A DNA stretch of 64,000 nt, taken from the NCBI GenBank assembly GCA_009781005.1, contig WQYX01000006.1, positions 1-64,000 of the forward strand, in the 5' to 3' direction. Under the pieces are notes generated by a model. It was not told the origin of the DNA. It saw only the letters and a program-made list of their open reading frames with translations, and did not search any database. The position numbers and the translations under genes were made by a program. This DNA comes from Polyangiaceae bacterium. GTDB taxonomy: Bacteria > Myxococcota_A > Polyangia > Polyangiales > Polyangiaceae. This document shows, one piece after another, positions 1 to 64,000 of the stretch (positions are counted from its first letter, which is position 1; each line of letters begins with the position of its first letter).

Positions 1-2
1 CC

Positions 3-200
3 GAGCAGCGCGAGGCGCTCCGACGAGAGCTGCTCGTGCAGCTCGAGGAGGAGCAACGAAGCGATGCGATGGAAATCGGCCAAAAGACGACGGGAGCAAC
101 CTACGAGGGGTTCGAAACCTCGCGTCAACTTGAAAGCGGTTCCAAAGCGAAAGAGGTTTATGGTCGCGCGGGCAGATGGAACGAAGACGGCTTCTCGTGA
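3..200 (+). CDS. 3' end of an unidentified protein (partial, runs off left edge)
   Basis: Open frame from base 3 ending TGA 198-200 (EQREALRRELLVQLEEEQ...WNEDGFS*); overlaps the next start at 176. Confidence 0.45.
   Translation, partial: EQREALRRELLVQLEEEQRSDAMEIGQKTTGATYEGFETSRQLESGSKAKEVYGRAGRWNEDGFS
119..142. repeat. half-copy (right arm) of the A/B palindromic element (R1)
   Basis: ctcgcgtcaacttgaaagcggttc matches the R10 right arm. Confidence 0.7.
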
Positions 201-760
201 TCGCGGCGGCGCTAGCTCTGATGCTTCTTGCCATCTTCGTGAGCAGGCGCACCCCATTTCCGAGCGACCACACGCCCGAAGGCGCATATGTCCGCATCGC
301 GAAAAGTGTTGCCGCGGGTGAGCCACGCGCCTTCTTCGCTTACCTCGAGACGGAAGCGCAGTGGGCATGTTTCACCATCCGCGACATGCGTCGCGAGGCG
401 AGTACGAAGGTGCGCGAGAGTTATCCCGAGCCTCAGCGCACGGAGATGCTTGAGCAATACAAGTTATTCTCGGAGGCACAATCCGGCAGCGACATTTTCG
501 CGATCCTTTATGAGCAGCGCGGTTGGGCAAAGCGCCTGCGCAAAGATCTGTCGGGTGTCTCGAAGGTCGAGATCGACGCGGATCGTGCGACGGTCGTGAC
601 GACGCGCGGGACGCGCTGGCCATTTCGCCGCCGCGACAATGGCATTTGGGGCCTCACGATCTTCACCGCCGAGCTCCTGGCAGAGAGCGAGAAAGCCACA
701 CGCGATCTTGCCGTCGTGACAGCCGCCGCCGCCGACTACGACCGCGCGCACAGAAAGTGA
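176..760 (+). CDS. hypothetical membrane-anchored protein
   Basis: 194 aa ORF with N-terminal hydrophobic segment (LLVIAAALALMLLAIFV). Confidence 0.65.
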   Translation: MERRRLLVIAAALALMLLAIFVSRRTPFPSDHTPEGAYVRIAKSVAAGEPRAFFAYLETEAQWACFTIRDMRREASTKVRESYPEPQRTEMLEQYKLFSEAQSGSDIFAILYEQRGWAKRLRKDLSGVSKVEIDADRATVVTTRGTRWPFRRRDNGIWGLTIFTAELLAESEKATRDLAVVTAAAADYDRAHRK

Positions 761-808
761 TCACTGCGCAGGCCCCAACGATGAGATCGCGTCGAATCGA
801 AAGCGGTC
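758..808. repeat. half-copy (right half) of the A/B palindromic element (R2)
   Basis: gcgcaggccccaacgatgagatcgcgtcgaatcgaaagcggtc matches the right halves of R9 and (as complement) R6. Confidence 0.75.
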
Positions 809-838
809 CCGGCATGTTGTTCGCAACGATCTTGGCGC

Positions 839-1351
839 ATGAAGTGCCCGTGCTGCGCACGATCGGTCATCGTTAGCCGCGTGCCGGGCGGCACACCTGC
901 GTGCGCGCCGAATGGCGCGAGTACCGACGTTCTGTCCGCGAGATGTCCATATCCGCGTTGCGCGTGCTTGGTCTTCGCTTTGGCATCGCACCCTGACGAT
1001 CCGTTGCGCGAGCTCGTGGACGCGAGCGGTCTTCGGCGTTGGCTCACTCGAGCCATAGCGTTCGACATTCTCCGGACCGCGCCGCTCGTCGGCTTCGTCG
1101 CTCTCTTCGCCTTCGGCCCCCTCGGCGCGGTACGCGCGGCGTTTGAATGGCGTAACGCTGCGTCGGATTGCGCGCTCCTCTTTCTCGGCGCGGTAGTGGC
1201 TGTGCTGCCGGCAGCCATCCTCCTCTTGACGATCCTTGTCGGTCTCGTCTGCGATGCACACCGCACGTGCGGGCGCTTCAACGAGGTCTTCTCTGGCACG
1301 GGCGGCGGCATGCGCCTCGTGCCCGAACCCATCACGTACCGGTCTGTGTAA
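839..1351 (+). CDS. small zinc-ribbon/two-TM protein, hypothetical
   Basis: MKCPCC ... CPYPRC motifs followed by two hydrophobic segments. Confidence 0.5.
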   Translation: MKCPCCARSVIVSRVPGGTPACAPNGASTDVLSARCPYPRCACLVFALASHPDDPLRELVDASGLRRWLTRAIAFDILRTAPLVGFVALFAFGPLGAVRAAFEWRNAASDCALLFLGAVVAVLPAAILLLTILVGLVCDAHRTCGRFNEVFSGTGGGMRLVPEPITYRSV

Positions 1352-1405
1352 CATGCACGCAACGCCTAGTGCGTTCCGTTCAGGGGCCGAAGACGTTAGT
1401 CTCTC

Positions 1406-1975
1406 ATGATGAGCGTCGATCGGAATGCTGCTGCCCTTGCAATCGAGGCTTTTTTGCGCGCCATCGGGCACGATCCGGAGGTTCTGCCGGAGCTCGCGGG
1501 AACGGGTGCGCGGGTTGCGGACGCCTTCGCTGACGAGCTCTGCGTGGGATATCGCATCGATACTCAAGCGCTCGTCGCTGCGAGTGTGATCCCCGCGCCG
1601 TCCCCTGGCGGACTCGTCGTCGTCAGAGACATTCCGGTGACGACCATGTGCCCGCATCATCTCTTGCCGGCCACGGGCACGGCCACCATTGCCATGCTCG
1701 CGCGCGACAGAATCATTGGTCTCGGAACCTTCGCGGCCCTCGTCGACGCGCACGCGCGCCGGCTCACCTTGCAAGAGACCATTGGTGAGGGTGTGGTCCG
1801 GGATTTGTTCGATACGCTCGATCCGATATGGATTGGATGCCGGCTCGTGATGGCGCAGGCATGCATGATTGTTCGGGGCAAGCGTGCGTTCGGTTCACGC
1901 GTGGAGACGGTCGCACTGCGCAGCGAAATCAAGGATGTTGCAACGGTTCATGCAACGTTGGGCGTGGGGCGATGA
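1406..1975 (+). CDS. folE: GTP cyclohydrolase I
   Basis: VRDIPVTTMCPHHLLPATGTATIAM...GLGTFAALVDAHARRLTLQETIGEGV is typical of FolE. Confidence 0.9.
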   Translation: MMSVDRNAAALAIEAFLRAIGHDPEVLPELAGTGARVADAFADELCVGYRIDTQALVAASVIPAPSPGGLVVVRDIPVTTMCPHHLLPATGTATIAMLARDRIIGLGTFAALVDAHARRLTLQETIGEGVVRDLFDTLDPIWIGCRLVMAQACMIVRGKRAFGSRVETVALRSEIKDVATVHATLGVGR

Positions 1976-2005
1976 CGGGGTGGGAATGCAACTGATTGGT
2001 TGCGT

Positions 2006-2073
2006 GGCAGGCACGGGGGCCTGCCCCTACAGTTGACAGACCACTCGTAGGGGTGGCCCTCGTGGCCGCCCTT
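2006..2073. repeat. palindromic intergenic repeat, family C copy 1
   Basis: ggcaggcacgggggcctgcccctac...gtaggggtggccctcgtggccgccctta; second copy at 44776-44844. Confidence 0.75.
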
Positions 2074-3958
2074 ATTCTACGGTGACGGTCTTGGCGAGGT
2101 TGCGCGGCTGGTCGACGTCGGTGCCCTTCAAATCGGCCATGTAATAGGCAAGGAGTTGCAGTGGCAACACCGTGAGCAGGGGTTGGACCTCGTTCGCAGC
2201 TTCCGGAATGGTAATGACGTCCGGCTCCGCCGCCGAAAGGATTCCTCGGGTGGAGCTTCGCGGTGCCGCGTCTGAAAAGCAGAGCGCGCGCACGTCTTCG
2301 TCGCCCTCGGTGCACACGGCAATGAGCTGGCCTTCGCGCGCCTTGACCTCCTCCATGTTGGAAAACGTCTTGTCGTACTGGTTGTCGCGCGGGCACACGA
2401 CGACCACGGGCATATCTTCGTCGATGAGGGCAATGGGCCCGTGTTTCATCTCGCCGGCGGCGTAGCCCTCGGCATGAATGTACGAAATCTCTTTCAGTTT
2501 GAGAGCGCCCTCGAGCGCCACGGGGAACTCCGTTCCGCGCCCGAGAAAGAGCATGTCGCGCGTGCGAAGATACTTCTTCGCAATGGCCTTGATGTCCTCT
2601 CCGCGCGCGAGCACTTCGCGCATTTGTGCAGGCACCCGCCAGAGCGCATCGAGGACGCGATGCGCGCCGTCGGTGTCGAGCGTGCCGCGGCGGCGACCCA
2701 TGTAGATTGCAAGCATGAGCAGTGCGGCGAGCTGCGAGGTGAAACATTTGGTCGACGCGACGCCGATCTCGGGTCCCGCATGCGTGTAGAGTGCACCGTC
2801 GGAGGCGCGCGCGATGGCGCTGTCGACGACGTTGGTGACGGCGAGCACGTGCGCACCTGCGGCCTTCGCGGCTTTGACGGCGGCGAGCGTGTCGAGCGTC
2901 TCACCGCTCTGGCTCACGGCGACGACGAGATCATTCGGAACGAATACCGGATCGCGCGTGCGAACCTCACTGCCGATCTCGAGCGTGGAAGGGATGCGTG
3001 CAAGCTGCTCGACCCAGTAACGGCCCGCCATGGCGGAGTGTGCGCTGGTTCCGCACGCGACGAAATAGACGCGGCTCACGCGCTGCGCGAGCTCCGCAGA
3101 CAACCCGATCTCCGCCCCGACGACGTCGGCGTTGGGGAGATCCACGCGCCCGCGCAGCGTGTCCTCGATCGCTCGAGGCTGCTCGTGGATCTCTTTGAGC
3201 ATGAAGTGCTTGTAGCCGCCCTTCTCCGCTTGCATGGGCGACCAGTCGATGCGCTTGTGTTCGCGCGTGATGCGTGTGCCTTCGAGCGTCGAGATCTCGA
3301 CGTGGCTTGCCGTCAGCACGGCCATCTCACCGTCGTGAAGGAGAATGATGTCGCGCGTGTGCGCGAGGATCGCGGGGATGTCGCTCGCAGCAAAATTCTC
3401 GTTTTCGCCGATGCCGAGGACGAGCGGTGAGTCCTGCTTGGCGACGACGATTTCGTCGGGTGCGTCTCCGCTCACGACCGCGATGGCGTATGCGCCGCGC
3501 ACGTGCCCGAGGGCTGTGCGCACCGCCTCGGACAGGCGAGTTCTGCCCTGGCGCATGGCTTCGTCGATGAGGTGCGCGACGATCTCGGTGTCGGTGTCGC
3601 TCTGCAATTTGACGCCGCGGCTCTCGAGATCGCGGCGAAGCTGAACGTGATTCTCGATGATGCCGTTGTGAACGACCGCGACGTGGCCGGCGACGTGAGG
3701 ATGAGCGTTCGCTTCGCTCGGGCGTCCGTGCGTGGCCCAGCGCGTGTGCCCGATGCCCGTTGTCCCCGACAGAGGATTCTTCTTGAGCGCCGCGTCGAGA
3801 TTCGAAAGCTTGCCCACTGCGCGAACGATCTCGACGCCGCGCCCCGTGTGCACCGCGAGACCGGCGGAGTCGTACCCGCGGTACTCGAGGCGACGGAGTC
3901 CCTCCACCAAAATGGGCGCGCAGTCTTTCTGTCCGACGTAGCCGACGATGCCACACAT
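2072..3958 (-). CDS. glmS: glutamine-fructose-6-phosphate aminotransferase
   Basis: MCGIVGYVGQKDCAPILVEGLRRLEYRGYDSAG N-terminus; two SIS domains; C-terminal DQPRNLAKTVTVE. Confidence 0.97.
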   Translation of the reverse strand: MCGIVGYVGQKDCAPILVEGLRRLEYRGYDSAGLAVHTGRGVEIVRAVGKLSNLDAALKKNPLSGTTGIGHTRWATHGRPSEANAHPHVAGHVAVVHNGIIENHVQLRRDLESRGVKLQSDTDTEIVAHLIDEAMRQGRTRLSEAVRTALGHVRGAYAIAVVSGDAPDEIVVAKQDSPLVLGIGENENFAASDIPAILAHTRDIILLHDGEMAVLTASHVEISTLEGTRITREHKRIDWSPMQAEKGGYKHFMLKEIHEQPRAIEDTLRGRVDLPNADVVGAEIGLSAELAQRVSRVYFVACGTSAHSAMAGRYWVEQLARIPSTLEIGSEVRTRDPVFVPNDLVVAVSQSGETLDTLAAVKAAKAAGAHVLAVTNVVDSAIARASDGALYTHAGPEIGVASTKCFTSQLAALLMLAIYMGRRRGTLDTDGAHRVLDALWRVPAQMREVLARGEDIKAIAKKYLRTRDMLFLGRGTEFPVALEGALKLKEISYIHAEGYAAGEMKHGPIALIDEDMPVVVVCPRDNQYDKTFSNMEEVKAREGQLIAVCTEGDEDVRALCFSDAAPRSSTRGILSAAEPDVITIPEAANEVQPLLTVLPLQLLAYYMADLKGTDVDQPRNLAKTVTVE

Positions 3959-4090
3959 AACCAGAACGCTAACTCAAACCACCAATTTTCGCACGGTGCG
4001 CCCGAGCGCCGCCCTGATTTGGGCACATGTAAGCCTCACGCTTTGTGCGACACCTGATGCATGTAGTATGCATCATTGGCGCGCAGCAGG

Positions 4091-5155
4091 TTAGCTATTT
4101 TGGAGCTCGTGCAGAAACCAGTCACCCACGGCCTTCGTGCCCTTTTTGCCGCCGACGTCGGGCGTACAGTTTCCTGTTTCGATGGCGCGGGTAACGATGC
4201 CTTCGATGCGCTCTTCTTCTTCGGGCCAACCGAGATGCGCGAGCATCATCCCGACGGAGAGGAAGCTTGCGAGCGGGTTCGCGAGATCCCTGCCTTCGAG
4301 CGCGATCGCCGACCCGTGCACGGGTTCGAACATCGCCACGCGCTTTGGATTTGCATAATGCACGTTTGCGCTTGCCGCCATACCGAGGCCGCCCTGTAGC
4401 CCGGCGCCGAGATCCGTGACGATGTCGCCGAAGAGATTGTTGGTGACGATGACCTCGAACTGTTGCGGGTCCTGCACCATGAAGAGAAAGAGCGTGTCGA
4501 CGTAGACATGTTTTGCGGTGACGCGCGGGTACTCTTTCGCGACCTCGAAAAAGCAGCGGTGCCAGAGTTCGTGTGCGTGCGCCATGGCGTTCGACTTGTC
4601 GGCCATGTGCACGGTCTTCTTTCCGTGCCTGCTCGCGTAGTCGAAGGCCGCGCGGATGATGCGCTCGACGCCCTTGCGCGTGTTGACGTCTTCGTTGATG
4701 GCGATCTCGTCGGGGGTGCCGCGTTTGAACTGGCCGCCCATGGCTGCGTAGATCCCTTCGGTGTTCTCGCGGAAGACCACCATGTTGACGTCTTTCACGC
4801 CGCGATTCTTGAGCGGCACGAGCCGATCGGCGAGGGCTTTGACGGGGCGCATATTGGCGTAGAGATCGAGCCCGAAGCGAAGTCCGAAGAGGATGTCACG
4901 CGCGTAGTCGTGATTCGGAACGCGCGGATCGCCGAGCGCGCCGAGCAGGACTGCACTGGCTTCGTCGCGAATGCGATCGAACACCTCCCTTGGAAACGTC
5001 ACGCCGTCGCGGAGATATCTTTCCGCACCGAGATCGAGCTCCCAGAGCTTGAGCGGAAGCTTCCGATCGTCGCGGAAATGTTCGAGCATGCGGCGTGCTT
5101 GCAATATGACCTCGGGACCAATTCCGTCGCCTGGGATAATCGCAATGAGGGCCAT
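4091..5155 (-). CDS. isocitrate/isopropylmalate dehydrogenase family protein
   Basis: MALIAIIPGDGIGPEVI...NMVVFRENTEGIYA...NLFGDIVTDLGAGLQGGLG...EPVHGSA; start trimmed from the 5293 ORF to the ATG at 5155. Confidence 0.92.
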   Translation of the reverse strand: MALIAIIPGDGIGPEVILQARRMLEHFRDDRKLPLKLWELDLGAERYLRDGVTFPREVFDRIRDEASAVLLGALGDPRVPNHDYARDILFGLRFGLDLYANMRPVKALADRLVPLKNRGVKDVNMVVFRENTEGIYAAMGGQFKRGTPDEIAINEDVNTRKGVERIIRAAFDYASRHGKKTVHMADKSNAMAHAHELWHRCFFEVAKEYPRVTAKHVYVDTLFLFMVQDPQQFEVIVTNNLFGDIVTDLGAGLQGGLGMAASANVHYANPKRVAMFEPVHGSAIALEGRDLANPLASFLSVGMMLAHLGWPEEEERIEGIVTRAIETGNCTPDVGGKKGTKAVGDWFLHELQNS

Positions 5156-5187
5156 GGTTTTGGTGGCTACGTTAGCATGAAGTGAGG

Positions 5188-5976
5188 ATGCTCGTGACCG
5201 CTCGATATGCCTTCGTCGCGCCTTCTTTGATGGGGATTGGCCTTCTGGTTTTCGCTGCGTGCGGTGGCTCCACGGCGCCGTCCGCATCTTCACCCGCCGA
5301 GCTTCCGGCGGCGAGCGACATAGCTGCCGCAGATCGATCGTCCACGCCCAACACGAATGCTCAGATTACCTCGGCGCAGGCCGCTGCCCCCGTAGCGCAT
5401 GAAGCTCCGTGGCCTTTCGGACCGGCGCCAACACCTGAACAGCGCACTCTACAGATCAGTCGATTGCAGATGGATCCTGGACCCATCCGTTCCAACTGGG
5501 TTCCGCCCGGCAAGAGCGAGCGCTACGGGCATGCGGAAGCGCTCATCCTTGCTCCGTACGGTACCGTGCGTGCGAAGATTTCGGACTTTGCACATTACAA
5601 AGATCTTGCTGGGCCAAAGTTCAAGAAGGTGAGCGTCACGGGCAGGCAAGGCGACGCGACCGATATCTATTTTCAACTTCCCATCATGAAAGGGCTCGTG
5701 ACAATCTGGTATGTCACGCGCTTCGTTCCACCACGCCCCGCTGCGGGCGGCGGTGAAGTGGTGGAGGGCACGTTCGTCAAGGGCAACATCAGGGGCATGC
5801 ACATCGCCTTCAAGGTGCGCCCCGGCCCGGACGACGGGAGCACCATTCTTGTTTGCGATCTGCTCCTGTCGCTTGGCATTCCAGCCCCTCAATCGAACGT
5901 CGACGAGGAGCTGCGCGATGCGTGCGGCGACGCCCTCAACGCCGTCCGCGCACGGACGACGTCATCTATCCCGTAA
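5188..5976 (+). CDS. hypothetical lipoprotein
   Basis: Signal peptide with lipobox-like FAACGG; conserved hydrophilic domain after it. Confidence 0.65.
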   Translation: MLVTARYAFVAPSLMGIGLLVFAACGGSTAPSASSPAELPAASDIAAADRSSTPNTNAQITSAQAAAPVAHEAPWPFGPAPTPEQRTLQISRLQMDPGPIRSNWVPPGKSERYGHAEALILAPYGTVRAKISDFAHYKDLAGPKFKKVSVTGRQGDATDIYFQLPIMKGLVTIWYVTRFVPPRPAAGGGEVVEGTFVKGNIRGMHIAFKVRPGPDDGSTILVCDLLLSLGIPAPQSNVDEELRDACGDALNAVRARTTSSIP

Positions 5977-6022
5977 CGCCGAATTCACCGATTTCGAGCA
6001 AATCCTGGGCTTCGTTCGTTCA

Positions 6023-6106
6023 CGTCGCCGTCGCCGACAACGATCAGGTCAACGTCAACGAACGTGAGCGTGATCGTCGTCGTGGTCTTTGACGGCGACG
6101 GCGACG
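6023..6106. terminator. inverted repeat between convergent genes
   Basis: cgtcgccgtcgcc (6023-6035) pairs with ggcgacggcgacg (6094-6106); lies between stops at 5976 (+) and 6141 (-). Confidence 0.5.
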
Positions 6107-6140
6107 AAAGGTCACTCGGGGCAGCGAGGCGTTGAGGCAG

Positions 6141-7253
6141 CTACCCGATCAATCGTGCGGCCGACAGGAACTCCATCTTGTGGGCCTGCGCGACGGGTTC
6201 GCACGTGACGTAGCCGCCGTATGTGTTGATGCCTTTGAGAAACGCGCGATCGGTCCTGGCAACTCCGGCGACGCCCATGTTGGCGATCTTCACCGCGTAG
6301 TTGATGGTGGTGTTGACGAGTGCCCACGTGCTCGTTTGCGCGACCGCGCCCGGCATGTTTGCGACGCAGTAGTGCACGACGTCGTGAACCTGATACGTCG
6401 GGTTGTCGTGCGTGGTCGGGCGGGCGGTCTCGATGCAGCCGCCCTGATCGACGGCGGCGTCGACGACGACCGATCCGGGCTCCATCTTGGCAATGAGATC
6501 CTCGGTCACGAGAGTGGGCGCACGCGCTCCTGGGACGAGGACGGCACCGATGACGAGGTCGGCGCGCGGCACGCACTGCTCGATGTTCGTGGTGTTCGAG
6601 TAAAGCGTTTCGACGGTGCTGCCGAAGATGTCTACGAGGTAGCTCATGGTCGAAATCTTGGTGTCGAGCACGGTGACTTGTGCACCCATGCCGACCGCGA
6701 TGGTGGCGGCATTGCGACCCACGTTGCCACCGCCGAGGATGACGACGCGGCCGCGGCGAGTACCCGTCACGCCGCCGAGAAGCACGCCTTTGCCGCCTTG
6801 TTCTCGCTGAAGAACGTTGGCGCCAACTTGGACGGCCATGCGCCCGGCGACTTCGCTCATGGGGCGAAGGAGCGGCAGCGTACCGTCGTCGCGCTCGATG
6901 GTTTCGTACGCGATGCTCGTGACTTTCTTGGCCGCGAGCTCGCGCGTGAGCTCGAACTCCGGCGCGAGGTGGAGATAAGTGTAAATTACAAGTTTCTCGC
7001 GGAAGAAGCCGAACTCCGTGGGTAGCGGCTCTTTGACTTTGACGACCATCTCGGCGCTCCACGCGTCGGCGGCGGTTCGAACGATCTCTGCGCCTGCTGC
7101 GATGTAGTCTGCATCTTTGATCTGCGCGCCCTCGCCCGCGCCCTTCTCGACGAGAACCTTGTGGCCATACTGCGTGAGGCTGCGCACGCCCGCGGGCGTC
7201 ATGCCGACGCGGTACTCGCGGGTTTTGATCTCTTTCGGCACTCCGATGATCAC
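6141..7253 (-). CDS. ald: alanine dehydrogenase
   Basis: [23 protein letters not shown] ... [31 protein letters not shown] start at 7253 gives 370 aa. Confidence 0.95.
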
Positions 7254-7355
7254 GGCGAAAGCTCCTTTTTTACGCGCTTTTGGCGCTGGGGTTTGCGCGG
7301 TGCGGACCATAGCCTTTCGTCTCAACAGAAAGAAGCAGTATGGGAGGGCGGCCGC

Positions 7356-8405
7356 ATGTACTCCGTCCTTCGTCCGCTCTTGTTTTCAATGAATCCAACC
7401 CGCGCGCACGCCGTAGCCATGCGGGCATTGGGTCCCGTCGAACGGCTCGCGCCGTTGCGCGGCCTCGTGCGCGCGAGTTGTGCCGTGCGCGATCCTCGCC
7501 TGGAGGTGCGCGCGATGGGTCTCGTATTCCCGTCTCCAGTGGGTCTCGCGGCGGGGCTCGACAAGAACGCCGAGCGGCCGCGCGCCTTCGCCTCGTTCGG
7601 CTTCGGACACATCGAGCTCGGCACGGTGACTGCGCAGGCGCAAGCGCCGAATCCCGCGCCGAACCTTTTTCGATTGCCAATCGATCATGCGCTCATCAAT
7701 CGCCTTGGCTTCCCGAACGAAGGTGCCGGCATCGTCGCCGCGCGCGTCGGCGCGTGCAAAAAAGATATCGGTGTTCCCGTTGGCATCTCCATTGGCAAGT
7801 CGCGCAGCGTGCCGCTCGATCCCATCGAAGGCGTAAAAGAGGACTATCTTGCGAGCTTCCGCGCCGTCCGTAGAGTTGCGGACTTCGTTGTCATCAACGT
7901 GTCATCACCAAACACGAAGGATCTGCGCGCCATGCAAGCCGCCGACGTTGCGCGCACGCTCTTCGATGCGCTGCTCGAAGATGCTGCGCGTGCCGGCGAA
8001 CGCATTCCAATCCTCGTCAAGATTGCACCGGATTTGGATGACGACGGCATTGATGGAATCTGCGAAGTGGCAAAGAGTGCGGGGCTCTCTGGCATTGTTG
8101 CAACGAATACGACGATCGCGCGCAGCGGGCTTGCTACCCCCGCGGACGAAGTGGAGCGCATGGGTGCGGGAGGCCTGAGCGGCAGGCCTCTCTTCGCTCG
8201 CTCGCTCGAAGTGGTCGAGCGGGTGCGCGCGCGCGTTGGACCATCCATGTGCGTGATTGGTGTGGGTGGCGTTGACGACGTTGATTCAACGTTGGCAATG
8301 CTGCGTGCGGGTGCCGATCTCGTTCAAATCTTTACGGGTTTCATTTATGGCGGTCCGAGGCTTCCCGGCACGATCGCACGCGATCTCCTAACTTCGCGGC
8401 AGTGA
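7356..8405 (+). CDS. pyrD: dihydroorotate dehydrogenase (quinone type)
   Basis: GLAAGLDKNAERP, VINVSSPNTKDLR, LVKIAPDLDDDGI, IVATNTTIAR, GAGGLSGRPLF, IGVGGV motifs; start trimmed to ATG 7356. Confidence 0.95.
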   Translation: MYSVLRPLLFSMNPTRAHAVAMRALGPVERLAPLRGLVRASCAVRDPRLEVRAMGLVFPSPVGLAAGLDKNAERPRAFASFGFGHIELGTVTAQAQAPNPAPNLFRLPIDHALINRLGFPNEGAGIVAARVGACKKDIGVPVGISIGKSRSVPLDPIEGVKEDYLASFRAVRRVADFVVINVSSPNTKDLRAMQAADVARTLFDALLEDAARAGERIPILVKIAPDLDDDGIDGICEVAKSAGLSGIVATNTTIARSGLATPADEVERMGAGGLSGRPLFARSLEVVERVRARVGPSMCVIGVGGVDDVDSTLAMLRAGADLVQIFTGFIYGGPRLPGTIARDLLTSRQ

Positions 8406-9722
8406 GAGGCGCTCGGGGAGATCCTCACTTGCAATGAAGCCTCGTTGCCGACCGACTTTGACTTCTTTGAGTAAGCCGCGACGAAGTACATCGAGAAGAT
8501 CCGCGCGGGCGGTTACGTACGTGATGTCGTGCAGCCTCTGGTGAATCTTGAAGGTGATGATCTCGTTTGGTTTCTTGAGCACGGAATCGAGCACGGCTCG
8601 CTGTCGGTGATTCAGATCGGGAATTGCACGAAGCGTGCGCGCAAGTTCTTGCTGCTCGCGCTGCTTTTTCGACAGGTACTCTCGCAAATCCGCAAGCGCA
8701 CGCTTCGTTGCTTCAATCTGAAACATCACGGAGTACGTCAGGTCTTCGTCGTCGCGCTCGCTGTAAAGAAAGGATCTGTAGTACCTCACGCGGTTTCTCA
8801 TGATGACGCGCGATATCGTGAGAAACTCGAAGAGCCCGTAGCCATTTTTGAGCATGAACCAGTAGAAAAGCGCGCGGGCCGTTCGCCCGTTGCCGTCGAC
8901 GAACGGGTGCTCGTAAGCAAGCCAGAAGTGAACGATGGCGGCTTTGACGAGCGGGTGAATGAACTCGGCGCCGTCGGCAGCTGCGTTCGCGTAGTCGACG
9001 AATTTTGCGATCCGGTCTTTGAGTTGCGCGGCGGGAGGCGGGGTGAAGATGACTTCGTTGTCTCGTACGTCGACGATGGCGACAGCATCTGCTTCGGTGC
9101 GCAAGCGTCCAACGCCACTCGGATGATCGAGCGTGTCGTGGGTCATGCTCGCTTGGATTTCGTAGAGCAGATCGAGTGACAAGGGGCGATCTTTTACCGC
9201 CCGAAGCATCTGAATCGTGTTGTAGCTATTCAAGATCATCTGCTCGCTGCGGTCGCGAGGTCGACGGTTTGCACGCAGCATTGCCTTGGCAACCTTTCGC
9301 GTCGTTGCCGCGCCTTCGATCTGACTCGTGGCGATCGCCTCCTCCATGAGCGAGCCCACGATCACTCGATCGCGCATCGGCTGGAGAGTCATCTCCTCTC
9401 CCGATGGAAGGATCCCGCCGTACCATCGATCCACTGCATGCAGTGTCTCGAGCGCCTTTGGCGGCAGCCAGTAGCTGAAGGCATTCCCGTCGACGCTGCG
9501 AAGAGACAACCAGCGCCGCTCGAACATTCGCATCACCTTGACGGCGCCCCAAACGGCTTCAGAACTCAGCTTCGCTGGTACTGGTCTGTGACGCAATTCG
9601 TCCCAGTGGAAGTACTCTGCGTTCGCTTTGGCGAGGAGAGCAGCGACTTCGGGTCGGTCGTCTCGAAGCACGGCAATGATTCTTTTTGTGTCGACCGCTG
9701 GAGGTAGTCGGGGAAGACGCAT
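8388..9722 (-). CDS. Fic family protein with N-terminal inhibitory motif and C-terminal winged-helix-like region
   Basis: HPFVDGNGRTAR Fic core; TSQIEG matches the [S/T]xxxE[G/N] inhibitory motif. Confidence 0.9.
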   Translation of the reverse strand: MRLPRLPPAVDTKRIIAVLRDDRPEVAALLAKANAEYFHWDELRHRPVPAKLSSEAVWGAVKVMRMFERRWLSLRSVDGNAFSYWLPPKALETLHAVDRWYGGILPSGEEMTLQPMRDRVIVGSLMEEAIATSQIEGAATTRKVAKAMLRANRRPRDRSEQMILNSYNTIQMLRAVKDRPLSLDLLYEIQASMTHDTLDHPSGVGRLRTEADAVAIVDVRDNEVIFTPPPAAQLKDRIAKFVDYANAAADGAEFIHPLVKAAIVHFWLAYEHPFVDGNGRTARALFYWFMLKNGYGLFEFLTISRVIMRNRVRYYRSFLYSERDDEDLTYSVMFQIEATKRALADLREYLSKKQREQQELARTLRAIPDLNHRQRAVLDSVLKKPNEIITFKIHQRLHDITYVTARADLLDVLRRGLLKEVKVGRQRGFIASEDLPERLSLPRS

Positions 9723-9727
9723 GCATG

Positions 9728-9775
9728 AGAAACTATATAATTTTTAGAAATCATACACTTACTATCTACTTAAAA
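9728..9775. promoter_or_regulatory. AT-rich putative promoter region upstream of the fic gene
   Basis: aactatataatttttagaaatcatacacttactatctacttaaaaag: strong local AT enrichment in a GC-rich window. Confidence 0.4.
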
Positions 9776-9787
9776 AGACGCACGCCT

Positions 9788-9935
9788 GAGAGCGTGTTCG
9801 ACAGGCGTCGCGAGCGAATTGAGGCTAGGGCGGAGCGCGAGGAGCCCGCGCAAGCGTACGTTGTGGTACGTGCGCAGGCACCGCAGCGCCCAACCGACGA
9901 ATCGATTCGCGCAGCAGGCTGCCCTACACGCTCTG
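9788..9935. repeat. palindromic interspersed element, superfamily A/B (copy R3)
   Basis: gagagcgtgt...tacacgctct ends; shared core gaggctagggcggagcgcgagg...caccgcagcgcccaacgac. Confidence 0.8.
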
Positions 9936-10039
9936 AGCGGCATCGCCCAACTTTGGCTAGGATGCGCGACGTCCAACCGCGGACCGGCATCATCGACGTG
10001 AAGAACGACGGCGCGGTCCGAGAGCGAGGTACGAAAAGG

Positions 10040-11386
10040 ATGTGGCGACGATCGGTGTATAGTGCAGTTTTTTTTGGTCTCGTGAGCTTCGCGTCTCACC
10101 TCGTCAAGGCAGACCCGCAGACGCCCGTGCAGCCGTCGGCAGTTGCGCCCGGGCCCGACGCATCCGTCACCGAGCAGCGGCCGCCAATCTCTTCACCGAA
10201 GGTCACGTTCGAGGAGGCCATTCGCCGCGCCATGGAGCGCAACCCAAACAGCGAGATTGCCATGCAGGAGATCCGCCGATCGACGGCGCTCGCAGAGCAA
10301 GTGCGTGCAAACTGGCTGCCCACGCTCTCGGCAAATGGCGCGTACACACGTCTCGACAGCGATCGCGTTTTCGGCGGCAACGTCATGACGTACCGCGACA
10401 CGCTGACCGGAAACATCACGCTGACCGTGCCAATCATCCAGGCGCACAGCTGGGCGGCATCGGCGCGCGCGAACGAGACCGTGGATCTGGCCAAGCTCTC
10501 CGCCATCGACGCAAAAAAGCAGATTGCGATCACGACGGGCCGCGCCTTTCTGACGGTCATCGCGCAGCGCCGCGTGCTCGAGAGTTCGGTCAACGCGCGC
10601 GACACCGCTCTCGCTCACGAACAGTACGCAAAGTCGCGCCTCGAAGGTGGCATCGGCAACCGTCTCGATGCCGTGCGTGCGGGCCAGGAGCGCGCGTCCA
10701 GCGATGCGCTCGTGCAGACACAAACACTCGCACTCGAGCGGACGCAAGAGGCGCTCGGCGTATTGCTCGGAGAGAGCAGCCCCGTCGACGTCGTCGAGAC
10801 GAATCTGCCCGAGCCACCAACGCTCGCCGCCGCACTCTCCGAGGCCGAGAAATATCGGAGTGACGTCATTGCCCAGCGTCAACGCGTGGAGATTGCACGT
10901 AAAGCGGTGCGTGATGACTACACGGATTACCTGCCGCTCGTGAGCGCCGTTGCACAGCCTTTCTTGCAGACGCCGGCAACACCGACCGTCCCAGGGGCTG
11001 GCTGGCAGGCCCAACTCATCTTGGCTATCCCGCTCTACGATGGCGGTGCACGCTATGGTCTTGCTCACGAGCGCGCGGCGGTGCACGAAGAGGAGAAGGT
11101 CAGGCTCGACGGCATGCTTCGCCAGGCTCGCTCCGACGTTCGCATTTCCTTCGAGGGTGTTCGTCGTGCGGACGCGGCGCTCGTGGAAGCGCGCGAGGCC
11201 TCGAAGCTCGCCGCCGAGGCGCTCTCGCTCGCGCAGGACGCGTACTCTGCCGGCACCACGTCGAACCTCGACGTCATCGACGCCGAGCGTCGATCCCTCG
11301 ACGCCGCGACCGGTGCGGCCGTCGCCGAAGACGCGGCGCGCCAGGCCAGACTCGATCTCCTCTTTGCTTCAGGGCGTTTTCCCTGA
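10040..11386 (+). CDS. TolC family outer membrane efflux protein
   Basis: Signal peptide MWRRSVYSAVFFGLVSFASHLVKA; TolC/OEP repeats (TFEEAIRRAMERNP, ALSEAEKYRSDVIAQRQRVEIARKAVRDDY); start trimmed so repeat R3 is excluded. Confidence 0.88.
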   Translation: MWRRSVYSAVFFGLVSFASHLVKADPQTPVQPSAVAPGPDASVTEQRPPISSPKVTFEEAIRRAMERNPNSEIAMQEIRRSTALAEQVRANWLPTLSANGAYTRLDSDRVFGGNVMTYRDTLTGNITLTVPIIQAHSWAASARANETVDLAKLSAIDAKKQIAITTGRAFLTVIAQRRVLESSVNARDTALAHEQYAKSRLEGGIGNRLDAVRAGQERASSDALVQTQTLALERTQEALGVLLGESSPVDVVETNLPEPPTLAAALSEAEKYRSDVIAQRQRVEIARKAVRDDYTDYLPLVSAVAQPFLQTPATPTVPGAGWQAQLILAIPLYDGGARYGLAHERAAVHEEEKVRLDGMLRQARSDVRISFEGVRRADAALVEAREASKLAAEALSLAQDAYSAGTTSNLDVIDAERRSLDAATGAAVAEDAARQARLDLLFASGRFP

Positions 11387-11530
11387 AACGCGTTTGCTAA
11401 CCTGCTGCGCGCCGCGATGCCTTCGTTGGGTCCTGCGGTGCCCGCGCACGTACAACAACGTACGCTTCCGCGGGCTCCTCGGACCCGCCTTGGCCTCGCG
11501 GCGCTCGCGACGGTTATCAAACGCGTTTCA
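11384..11530. repeat. palindromic interspersed element, superfamily A/B (copy R4)
   Basis: tgaaacgcgtttgctaacc ... ggttatcaaacgcgtttca; overlaps the tolC-like stop codon. Confidence 0.85.
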
Positions 11531-11651
11531 ATCGACATCTCACGCATTCGAGATTCGAGAGGACAAACGAACGCGCGCGGTCGATCGCTAGAAGCGATGG
11601 CCGCGCGCGTTCTCGTTGTGTGTGCCGTCAGATTGTCAGAGCATCATGCTC

Positions 11652-13250
11652 TTAGCGAGACATGAGCACGGCGTCCGTGCGCCGGTTGGCCAAGCGTCCT
11701 GCGGGGGTCGAATTGTCGCCGATGGGGAGCCGATCCAGTCGGCCCATCGTCTCGATGCGTGATGCATCGATGCCTTTGGCAACGAGTTTGTCTTTGACGG
11801 ACTTCGCGCGCTCGCGGGAAAGATGGATGTTGATGGATTCATCTCCAGTCGAGTCCGTGTGACCCACGAGGCGGATGTGCGAAGACGGGTGGTCCTTCAT
11901 CGCTTGCGCCAGCTTGTCGATGGATTCCTCGCCACCGGAGACCATGGTGGCTGTTCCGGTTTCGAAGTTCACGTTCGGCAGCGTGATGCGGCTGGGCAGG
12001 GGCCTTTCATCAGAGAATTGACGCGAGATGAAGTCGCGTGAGACTTTGTTTCCAGTTGCCCTCGCGCCCTTCTGCTCGATTTCTCCGCTGGTCAGCGACG
12101 TCCGCCCTGCGCCTGCGTCCTTCTTCTCTTCACGAGTCGCGGAGGTCTGTCCTGCATCCTTCTTCTCCGCTGCCTCGCTAGGCGTGGGCGCCGCCGCGTC
12201 TTTCTGCTCGATCTCTCCACTGGTCAGTGCGGCTTGCCCGGCGGCATCTTTCTTCTCCGCCATCTCTTTGTCGACCGCCGAGGTTTGCTCCGCCTCATGC
12301 TGCACCATCGCATCCGTGGCGGTTGGCCCACCATCTGTCTTTCCCAGCCAATCGGCGGCGGTGGTCTCCGCGTCCTTCCTCTCCTTGCCGATCTCTCCGC
12401 TGGTCAGCGAAGCTGCCCCTGCCTCAACGGATGGCAAAGCTACCCCCGCGTCGACGGGAGGCAGTCCAGCAAGTGGCCTTTGGAGCTGCGGCACCTCCGG
12501 CGCACGAACCGTCGGTGCTACTGAAGTGCCCAAGCGTGCGCCGCGCATGAAGTAAAGCAGGCCGCCGATGAGGAGCGCACCAACAGCGAGTCCGCCAAGG
12601 ATGGCGGGCCAAGATGGGCCATGCTTGTGCGGTGCGGTCACATCCACCTGCGGACGCTGGGGGCTGCGCTGAGCCACGCTGACGTGTGGCTCGGAGATGT
12701 CCGCATGCGTTCCGCCAAGCTCGGAGATATCGCGAATACCAATGGAGTTCGCGAGCCCAGTTGGCAGACTCGGATGTTCGAGAATCGATTTCTTCTGATT
12801 CATCAAGAGTTCGGACAGCCCGGCAGCGCCGAGCCCTCGCGTTGCGACTTGCTTTGCAAGCGAGCCTGCAACGAGCGGAGCGAGGAAGCCCATGATGCCC
12901 GATGCGGATTCGCGACGGATGCCATGCTGCTTCGAGAGCATGTCAGTGATGCGCCCGCCCGTGTCGCCGAGCATGCTCGAGCTGAGGCGGCTGCCGGAGG
13001 TCATCATCGACTTCGGATCTGTGATGGCGTCCCCCATGCGTGAGTGGTCCACATCTTTCAGGCTCGAGAGCAGCCCAGCGGCGCCAGATGTCGTCGAACC
13101 TCGATGCATGAGTCCTGCAAAGATCGATGGAACGGCCGACGAAATCGCGCCGCTCGTCTTGGCGGGGGTTTCGCCGATGGAGCCGGCAACCTTGCCGACG
13201 ACATCGGACGACAATCGCGCCTCGATGCTCTCAATCAAACTACCGGTCAT
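11652..13250 (-). CDS. DUF937-like N-terminal plus OmpA C-terminal peptidoglycan-binding protein
   Basis: C-terminal VNFETGTATMVSGGEESIDKLAQAMKDHPSSHIRLVGHTDSTGDESINIHLSRERAKSVKDKLVAKGID (OmpA); N-terminal SIFAGLM...AAGLLSSL; start trimmed to MTGSLIESIEARLS. Confidence 0.85.
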   Translation of the reverse strand: MTGSLIESIEARLSSDVVGKVAGSIGETPAKTSGAISSAVPSIFAGLMHRGSTTSGAAGLLSSLKDVDHSRMGDAITDPKSMMTSGSRLSSSMLGDTGGRITDMLSKQHGIRRESASGIMGFLAPLVAGSLAKQVATRGLGAAGLSELLMNQKKSILEHPSLPTGLANSIGIRDISELGGTHADISEPHVSVAQRSPQRPQVDVTAPHKHGPSWPAILGGLAVGALLIGGLLYFMRGARLGTSVAPTVRAPEVPQLQRPLAGLPPVDAGVALPSVEAGAASLTSGEIGKERKDAETTAADWLGKTDGGPTATDAMVQHEAEQTSAVDKEMAEKKDAAGQAALTSGEIEQKDAAAPTPSEAAEKKDAGQTSATREEKKDAGAGRTSLTSGEIEQKGARATGNKVSRDFISRQFSDERPLPSRITLPNVNFETGTATMVSGGEESIDKLAQAMKDHPSSHIRLVGHTDSTGDESINIHLSRERAKSVKDKLVAKGIDASRIETMGRLDRLPIGDNSTPAGRLANRRTDAVLMSR

Positions 13251-13688
13251 GGGAAATCCCTCCTTTCCAATCCTCGACTCTTTCTTGCGACATCCCATTT
13301 GACGCTGCGCCATGCAGAGCCGATGTCTCGAGCCGAACTGTGCGTGCGCCGTTTTGCTTGGCGCATCGACTGCGGCATTGGCGTTCGCAAGGTGCATGCC
13401 CATACGTTTCGATGTGCACGCCATCGCTCGCGCGCGGCGCCGCACGCGGCGAGCGCAATGAGATCGCGCCCGAGCACGCTCGGCTCGTGCGAGGCATCAT
13501 GCCTCCGAGCGCGACATTCATGGGCGCCCGATCGTCGCTCGTGAGAAGCCGAGAGGTGCGGAGCGATCCCCGCGCGCAGCGGCGGGCGCGCCGGATGCAT
13601 TCGCTCGCCGCAGCATTGTTTCTCAACGTTTCAGCCCGGCGGGAGAGCCGTCGCGAGCGGGAGCGACGACATTTTAAGGAGGCGCGTA

Positions 13689-14828
13689 ATGAAAACCGTA
13701 GTCGGAATGTTCAACACGGCAGGTGAAGCTCAGCGCACGCTCGACGAGCTGGTTCAAATTGGCTTCGGACCAAAGGACATCAGCGTCGTCACGAATCTTT
13801 CCACGCAGCGCACGCTCGGTGGGCGCCCGAGTCTGTCGGCGATCGACGCAAGCGATGTCGGGAAGATCGCCGCGACCGGTCCCATTGCAGACAACCTCCG
13901 GCAGACGTCTGGAGGCAACAGCGGCTTGACCGGAACGCTGCAATACTTCGGGCTCTCTCCGAAACTCGCCGAGCACTACGCTCGCGGCGTCCAGCATGGT
14001 GAGACGCTCGAGTCGCTGACGGTTGAAGACAAGGATGCCGATCGCGTCGTCGCCGTCATGGAGCGACATGCGCGAACCGAACATGATCTCGCCGCGAAGG
14101 CCGCAGCCGCTGCAAGTGCGACTGCTGGGTCGAAGGCGGAGAGCGCCCCTGCCGCTTCGCAGTCTGCGCAGAACCAAGCAGCGCAGCCCGCGCAGAGCGA
14201 TGCTGCACAGGGGCGCGGTCACGTGTTCAACGGCGTAGACGAGGAGCGCCGCATCCCGATTCTGCGCGAAGAGCTTCGTGTTGGGAAACGCGAAGTGGAT
14301 CGCGGCGGCGTACACGTGAGCGTTCACACCAGGGAAACACCGGTCTCCGAAAACGTGAGCCTGCGTGAAGAGCACGTCGAGATTGAACGTCGCGCGGTCA
14401 ATCGCAGCCCGCGCGTCGAAGAGCAATCGTTCAAGAACGAAGAACTCAACTTCCAGGAGTATGCCGAGGAAGCGGTAGCTCAGAAGGATGTGCGCGTCGT
14501 CGAGGAGGTCGTCGTTCGCAAGCGCACGACCGGTCGCGACGAAGTGGTCACGGATAATCTGAAGAGCACAGAGGTCGACGTGAACCTTCTGCGTGGATTC
14601 GATCGCGACTACTACAAGAAGCAATTCGAGAGCGCGAATCCTCAGGGCTCATTCGACGAATACCTGCCCGCGTACGAAGCCGGATATAGACTGCGCGGAG
14701 CAAAGGGCAATCGCTGGGAAGACGTCGAAGCGTCAGCCCGCAGCACGTGGGAAGCCTCACGCCCCGGCACGTGGGATCGCTACAAGGACAGCATCAAGCA
14801 AGCGTGGACCCGCGCACGCAGCTCGTGA
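13689..14828 (+). CDS. YsnF/AvaK (DUF2382) domain stress-associated protein
   Basis: IPILREELRVGKREVDRGGVHV...PVSENVSLREEHVEIERRAVNR; N-terminal GFGPKDISVVTN domain. Confidence 0.85.
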   Translation: MKTVVGMFNTAGEAQRTLDELVQIGFGPKDISVVTNLSTQRTLGGRPSLSAIDASDVGKIAATGPIADNLRQTSGGNSGLTGTLQYFGLSPKLAEHYARGVQHGETLESLTVEDKDADRVVAVMERHARTEHDLAAKAAAAASATAGSKAESAPAASQSAQNQAAQPAQSDAAQGRGHVFNGVDEERRIPILREELRVGKREVDRGGVHVSVHTRETPVSENVSLREEHVEIERRAVNRSPRVEEQSFKNEELNFQEYAEEAVAQKDVRVVEEVVVRKRTTGRDEVVTDNLKSTEVDVNLLRGFDRDYYKKQFESANPQGSFDEYLPAYEAGYRLRGAKGNRWEDVEASARSTWEASRPGTWDRYKDSIKQAWTRARSS

Positions 14829-14914
14829 TGTAACCGTACCGCGCAACCATTAAGTTGCATTGAGGACGCGTTCGCGATCATCGGTCGTGAACGCGTTCTT
14901 GTGCATTCTGCACT

Positions 14915-14953
14915 CATGTGAGAAACGCATGTGAGAAACGCATGTGAGAAACG
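14915..14953. repeat. three tandem copies of catgtgagaaacg
   Basis: Exact 13-bp unit x3 read directly. Confidence 0.95.
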
Positions 14954-14991
14954 GGAGACTTGACGCGTATTGAGTTGCATTACGCTTAGAG

Positions 14992-17321
14992 TTGAGCGAC
15001 CATCAACATCTCCTCTTGAATACCGCCGAATCCCTCTTTGGTCGTATCGACGAAATCCGCGCCACGCTGCATATCGACGGACAGCCCGACGACGCTCTCG
15101 TGGTCCTGTCCTTCAAGGGTGTCGAAAAGATATCTAAGAACTTCGTCTATAAAGTCACCGTGGCGAGCAGCGCCGAGGCAGCGGCAAAGCTGGATGATGC
15201 GCTCGGGCGCGATGTGCTCTTGACGCTCGGCCGCGCCTCGGACGAGTCGGCAACGCTTTTCGTCCACGGGATGATCCAGGAGGTGTGCCCAAGCGGCGTG
15301 GCCGCGGGCAAAAATCAGCGGCAAACCGTCTTGCGCATCGTGCCGAGACTTCAGGAGCTACGCCACAAGCAGCGATGCCAGGTCTTCCAAGACATGACCG
15401 TGGGGACATTGCCAAGGAGCTCTTCAAACCGTGGCAAATCGAAGTCGTCACGCGACTCCTTCCTGACCCTCTCAAGCGAGATTACTGCACCCAAGTCAAC
15501 GAGACCGACTTCGACTTTCTGCGGCGCATCCTCTCGGAGGAAGGGATCCACTTCCACTTCGAACAGGACGACAAGAAAGCCACCGTGGTCCTGGTCAACG
15601 ATCCACGCGGCTATCAACCCATTGCCGACAAGCAGACTATCGCGTACCGCGACGCCGGCGGCGCTCTGACCACAGATCATATCCGCACCATCGTGCGGGA
15701 GCGGCGCGTCCGTCCGGGGTCGGTTGCTTATCGCGATTACAACTTCCTCCGTCCCACGCGCGCCATGCTGGCGAGCAATGAAGCGACGGCGGAGGGTATG
15801 GGCACGCTTGTGGCGCGTGAGGTTTACGAATACCCCGGACACTACAACGATCCGGACGGCGAGAGCATCGGCGTGGGCGAGGACGTGCAAATTCCAACGC
15901 GCAGCGGCAAAGCGCGTGCGAAACTCCGGCTCGAGGAGCAGCGCGCGGACGTCTTCACGTTCTCGGGCACCACGAATTGCCTGCGCATGCGGGTGGGGAA
16001 AGTTTTCGAAATCAACGACCACCAAGACAAAGCCTTCAATCGAAAGTACACCATCACGCGCGTCGAGCTTCGCGGGGAGGGCGCCGGCGCGCCGGCGCTC
16101 GAGCAGGGGGCCAAGTCGGCAGGCACGGGAGTCTCCGTCACCTTCTGGGCTGTTCCAGCGGAGACACCCATTCGCCCGAAGGTGCGCCCGAAGCCGCCCG
16201 CGCACCTGCGCACCGCGCGCGTGGTAGGACCCAAAGAGGACGAGCCGTACGTCGATGAGTATGGCCGCATCAAGATCCAATTCGCGTGGGACCGAGAAGG
16301 CCCGCTCAACGACAAGAGCTCGTGCTGGGTGCGGATGGCTACCCCCGTGGCGCATCACAATCAGGGGATGTACACGGCGCATCGTGTAGGAGCCGAGGTC
16401 ATTGTTGATTTCTTTGATGGCGATGTAGATCGCCCCGTGGTGGTTGCATCCCTCTTCAACGAAGACAACCGGCAGCCGCAAAAGCTCCCTGACGATGCCA
16501 CGCGGGCGGGTCTCAGCATTCCAGGAAACAAGGGCAACAACGAAATCTCCTGCGAGGACAAGGCGGGACAGGAAGAGATCTTTGTTCATGCGCAAAAAGA
16601 TCTGAATGAGCGCATTCTGCACAACCACGATGAGAAGATTGGCGTCAACCAAACTTCTACCATAGGTGCGAATCAGACGGTGACCGTGGGTGCCAACCAG
16701 ACGGTAACCGTGGGTGCGAATCAAACCATTAGCGTGGGTGCCAATCGTACCGTAACGGTCGGAGCTGATGAGAACATCACTGTCATCCACAAGCGCACGG
16801 AAACCGTCCACCATGGCGAGCTTGTGACGATCAAGGAAGACGGCCGTGACCACACCATCTCGAAGGGGGACGACAAGCTCACCGTCTCGAGGGATAACCG
16901 GATCGTCGACGTGAAGAAAAAACACGAGATCCATTCGCAGTCGCGTGAAGAGAAGGTGGATACAACGATTGACGTGAATGCAGGGACATCCATTTTGCTT
17001 CATCACGGCAAAGATGGGAATCTTAGTATCGAAAAGGAGCTTGTGACGATGTGGACACCCTCGGCAGCCGTCACGATTGCCGGAGGCTTGGTCATGATCA
17101 ACGCCAACGATGCCATCGTGTTGACGTGCGGAGCCGCGAGTCTCAGGCTCGATAGCGATGGGACCGTTACCATCAATGGTTCAGCGTCGGTTGGTCTTAC
17201 GTGCAGCTCTTCGAAGCTCACACTCGAACCGTCAACGGCAGATCTCAAAGGCTCGAGCGTCAACGTGACGGCCAGCGGTATGATGGAGTTGCATGGTGCG
17301 TTTACCAGGATCAACTGCTGA
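14992..17321 (+). CDS. T6SS VgrG tip protein, apparently frameshifted at about 15402-15405
   Basis: N-terminus in frame of 14992 (MSDHQHLLLNTAESLFGRIDEIRATLHIDGQ), remainder in frame of 15285 (GDIAKELFKPWQIEV...EEGIHFHFEQ... NQTVTVGANQTVTVGANQTISVGA beta-helix). Confidence 0.88.
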
Positions 17322-17365
17322 TCCTGATGTTGAAGATTTAACAATTGAGTTGGAATGGAATTGCG

Positions 17366-18323
17366 ATGAGCGGCAAACCAGCAGCACGATTCGGCGACAT
17401 GCACACCTGCCCTCAGTCATCAGGTCCAATACCGCATGTGGGTGGGCCCATCTTGCCGCCGAATGCGCCCACCGTGCAGATTGGGGGCCGTCCAGCAGCT
17501 CGCATGGAAGACCACGCCTTCTGCGTGGGGCCGCAGGACACCCTCGCGAAGGGTGCTTTTCCGGTGCCAATCTGCGGAAATCCGGCTGCGCGTATGACAG
17601 ACACAACCGCACATGGCGGTGTCATCACGGGAGGTCACGGTACCGTATTGATCGGCTTGGCGGGCACAGGAGGCAACATTTGGGCGGGGAAAGCAATGTG
17701 CCAAGCTGCTGCCGCCGGGCGCACCTCAGGAAAAAACAAAGCAAAGCTACAACAACTGCGGCGTGGAGTCATCACGCCAGATCATCAATCAAGCGAATAA
17801 GAACGACCCGACGAAGAGCACCATCACAGAAGATCAGTTAGTGAAAACAGCGCTCGACAAGGGATGGGCTTTACGCGGGCACGCACCTGGGGCACCCCAG
17901 CCTCCCCCTGTACCACCTGGGACACCCCCGACATTCTGGGATGGCGGGACGTATCCCGATGGCCGTCAAGCCATCCTAGCTAATTCTGGTGTGGCTTCCA
18001 CAGTTCAGCCAAGCAATTTGAACAACCTGGGGCTGGCAACGTCACGTGGGCAAGGTGTGATTGCCGATCTCGATGCCCATGATCTGTGGATGAAGCCCGA
18101 TGGCACTTCCCCGGCACCACCAAAATCGTGGCATGGCATTGTAGTTACAGGTGTCCAATACGATGACGACGGGAACGTCACTCACGTCATCATTAACGAC
18201 ACGGGGACTGGTCAATGTGGTCGGTCAGTGCCCGTAAGTACTTGGAACACAGCAGTGGGCGCAGTGGCGAACGCAGGTTATGCCCCCGCAAGTCTCAATG
18301 TCACAAACAACCCGATCTACTAA
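17366..18323 (+). CDS. PAAR-domain protein fused to a papain-like (C39-like) cysteine peptidase effector, apparently frameshifted at about 17731-17736
   Basis: PAAR part MSGKPAARFGDMHTCPQ...GGRPAARMEDHAFCVG...GNPAARMTD; C-terminal part NNCGVESSRQIINQ / SWHGIVVTGVQ / VIINDTG resembles a Cys-His-Asn/Asp triad. Confidence 0.78.
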
Positions 18324-18960
18324 GCGGCCTCGGCGCCAGATCATGCTCCTGATGGCAGCAGCAGGGCTGACCGGAGTCGTAAGCATCCTCAGGAGTCAAG
18401 GCATGGCCAAGACAAAACGATTCAAAAGTGTTGTGGAACTGACGCAACTGGCACTAAGGGGGGTCATCGGGAGTAGCCCTGTCGCAGGAGGGGGGCCGCG
18501 CGACTCGCTCCCGGTGCCGGTGCGCCGTCAAGGTCAGCCGCTGATCGCTTTCATGTTTTACTTCTACGCATTCACTCCTGATATTGCTTGGGTGTCGCCG
18601 CCCGGCGAGGTGGCATGGCTCGATCCGGTCAGCGGCAAGCTTATTGCGAAGACCACGGTGACGCCTGCTTACTTTGGCCAGACGCGTTCTCCTGATGCGG
18701 GGCCAATGGAGTGGAAGTTCAGTATGCCGTCAGGCATGACTGTCGACTCGTTCGATAAACTGCGTAACCGCCTGCCTGTGCTGTACGACGTGCTGTTCGA
18801 AGCATGGGCCACCAGCCCTTCCATACGGTCCAGCGCCTTGCACGACGCGGCACGCGAGTTTCTGAAGGCCTTTGATGTCGTCAGTGAGCCACCGCTCTTG
18901 CCCTACTACAACGCCCTTGGTCGCGAATACTTTGAATGGGTACGGGCATTGGCCAGATAA
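18280..18960 (+). CDS. unknown protein, candidate immunity protein of the preceding effector (true start may be 18343, 18352 or 18403)
   Basis: Follows the effector tail with overlap; no recognised domain. Confidence 0.55.
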   Translation: MPPQVSMSQTTRSTKRPRRQIMLLMAAAGLTGVVSILRSQGMAKTKRFKSVVELTQLALRGVIGSSPVAGGGPRDSLPVPVRRQGQPLIAFMFYFYAFTPDIAWVSPPGEVAWLDPVSGKLIAKTTVTPAYFGQTRSPDAGPMEWKFSMPSGMTVDSFDKLRNRLPVLYDVLFEAWATSPSIRSSALHDAAREFLKAFDVVSEPPLLPYYNALGREYFEWVRALAR

Positions 18961-18972
18961 CACCCAGGTCCC

Positions 18973-21900
18973 ATGAGTCACATCGGAACGCGTTGCGGTC
19001 GTGTCACGGTAGGCCACTCCATTGACGTAGCCTCGGGTGAGCTCTCCGCCACGCGCGTAGATCACGAGCTGGAGGGCGTGGTGCCCTTCTCGGTTGGACG
19101 AACGTTCAATACCCGGTTTGTTGAGAAACCCCTTCTCGATGAGGTAAAAAAGTTTCCCTTCGGGCCAGGATGGCGTGCGAGCTGGCAAATCGAGCTTCGC
19201 TTGTGCCCGAAAGGATTCATTTACACCCGCGTCGACGGTGAAGAGTTTTCGCTTTACGATTCGGACACCAAGGAGCGCAGCTTCGCGGTCACCGGCAAGC
19301 TTATCACCTCTGCCAACGGCGTGGAGCTTCAACGCATCGACGCGTGCCATGTGAGGGTGGTTGGCTTCGGCACCCATAGGAGTATGAACAGCCTTGTCTT
19401 CGAGGACTGGACGCACGAGCAATATCGACTGAAAAGCATCGAGCGCACGCGCAAAGCGCGTCTTGATTTTTCTTACGACGAGCACTCTCGCGTCATCGGT
19501 GTCTCCCAATCCCGCGAGAAGCGCGGTTATCAAATCCAGTATCAGGGCGATCGCGTCTCCCGCGTTCTTTTGCACCTGCCGGATGGCTTGTCCCGCTTGG
19601 TTGCGGAGTACCATTACGACACCAATGGCCGCCTCATCGAAGTCATCGATTCCCGCGGCTCTGCCGTCCGCTACACGTACGACAACGAAAACCGAGTGAC
19701 CCACGAAGAGTCACGCAATGGCTCCGCGTACGACTTACGCTACCAGGGCGGAACCCGCGTGGATGCAAGAGGGAAGGATGGATTCGATGCCTGTAGCGTT
19801 CAGATAGACCGGGATGGCTGCACTACCCAGGTGACCGATAGCCATGGCCATGTGAAGCGATACATGTGGAACAACTGCGGACAGGTCCTCAAGACGATTC
19901 TGCCGACCGGCAACGTCACCAGCCAAATCTTCGACCAACACGCCCGCCTCATCCAATATGGCCAAGAGGATGGCTCCACGATTGACCACGAGTTCGACGA
20001 GCTGGGCCGGACCGAGTGCATTCGCACTTCGCATGGAGAGAAGACGGAGTTTCACTACGACGAACATCACCGACTGATTGCATATGAAGAACTTGTCAAC
20101 GATGTGGTTGCGACGCGGGTGAAGTTCACCCACGACGAAGACCACAACGTGACGAGCATCCAAATCAATGAGGAACCTCCCTGGAAGTACGAGTATACGG
20201 CGTATGGGGAAGTGGCGAGAATTACGGACCCATCAGGAGCGACGGCATCGAGTTTCTACGATGAACGAGGGGGCGTCCTGAGTGCCACGAATTGGGATGG
20301 GCAGACGTGGAAGTACACGTGGGATGCGATGGGAAGGGTGCTGACGGAGGCGGACCCTCTTGATCAGACGCTGCATATCACGTATTTGGACGACGACGGT
20401 CGCTCGATGCGTGTGAGGGACCGTGACGGGCGCATTTATGCGCGTCATGTCAGCGACGATGAAAGGAGCATCCGGGTAGTCTTGCCAGGAGGAGCCACGA
20501 GAAGCTTGGAACTGAGCTCCCATGGAATGCCCGTCAGGCTCACGGATGAAATGGGGGCGGTGATGCGGCTTGAGTGGGGGACCGAGCCTGGGGAATTGAC
20601 GAGAATCATCAACGCTGACGGTGCCGAATACACCTTTGAGTACGACGCGGACTTACGCATCATCTCGCGCAAGACCTTCGACGGCCGCACGCTAAAAACG
20701 GAGTATAAGCGCGGACGAGTCGTCGCGACATTGGACGGCGCAGGGCAAAAAACCAAGTACGAGTACAATGCGCGTGGGGTTGTTTCCAAGCAAACGAACC
20801 CCGATGGGGTGACGCGGTTTGGGTACGACTTGCAGGGCCTGCTTACGGACATCCAAACGCCGTCCTCAAGGCTCACTCTGCATCGTGATGCGCAAGGCCG
20901 TATCGTGGCAGAGGACGTAGATGGCGTGAAGGTCGAGTGCAGGCTCGACGTGATGGGGCAGCCGATTGCGCATTCAACGCCATACGGACCTGCTACCTCC
21001 TTCGCGTGGACGCCTGGTGGGGATTGCCAATCGATCCGGTATGGCGATGTTGCGGTGACCTTTGCGCGCGACGTGTTCGGCAGAGAGGTTGGCCGGCAAG
21101 TCGGAGAGGCGGGGTACTTCCAGCAGAGTTACGACCCCATCGGGCGGCTTCTGACCCAGGCATTCCACCGAACGCCTGACACCCAGCCGGGAGCAAAGGC
21201 TTTTGCTCCCGAGGTGTTGCGACGCCTTGTCTTCGATGCACGTGGGTTTCTGGAGAGCATGGATGACAGGCAGCGAGGCCCAACGCGTCTCTTGCACAAC
21301 GCGCGCGGCGACTTGACCGGAGTCGTGCGCAAAAACGGCATCAGTGATTTTTACATGTATGACGAGTGCCAAAATCGCTGTTACCATGCGGCGACGCAGC
21401 ATGGAGTCGCGTTGGCGGCAGCTCTCGATCAGGCGGAGCGAGAGCGTGATGTGTATGGCGAGCCTCCGTTTGATGTGATTGCCCAAACGGCCCAAAGGTT
21501 CCCGCATCACGAAAACAACCAAGGCTACGAGGCTGGTGTCCGCAACACCATCCTTCATGGCCCGGGGCATAAAACGGAATTTGAATACAATGCCAATGGG
21601 CAAGTTTTTGCCAAGACGGTTGCGCGCGGCACAGAGAAGTACACGTATCGATATGACTGGAATGCTCGCGGGGAGCTAATCGCCGTCACAACCCCGAACG
21701 GCAAGAAGTGGGAATATCGGTACGATGGTTCAGGGCGCCGCATCGAGAAAAGGAGCCCTGTTGGTGACGTTTGGCGCTACGTGTGGATGGGCCATAAGCT
21801 ATTGCACACGCTCAAGAACGACAAGCTTGCAGAGAGCTACCTCCATGAGCCTGGTGGTGGGTGTCCCATCTTGCGAGATGACGGGGTCGTGCACTTCATC

Positions 21901-22005
21901 TTGCCCGACCAGAACGAATCGTCGGCGGAGGAAGTCGGCAAAGACGGCAGGCTCGAATATGTATATCAGAAGGGGACGTGGGGCGAGGGTTTCCGGGCGG
22001 GTTGA
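18973..22005 (+). CDS. Rhs/YD-repeat protein without a C-terminal toxin tip
   Basis: N-terminal CGRVTVGHSIDVASGE...FSVGRTFNTRF; many YD repeats (YEYNARGVVSKQTNPDGVTRFGYD); ends LEYVYQKGTWGEGFRAG*. Confidence 0.88.
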   Translation: MSHIGTRCGRVTVGHSIDVASGELSATRVDHELEGVVPFSVGRTFNTRFVEKPLLDEVKKFPFGPGWRASWQIELRLCPKGFIYTRVDGEEFSLYDSDTKERSFAVTGKLITSANGVELQRIDACHVRVVGFGTHRSMNSLVFEDWTHEQYRLKSIERTRKARLDFSYDEHSRVIGVSQSREKRGYQIQYQGDRVSRVLLHLPDGLSRLVAEYHYDTNGRLIEVIDSRGSAVRYTYDNENRVTHEESRNGSAYDLRYQGGTRVDARGKDGFDACSVQIDRDGCTTQVTDSHGHVKRYMWNNCGQVLKTILPTGNVTSQIFDQHARLIQYGQEDGSTIDHEFDELGRTECIRTSHGEKTEFHYDEHHRLIAYEELVNDVVATRVKFTHDEDHNVTSIQINEEPPWKYEYTAYGEVARITDPSGATASSFYDERGGVLSATNWDGQTWKYTWDAMGRVLTEADPLDQTLHITYLDDDGRSMRVRDRDGRIYARHVSDDERSIRVVLPGGATRSLELSSHGMPVRLTDEMGAVMRLEWGTEPGELTRIINADGAEYTFEYDADLRIISRKTFDGRTLKTEYKRGRVVATLDGAGQKTKYEYNARGVVSKQTNPDGVTRFGYDLQGLLTDIQTPSSRLTLHRDAQGRIVAEDVDGVKVECRLDVMGQPIAHSTPYGPATSFAWTPGGDCQSIRYGDVAVTFARDVFGREVGRQVGEAGYFQQSYDPIGRLLTQAFHRTPDTQPGAKAFAPEVLRRLVFDARGFLESMDDRQRGPTRLLHNARGDLTGVVRKNGISDFYMYDECQNRCYHAATQHGVALAAALDQAERERDVYGEPPFDVIAQTAQRFPHHENNQGYEAGVRNTILHGPGHKTEFEYNANGQVFAKTVARGTEKYTYRYDWNARGELIAVTTPNGKKWEYRYDGSGRRIEKRSPVGDVWRYVWMGHKLLHTLKNDKLAESYLHEPGGGCPILRDDGVVHFILPDQNESSAEEVGKDGRLEYVYQKGTWGEGFRAG

Positions 22006-22071
22006 CGGCGACGGCTACATGACCCCATCATCCTCTGAATCCGTCACGCCCATTGTGGGCATCCTGCACGC

Positions 22072-23703
22072 ATGTATCCTGCACTCATCGATGGCGCTCC
22101 GTACACCCAGAAATCTCCGTTTTTGCTGGGAAACGTGCTCTTCGCGCTTGCGGTGTTGAGTGCGTGCTCGCATCCGAAGACGGTACCCGACGGTAGCGAG
22201 GCTGCGAACGGCAACGACGCGAGTCGCGCGGCCGCCGAAGCACACGACGCGGATGCAAAAGAAGATGGTGGTCTCCTTGCGACCGATCCCTTCGGCGCGC
22301 CCCACGTCGCCGATCGCGTGATGTGCAGCGGCATCGCGGGCAAGCACCTTGCCGATCGCGATCTTCGCACGTCCTTCGTCGAAGGTGACGACTTGCTCGC
22401 TCTCGTCAACCGATCGCCAACGGGCGCACTCGCGCCGTCGTTCGCGCCGTCGGATCTCGTCGAGCTCCGTTCGGGGAAATCGATGACAGCGCGCGATTGC
22501 GATAAAACTCTATGCTTGCGCAAAGAAGCCGCGAGCGCGCTCGAAGACCTGATGCGCGAGATGAAGCAGCGTGGCTTCGCTGGCAAGGTGGAGTCCGCGT
22601 TCCGAAGCTACGCGGCGCAATGCGGGACGTTCCTCCATTGGGCAGCTCAGGGGTCATTCTGCGATGCCACCGAGCAGAGCGCGCTGCCCGGGCACAGCCA
22701 ACATCAACTCGGCACTACTTTGGATATGTTCACCGAAGCGTGGGCAAAAGATGCGCGCGGTGTTTTCCGCGAAGGCTTCGGATGTACGCCGGGCGGGAAA
22801 TTCTTGCAGGAGCACGCGTGGGACTTTGGCTTCGTCATGCCGTATCCCATTCATCCGGATGATCGGCATTCGAAGCGAAGTTGCATCACGCGTGTGGATA
22901 TCCCTGTATTCATCAACCCGAAAACGGGTTACCGCTACGAGCATTGGCACATTCGCTACATTGGCAAAGACGCCGCCGCGCGCTTCAAAAAAGCATTCGA
23001 AGCAAGTGGCCGCGATACGCCGAACGAGCTGACGGTCGAACAATGGCTCCGGAAGGAAAGGGGGCTCGATGGCCCCGACACCGAGCTCCCCGTATGCGAT
23101 GGATGCAATTGCGGCGCATGCGCAACGCTCGCCTCGCCGGGAGAGAGCACGTGCGACAAGAAGAGAGCGAACCGCGCAGGGACGACGCCCCCGGCGCTTT
23201 TTCTCGACGAGCACGGGCGGCCTCTGCCTGCTGCGGGCGCGCCGGTGTTGAAGGGGGCGAAGATCGGTCGTCTGCGAACGCGCCGTGATGGCGTACGCGC
23301 GTCCATGATCGAGGTGACGATCGACGTGCCCGAGCACGTTCTCACGCAACCGCCGATTTTCGGTCCGGGTGTCGAGACTTATGTGCAGGATGCAACTTTC
23401 GAGACGTTTGCCCCTTACCCCGCGACGTCACCGCGCGCGTACGCGCCGCTCGCTGGAACATGGATGATTGGACTCGAGCCAGTGCCGAACGAGACAGCCC
23501 TCGCGTGGCCATGGCGAGCTGGCATTGCCGCGCCCGCGCGAAGTCTTATCTACAATCGCGCCAACGTGGCGTTGCCGGCAGTCACGGGCACGGTGACGAT
23601 GACGATCCCGGTGACGGAGATCACTCCTCAGATCAGAATCGTCTTGCTCGAAGCAGGCATTCCCCGAGGCGAGCCTGTGGTTGTCGATACGCGCCCGCAA
23701 TGA
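22072..23703 (+). CDS. M15-family D-alanyl-D-alanine carboxypeptidase-like lipoprotein
   Basis: Lipobox LSAC; SAFRSYAAQ...GHSQHQLGTTLDM...WDFGFVMPYP...YRYEHWHIRYIG. Confidence 0.85.
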   Translation: MYPALIDGAPYTQKSPFLLGNVLFALAVLSACSHPKTVPDGSEAANGNDASRAAAEAHDADAKEDGGLLATDPFGAPHVADRVMCSGIAGKHLADRDLRTSFVEGDDLLALVNRSPTGALAPSFAPSDLVELRSGKSMTARDCDKTLCLRKEAASALEDLMREMKQRGFAGKVESAFRSYAAQCGTFLHWAAQGSFCDATEQSALPGHSQHQLGTTLDMFTEAWAKDARGVFREGFGCTPGGKFLQEHAWDFGFVMPYPIHPDDRHSKRSCITRVDIPVFINPKTGYRYEHWHIRYIGKDAAARFKKAFEASGRDTPNELTVEQWLRKERGLDGPDTELPVCDGCNCGACATLASPGESTCDKKRANRAGTTPPALFLDEHGRPLPAAGAPVLKGAKIGRLRTRRDGVRASMIEVTIDVPEHVLTQPPIFGPGVETYVQDATFETFAPYPATSPRAYAPLAGTWMIGLEPVPNETALAWPWRAGIAAPARSLIYNRANVALPAVTGTVTMTIPVTEITPQIRIVLLEAGIPRGEPVVVDTRPQ

Positions 23704-23710
23704 CAGCGCG

Positions 23711-24373
23711 TCAACGCACGAGCACGAAATCTGCGTAGTCCCCGGCGCTCTCGCTCTTCGTGTCGTCGCCGTCGGTCATGATCCCAATCCCCTTGAATTC
23801 TGGGACATCGGCGTTTGCGTCGCCGTTCGCGAAGTGGCGGCGGAACTCGTCGCGCAAATCGATCGAGACCGTGCGCCACTCGAGAGGCGAGCCGACCTCC
23901 ATCACGACCGTGTCCTGAGCAACCATTGGGTTGCGCTTCTTGTCGCAGACGGAGCCCTTCGTTCCCACGGTTGTCCAGACGTACTTCAGCGTGTACCAGC
24001 GAAGACCGCGTTTCCATGTAAGATACACGTTTGCGGCAGCGTCGCGTTTTCCGTCGCTGCACCCGTCGCCGCCTTGCGGAAGCGTGACCGCGCGCCATCG
24101 CCATTTGAGGAATTGGGCTTTCGCGGCATCACCATCCGGGACTTGGAAGCCGAGCACCGTGGTTTTGAGGCCCGGATGGTACTCGCCACGGATGAACGAT
24201 GTCGTTCCCTCTGTCAGCACGCGGTAGTAATTGACGGGGCCGGATTTGCGTTCGACGACGCGAAAGTCCTTCGGCGCGACAGCAATCTCGGAAGGCGTAT
24301 CGGCCAACGCAGTCCCCGAGAGCGACACGAGGAGAGCGACGCCGAGAGCACAGAGGGAGCGCGAAGAGATCAT
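23711..24373 (-). CDS. DUF3047-like secreted protein
   Basis: Signal peptide, KWRWRAVTLP, YTLKYVW, RDEFRRHFAN, GIGIMTDGDDTKSESAGDYADFVL. Confidence 0.75.
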   Translation of the reverse strand: MISSRSLCALGVALLVSLSGTALADTPSEIAVAPKDFRVVERKSGPVNYYRVLTEGTTSFIRGEYHPGLKTTVLGFQVPDGDAAKAQFLKWRWRAVTLPQGGDGCSDGKRDAAANVYLTWKRGLRWYTLKYVWTTVGTKGSVCDKKRNPMVAQDTVVMEVGSPLEWRTVSIDLRDEFRRHFANGDANADVPEFKGIGIMTDGDDTKSESAGDYADFVLVR

Positions 24374-24391
24374 TGGTCAGACAACCATAGT

Positions 24392-25996
24392 TCATTTCCA
24401 CACCCCATCCGTGCGTTCTATGCGCAGCGGCATATGGCTCATGGCGTGTTCTGCCATGGCCGTGATCGTAAGGCTCGGATTGACGCCGAGGTTTGCAGGG
24501 ATGATCGAGCCATCGACAACGAGGAGGTCCTCGTAGCCGAAGGCGCGGCTGTGGATGTCGACTACACCGTCATCTTCGGAGGCACCGATGGGGCATCCGC
24601 CAAGGACGTGCGCGGTCGTTGCTTTGTTGAAGAGGACTTCGAGCAAGCCGCTCTCTGGAAAACCGTCCCCCATCTTTTCCGCCATCTTCTTTGCGACGAG
24701 ATTCGCAATGGGGATGTAGACGGGCGCAGGGGGGCCTTCACCGTGATCGCTGTCGAGCTTCTTCGTCCATGGCCAGTACCAGCGGCGCCGGAGCGTGTAA
24801 CGCAGGTGATTGTCGATGGGTTGCATGACAAGCAAGACCACCGAGTGCTTCGCCCAGCCGAACGGAACGAGCGTGCGAAGAAACTGGAGTGGGTGCCGGA
24901 AGATCGTGCCGATCCAGCGGAGCGGGCGCGGGATCTTTCCGCCGCCTCCGGTGAGCACGGTGCCAAGCGGCGCGAGCGCGTCGGAGCCGGCCGAGTAACG
25001 GCAAATCTCGATGTGCGTTTTGTCGTCGACGTAGACGCCGCTCGTGATGGCAATACCGCGCGAATAGTCGACGTCTTTGCGCGACGTCGATCGCACGCCA
25101 AGGAGAGCCTCGCTGTTGGTGCGCAGATATTTACCGAGTTGGGCTGAGAGTCTGCCAAGGCTGCCGCGCTCTTTGCAGCGCATCAAGAGATCCACGCTCC
25201 CGTACGATCCGGCCGCGACGACAACGCCGCGGACGCGGAGCTTGCGGTGCGGATGAAAGAACCCCGTCGATTTCTCGAGCGTGAGCTCGTAGCCGCCGCT
25301 TTCGAGCGGGAGCACGTCGACCACGCGCGTCTCGGGCACGACCGCCGCTCCTCGCTTCTCTGCAAGATACAAGTAATTGCGATCGAGCGTGTTCTTCGCG
25401 CCATACCGGCAACCCACCATGCACCCACCACAAAGCACGCAGCCGGTACACTCAGGGCCTTCGCCGCCGAAGAAAGGATCGGGCACGGTTTTGCCAGATT
25501 CTCCGAAATAGACTCCCACCGTTGCGCGATGGAAAGTTTCTCCGCGCCCCATGTCTTCGGCGATGGACTTGAGCATGCGATCGGTCTCGACGATGACGGC
25601 GCTCTCGACGGCGCCGAGCATCTTCTTCGCGGTTTCGTAGAAGGGTGCGAGTGCTTCCTTCCAATCCATGCCGACCCACCGCGGATCTTGGAAGGCTGGA
25701 TCAGGCGGAACGAGCAGCGTGTTCGCGTATACGAGGCTGCCTCCGCCAACGCCCGCACCATGCAAGAAGAAGGCATCCTTCACGAGGGTCATCTGCAGGA
25801 TGCCGTACATCCCGAAGGGCGGGTGCCACAGGTATTTACGCAGGCTCCACGTCGTCTTCGGGAAGTCCTCCGCGCGCCACCGTTTGCCCATTTCGAGCAC
25901 GGTGACGCGATACCCTTTCTCGGTGAGGCGGAGCGCCGACACGCTGCCGCCAAACCCGGAGCCAACAATGGCAAAATCGCAATCGAAGTCTGTCAC
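24392..25996 (-). CDS. GMC-type/cholesterol oxidase-like FAD oxidoreductase
   Basis: FAIVGSGFGGSVSALRLTEKGYRVTVLEMGKRW dinucleotide-binding motif; HVLGGCPIG; VVDGSIIPANLGVNPSLTITAMAEHAM; GTG start at 25996 overlaps the upstream stop. Confidence 0.85.
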   Translation of the reverse strand: MTDFDCDFAIVGSGFGGSVSALRLTEKGYRVTVLEMGKRWRAEDFPKTTWSLRKYLWHPPFGMYGILQMTLVKDAFFLHGAGVGGGSLVYANTLLVPPDPAFQDPRWVGMDWKEALAPFYETAKKMLGAVESAVIVETDRMLKSIAEDMGRGETFHRATVGVYFGESGKTVPDPFFGGEGPECTGCVLCGGCMVGCRYGAKNTLDRNYLYLAEKRGAAVVPETRVVDVLPLESGGYELTLEKSTGFFHPHRKLRVRGVVVAAGSYGSVDLLMRCKERGSLGRLSAQLGKYLRTNSEALLGVRSTSRKDVDYSRGIAITSGVYVDDKTHIEICRYSAGSDALAPLGTVLTGGGGKIPRPLRWIGTIFRHPLQFLRTLVPFGWAKHSVVLLVMQPIDNHLRYTLRRRWYWPWTKKLDSDHGEGPPAPVYIPIANLVAKKMAEKMGDGFPESGLLEVLFNKATTAHVLGGCPIGASEDDGVVDIHSRAFGYEDLLVVDGSIIPANLGVNPSLTITAMAEHAMSHMPLRIERTDGVWK

Positions 25997-27282
25997 AAAC
26001 CGACTTGACCGGTCACCGTGAGGCCTGCGCCAATGGCGGCTGTTGCGTTGGTTCCCGCAGTTGTCAGGGTTGGTACAATCACGGCCATGCATGCCGTACC
26101 GTGGACACCCAGCGCGCTGATATCGGTAATGAGCTTGAGATTGGAGGTATTCTCGAAGCTTGTTGCAATGCTTGCCATGGTCTGCGCGCGCGCCTTCACC
26201 GCGAGAATGAGGTTTGGCAGGTTCGTCTGCAATGTTGCAATGGCTGCTGCAATGCTCTGGGTGTCCGCTGAAGCAGTGATCACGAGCGGCTTCACGGTGC
26301 AATTTGCTTTTGCATTCACGCTTGCATTGCAATTGGCATCGCACTTCGCGTCCACCTGGCAGCCACCTTGCAGCGTGCCACCCTGGCATGTGATGGGTGT
26401 GTAGTCCGCGCTGCAATTGCCGCTGCATTGGACACTGGCCGAGCCACTTGCGCTGCACTTGCCATCGCACTGACCTTCGAAGGTGCCGTTGCAGTTAACG
26501 CCTGGTGGCACCACTGCACATGTACCTTGGCAGAGCCCCTTGCATGTGCCATCTGGCTGAGGGCCTGTCTCCTCCGCCACCGCGTCATTGGCTGTACAGC
26601 TTCCATCGCACCTGCCCTGGCACTCGACGGTAGCGTTTTGCACAGTGCAGGAACCACTGACCGTCGCATCACAGCTACCCTTGCAATAGAACGATGCGCT
26701 TGCACTCGCGGTGCATGACCCATTGCAGTCGACGATCATCGTTCCACCCGAGCACGTGGGTGGGTTTACTTTGACGTCGCACGAGCCGCTCGCCGAGCAT
26801 TGCGCCTGGCACTTTGCCTTCGCGGAGACCGAGACGTCACATGAGGCTTCCGGCTGCTGAATCGTCAGCGTGTTGTTGAGCACACCGGCTGCCTGCAACG
26901 AGGTGACAGCCAAATTGCACCAAGCTTTCACGCGCACTGCAGGATCCGTATTCGCATCCGCTGCATCTTGGTCGGCCTGCGCTGCACCGAGATCTTGCGC
27001 GATCCCGCGACACGCATTCGTCACGTCGTTGATCATGGCGGTAGCCGTGCTGCTGAAGTCGCTCGCTGCTTGTGCGAGAACCGCGAACTGACCTTGAATC
27101 GATGCGTCGACACCGAAATCAACGCTCGACATGTCTGCGCCAACTTGAAACTCCGAGCAGCACAGGGTGGTCGTCGCGTTGCTGAGCGGATTGTCCGTCG
27201 ATGAGCAGCCGTTCGTGATCACCGGAAGTGTGCAGGCGGCCGCGAGCGCGAGGGACACCGTAAAGCGATTCATCTTTCTCAT
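25993..27282 (-). CDS. cysteine-rich secreted lipoprotein of unknown function
   Basis: MRKMNRFTVSLALAAACTLPVITNGCSS signal; central array with about 30 Cys in CxGxC/GxC spacing. Confidence 0.75.
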   Translation of the reverse strand: MRKMNRFTVSLALAAACTLPVITNGCSSTDNPLSNATTTLCCSEFQVGADMSSVDFGVDASIQGQFAVLAQAASDFSSTATAMINDVTNACRGIAQDLGAAQADQDAADANTDPAVRVKAWCNLAVTSLQAAGVLNNTLTIQQPEASCDVSVSAKAKCQAQCSASGSCDVKVNPPTCSGGTMIVDCNGSCTASASASFYCKGSCDATVSGSCTVQNATVECQGRCDGSCTANDAVAEETGPQPDGTCKGLCQGTCAVVPPGVNCNGTFEGQCDGKCSASGSASVQCSGNCSADYTPITCQGGTLQGGCQVDAKCDANCNASVNAKANCTVKPLVITASADTQSIAAAIATLQTNLPNLILAVKARAQTMASIATSFENTSNLKLITDISALGVHGTACMAVIVPTLTTAGTNATAAIGAGLTVTGQVGL

Positions 27283-27292
27283 GCGAAGCTCC

Positions 27293-27757
27293 TTAGGTTG
27301 TCGACAGCGTGCCCGTGCGCTCGAAGGTGTCAAGCTGTGAGATCCGCCTCTGGTGGCGAGTGTCTCCCGAGAATGGAGTGGCAACGAAAATCTCTGCAAA
27401 GCGCACGCAATCTTCCTCTCGATGCATGCGCGCGCCGAGCGACAGCACGTTCGCGTCGTTGTGCGCGCGCCCGAGCTTCGCCGTCTCGTCGCTATGCGCG
27501 AGAGCACACCGCACACCATGCACCTTGTTCGCAGCGATGGCTTCGCCGTTGCCCGATCCGCCGATGACAATGCCTAAACTGCCCGGATCAGCCACCGTGC
27601 GCTCTGCCGTCTTGATGCAGTACGTCGGGTAATCATCATTTGCATCATACACGTATGGCCCGCAGTCGGCGAGCTCGTGACCGAGCTCGCCGAGCCGCTT
27701 CATGATGATTGCCTTGAGCTCAAAGCCCGCGTGATCGGACCCAAAATAGATGCGCAT
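27293..27757 (-). CDS. rpiB: ribose 5-phosphate isomerase B
   Basis: MRIYFGSDHAGFELK...GIVIGGSGNGEAIAANKVHGVRCAL...RAHNDANVLSLGARM. Confidence 0.95.
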   Translation of the reverse strand: MRIYFGSDHAGFELKAIIMKRLGELGHELADCGPYVYDANDDYPTYCIKTAERTVADPGSLGIVIGGSGNGEAIAANKVHGVRCALAHSDETAKLGRAHNDANVLSLGARMHREEDCVRFAEIFVATPFSGDTRHQRRISQLDTFERTGTLSTT

Positions 27758-27772
27758 CGAGCTCTTTGCTAT

Positions 27773-28990
27773 TCAGCCGCCCTTTGCCTTTTTGATTGCG
27801 GCGTGGATCGACGCGATGCCGCCGCGAATACGCTCTTCGCTCGTGGCGTAACTGAAACGCATGTAGCCCGGCGCGCCGAACCCGCTGCCTGGAACGGCCG
27901 CGACGTGCGCCTCGTCGAGCAAGAAGAAGGCGGCTTCTTCATCGTTCGCAATGGGCTTTCCCTTGTACGGAACGCCGTAGAGCGCGCGGACGTCCGCGAA
28001 GGCGTAAAACGCGCCTTCCGGCATGTGGCACGACACGCCCGGAATCGACCGCAGGCCCTCCACCATCACGCCGCGACGCTTCTCGAACGCGGCGCGCATC
28101 CGCTCGACTTCTTCTTGCGGACCGGTGAGCGCGGCGGCCGCCGCGTGCTGCGCAATGGCCGTTGCGTTCGTGGTGCTCTGACCCTGCACGGTGTCGAGAA
28201 CTTTGGCGAGCGGCACAGGCGCGATGCACCAACCGATGCGCCACCCGGTCATGGCGTACGTCTTCGAAACACCGTCGACGATGACGATGCGATCCATCTG
28301 GTCTTGCGCGAGCTTCGCGGTCGACGTGTGCTTGAAGCCGTCGTAAACGAGGTCGGCGTAGATCTCGTCGACGATGAGCCACGCGTCGCTCTTCTTCCAC
28401 ACTTCAAGCAGGGCACGAAGCTCGCTCTCGGTGTACGCCGAGCCCGTTGGGTTGCTCGGTGTGCAAAGGATGATTGCCTTGGTCTTTGGCGTGAGCGCCT
28501 TTTCGAACGCGGCGGGCGTCATCTTGAAACCGTTTGTTTGCGTGGTTTCGACGATGACGGGCTCGGCACCGAACATCTTCACCTGCTCGGGATAGCTGAC
28601 CCAATACGGTGCAGGGATGACGACTTGATCTCCTGGTTCGTAAAGAGCGAGCCCGAGGTTGAAGAGCGCGTGCTTCGCGCCAACGGTGACCGTGACTTGA
28701 TTGGGTTTCGGCGACCAGCCGCGCACGTTGCGCGTGCGTTCGCACACGGCTTCCTTCAATGAGGCAATGCCGGTGACGGCCGTGTACTTGGACACGCCCT
28801 TGTCAACGGCTTTGCGAGCAGCTTCGAGGACGAACGCCGGCGGCTCGAAGTCGGGTTCACCGACGCCGAACGCGAACACGTCCGTTCCTTTGCTGCGAAG
28901 TTCTGCGGCGCGCGCGTTCATCGCGAGCGTCACACTGGGTTGAACTGCCTTTAGGCGACTAGCAAATGAGAGTGACACGGCGCTGCACAT
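27773..28990 (-). CDS. class I/II pyridoxal-phosphate aminotransferase (aspartate aminotransferase-like)
   Basis: FGVGEPDFEPP, PAPYWVSYPEQV, LCTPSNPTGSAYTESEL, VDGVSKTYAMTGWRIGW. Confidence 0.93.
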   Translation of the reverse strand: MCSAVSLSFASRLKAVQPSVTLAMNARAAELRSKGTDVFAFGVGEPDFEPPAFVLEAARKAVDKGVSKYTAVTGIASLKEAVCERTRNVRGWSPKPNQVTVTVGAKHALFNLGLALYEPGDQVVIPAPYWVSYPEQVKMFGAEPVIVETTQTNGFKMTPAAFEKALTPKTKAIILCTPSNPTGSAYTESELRALLEVWKKSDAWLIVDEIYADLVYDGFKHTSTAKLAQDQMDRIVIVDGVSKTYAMTGWRIGWCIAPVPLAKVLDTVQGQSTTNATAIAQHAAAAALTGPQEEVERMRAAFEKRRGVMVEGLRSIPGVSCHMPEGAFYAFADVRALYGVPYKGKPIANDEEAAFFLLDEAHVAAVPGSGFGAPGYMRFSYATSEERIRGGIASIHAAIKKAKGG

Positions 28991-29107
28991 TACTCAGGCG
29001 TGACGAATGATGCGAGAGCTTCTTCATGGACCGCGTGCGACGAAGGGCAAGTGCGGCGTCGATGCGAAACCTTGACGTTCGCCAAGTGAGAGCCGACAAC
29101 CGTTGAC

Positions 29108-30463
29108 ATGTGCTGTGCTTCGATCACGTTGCCGCTCGCCGTCGTGACCGCCGCGGTCTGTCTTCCACTCGTCGCCGGATGCAGAGGCGGCGGCTCATCG
29201 CCGACGAGCACTCCCGCGGCAACCAGCGATGCGGCGACCATCGCGCCGGTGTCGTCACCCACGGGTGCATCGACGATTGCCTCGGGCATGGGCGATCCCC
29301 CGGATGTGACCGACGCCGAGATGCAAGCCGACGTGCGCGCAGCAACCGCGTTCGCGATCAAGGTTTACGCTCGAGCAAAACCCGCCTCTGGCAACTTCAT
29401 GCTCTCGGGCACGAGCCTTCGTCGTGCACTATCGGCCGCATACTTCGGCGCGCGCGGGGAGACGGCGAGCGAGATGGCCCGCACACTCGAAGTCACAACG
29501 GACATGGAGAAAGCGGCGGAGGCCGCAAAAACGGAGAGCTCCGCATGGCAGCGGGCGCGGGGTACGGAGCCGACGAGCGCCGAACTCGTTATCGCGGATC
29601 GCCTCTGGCCCGACAAATCTTTTGTGCTCGAGTCCGCCTATGCAAAGCGCGTGGAGGACACACTTGGAGCTTCCGTGGCGCCGCTCGACTTCGTGCACGC
29701 GTCCGAAGAGGCGCGCACCACCGTCAACGGTTGGGTGGCCGAAAAAACCGCGGACAAGATCAAAGACCTTCTCCCGTCGGGTTCGGTCAACGCTGCCACG
29801 CGCCTCGTCATTACGAATGCCATCTATTTCAAAGGGAAGTGGGCACTCCCTTTTTCGAAGAATGCAACGAAGGATGAAGCATTCACGAGCGCTCCCGGTA
29901 AGACAATCACCACGCCCATGATGCATGCAACCGAGAGCCACCGGTTCGCGGATGCCTCCGGCGCCAAGGCACTCGAGATGCGTTATGGGGGCGGCGATCT
30001 CGCCATGTTGGTCCTTCTTCCGAATGACGACAATGGCATTGGCAAACTCGAAGACGATGTTGCGAAGAACGGTATCGAGGGTTGGGTCAAAAACCTTGCC
30101 CTCGCACGCGTCAACATCACTTTGCCAAAGTTCACGTTCGAATCCGGCGGATCCATGACCAACGTGCTGAAGGCGCTCGGTATGAAGGGGGCATTCACAC
30201 CGAATGCCGATTTCTCCGGCATCGCCAAGCCGCGCGGCACCGAACGCATCTATGTGAGTGAGGTGGTGCAAAAGACGTGGGTGGCCGTGGACGAGGAAGG
30301 GACGGAAGCCGCGGCAGCCACGGGGATCACCATGCGCACCACGTCCATGCCCATGGGCCCCGTCGCCGAATTCAAGGCCACTCACCCCTTCCTCTTCTTC
30401 ATCCGCGACACCAAAACCGGCCGCACCCTCTTCATGGGACGCCTCATGGGTCCCAAGGGGTGA
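29108..30463 (+). CDS. serpin family lipoprotein
   Basis: Lipobox LVAGC; ITNAIYFKGKWALPF; VDEEGTEAAAATG hinge; HPFLFFIRDTKTGRTLFMGRL. Confidence 0.93.
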   Translation: MCCASITLPLAVVTAAVCLPLVAGCRGGGSSPTSTPAATSDAATIAPVSSPTGASTIASGMGDPPDVTDAEMQADVRAATAFAIKVYARAKPASGNFMLSGTSLRRALSAAYFGARGETASEMARTLEVTTDMEKAAEAAKTESSAWQRARGTEPTSAELVIADRLWPDKSFVLESAYAKRVEDTLGASVAPLDFVHASEEARTTVNGWVAEKTADKIKDLLPSGSVNAATRLVITNAIYFKGKWALPFSKNATKDEAFTSAPGKTITTPMMHATESHRFADASGAKALEMRYGGGDLAMLVLLPNDDNGIGKLEDDVAKNGIEGWVKNLALARVNITLPKFTFESGGSMTNVLKALGMKGAFTPNADFSGIAKPRGTERIYVSEVVQKTWVAVDEEGTEAAAATGITMRTTSMPMGPVAEFKATHPFLFFIRDTKTGRTLFMGRLMGPKG

Positions 30464-30498
30464 TGCTTCGAAAATGCTTCCCAGGGGAGGGATCGACG

Positions 30499-30735
30499 AT
30501 GGACAGGGCCATTATCGTAAGAGGAAGGCTGAATGGGCCGCAACGTATCGACCTCGAGGAGCCCGTAAAAGAGATCACGGGGGAAGTGGAGGTCGTCATT
30601 CATCCCATCGAACGCGCGGGCACCAAGTCGCGGGAGGATATCTTCGAATTTCTCCGCTCACTCCCAACCGGAACGCGCTCGAAGGAAGATATCGATCAGC
30701 AGATTGCCGAAGAGCGTAGTTCGTGGAGTCGGTAA
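30499..30735 (+). CDS. putative antitoxin (VapB-like position)
   Basis: 78 aa ORF whose TAA overlaps the ATG of the PIN gene (TAATG). Confidence 0.7.
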   Translation: MDRAIIVRGRLNGPQRIDLEEPVKEITGEVEVVIHPIERAGTKSREDIFEFLRSLPTGTRSKEDIDQQIAEERSSWSR

Positions 30736-31145
30736 TGGATCACCCTTATCTCGACACGTCCGCCATCATCTATCTCGTCGAAGGCTCGGCCAGCGTGCGT
30801 GCACGGATTGCGGCGCTCGTGGCAAAAGCCGACTGTTGCCCGACGGGCCATCTTCTCACGTCGCGCCTCGCACAGCTCGAGTGCCGGGCGAAACCGCTTC
30901 GCGACGAAGATGCCACGGCACTCGCGATTTACGACGCCTTCTTTACACGGGCACGCCTGACCGTCGTGGAGATCACTCCCCTTGTTCTGGACTGTGCCAC
31001 GGAGCTTCACGCTCGACACGGCTTCACCGTTCCCGACGCCATCCATCTTGCGAGTGCCATGGAAGCTCGCGCAGACTCGTTCGTGACAGCCAATGCAGAT
31101 CTCGCGAACTGCCCGGACGTGAACGTGGAGCTTCTCACTCTCTGA
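30735..31145 (+). CDS. PIN-domain toxin, VapC-like
   Basis: YLDTSAIIYLVEG...TSRLAQLECRAKPLR...VPDAIHLASAMEARADSFVTANADL. Confidence 0.88.
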   Translation: MDHPYLDTSAIIYLVEGSASVRARIAALVAKADCCPTGHLLTSRLAQLECRAKPLRDEDATALAIYDAFFTRARLTVVEITPLVLDCATELHARHGFTVPDAIHLASAMEARADSFVTANADLANCPDVNVELLTL

Positions 31146-31212
31146 GCAATTCCCCAGGTGCATCCGGAACCCGACACGCGAACATTGGCTACCCGAGATC
31201 TTCGAGGTAGAC

Positions 31213-32928
31213 GTGAGAAGGCCAATGTCGGAGTCGCCGATCACACAACCGAATGCTACTGCGCTGCATATCGAGGACCTCGTCGCGTACGTTCGCGAAG
31301 GGCGCGTGCGAGTGCCCGCGTTTCAGCGGCCCCTGCGCTGGCAATGGGAAGACGTGCGGCGCCTTTTTGATAGCATCTTGCGCGGATATCCAATCGGGAG
31401 CCTTCTGCTCTGGGAGCGCCCCGCGCCAGCCAAAACCATCCAGCTTGGCGCCATGGAGATCACTGCACGCGCAACGAGCAACGCACTCTGGGTGGTCGAC
31501 GGCCAGCAGCGGATCACGAGCCTTGCGAACGCGCTGAGCGATGAAGGCTCGAAGGATCAGAAGTTTTCGCTGCATTACAATCTTCAAGAACAGAAGCTTG
31601 GACGCCCACGAAGTGATGAACCCCTCTCTTTGCCACTGCCCGTTGTCTTCGACTTGCAGCGGCTCTTGAAGTGGTTCGCGGATCATCTCGAAGCGACCGA
31701 GTATCTCGACGAGGCAACACGCGTTGCGAAGTTGATCCGGCAGTACACAGTCCCCGCGTACATCGTCAAACAAGAAGATGAGAAGGTTCTTCAAGACATC
31801 TTCGACCGAATGAACAACTACGGTCGAAAGCTCACGCGCGCCGAGGTTTTCTCAGCACTCCATGCTGGCACGCAAGGCGGCCCTCCGCGCAACCTCAGAG
31901 ACCTTGCCCAGAAAGTCGAAGCACGTGTCGGCTTTGGTGTCGTCGACGAGAACACGGTACTTCACGCGCTCCTTGCTTGCCGCGGCCCCGACGTAACGCG
32001 TGAAATCCGAATCGAGTTCTTGGAGGGGCGCTCACAAGAATTCCCGAACGACACGCAGGAAGACGCATATCTTCGCGCCGAAGAAGCGCTCGTGCGCGCC
32101 GTCGGGTTCATGCAATGCGAGGCACACGTCCCACACTTTGGCTTTCTCCCGTATCGTTATCTTTTGGTGGTACTCACGCGTTTTTTCGCGCATCACCCCG
32201 ACCCGGCGCCGCGGAATCGCGAACTGCTTCGCCGCTGGTTTTGGCGAGCGGCATTGCTTGGCCCCACCATTGCGCGAGGTGTGTACACCAGCGCGATGAA
32301 GAACCTTGCATCGTGCGTCATTCCGAAGAACGAAAGCGGGTCGGTACAAAAACTTCTCGCAGTCGTCGACACGCATCACAATTCGGCTGCGGCCTTTACG
32401 TTTCCACGCCGGTTCGGGAGCAAGACCGCGGAGGTGCGCTTCGTGCTCTGCGCGATGTGGGAACTGTCACCGCGATCCGCTCGGACGGGGGAGCCGTACG
32501 ATCGCACCACGCTCTCGAACGCGCTCGTCGACCAAGCTACGGCAAGCGAAGCGTTGGAGCTTTGCTTTCCTCGCGTCCCCGGAGTGCGCAGGGAAATGGC
32601 GAATCGGATCTTTTGGTTAGGAGAAGGAGAGGAGGAGGATTGCGCGCCACACGAGAGCCTCGGAGAACGTCCGCCCTCTATGACCAAGAAGACTTGGCAG
32701 GATGTTTTGACTTCACACGCCCTCGATAGTGAACTCACCGAGCTTCTTCGAGATGGGGATCACAAACATTTTTTTGAAAAGCGCAGTCTTCGGATGGCTC
32801 AGATCACAGAAGCGTTCCTCGAGCGAATGACCGAATCATCGTTCGAGAACACACCACCACTCGAAGACCTCGATCTCGACACTGACGAAGACGAAGACAA
32901 CGATGTCGAAACGCACGAGTCCTTCTGA
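31213..32928 (+). CDS. DUF262-domain protein
   Basis: RVPAFQRPLRWQWEDVRRLFDSILRGYPIGSLLLW ... WVVDGQQRITSL ... RMNNYGRKLTRAEVFSAL. Confidence 0.9.
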   Translation: MRRPMSESPITQPNATALHIEDLVAYVREGRVRVPAFQRPLRWQWEDVRRLFDSILRGYPIGSLLLWERPAPAKTIQLGAMEITARATSNALWVVDGQQRITSLANALSDEGSKDQKFSLHYNLQEQKLGRPRSDEPLSLPLPVVFDLQRLLKWFADHLEATEYLDEATRVAKLIRQYTVPAYIVKQEDEKVLQDIFDRMNNYGRKLTRAEVFSALHAGTQGGPPRNLRDLAQKVEARVGFGVVDENTVLHALLACRGPDVTREIRIEFLEGRSQEFPNDTQEDAYLRAEEALVRAVGFMQCEAHVPHFGFLPYRYLLVVLTRFFAHHPDPAPRNRELLRRWFWRAALLGPTIARGVYTSAMKNLASCVIPKNESGSVQKLLAVVDTHHNSAAAFTFPRRFGSKTAEVRFVLCAMWELSPRSARTGEPYDRTTLSNALVDQATASEALELCFPRVPGVRREMANRIFWLGEGEEEDCAPHESLGERPPSMTKKTWQDVLTSHALDSELTELLRDGDHKHFFEKRSLRMAQITEAFLERMTESSFENTPPLEDLDLDTDEDEDNDVETHESF

Positions 32929-34144
32929 GCGAAGATTTTCTGTCGATATCCATGGCCGTCGGGCGGGCATTCTGCACGCTGCCGGTGATAACAGTTGGTT
33001 CGTGCTCGACCAAGCGTACATGGATGATCCCCAAAGGGCAGTTCTCGGCCTGCGCTTCGAGGAAGATCGTTACGCAATCCATCGTGCGCACCTGCTTCTG
33101 CCACCCTGGTTTTCGAATCTGCTGCCGGAGGGCCTGTTGCGCGATTGGATCGCCACACAGCGTAGCGTCTCGGTCGAACGCGAGCTCGAGTTGCTTGTAG
33201 AGGTCGGCATGGATCTGCCGGGAGCGGTCACCGTCACACCGACCACCGATGAAGTCGCCGTGCCAGCGTCTCGTCGTGAAGTTGTCGCGAAGAGACCGCG
33301 AGAAGACCGCGACACTTGGCGATTCTCTCTTGCTGGTGTGCAAATGAAATTCTCCATGCTGTCTTCCGGGCAGCGCTTCACGGCACCCGCTCGCGGCGAA
33401 TATGGCGGCTGGATCATGAAGCTTCCCGACACCAAGTTTCCACACGTTCCGCAGAACGAATTCGCGATGATGGAGCTTGCACGTCAATCGGGTATCGATG
33501 TTCCCGAGACGCGTCTGGTTCATCGCGACCAGATTGCGTCCGTTCCGAGCCAGCTCTGGCCGGACGGCGAAGAGCTCGCGTACGCGATTCGTCGCTTCGA
33601 CCGCGGTCCGAACGGGACTCGCATTCACATGGAGGACTTGGCGCAAGTGCGCGGATTCTATCCGCACCACGACGGGAAATACCGCGGGGACTACGAGACC
33701 GTCGCGAATCTCATTTACCGTGGACGCGATATCCAATCTCTCGAAGAGTTCGTGCGCCGATTGGCATTCAACGTTCTTATTCGGAATGGTGACGCTCACC
33801 TAAAAAACTGGTCGCTCCTCTACCGCGACCCGCGCATCCCCGCGCTGTCGCCGGCTTACGATCTCGTGTGTACGAACGTGTACCAGGGCGTTGACAATCT
33901 CGCTCTAAAACTTGGGGGCTCGAAGCGCTTCGAAAACGTAACCCTCGGCTCCTTCGGTGCGCTCCAACATCGTCTTGGCATCACTTCGACGGACTTCGCC
34001 GATCTTGCCAATGAGACGATCGAGCGCGCGTTCGCCGCGTGGCCGGACGTCGAGGCGAATCTCAGTGGAACCGCGCTCGTCCGGCGGATCGGCGCGATCC
34101 TGCAAACCAGCGCCAGCGCGATGCGAAAGAACGAACCGGCCTGA
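32903..34144 (+). CDS. HipA-family kinase/toxin
   Basis: LPPWFSNLLPEGLLR, FSLAGVQMKFSM, RFDRGPNGTRIHMEDLAQV, FNVLIRNGDAHLKNWSLLY, LSPAYDLV. Confidence 0.93.
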   Translation: MSKRTSPSERRFSVDIHGRRAGILHAAGDNSWFVLDQAYMDDPQRAVLGLRFEEDRYAIHRAHLLLPPWFSNLLPEGLLRDWIATQRSVSVERELELLVEVGMDLPGAVTVTPTTDEVAVPASRREVVAKRPREDRDTWRFSLAGVQMKFSMLSSGQRFTAPARGEYGGWIMKLPDTKFPHVPQNEFAMMELARQSGIDVPETRLVHRDQIASVPSQLWPDGEELAYAIRRFDRGPNGTRIHMEDLAQVRGFYPHHDGKYRGDYETVANLIYRGRDIQSLEEFVRRLAFNVLIRNGDAHLKNWSLLYRDPRIPALSPAYDLVCTNVYQGVDNLALKLGGSKRFENVTLGSFGALQHRLGITSTDFADLANETIERAFAAWPDVEANLSGTALVRRIGAILQTSASAMRKNEPA

Positions 34145-34147
34145 TCG

Positions 34148-34360
34148 TCAAGACTCTTCGGCGGGTTCGTCCTTCTTCTTCGACTTCTCGGACTTCGCTG
34201 CCGGCTTGTCGTTGTCTTCGTCTGTTTCCTTCAAGCCTTGCTTGAAGCTTTTGATGCCCTGGCCGAGGCCCTTGCCAACGTCTGCGAGGCGTTTGCCGCC
34301 AAAGAGCAAGAGCGCGACGAGCGCGATGAGAATGAGCTCCTGTGCGCCGATGTTCCCCAT
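34148..34360 (-). CDS. tatA: Sec-independent translocase TatA
   Basis: MGNIGAQELILIALVALLLFGGKRLADVGKGLGQGIKSFKQGL. Confidence 0.95.
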   Translation of the reverse strand: MGNIGAQELILIALVALLLFGGKRLADVGKGLGQGIKSFKQGLKETDEDNDKPAAKSEKSKKKDEPAEES

Positions 34361-34439
34361 GATGAAAAGCCTCTATCGCCACTCGTACCAGCCGGAACAT
34401 GGCGCGGCAAGCGCGAGATGCCCGCTCGGTACCGAGCGG

Positions 34440-34559
34440 CTACCGGCGTTTGCGCCTGGAGCTTGCGACGAGTGCCACCGTTGCCAGCGCCGCGCCGCCG
34501 AAGAGCACGAGCGCGATGACTGCGATGACGATGAGCTCCTGCGCGCCGAAGGACATCAT
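34440..34559 (-). CDS. 39-aa chimeric micro-ORF: TatA-like N-terminus plus C-terminus of the neighbouring membrane protein
   Basis: MMSFGAQELIVIAVIALVLFGGAALATVALVASSRRKRR*, translated manually from the complement. Confidence 0.6.
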   Translation of the reverse strand: MMSFGAQELIVIAVIALVLFGGAALATVALVASSRRKRR

Positions 34560-34618
34560 AATGAAAAATCTCCGCCGGTGCGCGTATCAGCCTGAACATG
34601 GGCGCGGCAAGCCGAATG

Positions 34619-35629
34619 TCATGCTCGCCGTTGGCGTTTGCGCCTGAGGCTTGCGACGAGTGCCACCGTTGCCAGCACCGCGGAGACGGCCGCGACGGGG
34701 ACCAACACCAAGACGCTGAGCCACGGCCCTGGCGTCACGTCGGGGACGCGGAGCTCGAGTGCGCGCAGCACACCGAGCGCTGCGAGCGGACCTATCGCAC
34801 CGAACCCGACCGCCACGACGCTTCCAATTCTTCGCCGCCGAAGTCTGAGCAGCGCGAGGACGACCGCGCACGAGGTGCCCAACCCCGACGTCGTCACGAC
34901 GAGCGCGCGCACGAACGGCGGCACCGACGAAGCGCGCGTCCACGGAGCCATGCCCGAGAGCGACAGCGACCCGACGTGGACGCGAACGGCGGCGCCCTCG
35001 GGTGCTCCGAGGAGCAAGCGCGCGTCGTCGAGATCGATGCGACGCAGATCGTCGCTCACGTGCGCATTGGCGGCGTTGAATACGACATGACCGAGAGGCG
35101 CACGCCCCACGAGCCTTGGTGAGTCCGTGCTGCAGAGCCACGTCGCCGAGACGAATGGCACTGCGCGCGCAACCTTTTGGTTGCCTGAGGTCGATGCGCA
35201 ATCGGAGCGCCCCTGTTGCACGAGGGCATCAACCACGCGCCCCGGCGCACGCGCGTCGCGACCGAGCACGAGCGACGTCATGGCGAGCAGAAGAACGAAG
35301 AGCATGGCTTGAGGCACGAGTCTCGCCATCGTGCGCAAGGGCGACTCGCCGAGAGACGCGAGCACGCGCGCCTCGCCGCGCTCGACGAGCCGCTGCACGG
35401 CGAACGCCCACCCGACGGGCCAACCCGTGAGGATGGCTGCTTCGACAGCGACGGCGAGAAGACTCTTTGCAAACGGCGCGAGCGTGCCATTCGTCAGCGT
35501 TGGATCGAGCACCCACGGCAGGAGGCGCACGCCCGCGCCGATGAGCGCCGCGATCAGAACGAGAACAGTCGCCACGCACACGGCACGCAGCGCTGAGCGC
35601 GCGATGGGATCTGGATGGCCGCGCAGCAT
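34619..35629 (-). CDS. hypothetical multi-TM membrane protein
   Basis: Several hydrophobic segments (VATVLVLIAALIGAG, MLFVLLLAMTSLVL, WLSVLVLVPVAAVSAVLATVALVA); start trimmed to MLRGHPDP. Confidence 0.75.
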   Translation of the reverse strand: MLRGHPDPIARSALRAVCVATVLVLIAALIGAGVRLLPWVLDPTLTNGTLAPFAKSLLAVAVEAAILTGWPVGWAFAVQRLVERGEARVLASLGESPLRTMARLVPQAMLFVLLLAMTSLVLGRDARAPGRVVDALVQQGRSDCASTSGNQKVARAVPFVSATWLCSTDSPRLVGRAPLGHVVFNAANAHVSDDLRRIDLDDARLLLGAPEGAAVRVHVGSLSLSGMAPWTRASSVPPFVRALVVTTSGLGTSCAVVLALLRLRRRRIGSVVAVGFGAIGPLAALGVLRALELRVPDVTPGPWLSVLVLVPVAAVSAVLATVALVASLRRKRQRRA

Positions 35630-35680
35630 GTGCGTGGAATCTACAACGTTGGTGTCACGCGAGGCGCCAAACTGAACGTC

Positions 35681-36250
35681 GTGATACCGTCGCGCACGTT
35701 GAAGCACGAGACGTCGCGCAATCGCGCCTTTGCCATCGCAACGACCGCGTTGAGTGTTCTTGCAACGCCCCGCACGGCGCACGCCGATGACGCGTCGCCT
35801 TCGGGCAGGGGGGCCACGGGCGGCGCGCTGCTCGGCAGTGAGATTGTCGTCGTTGCACAAGCACTCTTCGGTGTGCGATCTGTGCCGGCATACGTCTTCG
35901 GGGCCCTTGGTGGCGCCGCGGCCGGCGGCGTTGGCGGCTACTTTCTCGAGCGAGGCGTGAGCAACGGGCGCGTGCCGACGTACTTGCTTGCGGGCGGGCT
36001 CGCGCTCGTCATTCCGACCATCGTAATCGCACTCGATCGGACGCGTTACGTCCCTACTCCGGCTTCGAGTCCGGATGCCGGCGGCGCTCGAGGGACTGCA
36101 TCACTCTTGAATGTACGAGGTTCCGTTTTCGCCATTGGCGCTCCGGTGCCGGAGGTGGGCCCGGTGTTCAACGCTGCACAAACGAAGGCGTTCGCCGTAC
36201 AGAACACCGGCAGTGAAGTGCGTTTTCCTGTCGTGGCCGTTCAGTTTTGA
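35681..36250 (+). CDS. hypothetical secreted/membrane protein
   Basis: Signal-like AFAIATTALSVLATPRTAHADD and Gly/Ala-rich hydrophobic segments; start uncertain. Confidence 0.55.
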   Translation: MIPSRTLKHETSRNRAFAIATTALSVLATPRTAHADDASPSGRGATGGALLGSEIVVVAQALFGVRSVPAYVFGALGGAAAGGVGGYFLERGVSNGRVPTYLLAGGLALVIPTIVIALDRTRYVPTPASSPDAGGARGTASLLNVRGSVFAIGAPVPEVGPVFNAAQTKAFAVQNTGSEVRFPVVAVQF

Positions 36251-36448
36251 GTGACTGCAGGGCCGCAATGAAGAAGCGACCAAACGTGATCCACGCGACG
36301 GTCAAGTCGTTCGTTGTGTGCTGCATGGATTTGGGCCCGTCTCTGTAGCCTGCGACTCGTGTTCGCTGTACGTTCGAAAGACGTGGCCACCCGAGGCGGG
36401 CATGGCGAAGACGTCGCCAATGGTCGCGTAACAACCGAAGGAGCATTG

Positions 36449-38200
36449 GTGAACACCTCGCGCAACGTCACGAAGCCGCAAGATCCCATGCTTGGCCGCG
36501 TGGTCGCCGGACGCTATCGCCTCGAAGCGCGTGCCGGCGAAGGCGGCATGGGTGTCGTGTACAGGGCCCGTCACGTCCTCATCGATCGCGTCGTCGCGCT
36601 CAAGTTGATTCGACCCGATCTGCGCGGTGAAACGCACCTTCGCGCATGGATGCTCCGTGAAGCGCGTGCGGCCAATCGCGTCGATCATGCGCACATCATC
36701 GACATTCACGACATCGGAGAAACCGAAGAGGGCGAGCTTTATCTCGTCATGGAATACCTCGTTGGCACTTCGCTCTCGAGCGAGCTTGCCAAGGGACCCA
36801 TGCCGCTCGCGCGTGCCGTGGACATCCTCGAGCAGATGTGCGCCGCCCTTGCGCGCGCCCACGACCTCGGCGTCGTGCATCGCGATCTAAAGAGCGACAA
36901 CATTCTTCTGGCGACCCGCGGCGGCCGAAAAGACTTCGTCAAGATCCTCGATTTCGGTCTCGCGCATCTCGCGCTCGATCCGCGCCTCGCACCGAAGGGC
37001 GCCGTGTTTGGAACGCCGGAGTACATGTCACCCGAGCAAGCGCGCGGTGAAGAAGCCGGCCCGCCGAGCGATCTCTATGCGCTCGGGATCCTCTTCTACG
37101 AGATGCTGACCGGGCAGCTTCCTTTCCGTTCGGGCGATCGCGAAACGCTCCTCGAGATGCAACGGAGTGCGCCCGCGCCGAAACCGACGTCCATCAAACC
37201 GGACGTGCTCCCGCGGGCGGAAGCCATCGTGCTCAAGCTCCTCGAGAAGGAGCGGCGCAAGCGTTACCAGGATGCGCACCACCTGCACGAGGAGCTCAAG
37301 GCGCTTCAGCGCTCGCTGCCGGCGACGCCGTGGGAGGTGCAGCAGACGGTGCAGGAGAACAACAGCAACGTGGTGCCTCCGCCGCCTCCGCTGCAGTCGG
37401 CTGGCGTGATTGAATGGGCAAACCGCGCCGCGCTGTTCTCGCGCATGGTGAGCCGCGTGTATCCTGCAGGCAATCTGCCGCCCGACGTTCAGAGTGCCCT
37501 CGCGCAGTCGTGGGATCTCGCGTCACGCGCGACGCGCCTCGAAGGTGAGGTCGCAACCCATACGCGCAAGCTCGAGTCGCTCGAGCGACGGGGCCGCGCG
37601 CTTCGCGCCGAGATCGGCCGCAAGGTCGAAGAGCTCGCTCATGAGGAATCGCGCGCGCTGCGCGACGCTGCCTCCGAGCAATACGAGGTAAGCAGGCTCC
37701 GCGAGCTCGTGCAGATCGCCGAGCGAGCTGCCGGGATAGCGAAGGCGCAGGCCGATCAGGTCATCCCGCAGAGCACGAACGCCGCGATGCTTCGCAACAT
37801 TTATGAGTGCTCGGGCGCGGCCACGGCATTGCTGGAAGCGCGCCGCGAAGCGCTTCGTGACCGTGAACAGAAAGCCCGCGTCAAGGACGCCCAGGCAAAG
37901 GATCTTCGCAAGCAGATCGACGAGCTCCGTGCGCAGCTCGCGCGCTACGCCGAAGCGCTCGACGAGGATCTGGCTGCGGGTCGAGAGAAGGTGACGGTAC
38001 GCACACGCGAGGGTGTCGCGTTCGAAAAAGCATTCAACGAAGTATCGAGCCTTCTTTTGAACCACCTCCGGCAAAAGCCCGAGGTGCGCGATCTCATGAC
38101 CGAGCTTTTTTCGGTCATGCACGGCACGTCGATGCCTGGCACTGCGAGCTTGAGGAACAATGCGCCGCCGCCCGCGATACCGGAGAGTCGCGGATTCTGA
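36449..38200 (+). CDS. serine/threonine protein kinase with C-terminal coiled-coil region
   Basis: AGRYRLEARAGEGGMGVVYRARH, VHRDLKSDNILL, DFGLAHL, GTPEYMSPEQARGE. Confidence 0.92.
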   Translation: MNTSRNVTKPQDPMLGRVVAGRYRLEARAGEGGMGVVYRARHVLIDRVVALKLIRPDLRGETHLRAWMLREARAANRVDHAHIIDIHDIGETEEGELYLVMEYLVGTSLSSELAKGPMPLARAVDILEQMCAALARAHDLGVVHRDLKSDNILLATRGGRKDFVKILDFGLAHLALDPRLAPKGAVFGTPEYMSPEQARGEEAGPPSDLYALGILFYEMLTGQLPFRSGDRETLLEMQRSAPAPKPTSIKPDVLPRAEAIVLKLLEKERRKRYQDAHHLHEELKALQRSLPATPWEVQQTVQENNSNVVPPPPPLQSAGVIEWANRAALFSRMVSRVYPAGNLPPDVQSALAQSWDLASRATRLEGEVATHTRKLESLERRGRALRAEIGRKVEELAHEESRALRDAASEQYEVSRLRELVQIAERAAGIAKAQADQVIPQSTNAAMLRNIYECSGAATALLEARREALRDREQKARVKDAQAKDLRKQIDELRAQLARYAEALDEDLAAGREKVTVRTREGVAFEKAFNEVSSLLLNHLRQKPEVRDLMTELFSVMHGTSMPGTASLRNNAPPPAIPESRGF

Positions 38201-38249
38201 ACGGTGCCGCACTTCGGCGCGTGCGTCGATTCCCGCTGTCTAGCCCGGG

Positions 38250-39533
<1,284 letters not shown>

Positions 39534-39536
39534 CTC

Positions 39537-41987
39537 TCAGGCTCGAAGCGTGGCCCCAAAGCGATCGGTGACTTCCTCGACGACGTGTGCGTGAGCCGCG
39601 TCGACTTCGGCATCCGTGAGCGTGCGATCGGGCGCGCGGTAGACGACGTGGAACGCGACGTTCGATGAGCCTTCGGGAACTACGCCGCCGACGAATCGAT
39701 CGAACAGGCGCACGGCTTCGGCAAGAGGACCCGCCGCATCACGCACGACGCGCTCGATCTCGCCCGCCGGAACGCTGTCTTTGACGATGAACGCGACGTC
39801 GCGCGTACTCGCGGGAAAGCGCGGGACGGCGACGTATTGCTTGCGCTCTACACCTTTTGTGAACGGCTCGAGATCGATCTCGCAGACGAGAACCTCGCCG
39901 TCGAGTTCGAGCGCGTCGGCGACGTCCGGGTGCAAGGGCCCGAAGGATCCGACGCGCTTGCCGTTGACGCTCAAGAATGCTGCGCCGCGCGGATGAAGAT
40001 GCGCGGGAGCGTGCGCACGACTCGCGGGCTCGACTCGGGCGGACTGCCCGGAGATGCGCTCGAGCAGCGCGACGGCATAACCTTTCGCGTCCCACGCATC
40101 GAGCGACTTGGGTTTTTCGAGCCAGCCCGGACGTTCGCCTGCGAGAACGAACCCGATGTGCATCTCTTCGCGCGACAGCTCGACGTCCTTCGCGATTTCG
40201 GGCGCGGTCTGGAGAAACACCGGGCCCACTGTGAACTGCCTTACGTCACGTTCGCCGTGGCGGCGCGCGTTCTTCACGGCATCGAGGAGGCCGGGCAGCA
40301 CGGTCGTGCGCATGACGGCCTGGTGCTCGCCGAGCGGGTTTGCGAGATGCACCGCAGGCGCGGGCGCCGACAAGAGCGACAGAACGCGCTCGGACGTGAA
40401 GCCGAACGTGACGGCTTCGGAGAGTCCGATCGACGTTGCTGCCGCTCGTGCGACGCGCGCCAGCTCCTCGCGGCCACCTACGTCGCGCGATGCTCGAATG
40501 GCCGGAACCTCCGCGGGAACGCTGTCCATGCCGTGCACGCGAATGATCTCCTCGATGAGATCGATCTCGCGCACGAGATCGGGTCGGTGCGTGGGGACAA
40601 GAACGAAGGCCTCTTCGTTTGCCGCCCCCGCGAGCGTGATCTCGCAACCGAGACGCGTGAGGATGTCCGTTGCTTTCGCAAAGGGTACGTCGACGCCCAA
40701 GAGACCGCCGATGCGCTTTTTGCGCAGATGCACGGTGCATCGCTGTGGCGGCGTGGGCTGCGCGTTGATGCGTGCGCCTTGCACGTGAATCTGACCCTTC
40801 GTCGCTGCGCCGCCCGCGAGCTTGGTGGTGAGCGCCACGGCGCGCTCGAGCACGCGTACTACGTCGCCCGGATCCACGCCGCGCTCGAACCTATGGCTCG
40901 ACTCGGTGTGCATGCCGTGGCGGCGAGCGGTCCTTCGAACGCCCCGCGGATCGAACCACGCGACCTCGAAGAGCACACGCTTGGTCGGCCCTTGAATCTC
41001 GCTCGAAGCGCCGCCCATGACGCCCGCGAGTGCGACCGGGCCGCGGCCATCGCAGATGAGGAGATCGTCTGTGACGAGCGTGCGCAGGGCGCCGTCGAGC
41101 GTGACGAGTTTCTCGCCGTCGGACGCGCGACGAATCACGATGCGCGCGTCCGCAACGCGATCGAGATCGAATGCATGCATCGGATGGCCGTACTCGAGCA
41201 TCACGACGTTCGTGATGTCGACGACGTTCGAGATGGATCGAACGCCGAGCGCTTGGAGCCGGTAGCGGATCCACAGCGGCGACGGACCGATCGTCACGTC
41301 GAGCGCGCCGGCGGCGCCGTAGTGCGGGCACCGCTCGGCGTCTTCGACGGAAATGGAGACGAGGCCAGAAGTGGCTTCGGTGGCAAGGGCAGGTTTGTTC
41401 CCCGAAGAAGGCCACGCAAACGAGAGATTGTAGAGTGCACAGATCTCCCGCGCGATGCCGACGTGCCCGAGGCAATCGGGCCGATTCGGCGTAACACCAA
41501 TTTCGAAGATCGTGTCACGGGCATTCGGCACGGCCTTCGCGAGCGTCGTCCCCGTCGTTCCTTCTGGCAAGATGAGGATGCCGCTGTGATCGTCGCCGAG
41601 TCCGAGCTCGTCTTCGCTACAGAGCATGCCCTCGCTGTCCACGCCGCCGATCGCGCGCTTGGCGATGGTCACGTTCTTCGCGGGCAAGTGCGCGCCGAGC
41701 GGCGCAAGCACCACGAGGCCTCCGGGATCGGGCACGTTCGGTGCGCCGCAGATGATTTGTTGCGTGTGTCCGCCGCCGCGATCAACGGTGACGAGACGGA
41801 GGCCGCTCTTGGATGGATGAGGGCGCGCCGATACCACGCGCACGACGAGGCACGCGTCCGCCGCAACGCCGTATTCGCTGATTGCTTCGACTTCGAGCCC
41901 GGCACCCGTCAGACGTGCAGCGAGATCGCGGGGAGATGCCTCGAGCCCGGGAACGAGCTCGCGCAGCCATCGATAGGAAGTCTTCAT
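39537..41987 (-). CDS. pheT: phenylalanyl-tRNA synthetase beta subunit
   Basis: MKTSYRWLRELVPGL; tRNA-binding domain; YGHPMHAFDLDRV; C-terminal anticodon-binding-like domain DRTLTDAEVDAAHAHVVEEVTDRFGATLR. Confidence 0.96.
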   Translation of the reverse strand: MKTSYRWLRELVPGLEASPRDLAARLTGAGLEVEAISEYGVAADACLVVRVVSARPHPSKSGLRLVTVDRGGGHTQQIICGAPNVPDPGGLVVLAPLGAHLPAKNVTIAKRAIGGVDSEGMLCSEDELGLGDDHSGILILPEGTTGTTLAKAVPNARDTIFEIGVTPNRPDCLGHVGIAREICALYNLSFAWPSSGNKPALATEATSGLVSISVEDAERCPHYGAAGALDVTIGPSPLWIRYRLQALGVRSISNVVDITNVVMLEYGHPMHAFDLDRVADARIVIRRASDGEKLVTLDGALRTLVTDDLLICDGRGPVALAGVMGGASSEIQGPTKRVLFEVAWFDPRGVRRTARRHGMHTESSHRFERGVDPGDVVRVLERAVALTTKLAGGAATKGQIHVQGARINAQPTPPQRCTVHLRKKRIGGLLGVDVPFAKATDILTRLGCEITLAGAANEEAFVLVPTHRPDLVREIDLIEEIIRVHGMDSVPAEVPAIRASRDVGGREELARVARAAATSIGLSEAVTFGFTSERVLSLLSAPAPAVHLANPLGEHQAVMRTTVLPGLLDAVKNARRHGERDVRQFTVGPVFLQTAPEIAKDVELSREEMHIGFVLAGERPGWLEKPKSLDAWDAKGYAVALLERISGQSARVEPASRAHAPAHLHPRGAAFLSVNGKRVGSFGPLHPDVADALELDGEVLVCEIDLEPFTKGVERKQYVAVPRFPASTRDVAFIVKDSVPAGEIERVVRDAAGPLAEAVRLFDRFVGGVVPEGSSNVAFHVVYRAPDRTLTDAEVDAAHAHVVEEVTDRFGATLRA

Positions 41988-42026
41988 GGGTTAAGGGGCC
42001 CCATCCGCCATGGCTTCGCCATGGCT

Positions 42027-42095
42027 GCCTTCCCCTTGCCACGTGCTCGTCAGGCGGGCGAAGCGCCCGCCTTCCTGCGCACGGACGGGGAAGGC
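42027..42095. repeat. structured palindromic repeat, family D copy 1
   Basis: gccttcccc...ggggaaggc outer stem; inner ggcgggcgaagcgcccgcc; homologous to the reverse complement of 42208-42270. Confidence 0.8.
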
Positions 42096-42207
42096 CCGTA
42101 ATTGCTGCGTCGTAGCAAGACTATATTTCCCGTGGTTCATACTTTTCATATTATTAAGGATCCTGGCGCTGACGATTGCCATGATGTTGGCAGTCTTGGC
42201 ATGATGG

Positions 42208-42270
42208 GCTCCCCCGCCCGCGCGCAGGAGGGCGCGCTTCGCGCCCGACGAGCACGAGGCCGGGGGGAGC
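42208..42270. repeat. structured palindromic repeat, family D copy 2 (inverted)
   Basis: gctccccc...ggggggagc outer stem; inner gggcgcgcttcgcgccc; shared cgtgctcgtc and ctcctgcgc blocks. Confidence 0.8.
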
Positions 42271-42309
42271 ACGCGCGGTGAGCGGAGCGAGACGCGCGGA
42301 GGGGGCATA

Positions 42310-43383
42310 TTAAAATTGGGCGAGAAAGCGGGGATCGTTTTCGAAGAGCAGCTTGATGTTCGGGATGCCGTAACGAAGCATGGCGATGCGCTCGAGACCC
42401 ATGCCGAGCGCGAAACCAGACCACTTTTCGGGATCTATCCCGCGGTCTTTGAAGCAGTTTTCGAAGACGACGGGATGAATCATTCCGCAGCCGAGAATTT
42501 CGATCCAGCCGGTGTGCTTGCAGAGGTTGCATCCTACACGTACCCCGCTGGCGCCCTTGCAGAAGACGCAGCCGATGTCGACTTCGGCGCCGGGTTCGAC
42601 GAATGGGAAGTAGCTCGGACGCAGGCGCACGGGCGTGCCGGGTCCGTAGAGGCGTTCGGCGAACTCGGCGAGGATGCCTTTCAAATGCGCGAAGGTCACG
42701 CTCCGATCGACGAGGAAGGCTTCGATCTGGTGAAACATCGGAGAGTGGGTTGCATCGTCGTCGCGGCGGTAAACCGTGCCGGGTGCAATGAACGCCATGG
42801 GTGGCTCGATGGTCGAGAGCGCGCGGATCTGGATGTTCGACGTGTGCGTGCGAAGAAGCTTCCCGGACGTCGTCCAGAAGCTATCTTGCATGTCCGTGGC
42901 GGGGTGATCCGGTGGGAAACCGAGGTGCGTGAAGTTGTTTTCTTCGTGCTCGATTTCGGGGCCATCGAAGACCGCAAAACCGAGCTGGCGGAAGATGGCG
43001 ACCACGTCCTCTCGAACGATGGAGACCGGATGCTCGTGCCCCCTTGGAATCGGCATGCGCCCCGGCAGCGTGAGATCGAACGCGGGCGCGGAGAGCTCCG
43101 CTTCTCTCGCCTTGCGTTTCAGGTCGGAAAGACAGCTTTCAAAACCCGTTTCGACTTCCTGTTTGAGGGAGTTGACCTTCTCGCCAATGGCCTTGCGACT
43201 CGCGGGAGCGGCCTGACCGAGCTGCTTCAAGATGGCCGTGAGCTCGCCTTTTTTCCCGAGGATCTTCGCGTTCTCGTCGCGCAGCGCCTGCTCGGTCGCG
43301 GCGGCGCGAAAACGCGGAAGGAATGCCTCGCGTAGATCGGCAAGCGCACGATCGATGGTTTTACCGAGGTCGGTCTCCGCCAT
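42310..43383 (-). CDS. pheS: phenylalanyl-tRNA synthetase alpha subunit
   Basis: DLTLPGRMPIPRGHEHPVSIVREDVVAIFRQLGFAVFDGPEIEHEENNF...GCGMIHPVVF...GFALGMGLERIAMLRYGI. Confidence 0.97.
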   Translation of the reverse strand: MAETDLGKTIDRALADLREAFLPRFRAAATEQALRDENAKILGKKGELTAILKQLGQAAPASRKAIGEKVNSLKQEVETGFESCLSDLKRKAREAELSAPAFDLTLPGRMPIPRGHEHPVSIVREDVVAIFRQLGFAVFDGPEIEHEENNFTHLGFPPDHPATDMQDSFWTTSGKLLRTHTSNIQIRALSTIEPPMAFIAPGTVYRRDDDATHSPMFHQIEAFLVDRSVTFAHLKGILAEFAERLYGPGTPVRLRPSYFPFVEPGAEVDIGCVFCKGASGVRVGCNLCKHTGWIEILGCGMIHPVVFENCFKDRGIDPEKWSGFALGMGLERIAMLRYGIPNIKLLFENDPRFLAQF

Positions 43384-43497
43384 GCGCCGGCCCTTTAGCA
43401 CATAATGTGGCCTGCGTTTTGGAGCAGGTTCATGATGGCGCGGCCGCCTACTGCCACAACCGCGAGGAGTGACGTGAACCCGAGTTCGTCAGCGTCC

Positions 43498-44760
43498 ATG
43501 AGTCATCCGTTCGCCACCCCAGACAAGCGCGTTCGGGCGCGGCTGTCTTGGACGGACGGAGCAGGATCCCACACCGTTGATGTGCATCATGCACGTACCG
43601 CAGGCAAAGCGCCGGAATGCGATCTCGTCGTGTCCGACCGAGCCGTCTCGCGCATTCACGCAGAGATTGCGCCGCGCGAAGACGGACTCTGGGTGCGCGA
43701 TCTCGGCAGCGTCAACGGCACGTTCATCGGTGGGGTGAAAGTCAACGAAGGGCGCGTGCCGCAGGGCGCTTCCATCCGTCTCGGCACGACGGAGATCGCG
43801 GTCACGTACGGCGCGCATGACGAGGCTCCCGCGCTCTGGCCGGAGGAGCGCTTCGGAACACTTCTCGCCGCAAGTGTTGCCATGCGCGAAGTGTTCGCCA
43901 CCGTGGCTTCTCTCGCGAGCATGGACACGTCTGTCCTCTTCGTCGGCGAGCCCAGCACGGGCAAGCAATCGCTCGCGCGCATGCTGCACGAGACGTCGCC
44001 GCGCGCCGGCTCTCCGCTCATCGTCGTCGACTGCGCCGCACTTCCGGAGCCCGTGCTCGCCGCCGAAGTTTTGGAGGACGCGCTGCGAAGCGCCGAGGGC
44101 GGCACGCTCTTGCTCGAAGAGCCGCAGGAGCTCTCGCTGGCGCTGCAACGCGAACTGCTCCCACCGCTCGCCGCACGCGTCTTCCGCGTCGTCGCGTCGA
44201 CGTCGCGCGATCTGCGCCCGCTCGTCAACCAAAACGCATTACGCGAGGGCCTCTATTTCAGGCTCGCCGGAGCCACCGTCAACGTCCCCGCGTTGCGCGA
44301 CCGACCCGCCGACGTTCCTCTACTTCTAAAGCATTTCTTGGGCGACGACGCGCCGCTGCTCACGACCGCGTTGCTCGACGATCTTGCGTGGATGCCGTGG
44401 ACAGGCAACGTGCGCGAGCTCCGTCGCGTGGCCGAGCATCTGCGCTCGAGCGGCGGCGTGCTCGGCGATTGGCCGAGCCCTCCGGAGCCATACGAAGAGT
44501 CCGTGATGGCGCTAGAGGGCGATGCTTTTCACGACACCGTTGAAGTTGCCGGGCGGACGCAAAGCGATTTGCCGGTGCGGCTCGAACCGTGGTTCGGAAC
44601 CGGGTTCAAAGAATTTCGCGAACGCTGGATTGAACTCGGCGAGCGCGAATACTTGCGCCGCTTGATGGCGCGAACGAATCGTTCGAGCTCGAAGGCTTCA
44701 CGTGAAGCCGGCCTCGAGCGAACGTATCTTTATCGACTCCTCAAGAAGCACGGAGTTTGA
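43498..44760 (+). CDS. FHA-domain AAA+ regulator (degenerate sigma-54 activator-like)
   Basis: FHA VSRIHAEIAPREDGLWVRDLGSVNGTFIGG; AAA GEPSTGKQSLARMLHETSPRAGSPLIVVDCAALPE; C-terminal Fis-like helix. Confidence 0.88.
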   Translation: MSHPFATPDKRVRARLSWTDGAGSHTVDVHHARTAGKAPECDLVVSDRAVSRIHAEIAPREDGLWVRDLGSVNGTFIGGVKVNEGRVPQGASIRLGTTEIAVTYGAHDEAPALWPEERFGTLLAASVAMREVFATVASLASMDTSVLFVGEPSTGKQSLARMLHETSPRAGSPLIVVDCAALPEPVLAAEVLEDALRSAEGGTLLLEEPQELSLALQRELLPPLAARVFRVVASTSRDLRPLVNQNALREGLYFRLAGATVNVPALRDRPADVPLLLKHFLGDDAPLLTTALLDDLAWMPWTGNVRELRRVAEHLRSSGGVLGDWPSPPEPYEESVMALEGDAFHDTVEVAGRTQSDLPVRLEPWFGTGFKEFRERWIELGEREYLRRLMARTNRSSSKASREAGLERTYLYRLLKKHGV

Positions 44761-44775
44761 GGAGACCCCACCGCG

Positions 44776-44844
44776 GGGCAGGCACAGGGGCCTGCCCCTA
44801 CGGCCAACGACGCATTCGTAGGGGCGGCCCCCCGTGGCCGCCCT
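44776..44844. repeat. palindromic intergenic repeat, family C copy 2
   Basis: ggggcaggcacaggggcctgcccctac...gtaggggcggccccccgtggccgccc. Confidence 0.8.
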
Positions 44845-45190
44845 ATGCGTTGGCCGTCTGGACGACTTTCTTGAACGCCGCGGGATCTGCGACGGCGAGG
44901 TCCGAGAGAACCTTGCGATCGAGGGTGACGCCGGCATTCTTGAGCGCGTGCATCAAGCGCGAATACGAGACGCCACTCAAACGCGCTGCGGCGTTGATAC
45001 GCGTAATCCAGAGACGGCGAAAATCACGCTTGCGGCGACGGCGATGGGCGTACGCATAAACCCACGCTTTGTGCACCACCTCTTTTGCATATGCGAACAG
45101 GCGTGAGCGGGCGCTGTGATAACCGGAAGCGTGTTTGAGAATGCGATTGCGGCGACGGCGCGCCTTGAAACCACGTTTTGCGCGGGGCAT
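44843..45190 (-). CDS. rplT: 50S ribosomal protein L20
   Basis: MPRAKRGFKARRRRNRILKHASGYHSARSRLFAYAKEVVHKAWVYAYAHRRRRKRDFRRLWITRINAAAR. Confidence 0.98.
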   Translation of the reverse strand: MPRAKRGFKARRRRNRILKHASGYHSARSRLFAYAKEVVHKAWVYAYAHRRRRKRDFRRLWITRINAAARLSGVSYSRLMHALKNAGVTLDRKVLSDLAVADPAAFKKVVQTANA

Positions 45191-45228
45191 GAGAGTTCTC
45201 CGTATTCCGTATTTAGACTTAAGACTTA

Positions 45229-45370
45229 GAGGGTGTTTACCAGCCGTTGCGAGCGACGTGAGGCCAAGGCGGGCCCGAGGAGCCCGCGTAAGCGTACTGG
45301 TCGTACGTGCGCAGGCACCGCAGGGCCCAACGAAGGCATCGCGGCGCGCAGCAGGCTGGTAAACACCCTC
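45229..45370. repeat. palindromic interspersed element, superfamily A/B (copy R5)
   Basis: Perfect 17-bp stem gagggtgtttaccagcc / ggctggtaaacaccctc; lies between rpmI and rplT. Confidence 0.9.
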
Positions 45371-45565
45371 TTAACCGTTGAGAAGACGCTTGATCTTCTT
45401 CTCGTGCGTGGTCGAAACCATGTCGTTGTTGCGCAAGCGACGGAGACGTTTGCGCGGCTTGTTGATGAGCCCGTGGTTGCCGCCCGCTTTCGAACGACGG
45501 ACACGGCCCTTGCCGGTCAATTTGAACCGCTTCGCCGCGGTCTTGCTGGTCTTCATCTTCGGCAT
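45371..45565 (-). CDS. rpmI: 50S ribosomal protein L35
   Basis: MPKMKTSKTAAKRFKLTGKGRVRRSKAGGNHGLINKPRKRLRRLRNNDMVSTTHEKKIKRLL. Confidence 0.96.
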   Translation of the reverse strand: MPKMKTSKTAAKRFKLTGKGRVRRSKAGGNHGLINKPRKRLRRLRNNDMVSTTHEKKIKRLLNG

Positions 45566-45673
45566 AACGTGCCTTCCATTCCTTTTGCCGCTCCCACAGG
45601 GCCGCTTGGGCAAGCTGTTCTCGTGCTCCTCGGGATGCGGGGCGCAGGTTTATGACGAAAGACGCGATCTTTG

Positions 45674-47455
45674 TCAAGGTGCGGCGATGGCCATGAAGGC
45701 GTCGGCCAGCTTCTTCATCGTGATCGCGGCGCGCTCTTCGGCCGCGGCAACGGGCTCGCTCTCGCTCATGGCCTCGCGAACGTCGAAGTAGAATTTCGCT
45801 TTTGGTTCTGTGCCGCTCGGGCGCGCAATGATGCGGCAACCGCCTGAAAGCTCGAAGGTGAGCACATCGCTCTTCGGCAGCGTGATGGGGGCTTTCTCAC
45901 CGTTCTTCGCGGTGCGCACCTGCGCCATGTAATCGCGAACGGCAAGGACCTCGTGACTGCCGATGATCTTCGGCGGCGAGCCGCGGAGGCGCGCCATGAT
46001 CGCGCGGATCTCGGCGGCTCCTTCTGCACCCTTGCGCGTGAGACTGACTTGCGAGCTCACGAAGAGCCCGTAGTGCCGATAAAGTGACTCGAGGTGGGCG
46101 AGCACGGTCGTCCCCTTTGCGCGAAGAATCGCCGTAAGCTCGGCGAACGTCACCGCGGCGCTGATGCCGTCCTTGTCGCGAACGAGCTCGCCCACGGTGT
46201 AACCGAGCGCTTCTTCGTAACCGAAAAGGAAATGCATTCCCTCGCTTGCTTTGAGATCCATGGCGCGGTTCGCGATCCACTTGAAGCCCGTCAAGACCTC
46301 TTCGTACCGAACCGACATCTCCTCTGCGATGACGCCGAGCATGGGCGACGAGACAATCGATTCGAGGACGAGCGGCGCGCCTTTCACCGCCTCTGCGCGA
46401 TGGTTCTTGAGTCCGCCGGTCAAGATATAGTGTCCCAACATCACGCCAACCTGATTGCCCGTGAGCTGCTGATACCCAGTTGGCGAGGACGCATCCGGAA
46501 CGGCAATGGCAAGCCTGTCCGCATCGGGATCATTGGCAATCACGAGATCGGCCTTTTTGGATCGCGCGAGCGAAAATGACAGATCCATGGCGCCCTTCTC
46601 CTCCGGATTCGGAAACTTCACGGTGGGAAAAGCGCCGTCGGGTTTCTGTTGCTCGGGCACCGACGTGACGTTCGAAAAACCTGCTTGGGCAAGCGCGAGG
46701 CGCGCAAGCTTGTCGCCAACACCATGAAGGGGTGTGTACACGATGGCAAAATCACGCGGACCATCGCTGCGCACGGAGAGTTTCTTCACCTCCGCGAGAT
46801 AAGCTTTCTCGAGTTCGTCATCGAGAATCGTGACGAGCCCCTTTTTGCGAGCCTCGTCGAGCGGCATATACGGGACGTCTTTTGCAGCAGGCGCGCGATC
46901 GATCTCGCTCGCAATCCCCACGTCGATGGGCGGAACGATTTGTGCGCCATTGTCCCAATAAGCTTTATAGCCATTGTACTCCGGTGGGTTGTGGCTTGCG
47001 GTCACCATGACACCCGCCGCGCATCCAAGATGCGTGACCGCAAAGGCGAGCATGGGAGTGGGTTCGACATCGGCAAAGAGCGAGCTTGGAATGCCGGCGG
47101 CGGCGAGGACGCATGCGGTGTCGGCGGCGAGCTCGCGACTCATGCGACGCCCGTCAAAGGCAATGACGACTCCGCCTTTGGCCTTCGATGCGTGGAGGAA
47201 ACGCGCAAGTCCCCATGTGGTGCGGATGACGACCGCACGGTTCATGCGATTGGGACCGGCGCCGATGATGCCGCGCAGGCCGGCCGTGCCGAACTCGAGT
47301 GAGCCTGCAAACCTGTCGGCGAGATCGGTCTTGCCGATGTCGGACGAGGCGAGCAAGGCTTCGATCTCGGCGCGCGCGGCGGGATCGGGATCGTTTTCGG
47401 CCCACTGTTTCGCGCGGGCCAAGAGCTCGTTGGTGGCATTTGCAGGAGCGTTCAT
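45674..47455 (-). CDS. phosphoglucomutase/phosphomannomutase
   Basis: FGTAGLRGIIGAGPNRMN, VMVTASHNPPEYNGYKAYW, NDPDADRLAIAVPD, GYEEALGYTVG, RPSGTEPKAKFYF. Confidence 0.95.
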   Translation of the reverse strand: MNAPANATNELLARAKQWAENDPDPAARAEIEALLASSDIGKTDLADRFAGSLEFGTAGLRGIIGAGPNRMNRAVVIRTTWGLARFLHASKAKGGVVIAFDGRRMSRELAADTACVLAAAGIPSSLFADVEPTPMLAFAVTHLGCAAGVMVTASHNPPEYNGYKAYWDNGAQIVPPIDVGIASEIDRAPAAKDVPYMPLDEARKKGLVTILDDELEKAYLAEVKKLSVRSDGPRDFAIVYTPLHGVGDKLARLALAQAGFSNVTSVPEQQKPDGAFPTVKFPNPEEKGAMDLSFSLARSKKADLVIANDPDADRLAIAVPDASSPTGYQQLTGNQVGVMLGHYILTGGLKNHRAEAVKGAPLVLESIVSSPMLGVIAEEMSVRYEEVLTGFKWIANRAMDLKASEGMHFLFGYEEALGYTVGELVRDKDGISAAVTFAELTAILRAKGTTVLAHLESLYRHYGLFVSSQVSLTRKGAEGAAEIRAIMARLRGSPPKIIGSHEVLAVRDYMAQVRTAKNGEKAPITLPKSDVLTFELSGGCRIIARPSGTEPKAKFYFDVREAMSESEPVAAAEERAAITMKKLADAFMAIAAP

Positions 47456-47662
47456 GAGCAAGCGAATTACCATAAAAACATCGCTCGAGCCTGCCTACAT
47501 GGATGACGTTCGAAGCGTCACATGTGCTCGCGAACGAGCTTCGATCCGAGGCGTGGCATTCTCACGCTCGAGCCGCTGCTACGCGGCGGCCAGCACGAGC
47601 GCCGAAAAACATCGCGCTGCCGCTGAGGCACGACGGACAATAGGCACTACGTTTGGTGGACG

Positions 47663-48820
47663 ATGATGAAGATGCGGCTGCTGATCGTGGAGGACGACGA
47701 GGCCCTTCGCAGTAGTCTCGTAAGGTCGCTCGACCGCTCGTATGTGATCGACGAGGCTGGCGATGGCAGGGAAGCTTCCGAGTGTTTGACGCACAAAAGA
47801 TTCGATGTTGTGTTGAGCGACATTGACCTGCCGCATGGCTCCGGGATCGACGTGCTGCGCCTCGTGCGCGATTGCGATCTCGATGTGCCGGTGATCTTGA
47901 TGACGGGACAGCCGAGTGTCGACACGGCCATTGAGGCAATGGATCTCGGTGCTTTTACGTATCTCAAGAAGCCTTTCGAACGAGGTACGCTCGAACGCGC
48001 CCTCGGCCGTGCCGGCACGCTCGGGAAGCTCGCGCGCATCAAACGCGAGGCCATGTCGACACTCGGTAAGAACGGCGCTCTTCCCGGAGATCGCGCCGGA
48101 TTGTCGACGATCTTTCAGCAGGCGCTCGACACTCTGTGGATCGCATACCAACCCATCCTGTGCCGGCAGACGCAGAAGACCATCGGTTTCGAGGCCCTGT
48201 TGAGGTGCAAGGCGATGCCGACGCCAAACGCAGTCATCGAAGCGGCCGAACGACTCGATCGCATTCACGATCTTGGCCGGCGCGTGCGAGAGTGCGCGGC
48301 AGCGTGTTTCAAGCCGTGCAATCGCGACATGCTCCTCTTCGTCAACCTCCACGCCGTCGACTTCAGCGATCCCGAGCTTTATTCGTCCACGACCCACCTC
48401 GCAAAGATCGCATCGAGCGTCATTCTCGAAGTCACCGAGCGCACGGCCATCAACGACATTACGGATACGCGCCGTCGCGCAACCGAGCTTCGCTCTCTCG
48501 GTTATCGCATCGCCGTCGACGATCTCGGTGCGGGCTACGCAGGGTTGACGACGTTCGCAAACCTCGAGCCCGAAGTCGTCAAGCTCGATATGTCACTTGT
48601 CCGCAATATCGAAAATTCGCCGGTGCAATTTCGCATTGTCGAGGGCATTACGAATCTTTGCCACTCCCTCGGAATGAAGGTCGTTGCCGAAGGTATCGAG
48701 ACAACGAGAGAGCTTCAAACCATCCATGAGCTCGGATGTGACTATCTTCAGGGGTATCTGCTCGGTGCGCCTCAACCCTTCCTCCTCGATCACGTGATGC
48801 AGCAGCCCGCTTCGATTTGA
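47663..48820 (+). CDS. response regulator with C-terminal EAL (c-di-GMP phosphodiesterase) domain
   Basis: Receiver IVEDDEALRSSL, VVLSDIDLPHGSGIDVL, YLKKPF; EAL domain GFEALLRC, VILEVTERTAI, VDDLGAGYAGL, VVAEGIET, YLQGYLLGAP. Confidence 0.93.
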   Translation: MMKMRLLIVEDDEALRSSLVRSLDRSYVIDEAGDGREASECLTHKRFDVVLSDIDLPHGSGIDVLRLVRDCDLDVPVILMTGQPSVDTAIEAMDLGAFTYLKKPFERGTLERALGRAGTLGKLARIKREAMSTLGKNGALPGDRAGLSTIFQQALDTLWIAYQPILCRQTQKTIGFEALLRCKAMPTPNAVIEAAERLDRIHDLGRRVRECAAACFKPCNRDMLLFVNLHAVDFSDPELYSSTTHLAKIASSVILEVTERTAINDITDTRRRATELRSLGYRIAVDDLGAGYAGLTTFANLEPEVVKLDMSLVRNIENSPVQFRIVEGITNLCHSLGMKVVAEGIETTRELQTIHELGCDYLQGYLLGAPQPFLLDHVMQQPASI

Positions 48821-48924
48821 CGCGATCTCATCGTTGGGGCCTGCGGTGCGGTCCTCAAAGCCATACAAGGCTGTTCCGTTCCGCTCCTCGGCCCCGCCTC
48901 GACCTCGCGTCAACTTGAAGCGGG
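48806..48924. repeat. palindromic interspersed element, superfamily A/B (copy R6)
   Basis: cccgcttcgatttgacgcg ... cgcgtcaacttgaagcggg; contains the stop codon of the EAL gene. Confidence 0.88.
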
Positions 48925-48943
48925 CCAGATTTTGTAACGTTCG

Positions 48944-50563
48944 TCATTGGCGCATGCCCGGAGCTTCGCGCCCCGTCGATGAGACGTACTCATCATAGTT
49001 GCCGCCATAAAGACGAGGACCGTCCTTTGACAGCTCGAGGATGCGCGTCGCAATCGACCGCAGAAATGTCCGATCATGCGAGACGAACACGATCGTACCT
49101 TCGTAGCCGGAGAGCGCTTTCATGAGCGCGCGCTTGGTGACGATGTCGAGATGGTTGGTCGGCTCATCGAGCACGAGCAAGTTCGGCGCGTCGAAGAGGA
49201 TCTTCGCGAGCGCGAGGCGTGCGCGCTCACCTCCGGATAAGACGGTGATGGGCTTGTCCTGGTCGTCGCCCTGAAAGCCGAACGCGCCGGCTAGATTGCG
49301 CAGCGTGCCGAGGTTCGTCGTTGGCGCGTGCGCGACGAGTTCCTCGATGACCGTGCGACGCGCATCGAGTTGCTCCATCTGGTGCTGCGCGAAATAGCCC
49401 ATCGTGACGGATGCGCCGATCGTCACCTTGCCCGCATCCGGCTCGAGCGCCCCCGCGATCATCTTGAGGAGCGTCGTTTTGCCCGAGCCGTTCTCGCCCA
49501 TGACGGCCCAACGCTCGGCGCGACGCACGAGCAGACTCGTGTTCGCGTGAACGATTTTCGAACCGTACTTCTTCGCAATGCGGTCGACCTTCACCACGTC
49601 GTCCCCGCTTCGAGGCGCGGGCTTGAAGTCGAAGGTCTTCTCGACGATGCGCCGCGGCTCTTTGACCTTGTCGATCTTGTCGAGTTTCTTGATGCGTGAT
49701 TGCACTTGCGCGGCGTGGCTCGCGCGCGCTTTGAAGCGATCGATGAACGCCTGCTCTTTTGCGAGCATGGCCTTTTGGCGCTCGTATTGTGCTTCGAGCT
49801 GCGCGAACGCAATCGCGCGCTGCGCCTCGTAAAAGTCGTAATTGCCCGAATAGGTTTTTATCTCTCCCCCGTCGATCTCGACGATCTTTTTGACGACGCG
49901 ATTCATGACTTCGCGATCGTGGCATGTCATCAAAACCGCGCCCTTGTATTCGCGTAAAAAGCTTTCGAGCCAAAGAATGGATTCGATATCGAGATAGTTC
50001 GTCGGCTCGTCGAGCAAGAGGACGTCGGGGCGCGCAAGGAGGATCTGTGCGAGCGCGACGCGCATCTTCCAGCCGCCGGAGAGCGCGCCGACGTCCCCCG
50101 CGACTTGCTCGGGTGACAGGCCGAGGCCGGCGAGGATGGCGTGCGCGCGCGCCTCGAGATCGTAGCCGCCGAGCTCTTGAAAGCGCGCCTGCGCATCGCC
50201 GTAGCGCTCGACGACTTCGGCGAAGTCCGGAGCCTCATGATCGTGAAGCCTCTTCTCGAGCTCCGCGAGCTCTTCGCCGAGACGACCTGCCTCGCCCGCG
50301 CCCGCGAGTGTCTCGGCGAGCACGCTCCGGCCTTTCAGGTCGCCGACGTCCTGACGAAAATAACCGATCGTGATGCGCTTCGGTCGATCGACGACGCCGT
50401 CGTCGGGCTGCTCTTCGTCCGTGATGAGACGAAAGATCGTGCTCTTGCCGGCGCCGTTCGCACCCACGAGTCCCACCTTTTCACCCTGGCCAAGAAAGAA
50501 AGACGACTCGACAAAGAGGATCTGGCCGCCGTACTGCTTCGAAACGTTGGAGAGTGCAATCAT
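48944..50563 (-). CDS. ABC-F family ATP-binding protein
   Basis: Two Walker A (GANGAGKST, GENGSGKTT) and two signature motifs (LSGGWKMRVALA, LSGGERARLALA); DEPTNYLDIESI / DEPTNHLDIVT. Confidence 0.95.
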   Translation of the reverse strand: MIALSNVSKQYGGQILFVESSFFLGQGEKVGLVGANGAGKSTIFRLITDEEQPDDGVVDRPKRITIGYFRQDVGDLKGRSVLAETLAGAGEAGRLGEELAELEKRLHDHEAPDFAEVVERYGDAQARFQELGGYDLEARAHAILAGLGLSPEQVAGDVGALSGGWKMRVALAQILLARPDVLLLDEPTNYLDIESILWLESFLREYKGAVLMTCHDREVMNRVVKKIVEIDGGEIKTYSGNYDFYEAQRAIAFAQLEAQYERQKAMLAKEQAFIDRFKARASHAAQVQSRIKKLDKIDKVKEPRRIVEKTFDFKPAPRSGDDVVKVDRIAKKYGSKIVHANTSLLVRRAERWAVMGENGSGKTTLLKMIAGALEPDAGKVTIGASVTMGYFAQHQMEQLDARRTVIEELVAHAPTTNLGTLRNLAGAFGFQGDDQDKPITVLSGGERARLALAKILFDAPNLLVLDEPTNHLDIVTKRALMKALSGYEGTIVFVSHDRTFLRSIATRILELSKDGPRLYGGNYDEYVSSTGREAPGMRQ

Positions 50564-50593
50564 CGGAAGGGCGCGGCTATAACCCATTTCGAG

Positions 50594-52129
50594 ATGATCG
50601 CTTTCGCTCTTCGACGCGCAGCATGGGCGATCCCCACGCTGTTCGGTGTGAGCTTCGTGGTCTTCCTGTTGACGACGCTCCTGCCCGATCCCGAGAACGT
50701 CACCGCAGTTGCGAAGAGCGACGTGGCCGCTCGCCTTCGCGTCAGGGAGCAGAGGCGCGCGCTCTTTTTAGACTTGCCGCGCTTCTTCAACGTCGAGCCG
50801 AGGGATGTTCGCGCGCGCGTCGATGATTGTATCTTGCACATCAAAGCCTCGGACGACGACGCCGCGATGTGCGAGGCGCGTCTCGCAGCGATCGGTGGTG
50901 CAGGATTGCCCATTCTCTTGCCCCGTCTCGACGACGTTCCGCCCTCTGCGCGCGGGCGCATCGCCGTCGCGCTCGCGCCGGTTGCGCGTCGCATGGATAT
51001 CGGCACCGAAGATGTCTTGATGGATCCGGATCGCGCGACGCATTTCTGGCAACGCTTCTGGACCGATCGCTCCGTCGACTTTACCCGTCCGGCCGTGCGC
51101 CGTTCGGTGCAGCGCCTCGAGACGCGCGAGAGCAAATTGCTCGAGGAGGATTTGAGACTGGTCGACACCTTCGCTCTTGCCGAGATCATCGATGCGCTCG
51201 GTCGGACGACGGACACGAAGGCCCTCTCACGCCTCACGCGCGTCGCCTCCCGCGCAACGGCGCGTGACGCCGCCCTTGCCGAAGACGCCGATCGAGACGA
51301 GGTGCGGGCGATCGTCTCCGATTGGATGTCGTGGTGGTACGTGCACGAAACCGATTACGTCACGATCGAAGGCGAAGAGAAAATCACGGCAAGCATCACG
51401 CAGACTCGTTATGCGAAGTGGGTGCTCGGAGCGGTCACCGGGCGGCTCGGGCTCTCCACCCGCGATGGTGCGCCCATCGCGCAAAAGCTCCTTGCGCGCG
51501 CCCCCGTCACGCTCGGCATGGTGCTGCTCGCGCTCTTGGTCGCAATTGCGATCGCGATCCCGCTCGGCGTTCTGACCGCGTGGCGGCGCGGTCATGCAAT
51601 CGATGTTACGGCGAGCGTGCTGCTCCTCGCCGTCTACTCGCTACCGACGTTTCTCGTCGCCGAGCTCCTCGCGACGTTCGGACCGGCATCGGCATCGGGC
51701 TACACGCTACCGGTGCTCGCGCTCGCAACGGTCTCGGTCTCGGTGATGACGCAGCAGCAGCGCGCGTCGATGATCGAAGCGATGACCGAAGACTATGTGC
51801 GCGCCGCGCGGGCCAAAGGAGCACACACGATTCGCATCGCCATCGTGCACGCGCTCCGCAACGCGCTCATGCCAACGGTGACTCTCGCTGGACTGCAGTT
51901 TCCGGCTCTCATCGGGGCTGCGTTCGTTGTCGAGGAAGTTTTCGACGTTCACGGCATGGGCTGGGAGACGCTGCGAGCGCTCGAGGCACGCGACGCGGCG
52001 TGGATTGTTGCCGTCACGCTTCTTTGCGCTGTCGTGACGACGTTGTGTCTAACGGGTAGCGAAGTCACCTATGGCGTGCTCGATCCGCGCGTGCGCGAAA
52101 AGCAAATGGGGAGAAGAGATCTCGCCTGA
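50594..52129 (+). CDS. DppB/OppB-like ABC transporter permease with large extra N-terminal-proximal domain
   Basis: MIAFALRRAAWAIPTLFGVSFVVFLLTTLLP; C-terminal EDYVRAARAKGAHTIRIAIVHALRNALMPTVTLAGLQFPALIGAAFVVEEVF. Confidence 0.88.
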   Translation: MIAFALRRAAWAIPTLFGVSFVVFLLTTLLPDPENVTAVAKSDVAARLRVREQRRALFLDLPRFFNVEPRDVRARVDDCILHIKASDDDAAMCEARLAAIGGAGLPILLPRLDDVPPSARGRIAVALAPVARRMDIGTEDVLMDPDRATHFWQRFWTDRSVDFTRPAVRRSVQRLETRESKLLEEDLRLVDTFALAEIIDALGRTTDTKALSRLTRVASRATARDAALAEDADRDEVRAIVSDWMSWWYVHETDYVTIEGEEKITASITQTRYAKWVLGAVTGRLGLSTRDGAPIAQKLLARAPVTLGMVLLALLVAIAIAIPLGVLTAWRRGHAIDVTASVLLLAVYSLPTFLVAELLATFGPASASGYTLPVLALATVSVSVMTQQQRASMIEAMTEDYVRAARAKGAHTIRIAIVHALRNALMPTVTLAGLQFPALIGAAFVVEEVFDVHGMGWETLRALEARDAAWIVAVTLLCAVVTTLCLTGSEVTYGVLDPRVREKQMGRRDLA

Positions 52130-52197
52130 ACCCGACGCGCGAAAGCGTCGCAATTTACCTCGCTCGTACGCGAGCTTCTTGGTAGACGGCGCTGACG

Positions 52198-52737
52198 ATG
52201 GCAGGCGGATCGCAGCGCACGGCGTATCTCTTGTTGCTGGCTGCGTTGCCTGCATGCTTGAGCGCGCCCGACACCACGGTGGTGATCGAAAACCACTACC
52301 CGCCGTCGTCCACGAACGCGCTCGTCATTTTCCGTGCATCCTACAAAGAAGCGGGCGAGGCGACGGGGGACACGGGAGCCGCGTTCGACCAGCCGATCGT
52401 GCCTGGAGCATCGTCTGATCCTCAATCCGTCGTGGCGGCATCGGACAACCCCGCGTACGTGCTGCTTGCGCCGGGGTGGGATCCCGCGAGCTCGTCGCCT
52501 CCGACCTCGTTCGTCGTTCTTCGATCGCGCGCAGGCTTCGCCGTGCAGTACGGCGATGAGCTCCGCATCCCGGTCGACGACACGACCTTCGCTGGCAACT
52601 GCGCGTCGGGCAGCGTGCTCACGCAGGCCGACGCAGACTTCATCACGCAGCGCATTTTCCCTGTCGCATTCAACACACTTCGCTACGACGCCGCGAGCTG
52701 CACCACGGCGGTGCTCGGTGATGCCAGTGCGAACTAA
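52198..52737 (+). CDS. hypothetical lipoprotein
   Basis: MAGGSQRTAYLLLLAALPACLSAPD signal/lipobox-like. Confidence 0.65.
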   Translation: MAGGSQRTAYLLLLAALPACLSAPDTTVVIENHYPPSSTNALVIFRASYKEAGEATGDTGAAFDQPIVPGASSDPQSVVAASDNPAYVLLAPGWDPASSSPPTSFVVLRSRAGFAVQYGDELRIPVDDTTFAGNCASGSVLTQADADFITQRIFPVAFNTLRYDAASCTTAVLGDASAN

Positions 52738-54205
52738 AACGCATTGTCGTTGTCTGCTCGTCGTGGCGTTGTTGGGCGCGCCCCTCGTCCTTCACGCGTC
52801 GCCCGTGATGGCGCAGGCAGCTCCTCCTGCGGGACACGAGGACGACTCCTTCGACGTCATGAACCTGCTCTCCCAGCATGGTCTTCACGACATCGACAAT
52901 GAGGCGTGGAATCTCTACGGGCAATTCACTTACGTCGCGAGCCAAAAGTTCGCGTTCAATGCAAAATACACGAATGCGAACGGTAGCGTGAATTCGCTCG
53001 TGCCGGGTGCCGAGCGGAGTTTCACGATGACCTTCACGCCGTTCTTCGGGCTCAGGCTCTGGCCCGGCGGTGAAGCGTATTTCGTCCCCGAGGTCATCGC
53101 CGAGCGGCCGCTCTCGAGTCTGCGCGGCATTGGCGGTTCCATTCAGATTTTCGAACTTCAAAAGGATGGCACGGTAACCCCTCAAATTTACCGCTCGCGC
53201 ACCTTTCTTCGCCAGACCATCAATCTCGGTGGCCAGCGCGTCAAGAAAGAATCCGACCCCATGCAACTCGGCGCAACGGTGGACAGCCGGCGCATCGTGC
53301 TCACGGGCGGCACGTTCACGATTCTCGACGTCTTCGACCACAACAACGTCACCTGGGATCCGCGCCAGACATTCGTGAACATGGCATTCATGACTCATTC
53401 GTCGTGGGATTTCGCGGCAGATGCGCGAGGGTATTCACTCGGTGGCACCGCCGAGCTCTATTGGGATGAATGGGCACTGCGCATCGGGCGCATGGCGCCG
53501 CCGTCGAATCCAAATCAGCTCCCCATCGTCATCGATTTTTTGCGCCAATACGCTGACGCGTTCGAACTCGAGCACGACCACAAGATCCTCGGACAACCCG
53601 GGGCTGCGCGTCTTTTGGCATACCGAAATCGTGAGATCACCGGACGCTTCAATGAGGCCATTGCGGCCTACGAAGCCGATCCCGTGGGCAGAAATGCCAA
53701 AGCATGCACTGGATTCAATTACGGCTCTGGCAATGCCACGGCGCCCGATCTTTGCTGGGTCCGAAGGCCGAATACCAAAGTGGGAATTGGCATCAATCTC
53801 GAACAATACGTGGCGAAGGATATCGGCCTCTTCTTCCGCGGGATGATCTCCGATGGGAAAACCGAAGTCGATGCCTTCGACCCCGCCGACCGTTCGCTCT
53901 CGTTCGGAAGTGTTGCCAAAGGCTCGGCATGGCACAGGCCTCTCGATGTCACCGGCATTGGGTTCGCATCGAGTTGGATTTCGAAGGACCACGCACGTTA
54001 CCTCGCCATGGGCGGTGTGGACGGCTTCGTGGGCGACGGCGCGCTCACGAAAGCTGCCGAATGCGTCGTGGATTTGTTTTATAGTGTGAATTTCCTTAGA
54101 GCCATTTGGCTGACTGCCGATTACCAGCATCTTTGGAATCCCGGATTCAACTCCGACCGCGGCCCCGTCAATATCCTTAGCGGGAGGGTCCATGCTGAGT
54201 TCTAG
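52721..54205 (+). CDS. carbohydrate-porin-like (OprB-type) outer membrane protein
   Basis: Signal CRCLLVVALLGAPLVLHASPVMAQA; Trp/Tyr-rich beta-barrel pattern; SWDFAADARGYSLGGTAELYWDEWALRIGR; C-terminal aromatic residue. Confidence 0.75.
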   Translation: MPVRTKTHCRCLLVVALLGAPLVLHASPVMAQAAPPAGHEDDSFDVMNLLSQHGLHDIDNEAWNLYGQFTYVASQKFAFNAKYTNANGSVNSLVPGAERSFTMTFTPFFGLRLWPGGEAYFVPEVIAERPLSSLRGIGGSIQIFELQKDGTVTPQIYRSRTFLRQTINLGGQRVKKESDPMQLGATVDSRRIVLTGGTFTILDVFDHNNVTWDPRQTFVNMAFMTHSSWDFAADARGYSLGGTAELYWDEWALRIGRMAPPSNPNQLPIVIDFLRQYADAFELEHDHKILGQPGAARLLAYRNREITGRFNEAIAAYEADPVGRNAKACTGFNYGSGNATAPDLCWVRRPNTKVGIGINLEQYVAKDIGLFFRGMISDGKTEVDAFDPADRSLSFGSVAKGSAWHRPLDVTGIGFASSWISKDHARYLAMGGVDGFVGDGALTKAAECVVDLFYSVNFLRAIWLTADYQHLWNPGFNSDRGPVNILSGRVHAEF

Positions 54206-54391
54206 CCCGCTTCCGCTTTGGCGCGATCTCATCGTTGGGGCCTGCGCTGCGGTCCTCAAAGCCAAGAGGTTGTTCACTTCGCTTCGCTCCGTCGCTCTCA
54301 CTGCACTCCGTCCACTTCGTGGACTCCGTGCCGTTCGAGTCCGGTCGCTTCCCGTGCCCCGCCTCGACCTCGCGCCAAATCGTTTGCGGTC
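54206..54391. repeat. palindromic interspersed element, superfamily A/B, expanded copy (R7)
   Basis: cccgcttccgctttggcgcgatctcatcgttggggcctgcgctgcggtcctcaaagcc ... cgcctcgacctcgcgccaaatcgtttgcggtc. Confidence 0.85.
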
Positions 54392-54398
54392 TAGCGTC

Positions 54399-55346
54399 GT
54401 GTTCGCGCTGGTTTTTGGTGTGGTAACAACATGGATATCGCCCGCGAAGGCCGAGCCGCAAGCCCTCGGCTTCGGCGTGGAGCGGCTCTCTCCGTCCGCG
54501 CCCGGCGCGGGCTGGTTTGTGCTCGATTCTCTCGATATGCACGGCGGCTTTGGTGGTGTGATGGGGCTCACGCTCGGCTATGCACACAACCCGCTCGTCA
54601 TTGACCGTGGGGGCCAGCATCTCGCGGTCATATCCAATCAAGCGTTCGTAGATTTCGGTTTTGCGCTCACGTATGACCGTTTTCGGCTGTATACGAATTT
54701 CGATAGACCCCTCGTCATCGAGGGAAAGAGTGGAACGGCTCTCGGCCGCACCTTCACGGCACCTGGCATCAATCCCGCCACGCCGCCCGATGTACTGACC
54801 GACGTGCGCATCGGCTTCGATGCGCGCCTTGTTGGCAGCGAAACGAGCCCATTTCGTCTTGGTGCGGGAATACAGCTTTTGGCTCCGAACGGTGAGCGCG
54901 AGAATTACGAAACGGATGGTACTTATCGCGTGATGGGGCGCGTGCTCTTTGCCGGTGATCAAGGACTCTTCACGTACGCGGGCCACCTCGGCGTGCACGT
55001 CCGTCCTCTCAACGACGCACCCACCCCCGAGAGCCCGCGCGGCAGCGAGTTGCTCTTTGCAGCCGGCGGCGGCGTGCGTTTGCCGGTCGGCGGCACCTCT
55101 CACGTGCTCGTGATCGGCCCGGAAATTTTCGGTGCAAGCGCGTTTCGCGCGCTGTTCGGAGGTGAGACCACGGCGCTCGAAGGACTCCTCTCGGGGCGGC
55201 TCGAAGGCACGGCCAGCGACGGGCCCCAACTTCGCTTCAAGCTCGGTGCCGGGGCCGGCATCGATCCACGTTTTGGCGCGCCTGACTTCCGCATGGTCTT
55301 TGGTATTGAAGTCTTCGATCGAGGCAACAGCCGCCACCTGAAGTAG
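54399..55346 (+). CDS. outer membrane protein, hypothetical
   Basis: Signal VVFALVFGVVTTWISPAKA then beta-rich sequence; start trimmed to exclude repeat R7. Confidence 0.65.
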   Translation: MFALVFGVVTTWISPAKAEPQALGFGVERLSPSAPGAGWFVLDSLDMHGGFGGVMGLTLGYAHNPLVIDRGGQHLAVISNQAFVDFGFALTYDRFRLYTNFDRPLVIEGKSGTALGRTFTAPGINPATPPDVLTDVRIGFDARLVGSETSPFRLGAGIQLLAPNGERENYETDGTYRVMGRVLFAGDQGLFTYAGHLGVHVRPLNDAPTPESPRGSELLFAAGGGVRLPVGGTSHVLVIGPEIFGASAFRALFGGETTALEGLLSGRLEGTASDGPQLRFKLGAGAGIDPRFGAPDFRMVFGIEVFDRGNSRHLK

Positions 55347-55386
55347 AATCGAGCTCGATCTCGATGATATTCAAAGGCCGCTCACG

Positions 55387-56628
55387 ATGATTGTGCGCAT
55401 CTGGGTCAAGAATTTTCGCATGCTGGCGAGTAACCGGGTGGACCTTAGACGGTTCGCCGTGCTCGTCGGCCGAAACGCGTCGGGCAAGAGCACGCTCATG
55501 TCGGCATTGCGTTTCGTGAGCACCGTACTCTCCGACGGGGTCGAACGGGCCGTCGACGTCGCACTCGACGGATCCGGCGCAAGCTTTCGTGATCTCTGCT
55601 TCGAGGAACACAAACCGATCGCCATCGCACTCGTGGTGAACTTGGCAGAACGCTACTATCGCTACGAAATCGAGGTCGCTCAGTACGGTAGTGACACCCC
55701 GGTGGTCAAGCGTGAGAATCTGTTCCTTCTGCCCGAGCTCCCCGAGGATGCAACCGACCCATCCCGCTTGCAAACGAGCCTTTTTGGCGATCTCGAGCTC
55801 GACGAAGTCGTCCACCAAAACAGCCCACGTGGGGCGCGATGGCGAAAAATCGTCGGCAAGACGGCCGAAGGCAAAGACTATTTTCAAGACGAGAAGACAG
55901 ACTGGAACAACCAATTTCGCTTTGGCCCAACGCGCTCGGCACTCGGCAATATCCCTGAAGACACAGATCGTTTTCCTGGAGCCATTGCCGTCCGCAACCT
56001 GCTGCGCGACGGCGTCAGGATGATTGAGCTCGACTCGCACAAGCTCCGAATGCCATCTCCGCCGCGCAGCGCCACGGCGCTCTCGAACGATGGCGGAAAC
56101 CTCGCGATCGCAGCGCGCATCCTCGAAGGGCGTGACCGTGTTGCATTCGAGCAATGGGTTGCTCACGTGGCGGACGCCGTCCCCGGCTTGACGTCCATCG
56201 ACACCTGGGAACGCCCCGAAGACAAGCATGTCGTGCTTCGCGCGCGCTTCGACGGAAACCATACCGATCCCGTACCGTCGTGGCTTCTTTCGGACGGCAC
56301 ACTGCGCCTGCTTGCCCTCTCGCTCCTCGCGTTCGCGGAGACCGAGGATCAGCCCGGCCTATGCCTCGTGGAAGAGCCCGAGAATGGCCTTCACCCTCTC
56401 GCAATTCAATCGGTGTTCCAAGCGCTTTCGCAAATGCACACAACACAGGTCTTTGTCGCAACACATTCCCCTGTGTTTCTCGCGCAAACATCTTTGGAGG
56501 AAGCACTCGTCTTCCGTCGAGGCCCCCTCGGAGTTTCACAAATTCAGCGAGGCGCTGAGCTCGCCGCACTCGCCAACTGGAAAGAGCGCGTCATCCTCCC
56601 CGATCTGTTCGCGACCGGAGTCCTCTGA
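55387..56628 (+). CDS. AAA-family ATPase (AAA_21/OLD-like)
   Basis: LVGRNASGKSTLMSALRFV Walker A; LLSDGTLRLLALSLLAFAE; CLVEEPENGLHPLAIQ Walker B; VFVATHSPVFL. Confidence 0.92.
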   Translation: MIVRIWVKNFRMLASNRVDLRRFAVLVGRNASGKSTLMSALRFVSTVLSDGVERAVDVALDGSGASFRDLCFEEHKPIAIALVVNLAERYYRYEIEVAQYGSDTPVVKRENLFLLPELPEDATDPSRLQTSLFGDLELDEVVHQNSPRGARWRKIVGKTAEGKDYFQDEKTDWNNQFRFGPTRSALGNIPEDTDRFPGAIAVRNLLRDGVRMIELDSHKLRMPSPPRSATALSNDGGNLAIAARILEGRDRVAFEQWVAHVADAVPGLTSIDTWERPEDKHVVLRARFDGNHTDPVPSWLLSDGTLRLLALSLLAFAETEDQPGLCLVEEPENGLHPLAIQSVFQALSQMHTTQVFVATHSPVFLAQTSLEEALVFRRGPLGVSQIQRGAELAALANWKERVILPDLFATGVL

Positions 56629-57230
56629 TGGGTAGGGTCGATCTGGTCGTTCTTTTCGCTGATGCCGACGCGGAGCGATTCGTTACAAAGCTCATCGAAC
56701 GAGGAATCGAACGCAGTTGTCTGCGAAACATGAACCGAAAGTTCGTCCGCGATCCCATGTGTGATTCACATGTTGCCAGCAAGCCAACCGCGGCACTCGC
56801 CCCTTATCTTGGCCAGCCAACGTGCCGCTTTTTAGTAGTGCTCGATCACCATGGTTCTGGGTATGAAGCGCATCCTCGGGAAAGGCTCGAACAAGACATT
56901 GTCGACCACTTGGTGCGCGCAGGCGTCGACGGGAAGCAGGTTGCGGTGATTGCGTTCGAGCCCGAGCTCGAGATCGCGTTGCTCCCCGCATGGGAACGCG
57001 TGGTCGCACTGCTTGCGAAGAAGCGCGACGAGCTTCCTTCGACGACCATCGCCATGGACGCGCAGGATCCAAAATCGAGTTTGGCAGCTGCTCTCAAATA
57101 TTACCGCTTGAAGAGTGGGGCCGCTCTCTTCGCTGATCTGGCAAACGAGTTGTCGCTGGAACGCTTGAAGACGGGGGTGGCGTTGGGGCGGATTTCGCAG
57201 CATTTGGTCGACTGGTTCGGCATGCGATGA
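56628..57230 (+). CDS. partner protein of the AAA ATPase (DUF4276/TOPRIM-like, tentative)
   Basis: VDLVVLFADADAERFVTKLIER ... CRFLVVLDHHGSGYE ... EPELEIALLPA; ATG overlaps the end of the ATPase gene. Confidence 0.65.
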   Translation: MGRVDLVVLFADADAERFVTKLIERGIERSCLRNMNRKFVRDPMCDSHVASKPTAALAPYLGQPTCRFLVVLDHHGSGYEAHPRERLEQDIVDHLVRAGVDGKQVAVIAFEPELEIALLPAWERVVALLAKKRDELPSTTIAMDAQDPKSSLAAALKYYRLKSGAALFADLANELSLERLKTGVALGRISQHLVDWFGMR

Positions 57231-58195
57231 ATCGCCTGGCCGTACGTGTGCGTGTCGTTCGCGCGGCCGTGATCGTGTCGGCGATCTTCGCGCTCGTCGC
57301 CATCTTCGCGGATTTTCTGGCGAGCGATTTGCCCATCATGAGCAAGATCTCCGGCAAGATCTGGCTCTTTCCGAATGTCACCCGCCCGGCTGCACTCACG
57401 AAAATGACCGCGAGCGAGCGAGCGAACGCGACCGAGTGGCAACTTCCCGCGCTCGTTGCGCACGGACCCTTGATTGCCAACGAGGATCCCGCCGCGCGTC
57501 TTCGCGGTCCGTTCGCGCTGCCCGGGCATCCGCTCGGCACCGACCGCGCCGGTCGCGACATCTTCGCGCGATGCGTCCATGGCGCGCGCAACTACCTCGT
57601 CTTCGCGCTCGCTGCGGTCATCGCATCGCTCGTCTTGGGTAGCTTCTTTGGCGGTGTTGCCGGCCTCTTCGGCGGCGTCACGGACGCTTTCGTCAATCGG
57701 GCGATCGAGACGATCTCGGCTTTTCCCGCGCTCGTTCTCATCCTCGGCATTCAAGCCGCGGTTCCGCACGCAACGCTCACGACGCTCTTCTTTGCTATCG
57801 CGCTAACGCGCTGGCCGGAGATCGCGCGACTCGTGCGTGCCGAGGTCATGCGGATTGAGGCGCGCGACTACGTCATGGCCGCGCGCGCGCTTGGAGCTTC
57901 GCCGCTGCGCGTTCTCTGGCGGCACGTTCTGCCGAACATCCGCGGACAGGTCGCGGCGCTCGGCGCCTTCGGAATTCCCGCCGTCGTCCTCGTCGAAGCG
58001 TCGCTCGATTTCTTGCGCATCGGCATTGGCGAAACGACGTCTGCATCGTGGGGCGAGACCATGAGCCAGTTCCGCGGCGTCTCTCACGCTTGGTGGTTGC
58101 TCGCGTTCCCCGGCATTCTTCTTTTCGTCATGGTCGTAGCCATGAACATCGTGGGCGAAGCATTGCGCGCAAGCTCGGATCCACGCGGTCGTTAG
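57227..58195 (+). CDS. DppC/OppC-like ABC transporter permease
   Basis: HPLGTDRAGRDIFARCVHGARNYLVFALAAVIASLVLGSFFGGVAG; EARDYVMAARALGASPLRVLWRHVLPNI. Confidence 0.93.
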   Translation: MNRLAVRVRVVRAAVIVSAIFALVAIFADFLASDLPIMSKISGKIWLFPNVTRPAALTKMTASERANATEWQLPALVAHGPLIANEDPAARLRGPFALPGHPLGTDRAGRDIFARCVHGARNYLVFALAAVIASLVLGSFFGGVAGLFGGVTDAFVNRAIETISAFPALVLILGIQAAVPHATLTTLFFAIALTRWPEIARLVRAEVMRIEARDYVMAARALGASPLRVLWRHVLPNIRGQVAALGAFGIPAVVLVEASLDFLRIGIGETTSASWGETMSQFRGVSHAWWLLAFPGILLFVMVVAMNIVGEALRASSDPRGR

Positions 58196-58197
58196 CC

Positions 58198-58467
58198 AGT
58201 TCCCATTCGGAAACTGCTGCGCGCCGCAAATCGTGGGTTCGGCCTCCCTCAGAGCGTGTAGGGCAGCCGTCGCGAGCGAATCGAGGCTAGGGCGGAGCGC
58301 GAGCACCGGGCGGAACAGGCTTAATGCCTTTGAGCACGGAGCGCAGCGCCCAACCGACGCATCGATTTCGCGCAGCAGGCTGCCCTACACGCTCTCAAAA
58401 TACTCCGAGTATTCCTCGTTCGGCCTCGCTAGCTTTGCGTCGCTCGCGACGTTTCCGAATGGGAACT
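58198..58467. repeat. palindromic interspersed element, superfamily A/B, outer element (R8 outer)
   Basis: Perfect 17-bp stem agttcccattcggaaac / gtttccgaatgggaact, interrupted by R8 inner. Confidence 0.85.
58251..58395. repeat. palindromic interspersed element, superfamily A/B, nested inner element (R8 inner)
   Basis: Perfect 18-bp stem agagcgtgtagggcagcc / ggctgccctacacgctct; close relative of R3. Confidence 0.9.
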
Positions 58468-58523
58468 TTGCCGGGGCGCGGGGGCTTGGTTCTCAGCATA
58501 GGATGCGTTACGTGTAGGCTCTC

Positions 58524-59222
58524 ATGCATATTTTCGGTGGTTCGAAGGGGCGCGATGGAAGTCTCCCGGGGCAGGGCGGCAAAGGCGTGTTGCCTAGCGT
58601 GACGGAACGAGACTTCGAGCAGCAAGTGCTGCTCAGCGAGATCCCCGTGCTCGTGGAATTCATGACCGAGCGATCGCAGTCTTGCCAAGCCATTGCGCCC
58701 GACGTCGAAGCTTTCGCGAAGGAGATGGAGGGCAAGCTCCGCGTCGTGAAGGTGGATATCGAGAAATCACCCATGCTCGCGCGGCAACTGCGCCTGCAAC
58801 AAGTTCCAACGTTCATGCTGTTCGTCGATCAGCGCCTCGGCGACGCACAGGTCGGACCGCTCAACAAGAAGCAGCTCCTTGCGATGGTCGAACCGTTTTT
58901 GCCTCGGCAAGAAGGCGCGCTCAAGGCGATCGAGGTCGACGTGCTCATCAGGCGCGGGGCCGTCGTCGCCGTCGACATGCGCGACGCATCGGCCTACGGA
59001 CGCGCGCACTTGCCGGGCGCGAAGAACATCCCCGAAAACGAAATCGCGTCACGGCTCGCCGAGCTCTTCATGTTTCAGGGCCAGCCGGTGCTCTACGATC
59101 GCTCGGGAGACAAGACCAAGAAGATCGCGGCGGCGATGGCCGAGCAGGGCACGCCCATCGCGTTCCTCGAGGGTGGCATCCTCGCGTGGGAAGCCGAAGG
59201 TCTCCCCATCGAGCGATCGTAG
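58524..59222 (+). CDS. thioredoxin-like plus rhodanese-like fusion protein lacking canonical catalytic cysteines
   Basis: PVLVEFMTERSQSCQAIAPDVEAFAKEMEGKLRVVKVDIEKSPMLARQLRLQQVPTFMLF; VVAVDMRDASAYGRAHLPGAKNIP...PVLYDRSGDKTKKIAAAM...LEGGILAWEAEGLP. Confidence 0.88.
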   Translation: MHIFGGSKGRDGSLPGQGGKGVLPSVTERDFEQQVLLSEIPVLVEFMTERSQSCQAIAPDVEAFAKEMEGKLRVVKVDIEKSPMLARQLRLQQVPTFMLFVDQRLGDAQVGPLNKKQLLAMVEPFLPRQEGALKAIEVDVLIRRGAVVAVDMRDASAYGRAHLPGAKNIPENEIASRLAELFMFQGQPVLYDRSGDKTKKIAAAMAEQGTPIAFLEGGILAWEAEGLPIERS

Positions 59223-59233
59223 CGGGGGCAGCC

Positions 59234-59716
59234 GTGAAGCCGCGGAAGATTCGTGACGTGACGACCTCCCCGAATCTGGATCATTTCCGGAGTGTGCTTC
59301 ACGCGCACATGCTCAAATGCGGATTGCGCTCTACTGATCAGCGAAAGCTTATTGTGGAAACGTTCTTTCACGGACCGCACCATGTAAGCATTGAAGAATT
59401 GCTCGCCGAGGTGCGCCGCCAAGATCCGAAAGTTGGATATGCCACGGTCTATCGCACGCTCAAGCTCTTGACGGAGTGTGGTGTTGCATTCGGCCGCGAA
59501 TTCGGTGACGGACTCACACGATACGAGCTCGCCGATGAAGCGTCGCACCACGATCATCTGATTTGTGTCGAATGCAGCAAGATCGTCGAATTCGAAGAAC
59601 CCGAGATTGAAGTTTTGCAGGCGCGCGTTGCTGCGCGTTACGGCTTCCTATTGAAAAGCCATAAGCACGAGATGTACGGCACTTGCGCGGAGTGCCAGGC
59701 AAAAAGCGTTAAGTAG
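59234..59716 (+). CDS. Fur-family transcriptional regulator
   Basis: LRSTDQRKLIVETFFHGPHHVSIEELLAEVRRQDPKVGYATVYRTLKLL; HHDHLICVECSKIVEFEEPEIE; CAEC. Confidence 0.93.
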   Translation: MKPRKIRDVTTSPNLDHFRSVLHAHMLKCGLRSTDQRKLIVETFFHGPHHVSIEELLAEVRRQDPKVGYATVYRTLKLLTECGVAFGREFGDGLTRYELADEASHHDHLICVECSKIVEFEEPEIEVLQARVAARYGFLLKSHKHEMYGTCAECQAKSVK

Positions 59717-59768
59717 ACTCACCGCATCCCGGCACGTTGTACTCTATGAGATAGTACATCTTCAGCTA

Positions 59769-59890
59769 GACCGCTTTCAAGTTGACGTGAGGTCGAGGCG
59801 GGGCCGAGGAGCGGACCGGAACAGCCTTGAAGGCTTTGAGGACCGCACCGCAGGCCCCAACGAAGAGATCGCGTCAAATCGAAAGCGGTC
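59769..59890. repeat. palindromic interspersed element, superfamily A/B (copy R9)
   Basis: gaccgctttcaagttgacgtga ... tcgcgtcaaatcgaaagcggtc. Confidence 0.9.
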
Positions 59891-61148
59891 AGAAGGCGGC
59901 GACGAGCTCTTCGAGGTGGGTAAGCGCGCGCTCGACGACCTCCGCCGACGGGCCGAACGAGAAACGCACGTAATCGCGAAAGCGCGATGCGCGGCCGTGG
60001 CGTCGCTTGCCAGGGTTCACGTCGAAAAACTCGCCGGGCACGACGATGACTTTCTTGGATAGCGCCGCGCGAAACAATCCCATACCGTCGTTGAGCGGTG
60101 AGGGGAGGTTCGCGACGTTGCCCCACGCGTAGAACGTGCCGTCCGGGGCGCGGTCGAAACGTATGCCGATGCGCTCGAGACGCGAGAGCATCCGATCGCG
60201 CTTGTCGCGGAACACGTTTTGAATCGCCATGGTCTCTTGGATGACGTGCTCCTCTTCGAAGAGCGGGATGGCAGCGCGCTGAAGTGGTCTGCTCCCGCCG
60301 CCGTCGAGAAACGATCCGGCGCTTGCGAAGCGTTCGATGACGGTCTTCGGGCCGAGCGCCCACGTGATGCGCCACCCTGGATAGCGCCAGTTCTTGGTGA
60401 GGCCGTCGAAGACGACGACGGGATCACGATCGACGTCTTCGACGTAGCGCGCGGCGCTCTCGACGGCCAGCGATCCGGGACGACCGCGATAGATGTAATG
60501 GGAATAGAACTCGTCGAGCAGGAGCGTGCAGTCGAGATTGCGTGCAGTGTGCACCCAACGATCGAGCTCGTCATCCGAGACGAGTTTGCCTGTGGGATTG
60601 CATGGATTCGACAGAAGCAGCGCGGAGAGGCCGCGCCCCAAGATTTCGCGCCGAAGGTCGTCGGAGGTGAAGCTGTAGCCGCGAGCGCCCTCGAGCAGAA
60701 TGGGGATGCTCGTGAACGCCTTGAAGATGTCGAGCAGCTCCTCGTATGCCGTGTAGTCGGGGAGAAAGTGTCCGAGGTTGATGCTGCCGAGACTGGCTGC
60801 AGCGCGCGTGAGCGCAGCGCGGCCGCCACCGGAGACGCACACGTTCTCGGCCGTGTACTGCGAGGGCAGACCCTTGCGATAGAGGCGGTTATAAAGATTT
60901 GCGACCGCTTCGCGCAGCTCGGGCAGGCCCTGGATGGGCGCGTACTCCTGGTCGTCCGGGTCGACGGTGACTTCGCGCACGCGCGGCGGTGCGCCGGGAA
61001 GTTCGCCGGTCTCGGGCTGCCCCTGTCCGAGGTTGCACCAGGCAGGATCGTTCGAGCGAAATCCGAGCTTCGCGGCTTCGCTCGTGACGTAAATGACCCC
61101 CGTTTTTGGTACCGGGCGGAACGCGTAGAAATCGTCGACCACGGTCAT
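59889..61148 (-). CDS. class I/II aminotransferase
   Basis: LGQGQPETGELPG, LLLSNPCNPTGKLVSDDELD, FDGLTKNWRYPGWRITW; start MTVVDDFYAFRPV at 61148. Confidence 0.92.
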   Translation of the reverse strand: MTVVDDFYAFRPVPKTGVIYVTSEAAKLGFRSNDPAWCNLGQGQPETGELPGAPPRVREVTVDPDDQEYAPIQGLPELREAVANLYNRLYRKGLPSQYTAENVCVSGGGRAALTRAAASLGSINLGHFLPDYTAYEELLDIFKAFTSIPILLEGARGYSFTSDDLRREILGRGLSALLLSNPCNPTGKLVSDDELDRWVHTARNLDCTLLLDEFYSHYIYRGRPGSLAVESAARYVEDVDRDPVVVFDGLTKNWRYPGWRITWALGPKTVIERFASAGSFLDGGGSRPLQRAAIPLFEEEHVIQETMAIQNVFRDKRDRMLSRLERIGIRFDRAPDGTFYAWGNVANLPSPLNDGMGLFRAALSKKVIVVPGEFFDVNPGKRRHGRASRFRDYVRFSFGPSAEVVERALTHLEELVAAF

Positions 61149-61351
61149 GTTCCCTCGGCGTTCGTCAGGCATTCCGCCGACGCTAGCATGCTCAGCTTCG
61201 CTTCCGCAATGACGCTTGATGAGCTCCGTAAGCAGCCGGCAGCGCGGCTTGGACGCGATCTCGAACCGCGGTCGAGCAGTGAAATCCTAACGCAAGCAGG
61301 CACTACCATTGTTTGACAGGTTTTCTCAGTGCTACCTATCCTCGAAATGCG

Positions 61352-63766
61352 ATGGGGCAAGCAGTCCTAATCTTCGAGAGCGACGCCACATTTGCGAGTC
61401 AGCTCCGCACTGAGCTCCAGAAGTTCGGCTGTCAAGTTCACGTCGTCGACGACGGCAATGCGGGTTTGCAGCAAGCGGCTTCGGCGCGGCCCGATCTGAT
61501 TCTGTTGTCGATCGAGCTCCGACGCATGAACGGTTTTTCTGTCTGCAACAAGTTGAAAAAAGATCCGACGCTCAAGGATGTTCCACTCATCATCATGTCG
61601 AGCGAGTCGAGCGACGAGACCTTCGAGCAGCATCGAAAGCTCCGGACGCGCGCGGAAGATTACGTGCACAAGCCGATTGGGTTTGCCGAGTTGCTTACGC
61701 ACATTGAGCCGTTCATGCCGCTTGCCGAGCCCGAGCCTGAGCCCGTGGTCATCGAGCCGGAGCCCATTGCGGAGCCGGAGCCCGTCTTCGTTCCACCCGA
61801 TGTCGAACTCGAGGTTGAATCCGACGCCGAGCTCGATGCCGATGACGAGATCCTCATCGAAGAAATGCCGTCCGGACCGCCCGCGTGGCATTCCTCGCAC
61901 GCAGAGGTCGTCGCGGCGGCGTCGCATGCAAACGGTCACGGACCTACTACGCTCGACGCGGCGTTGAGCGGGACGAGTCCGCCACCTGCTCCGCGCGTCA
62001 GCGAGATCCCGCCGTTCGATAACAGTCGCGTCGAGGCGCTCTTGCGTGACGTCGAAGTGGCAGAGGAGCGAATCCGCGAACTCGAAGAGGCGCTCGAGTC
62101 TGTGCGTCGTGAGGCCGATCAATCGCGCCGTGACGCGGACGAAGCCGAGGCGCGTGCGGCTGCCGCGAGCGCGAGGCCCGCGATCCTCGCGTCACGTCCC
62201 GGGCGCGAGATCCTCGATCTGCGAGAGGCACTCAACAAAAAAGACAAGGAGCTTCTCTCTCTCAGAGAGGGGCTAAGCAAGAAGGACAAGGAGATCGTCG
62301 AGGTTCGCGAAAGGTCGCTGGGTCTCGAGCGGCAGAAGGCCGATCTCGACGACAAGGTCCTCGAACAAGAGCGCGCGCTCGCAGACTATGCCGACAGGGT
62401 TGCCTCGCTTCAGGCCGACAAAGAGCAGGCGAGGAAGGCAGGCGACGATTTCAAACGTCGCGCCGAGCGCACGCAGCAGGAGGTGTTGGCGCGCACGAGC
62501 GAGATCGCGGAACTCAGAGAGACGCATTCGCGTGAGCTCGAAGCGCGTGAAACTGACATGCGAGCAGAGGCCGACGCTGCGCTCGCCGCAGCGAAGCAAG
62601 CGCACGAGCGTGCGATGGCGGAGGCCGACGCCGTGCTCGTCGCAGCGGAGCAAGCGCACGAGAGCGCGATGGCGCAGGCAGCGGCCGACAAGCGATCCGC
62701 ACTCGAGGGGGCGAGGAAGACCGCGGAAGAGGAGCGGGCGCGCGCTCTCGATCAGCAGAGACGGGAGCTGACACTCGCACACGAAGCCGAGACTTCTGCC
62801 GCTGCGCAGGCGCATCGTGAGGAGGTCGCGAAGATTTTCGCCGAGCACGATGACGCGGTTGCCGCGCTCACGACGAGCCACGAAGAGGCGCTCGCCGCGC
62901 TGCTCAGCAGGCACGAAGAGGAGCTCGTTTCGCAGAAGAACGCGCTCGAAGCGGAGCGCGATGAGAAAGTTGCTGCTGCGAACGCAGACGCGGCCCGGGC
63001 GCGCGAGGATGCCGATCAGCGCGTGGCGCTGGCGGAGAAGAACGCGGCGGAGAAGATCTCGGCCCTGACCGAAGAAGCCGCGGAGAACCTTTTTGCGGCA
63101 CAACAAGAGGCTGCCGAGAAACTCACCGCATCCGAGAAACGCGCAGCAGAGAAGTTTCTATCATCGCAAGAAGAGGCACGAGAGAAACTCGCGGCGGTAG
63201 AGCGAGAGGCGGCGGACAAGCTCGCAGCAAGAGAGCGTCATGCGGCGGACGAATTCGCTGCCGCGCAGAAGGAAGCGTCAGACAAGCTTGCGGCCGCCGA
63301 AAAAGCAGGCGCCGATGCGCTCGCCGCGGCGAGCGCCGAAGCGGCCGATAGGCTTGCCGTGGTCGAGCAAGACGCGGCGAACAGGCTTACGCAAAGCGAG
63401 GTCGAGAGAGCAGCAAGCAAAGCTACGAGCGATGCGCGCATCAAGGAGCTCGAAGACGAACTCCAGAGCCTACGTCAGATCTCCGACCAGCGGGCCAAGG
63501 AGCTCGCGCAGACGACGGCGGTTCGCGATGGCTTCGAGCGAGACGTGGTGCAAGCTCGCGAGCGCGTCGCCGCGCTCGAGGTGGATCTTGCTGCTGCGAA
63601 GCTGGCCCACGAGGAAACCAAGACACGCCTCGTCGCAGAGACCGGGCGTCTCGACAAGGCGTTCGCGAAGATCGAGGCCGACAAGTCGTCGCTCGATCGC
63701 GCGAAGGACGCTCTTGCCGTGGCTCTCGCGCAAATCGAAGAAGCCGAGGCACGCACAGCCTCGTGA
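61352..63766 (+). CDS. FrzS-like protein: N-terminal pseudo-receiver, acidic/proline linker, long coiled coil
   Basis: MGQAVLIFESDATFASQLRTELQKFG...FSVCNKLKKDPTLKDVPLIIMSSES...FEQHRKLRTRAEDYVHKPIGFAELL; heptad-rich C-terminal region. Confidence 0.85.
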   Translation: MGQAVLIFESDATFASQLRTELQKFGCQVHVVDDGNAGLQQAASARPDLILLSIELRRMNGFSVCNKLKKDPTLKDVPLIIMSSESSDETFEQHRKLRTRAEDYVHKPIGFAELLTHIEPFMPLAEPEPEPVVIEPEPIAEPEPVFVPPDVELEVESDAELDADDEILIEEMPSGPPAWHSSHAEVVAAASHANGHGPTTLDAALSGTSPPPAPRVSEIPPFDNSRVEALLRDVEVAEERIRELEEALESVRREADQSRRDADEAEARAAAASARPAILASRPGREILDLREALNKKDKELLSLREGLSKKDKEIVEVRERSLGLERQKADLDDKVLEQERALADYADRVASLQADKEQARKAGDDFKRRAERTQQEVLARTSEIAELRETHSRELEARETDMRAEADAALAAAKQAHERAMAEADAVLVAAEQAHESAMAQAAADKRSALEGARKTAEEERARALDQQRRELTLAHEAETSAAAQAHREEVAKIFAEHDDAVAALTTSHEEALAALLSRHEEELVSQKNALEAERDEKVAAANADAARAREDADQRVALAEKNAAEKISALTEEAAENLFAAQQEAAEKLTASEKRAAEKFLSSQEEAREKLAAVEREAADKLAARERHAADEFAAAQKEASDKLAAAEKAGADALAAASAEAADRLAVVEQDAANRLTQSEVERAASKATSDARIKELEDELQSLRQISDQRAKELAQTTAVRDGFERDVVQARERVAALEVDLAAAKLAHEETKTRLVAETGRLDKAFAKIEADKSSLDRAKDALAVALAQIEEAEARTAS

Positions 63767-64000
63767 GAGTGACGTGCGTCATCGAGCGCATGACCGAGGC
63801 CGATCTCGACGAAGTCGTTACGATCGATCTCGACGCGTTTCATCCCGACCGCTTTCAAGTTGACGCGATTTCATCGTTGGCGGCTGCGGTGCGGTCCTCA
63901 AAGCCGAAGCAGGCTGTTCCGGTCCGCTCCTCGCCGGCCGCCTCGAACTCGCGTCAACTTGAAAGCGGTCTAGAAAGTGCGCGCGTGCTCCGAGAGGCGA
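63763..64000 (+). CDS. N-terminal part of a possible RimI-like N-acetyltransferase containing an in-frame palindromic repeat (partial, right edge)
   Basis: GTGA overlap with upstream stop; VRVTCVIERMTEADLDEVVTIDLDAF resembles GNAT/RimI N-termini; open to the window end through the repeat. Confidence 0.5.
   Translation, partial: MRVTCVIERMTEADLDEVVTIDLDAFHPDRFQVDAISSLAAAVRSSKPKQAVPVRSSPAASNSRQLESGLESARVLREA
63847..63970. repeat. palindromic interspersed element, superfamily A/B (copy R10)
   Basis: Perfect 22-bp terminal inverted repeats gaccgctttcaagttgacgcga / tcgcgtcaacttgaaagcggtc. Confidence 0.95.

Follow-up and report, generated by a model that had tools for sequence, protein, structure and literature searches.

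A MITE of the IS5/IS1031 type nested within a second MITE behind an ABC-transporter permease gene

The palindromic composite at positions 58198-58467 of the window (the whole stretch of 64,000 nucleotides that was analysed, contig C6:1-64000 of genome G000, which comprises 4,773,856 bases in 199 contigs) consists of one MITE, of the IS5/IS1031 type, that sits within another. It adds a further case to an arrangement already described, nested MITEs being known and such insertions ordinary in bacterial genomes. Very probably, an element of one family (B) already stood behind the permease gene when an element of another family (A) arrived, the latter having been moved into it by a transposase of the IS5 family (IS1031 type) acting in trans. 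The incoming MITE would have entered near the centre of the resident one at a TCA trinucleotide, with duplication of those three bases. The locus places two insertions in temporal order and, from sequence alone, indicates past mobility of both families in this lineage. The features of the locus, together with related family-A elements of the window, are as follows.

57227..58195, + strand: ABC-transporter permease gene (BPD_transp_1; ORF and Pfam), directly upstream of the composite
58198..58467, no strand: outer palindromic element, interrupted family-B MITE, ~124 bp without the insert, more than 30 uninterrupted copies in the same genome
58198..58214, no strand: left arm of the outer element (family B), 17-bp perfect inverted repeat, arm type shared with 26 to 30 other copies
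58249..58251, no strand: left copy of the target duplication TCA, seen in the sequence; single TCA in uninterrupted B copies
58252..58394, - strand: inner element, family-A MITE of the IS5/IS1031 type, 143 bp, ends GAGCGTGTAGGGCAGCC, orientation opposite to that of the outer element
58395..58397, no strand: right copy of the target duplication TCA, seen in the sequence
58451..58467, no strand: right arm of the outer element, 17-bp perfect inverted repeat
58524..59222, + strand: thioredoxin-rhodanese gene (ORF and Pfam), downstream of the composite
9790..9933, - strand: family-A element (R3), duplication TCA, different centre
45229..45370, - strand: family-A element, ends GAGGGTGTTTACCAGCC, duplication TAA

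The earlier note had described a 17-bp perfect outer stem whose left arm begins 2 nt past the stop codon of a DppC-like gene. The stem is present at 58198-58214 / 58451-58467, the ORF ends at 58195, and the BPD_transp_1 match of its product is consistent with a DppC-like permease. The 18-bp perfect inner stem reported there was also recovered (58251-58268 / 58378-58395), but the inner element itself runs from 58252 to 58394. The A and T at the extremities of the stem are part of the TCA duplication and lie outside the element, since any TNA duplication lengthens the palindrome by one base. The resemblance of the inner copy to R3, placed by the note at 9788, extends to the ends and the subterminal blocks but not to the centre, which reads GTGCCTGCGCACGTAC... 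in R3 and GTGCTCAAAGGC... in the inner element. A simple estimate puts the chance expectation for 64 kb at ~1e-3 perfect pairs of 17-mers no more than 300 bp apart. Given this low expected number, and since both elements belong to large families of the same genome, the palindromes are not a product of chance.

That one element had been inserted into the other, implying past mobility, was the central proposal of the note, and it was borne out at the inner junctions, where a search for target-site duplications had been recommended. The inner element, with its ends written GAGCG...CGCTC, has TCA on either side, and uninterrupted outer copies read ...GGCCTCCC-TCA-AAATACTCC... at the insertion point. 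When the flanks were joined and one TCA was removed, the resulting 124 bp aligned to the outer consensus end to end, without gaps and with 95% identity. The unoccupied TCA site was found in 32 distinct outer copies in all collected sequence, at least one of which possibly comes from a relative. Uninterrupted versions of the outer element, whose complete absence would have counted against an insertion, therefore exist.

A search with the composite yielded ~40 further inner-type copies, mostly 80-98% identical. Genome-wide, the terminal-repeat pattern GAGCGTGTNNNNCAGCC, with at most one mismatch, gave 485 matches compared to 17 for a reversed control, which corresponds to ~240 inner-type elements in 4.77 Mb, or one per 20 kb. 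Perfect 3-bp duplications flank 63 of the 84 catalogued family-A copies (TAA 18, TGA 17, TCA 16, TTA 11, TCC 1), with TNA accounting for 62 of the 63; random re-pairing of left and right flanks produced 16.7 perfect duplications on average and never more than 29 in 5000 trials. These statistics refer to stretches covering approximately one quarter of the genome, plus matched loci. The inner element has the properties of a MITE: it is short (143 bp) and non-coding, with perfect 17-bp ends, its family shows target-site duplications at many independent sites, and its ends match those of an IS of the same genome, represented by IS5-type remnants with GAGCGTGTTCGACAGC ends.

The IS5-type transposase fragments of G000 are located mostly at contig ends, as expected of collapsed repeats. 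The copy at C107:3-518 reached 140 bits against NF033580 (IS5 family; cut-off 110) and also matched DUF4096 and DDE_Tnp_1; it represents an IS5-type DDE transposase, seems internally deleted, and is followed by the inverted repeat GAGCGTGTTCGACAGCA. A second protein, translated by eye from L182 with a possible frameshift, was left out of account. The fragments end in GAGCGTGTTCGACAGC at C107, C62 and C10, in GAGAGTGTTCGACAGC (one change) at C89, and in GAGCGTGTTCTACAGG at C78. An IS5-type transposase frame bounded by GAGGGTGTTCATCAGG ends was found on a 911-bp contig of G024, a genome from another genus. In G000 itself, the assembled copies are either remnants or truncated by contig ends, and none forms a complete autonomous IS with family-A ends. 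Facing A stems ~2 kb apart at C3:64774-66789 were considered as a full IS and rejected, as they proved to be two separate stems with a NAD-synthetase-like ORF between them. Inspection by eye of solitary TTAC-type A ends (L044, L143, L142) revealed no recognisable transposase.

The family-A MITE and its partner IS are alike only in their ~17-bp ends, and a similarity confined to the ends is usual for MITEs (PMC3852290). Members of the IS1031 subgroup of the IS5 family prefer TNA targets and generate a 3-bp repeat (PMC12016507); the same target and duplication were observed here, as scored on the MITE copies. By its target rule and transposase profile, the partner of family A would belong to this subgroup, and we infer that a transposase of the IS1031 type moved the inner copy examined here.

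ISLrh, a member of the IS1031 subgroup, is 857 bp long, with 17-bp repeats and a TNA target (PMC12016507). Family A has in common with this subgroup the TNA target, the 3-bp duplication, a 17-bp repeat starting with GA and an IS5-type transposase, but its partner is known from remnants alone and is a putative member of the subgroup. The ISMma12 MITE of Methanosarcina acetivorans (140 bp, 24 copies, 16-bp repeat, 3-bp duplication, IS5 partner; PMC3852290) is comparable in size, repeat length, 3-bp duplication, presence in many copies and similarity to the partner IS in the ends only. In contrast to it, family A has another host and sequence, ~240 copies, a variable 4-nt block in the repeat and several alternative cores. 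RUP of pneumococcus, Correia of Neisseria and ERIC are, like the families described here, high-copy non-coding mobile palindromes, and RUP reportedly inserts into other mobile elements (PMC2229807, PMC10969869). They differ in having other partners (an IS630 type with a TA target in the case of RUP), and no sequence relation was shown. MITECca01 of Cardinium (~169 copies, ~240 bp, IS982 partner; PMC9769881) often disrupts other mobile elements; it resembles family A in this respect and in its high copy number, and differs from it in its partner and length.

When the outer sequence without the insert was used as a query, more than 30 copies were found at 86-96% identity, most of them aligned end to end over ~124 bp. 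With terminal inverted repeats and more than 30 dispersed copies of ~123 bp, family B would be classified as a MITE by structure and dispersal, its transposition being putative. A 6-bp duplication is perfect in two of 26 copies (TCATGA and TAACTC) and matches at five of six positions in three more, a signal that is weak overall (z ~2.8, with many offsets tried). The outer copy of the window is flanked by TAGCCA and TTTGCC, which agree at two of six positions and give no convincing target duplication. No IS with B-type ends was found in the stretches searched (~1/4 of the genome). At C70:591-895 of G000 (L052, L054), outer-type elements are arranged head to tail with 128-bp spacing, two full and a partial third. 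Near position 137 of locus L156, a collapsed outer-type element consists of two outer arms around 11 bases (GTCGCGCAGCA), apparently as a result of internal deletion between subterminal blocks.

The homologous gene pair of sister genome G009 is ~76% identical and encloses a 578-bp intergenic stretch, in which neither the inner nor the outer element was found. Elsewhere, G009 carries at least 14 inner-type copies and one outer-type copy. The intergenic regions are too different for a clean pre-insertion site of the outer element to be recognised in G009. The comparison of sister strains suggested in the note yielded a locus with neither element.

The terminal repeats of family A differ notably in the four variable bases of GTGT[NNNN]CAGCC (AGGG, TCGA, TCGC, TTAC, TCTA, TTCC and rarer tetramers). 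The tetramer is identical in both arms in 37 of 84 A copies, compared to 13.9 (maximum 27) after shuffling, and in 26 family-B copies the outer arms agree at 15.1 of 16 positions, compared to 12.9 after shuffling; both sets were unfiltered for arm similarity. Movement evidently does not depend on matched arms, as many inner copies are mosaic (AGGG is combined with TCGC in 11). The arms of inverted repeats can be homogenised by template switching during replication (PMC8794818, PMC8604942). The matching may have arisen in this way or through descent from partner ISs with different ends, and the data appear to fit both; TCGA and TCTA ends both exist among the partner ISs.

Matched arms could also be read as a sign that the palindromes are selected structured RNAs or regulatory elements (terminators, RNase III sites), with the covariation reflecting RNA function. 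The arms do covary within copies, and the composite, located directly behind the permease gene, has a very stable fold (-142.5 kcal/mol, z -7.2). However, such a hairpin is expected of any palindrome of this kind and is therefore not evidence of a selected role, while template switching (PMC8794818) or descent from different ISs can produce matched arms with no selection on RNA. Transposition is evident from the duplications and dispersed copies, the element is absent from the sister locus in G009, and an Rfam search of eight loci gave no match. We therefore regard this reading as unlikely. An RNA role and transposition are compatible, as a MITE can gain a role later; at present, we infer, the composite would at most add a long hairpin to the permease transcript at its 3' end. 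A more general caution is that covarying stems in a repeat family alone do not prove a functional RNA.

The two parts of the composite share the subterminal blocks TGCTGCGCG / CGTCGCGAGCG and could look like one design, that is, a single compound element spreading as a unit with the inner stem as an internal part. This is extremely improbable, given that uninterrupted outer and free inner copies are both numerous, that the composite was found once among the collected copies, and that its inner junctions carry a TNA duplication, as do those of free inner copies. The same short blocks, common to both families, together with the exchange of arms and cores elsewhere in the genome, might suggest that recombination or template switching between these palindromic blocks, and not transposition, produced the nesting. 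Yet the junction lies at the exact ends of the A element, with a 3-bp TNA duplication and outside the shared blocks, and the restored outer sequence is gapless; an origin by recombination is thus very improbable. A REP/BIME-type repeat spread by a Y1 transposase (RAYT) would likewise be high-copy, palindromic and mostly short, and the genome contains one Y1_Tnp gene, but 3-bp TNA duplications and terminal inverted repeats shared with an IS5 element leave this interpretation of the inner element with practically no probability. The PF01797 search gave one gene, with neither A nor B arms in its locus.

Beyond the insertion of A into B by transposition, cores and arms of these elements were found in changing combinations, the reverse of the normal situation, in which MITE families are defined by their ends. 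In 30 copies the 89-bp outer core is framed by outer arms, and in two (L058 on C33 and L130 on C11) by GAACGCGTTT..TAACC ('D') arms; the core of L058 shares 99% identity with one that has outer arms. Inner-type arms surround the outer core in one copy in G000 (L143, C23) and in nine copies from other genera, whose cores are 72-79% identical and most of which have TNA duplications; in relatives it was found with at least three additional, unrelated pairs of arms (L168, L170, L172). Inner arms and D arms both frame the R3-like core, the combination with D arms being present at 11386-11528 of the window and in six other copies. These arm-type counts were read from the listed sequences; the automatic labels confuse TTAC-type A arms with D.

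One core appears in at least six unrelated complementary arm pairs, both here and in other genera of the family, the arms switching as matched pairs and the core retaining 72-99% identity (L058, L130, L143, window 11386-11528, L165-L180, L236). Recombination at TGCTGCGCG and CGTCGCGAGCG, the subterminal blocks common to families A and B, would be the simplest explanation for this exchange. It is conceivable, though on balance doubtful, that the persisting unit is the ~89-bp hairpin core, repeatedly re-framed by matched arms of different transposon families. If so, one non-coding core would use several transposases over evolutionary time. The repeat landscape of this genome is a useful case with respect to arm matching in palindromic MITEs and the passage of cores between transposon families.

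Nesting between families is common and occurs in both directions. The reverse arrangement is found at C13:8544 (L133/L039), where an outer-type element lies within an inner-type stem, with TTACCA/TTACTA at its ends, and at L006/L141 an inner-type element lies within a third family (ends TAGACCGCTTTC). In the A elements of L137, L140 and L133, the CCCTAGCC stretch is interrupted by members of a family with CCCGGATCATTCATGACG ends and CTAG on either side, and in those of L124:8794-8956 and L146 the same stretch contains a palindromic element with GGGCCTGTCCCTGAATTC ends that is apparently TA-flanked. Tandem A pairs are split by a single shared TAA at C12:16385-16718 (L131) and C19:37818-38106 (L139). 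A further copy of the CTAG-flanked palindromic family is located at L106:5050-5239. In the window itself, positions 63847-63970 are occupied by a member of a palindromic family with 22-bp arms GACCGCTTTCAAGTTGACGCGA, a copy of which elsewhere (L006/L141) is interrupted by an A element.
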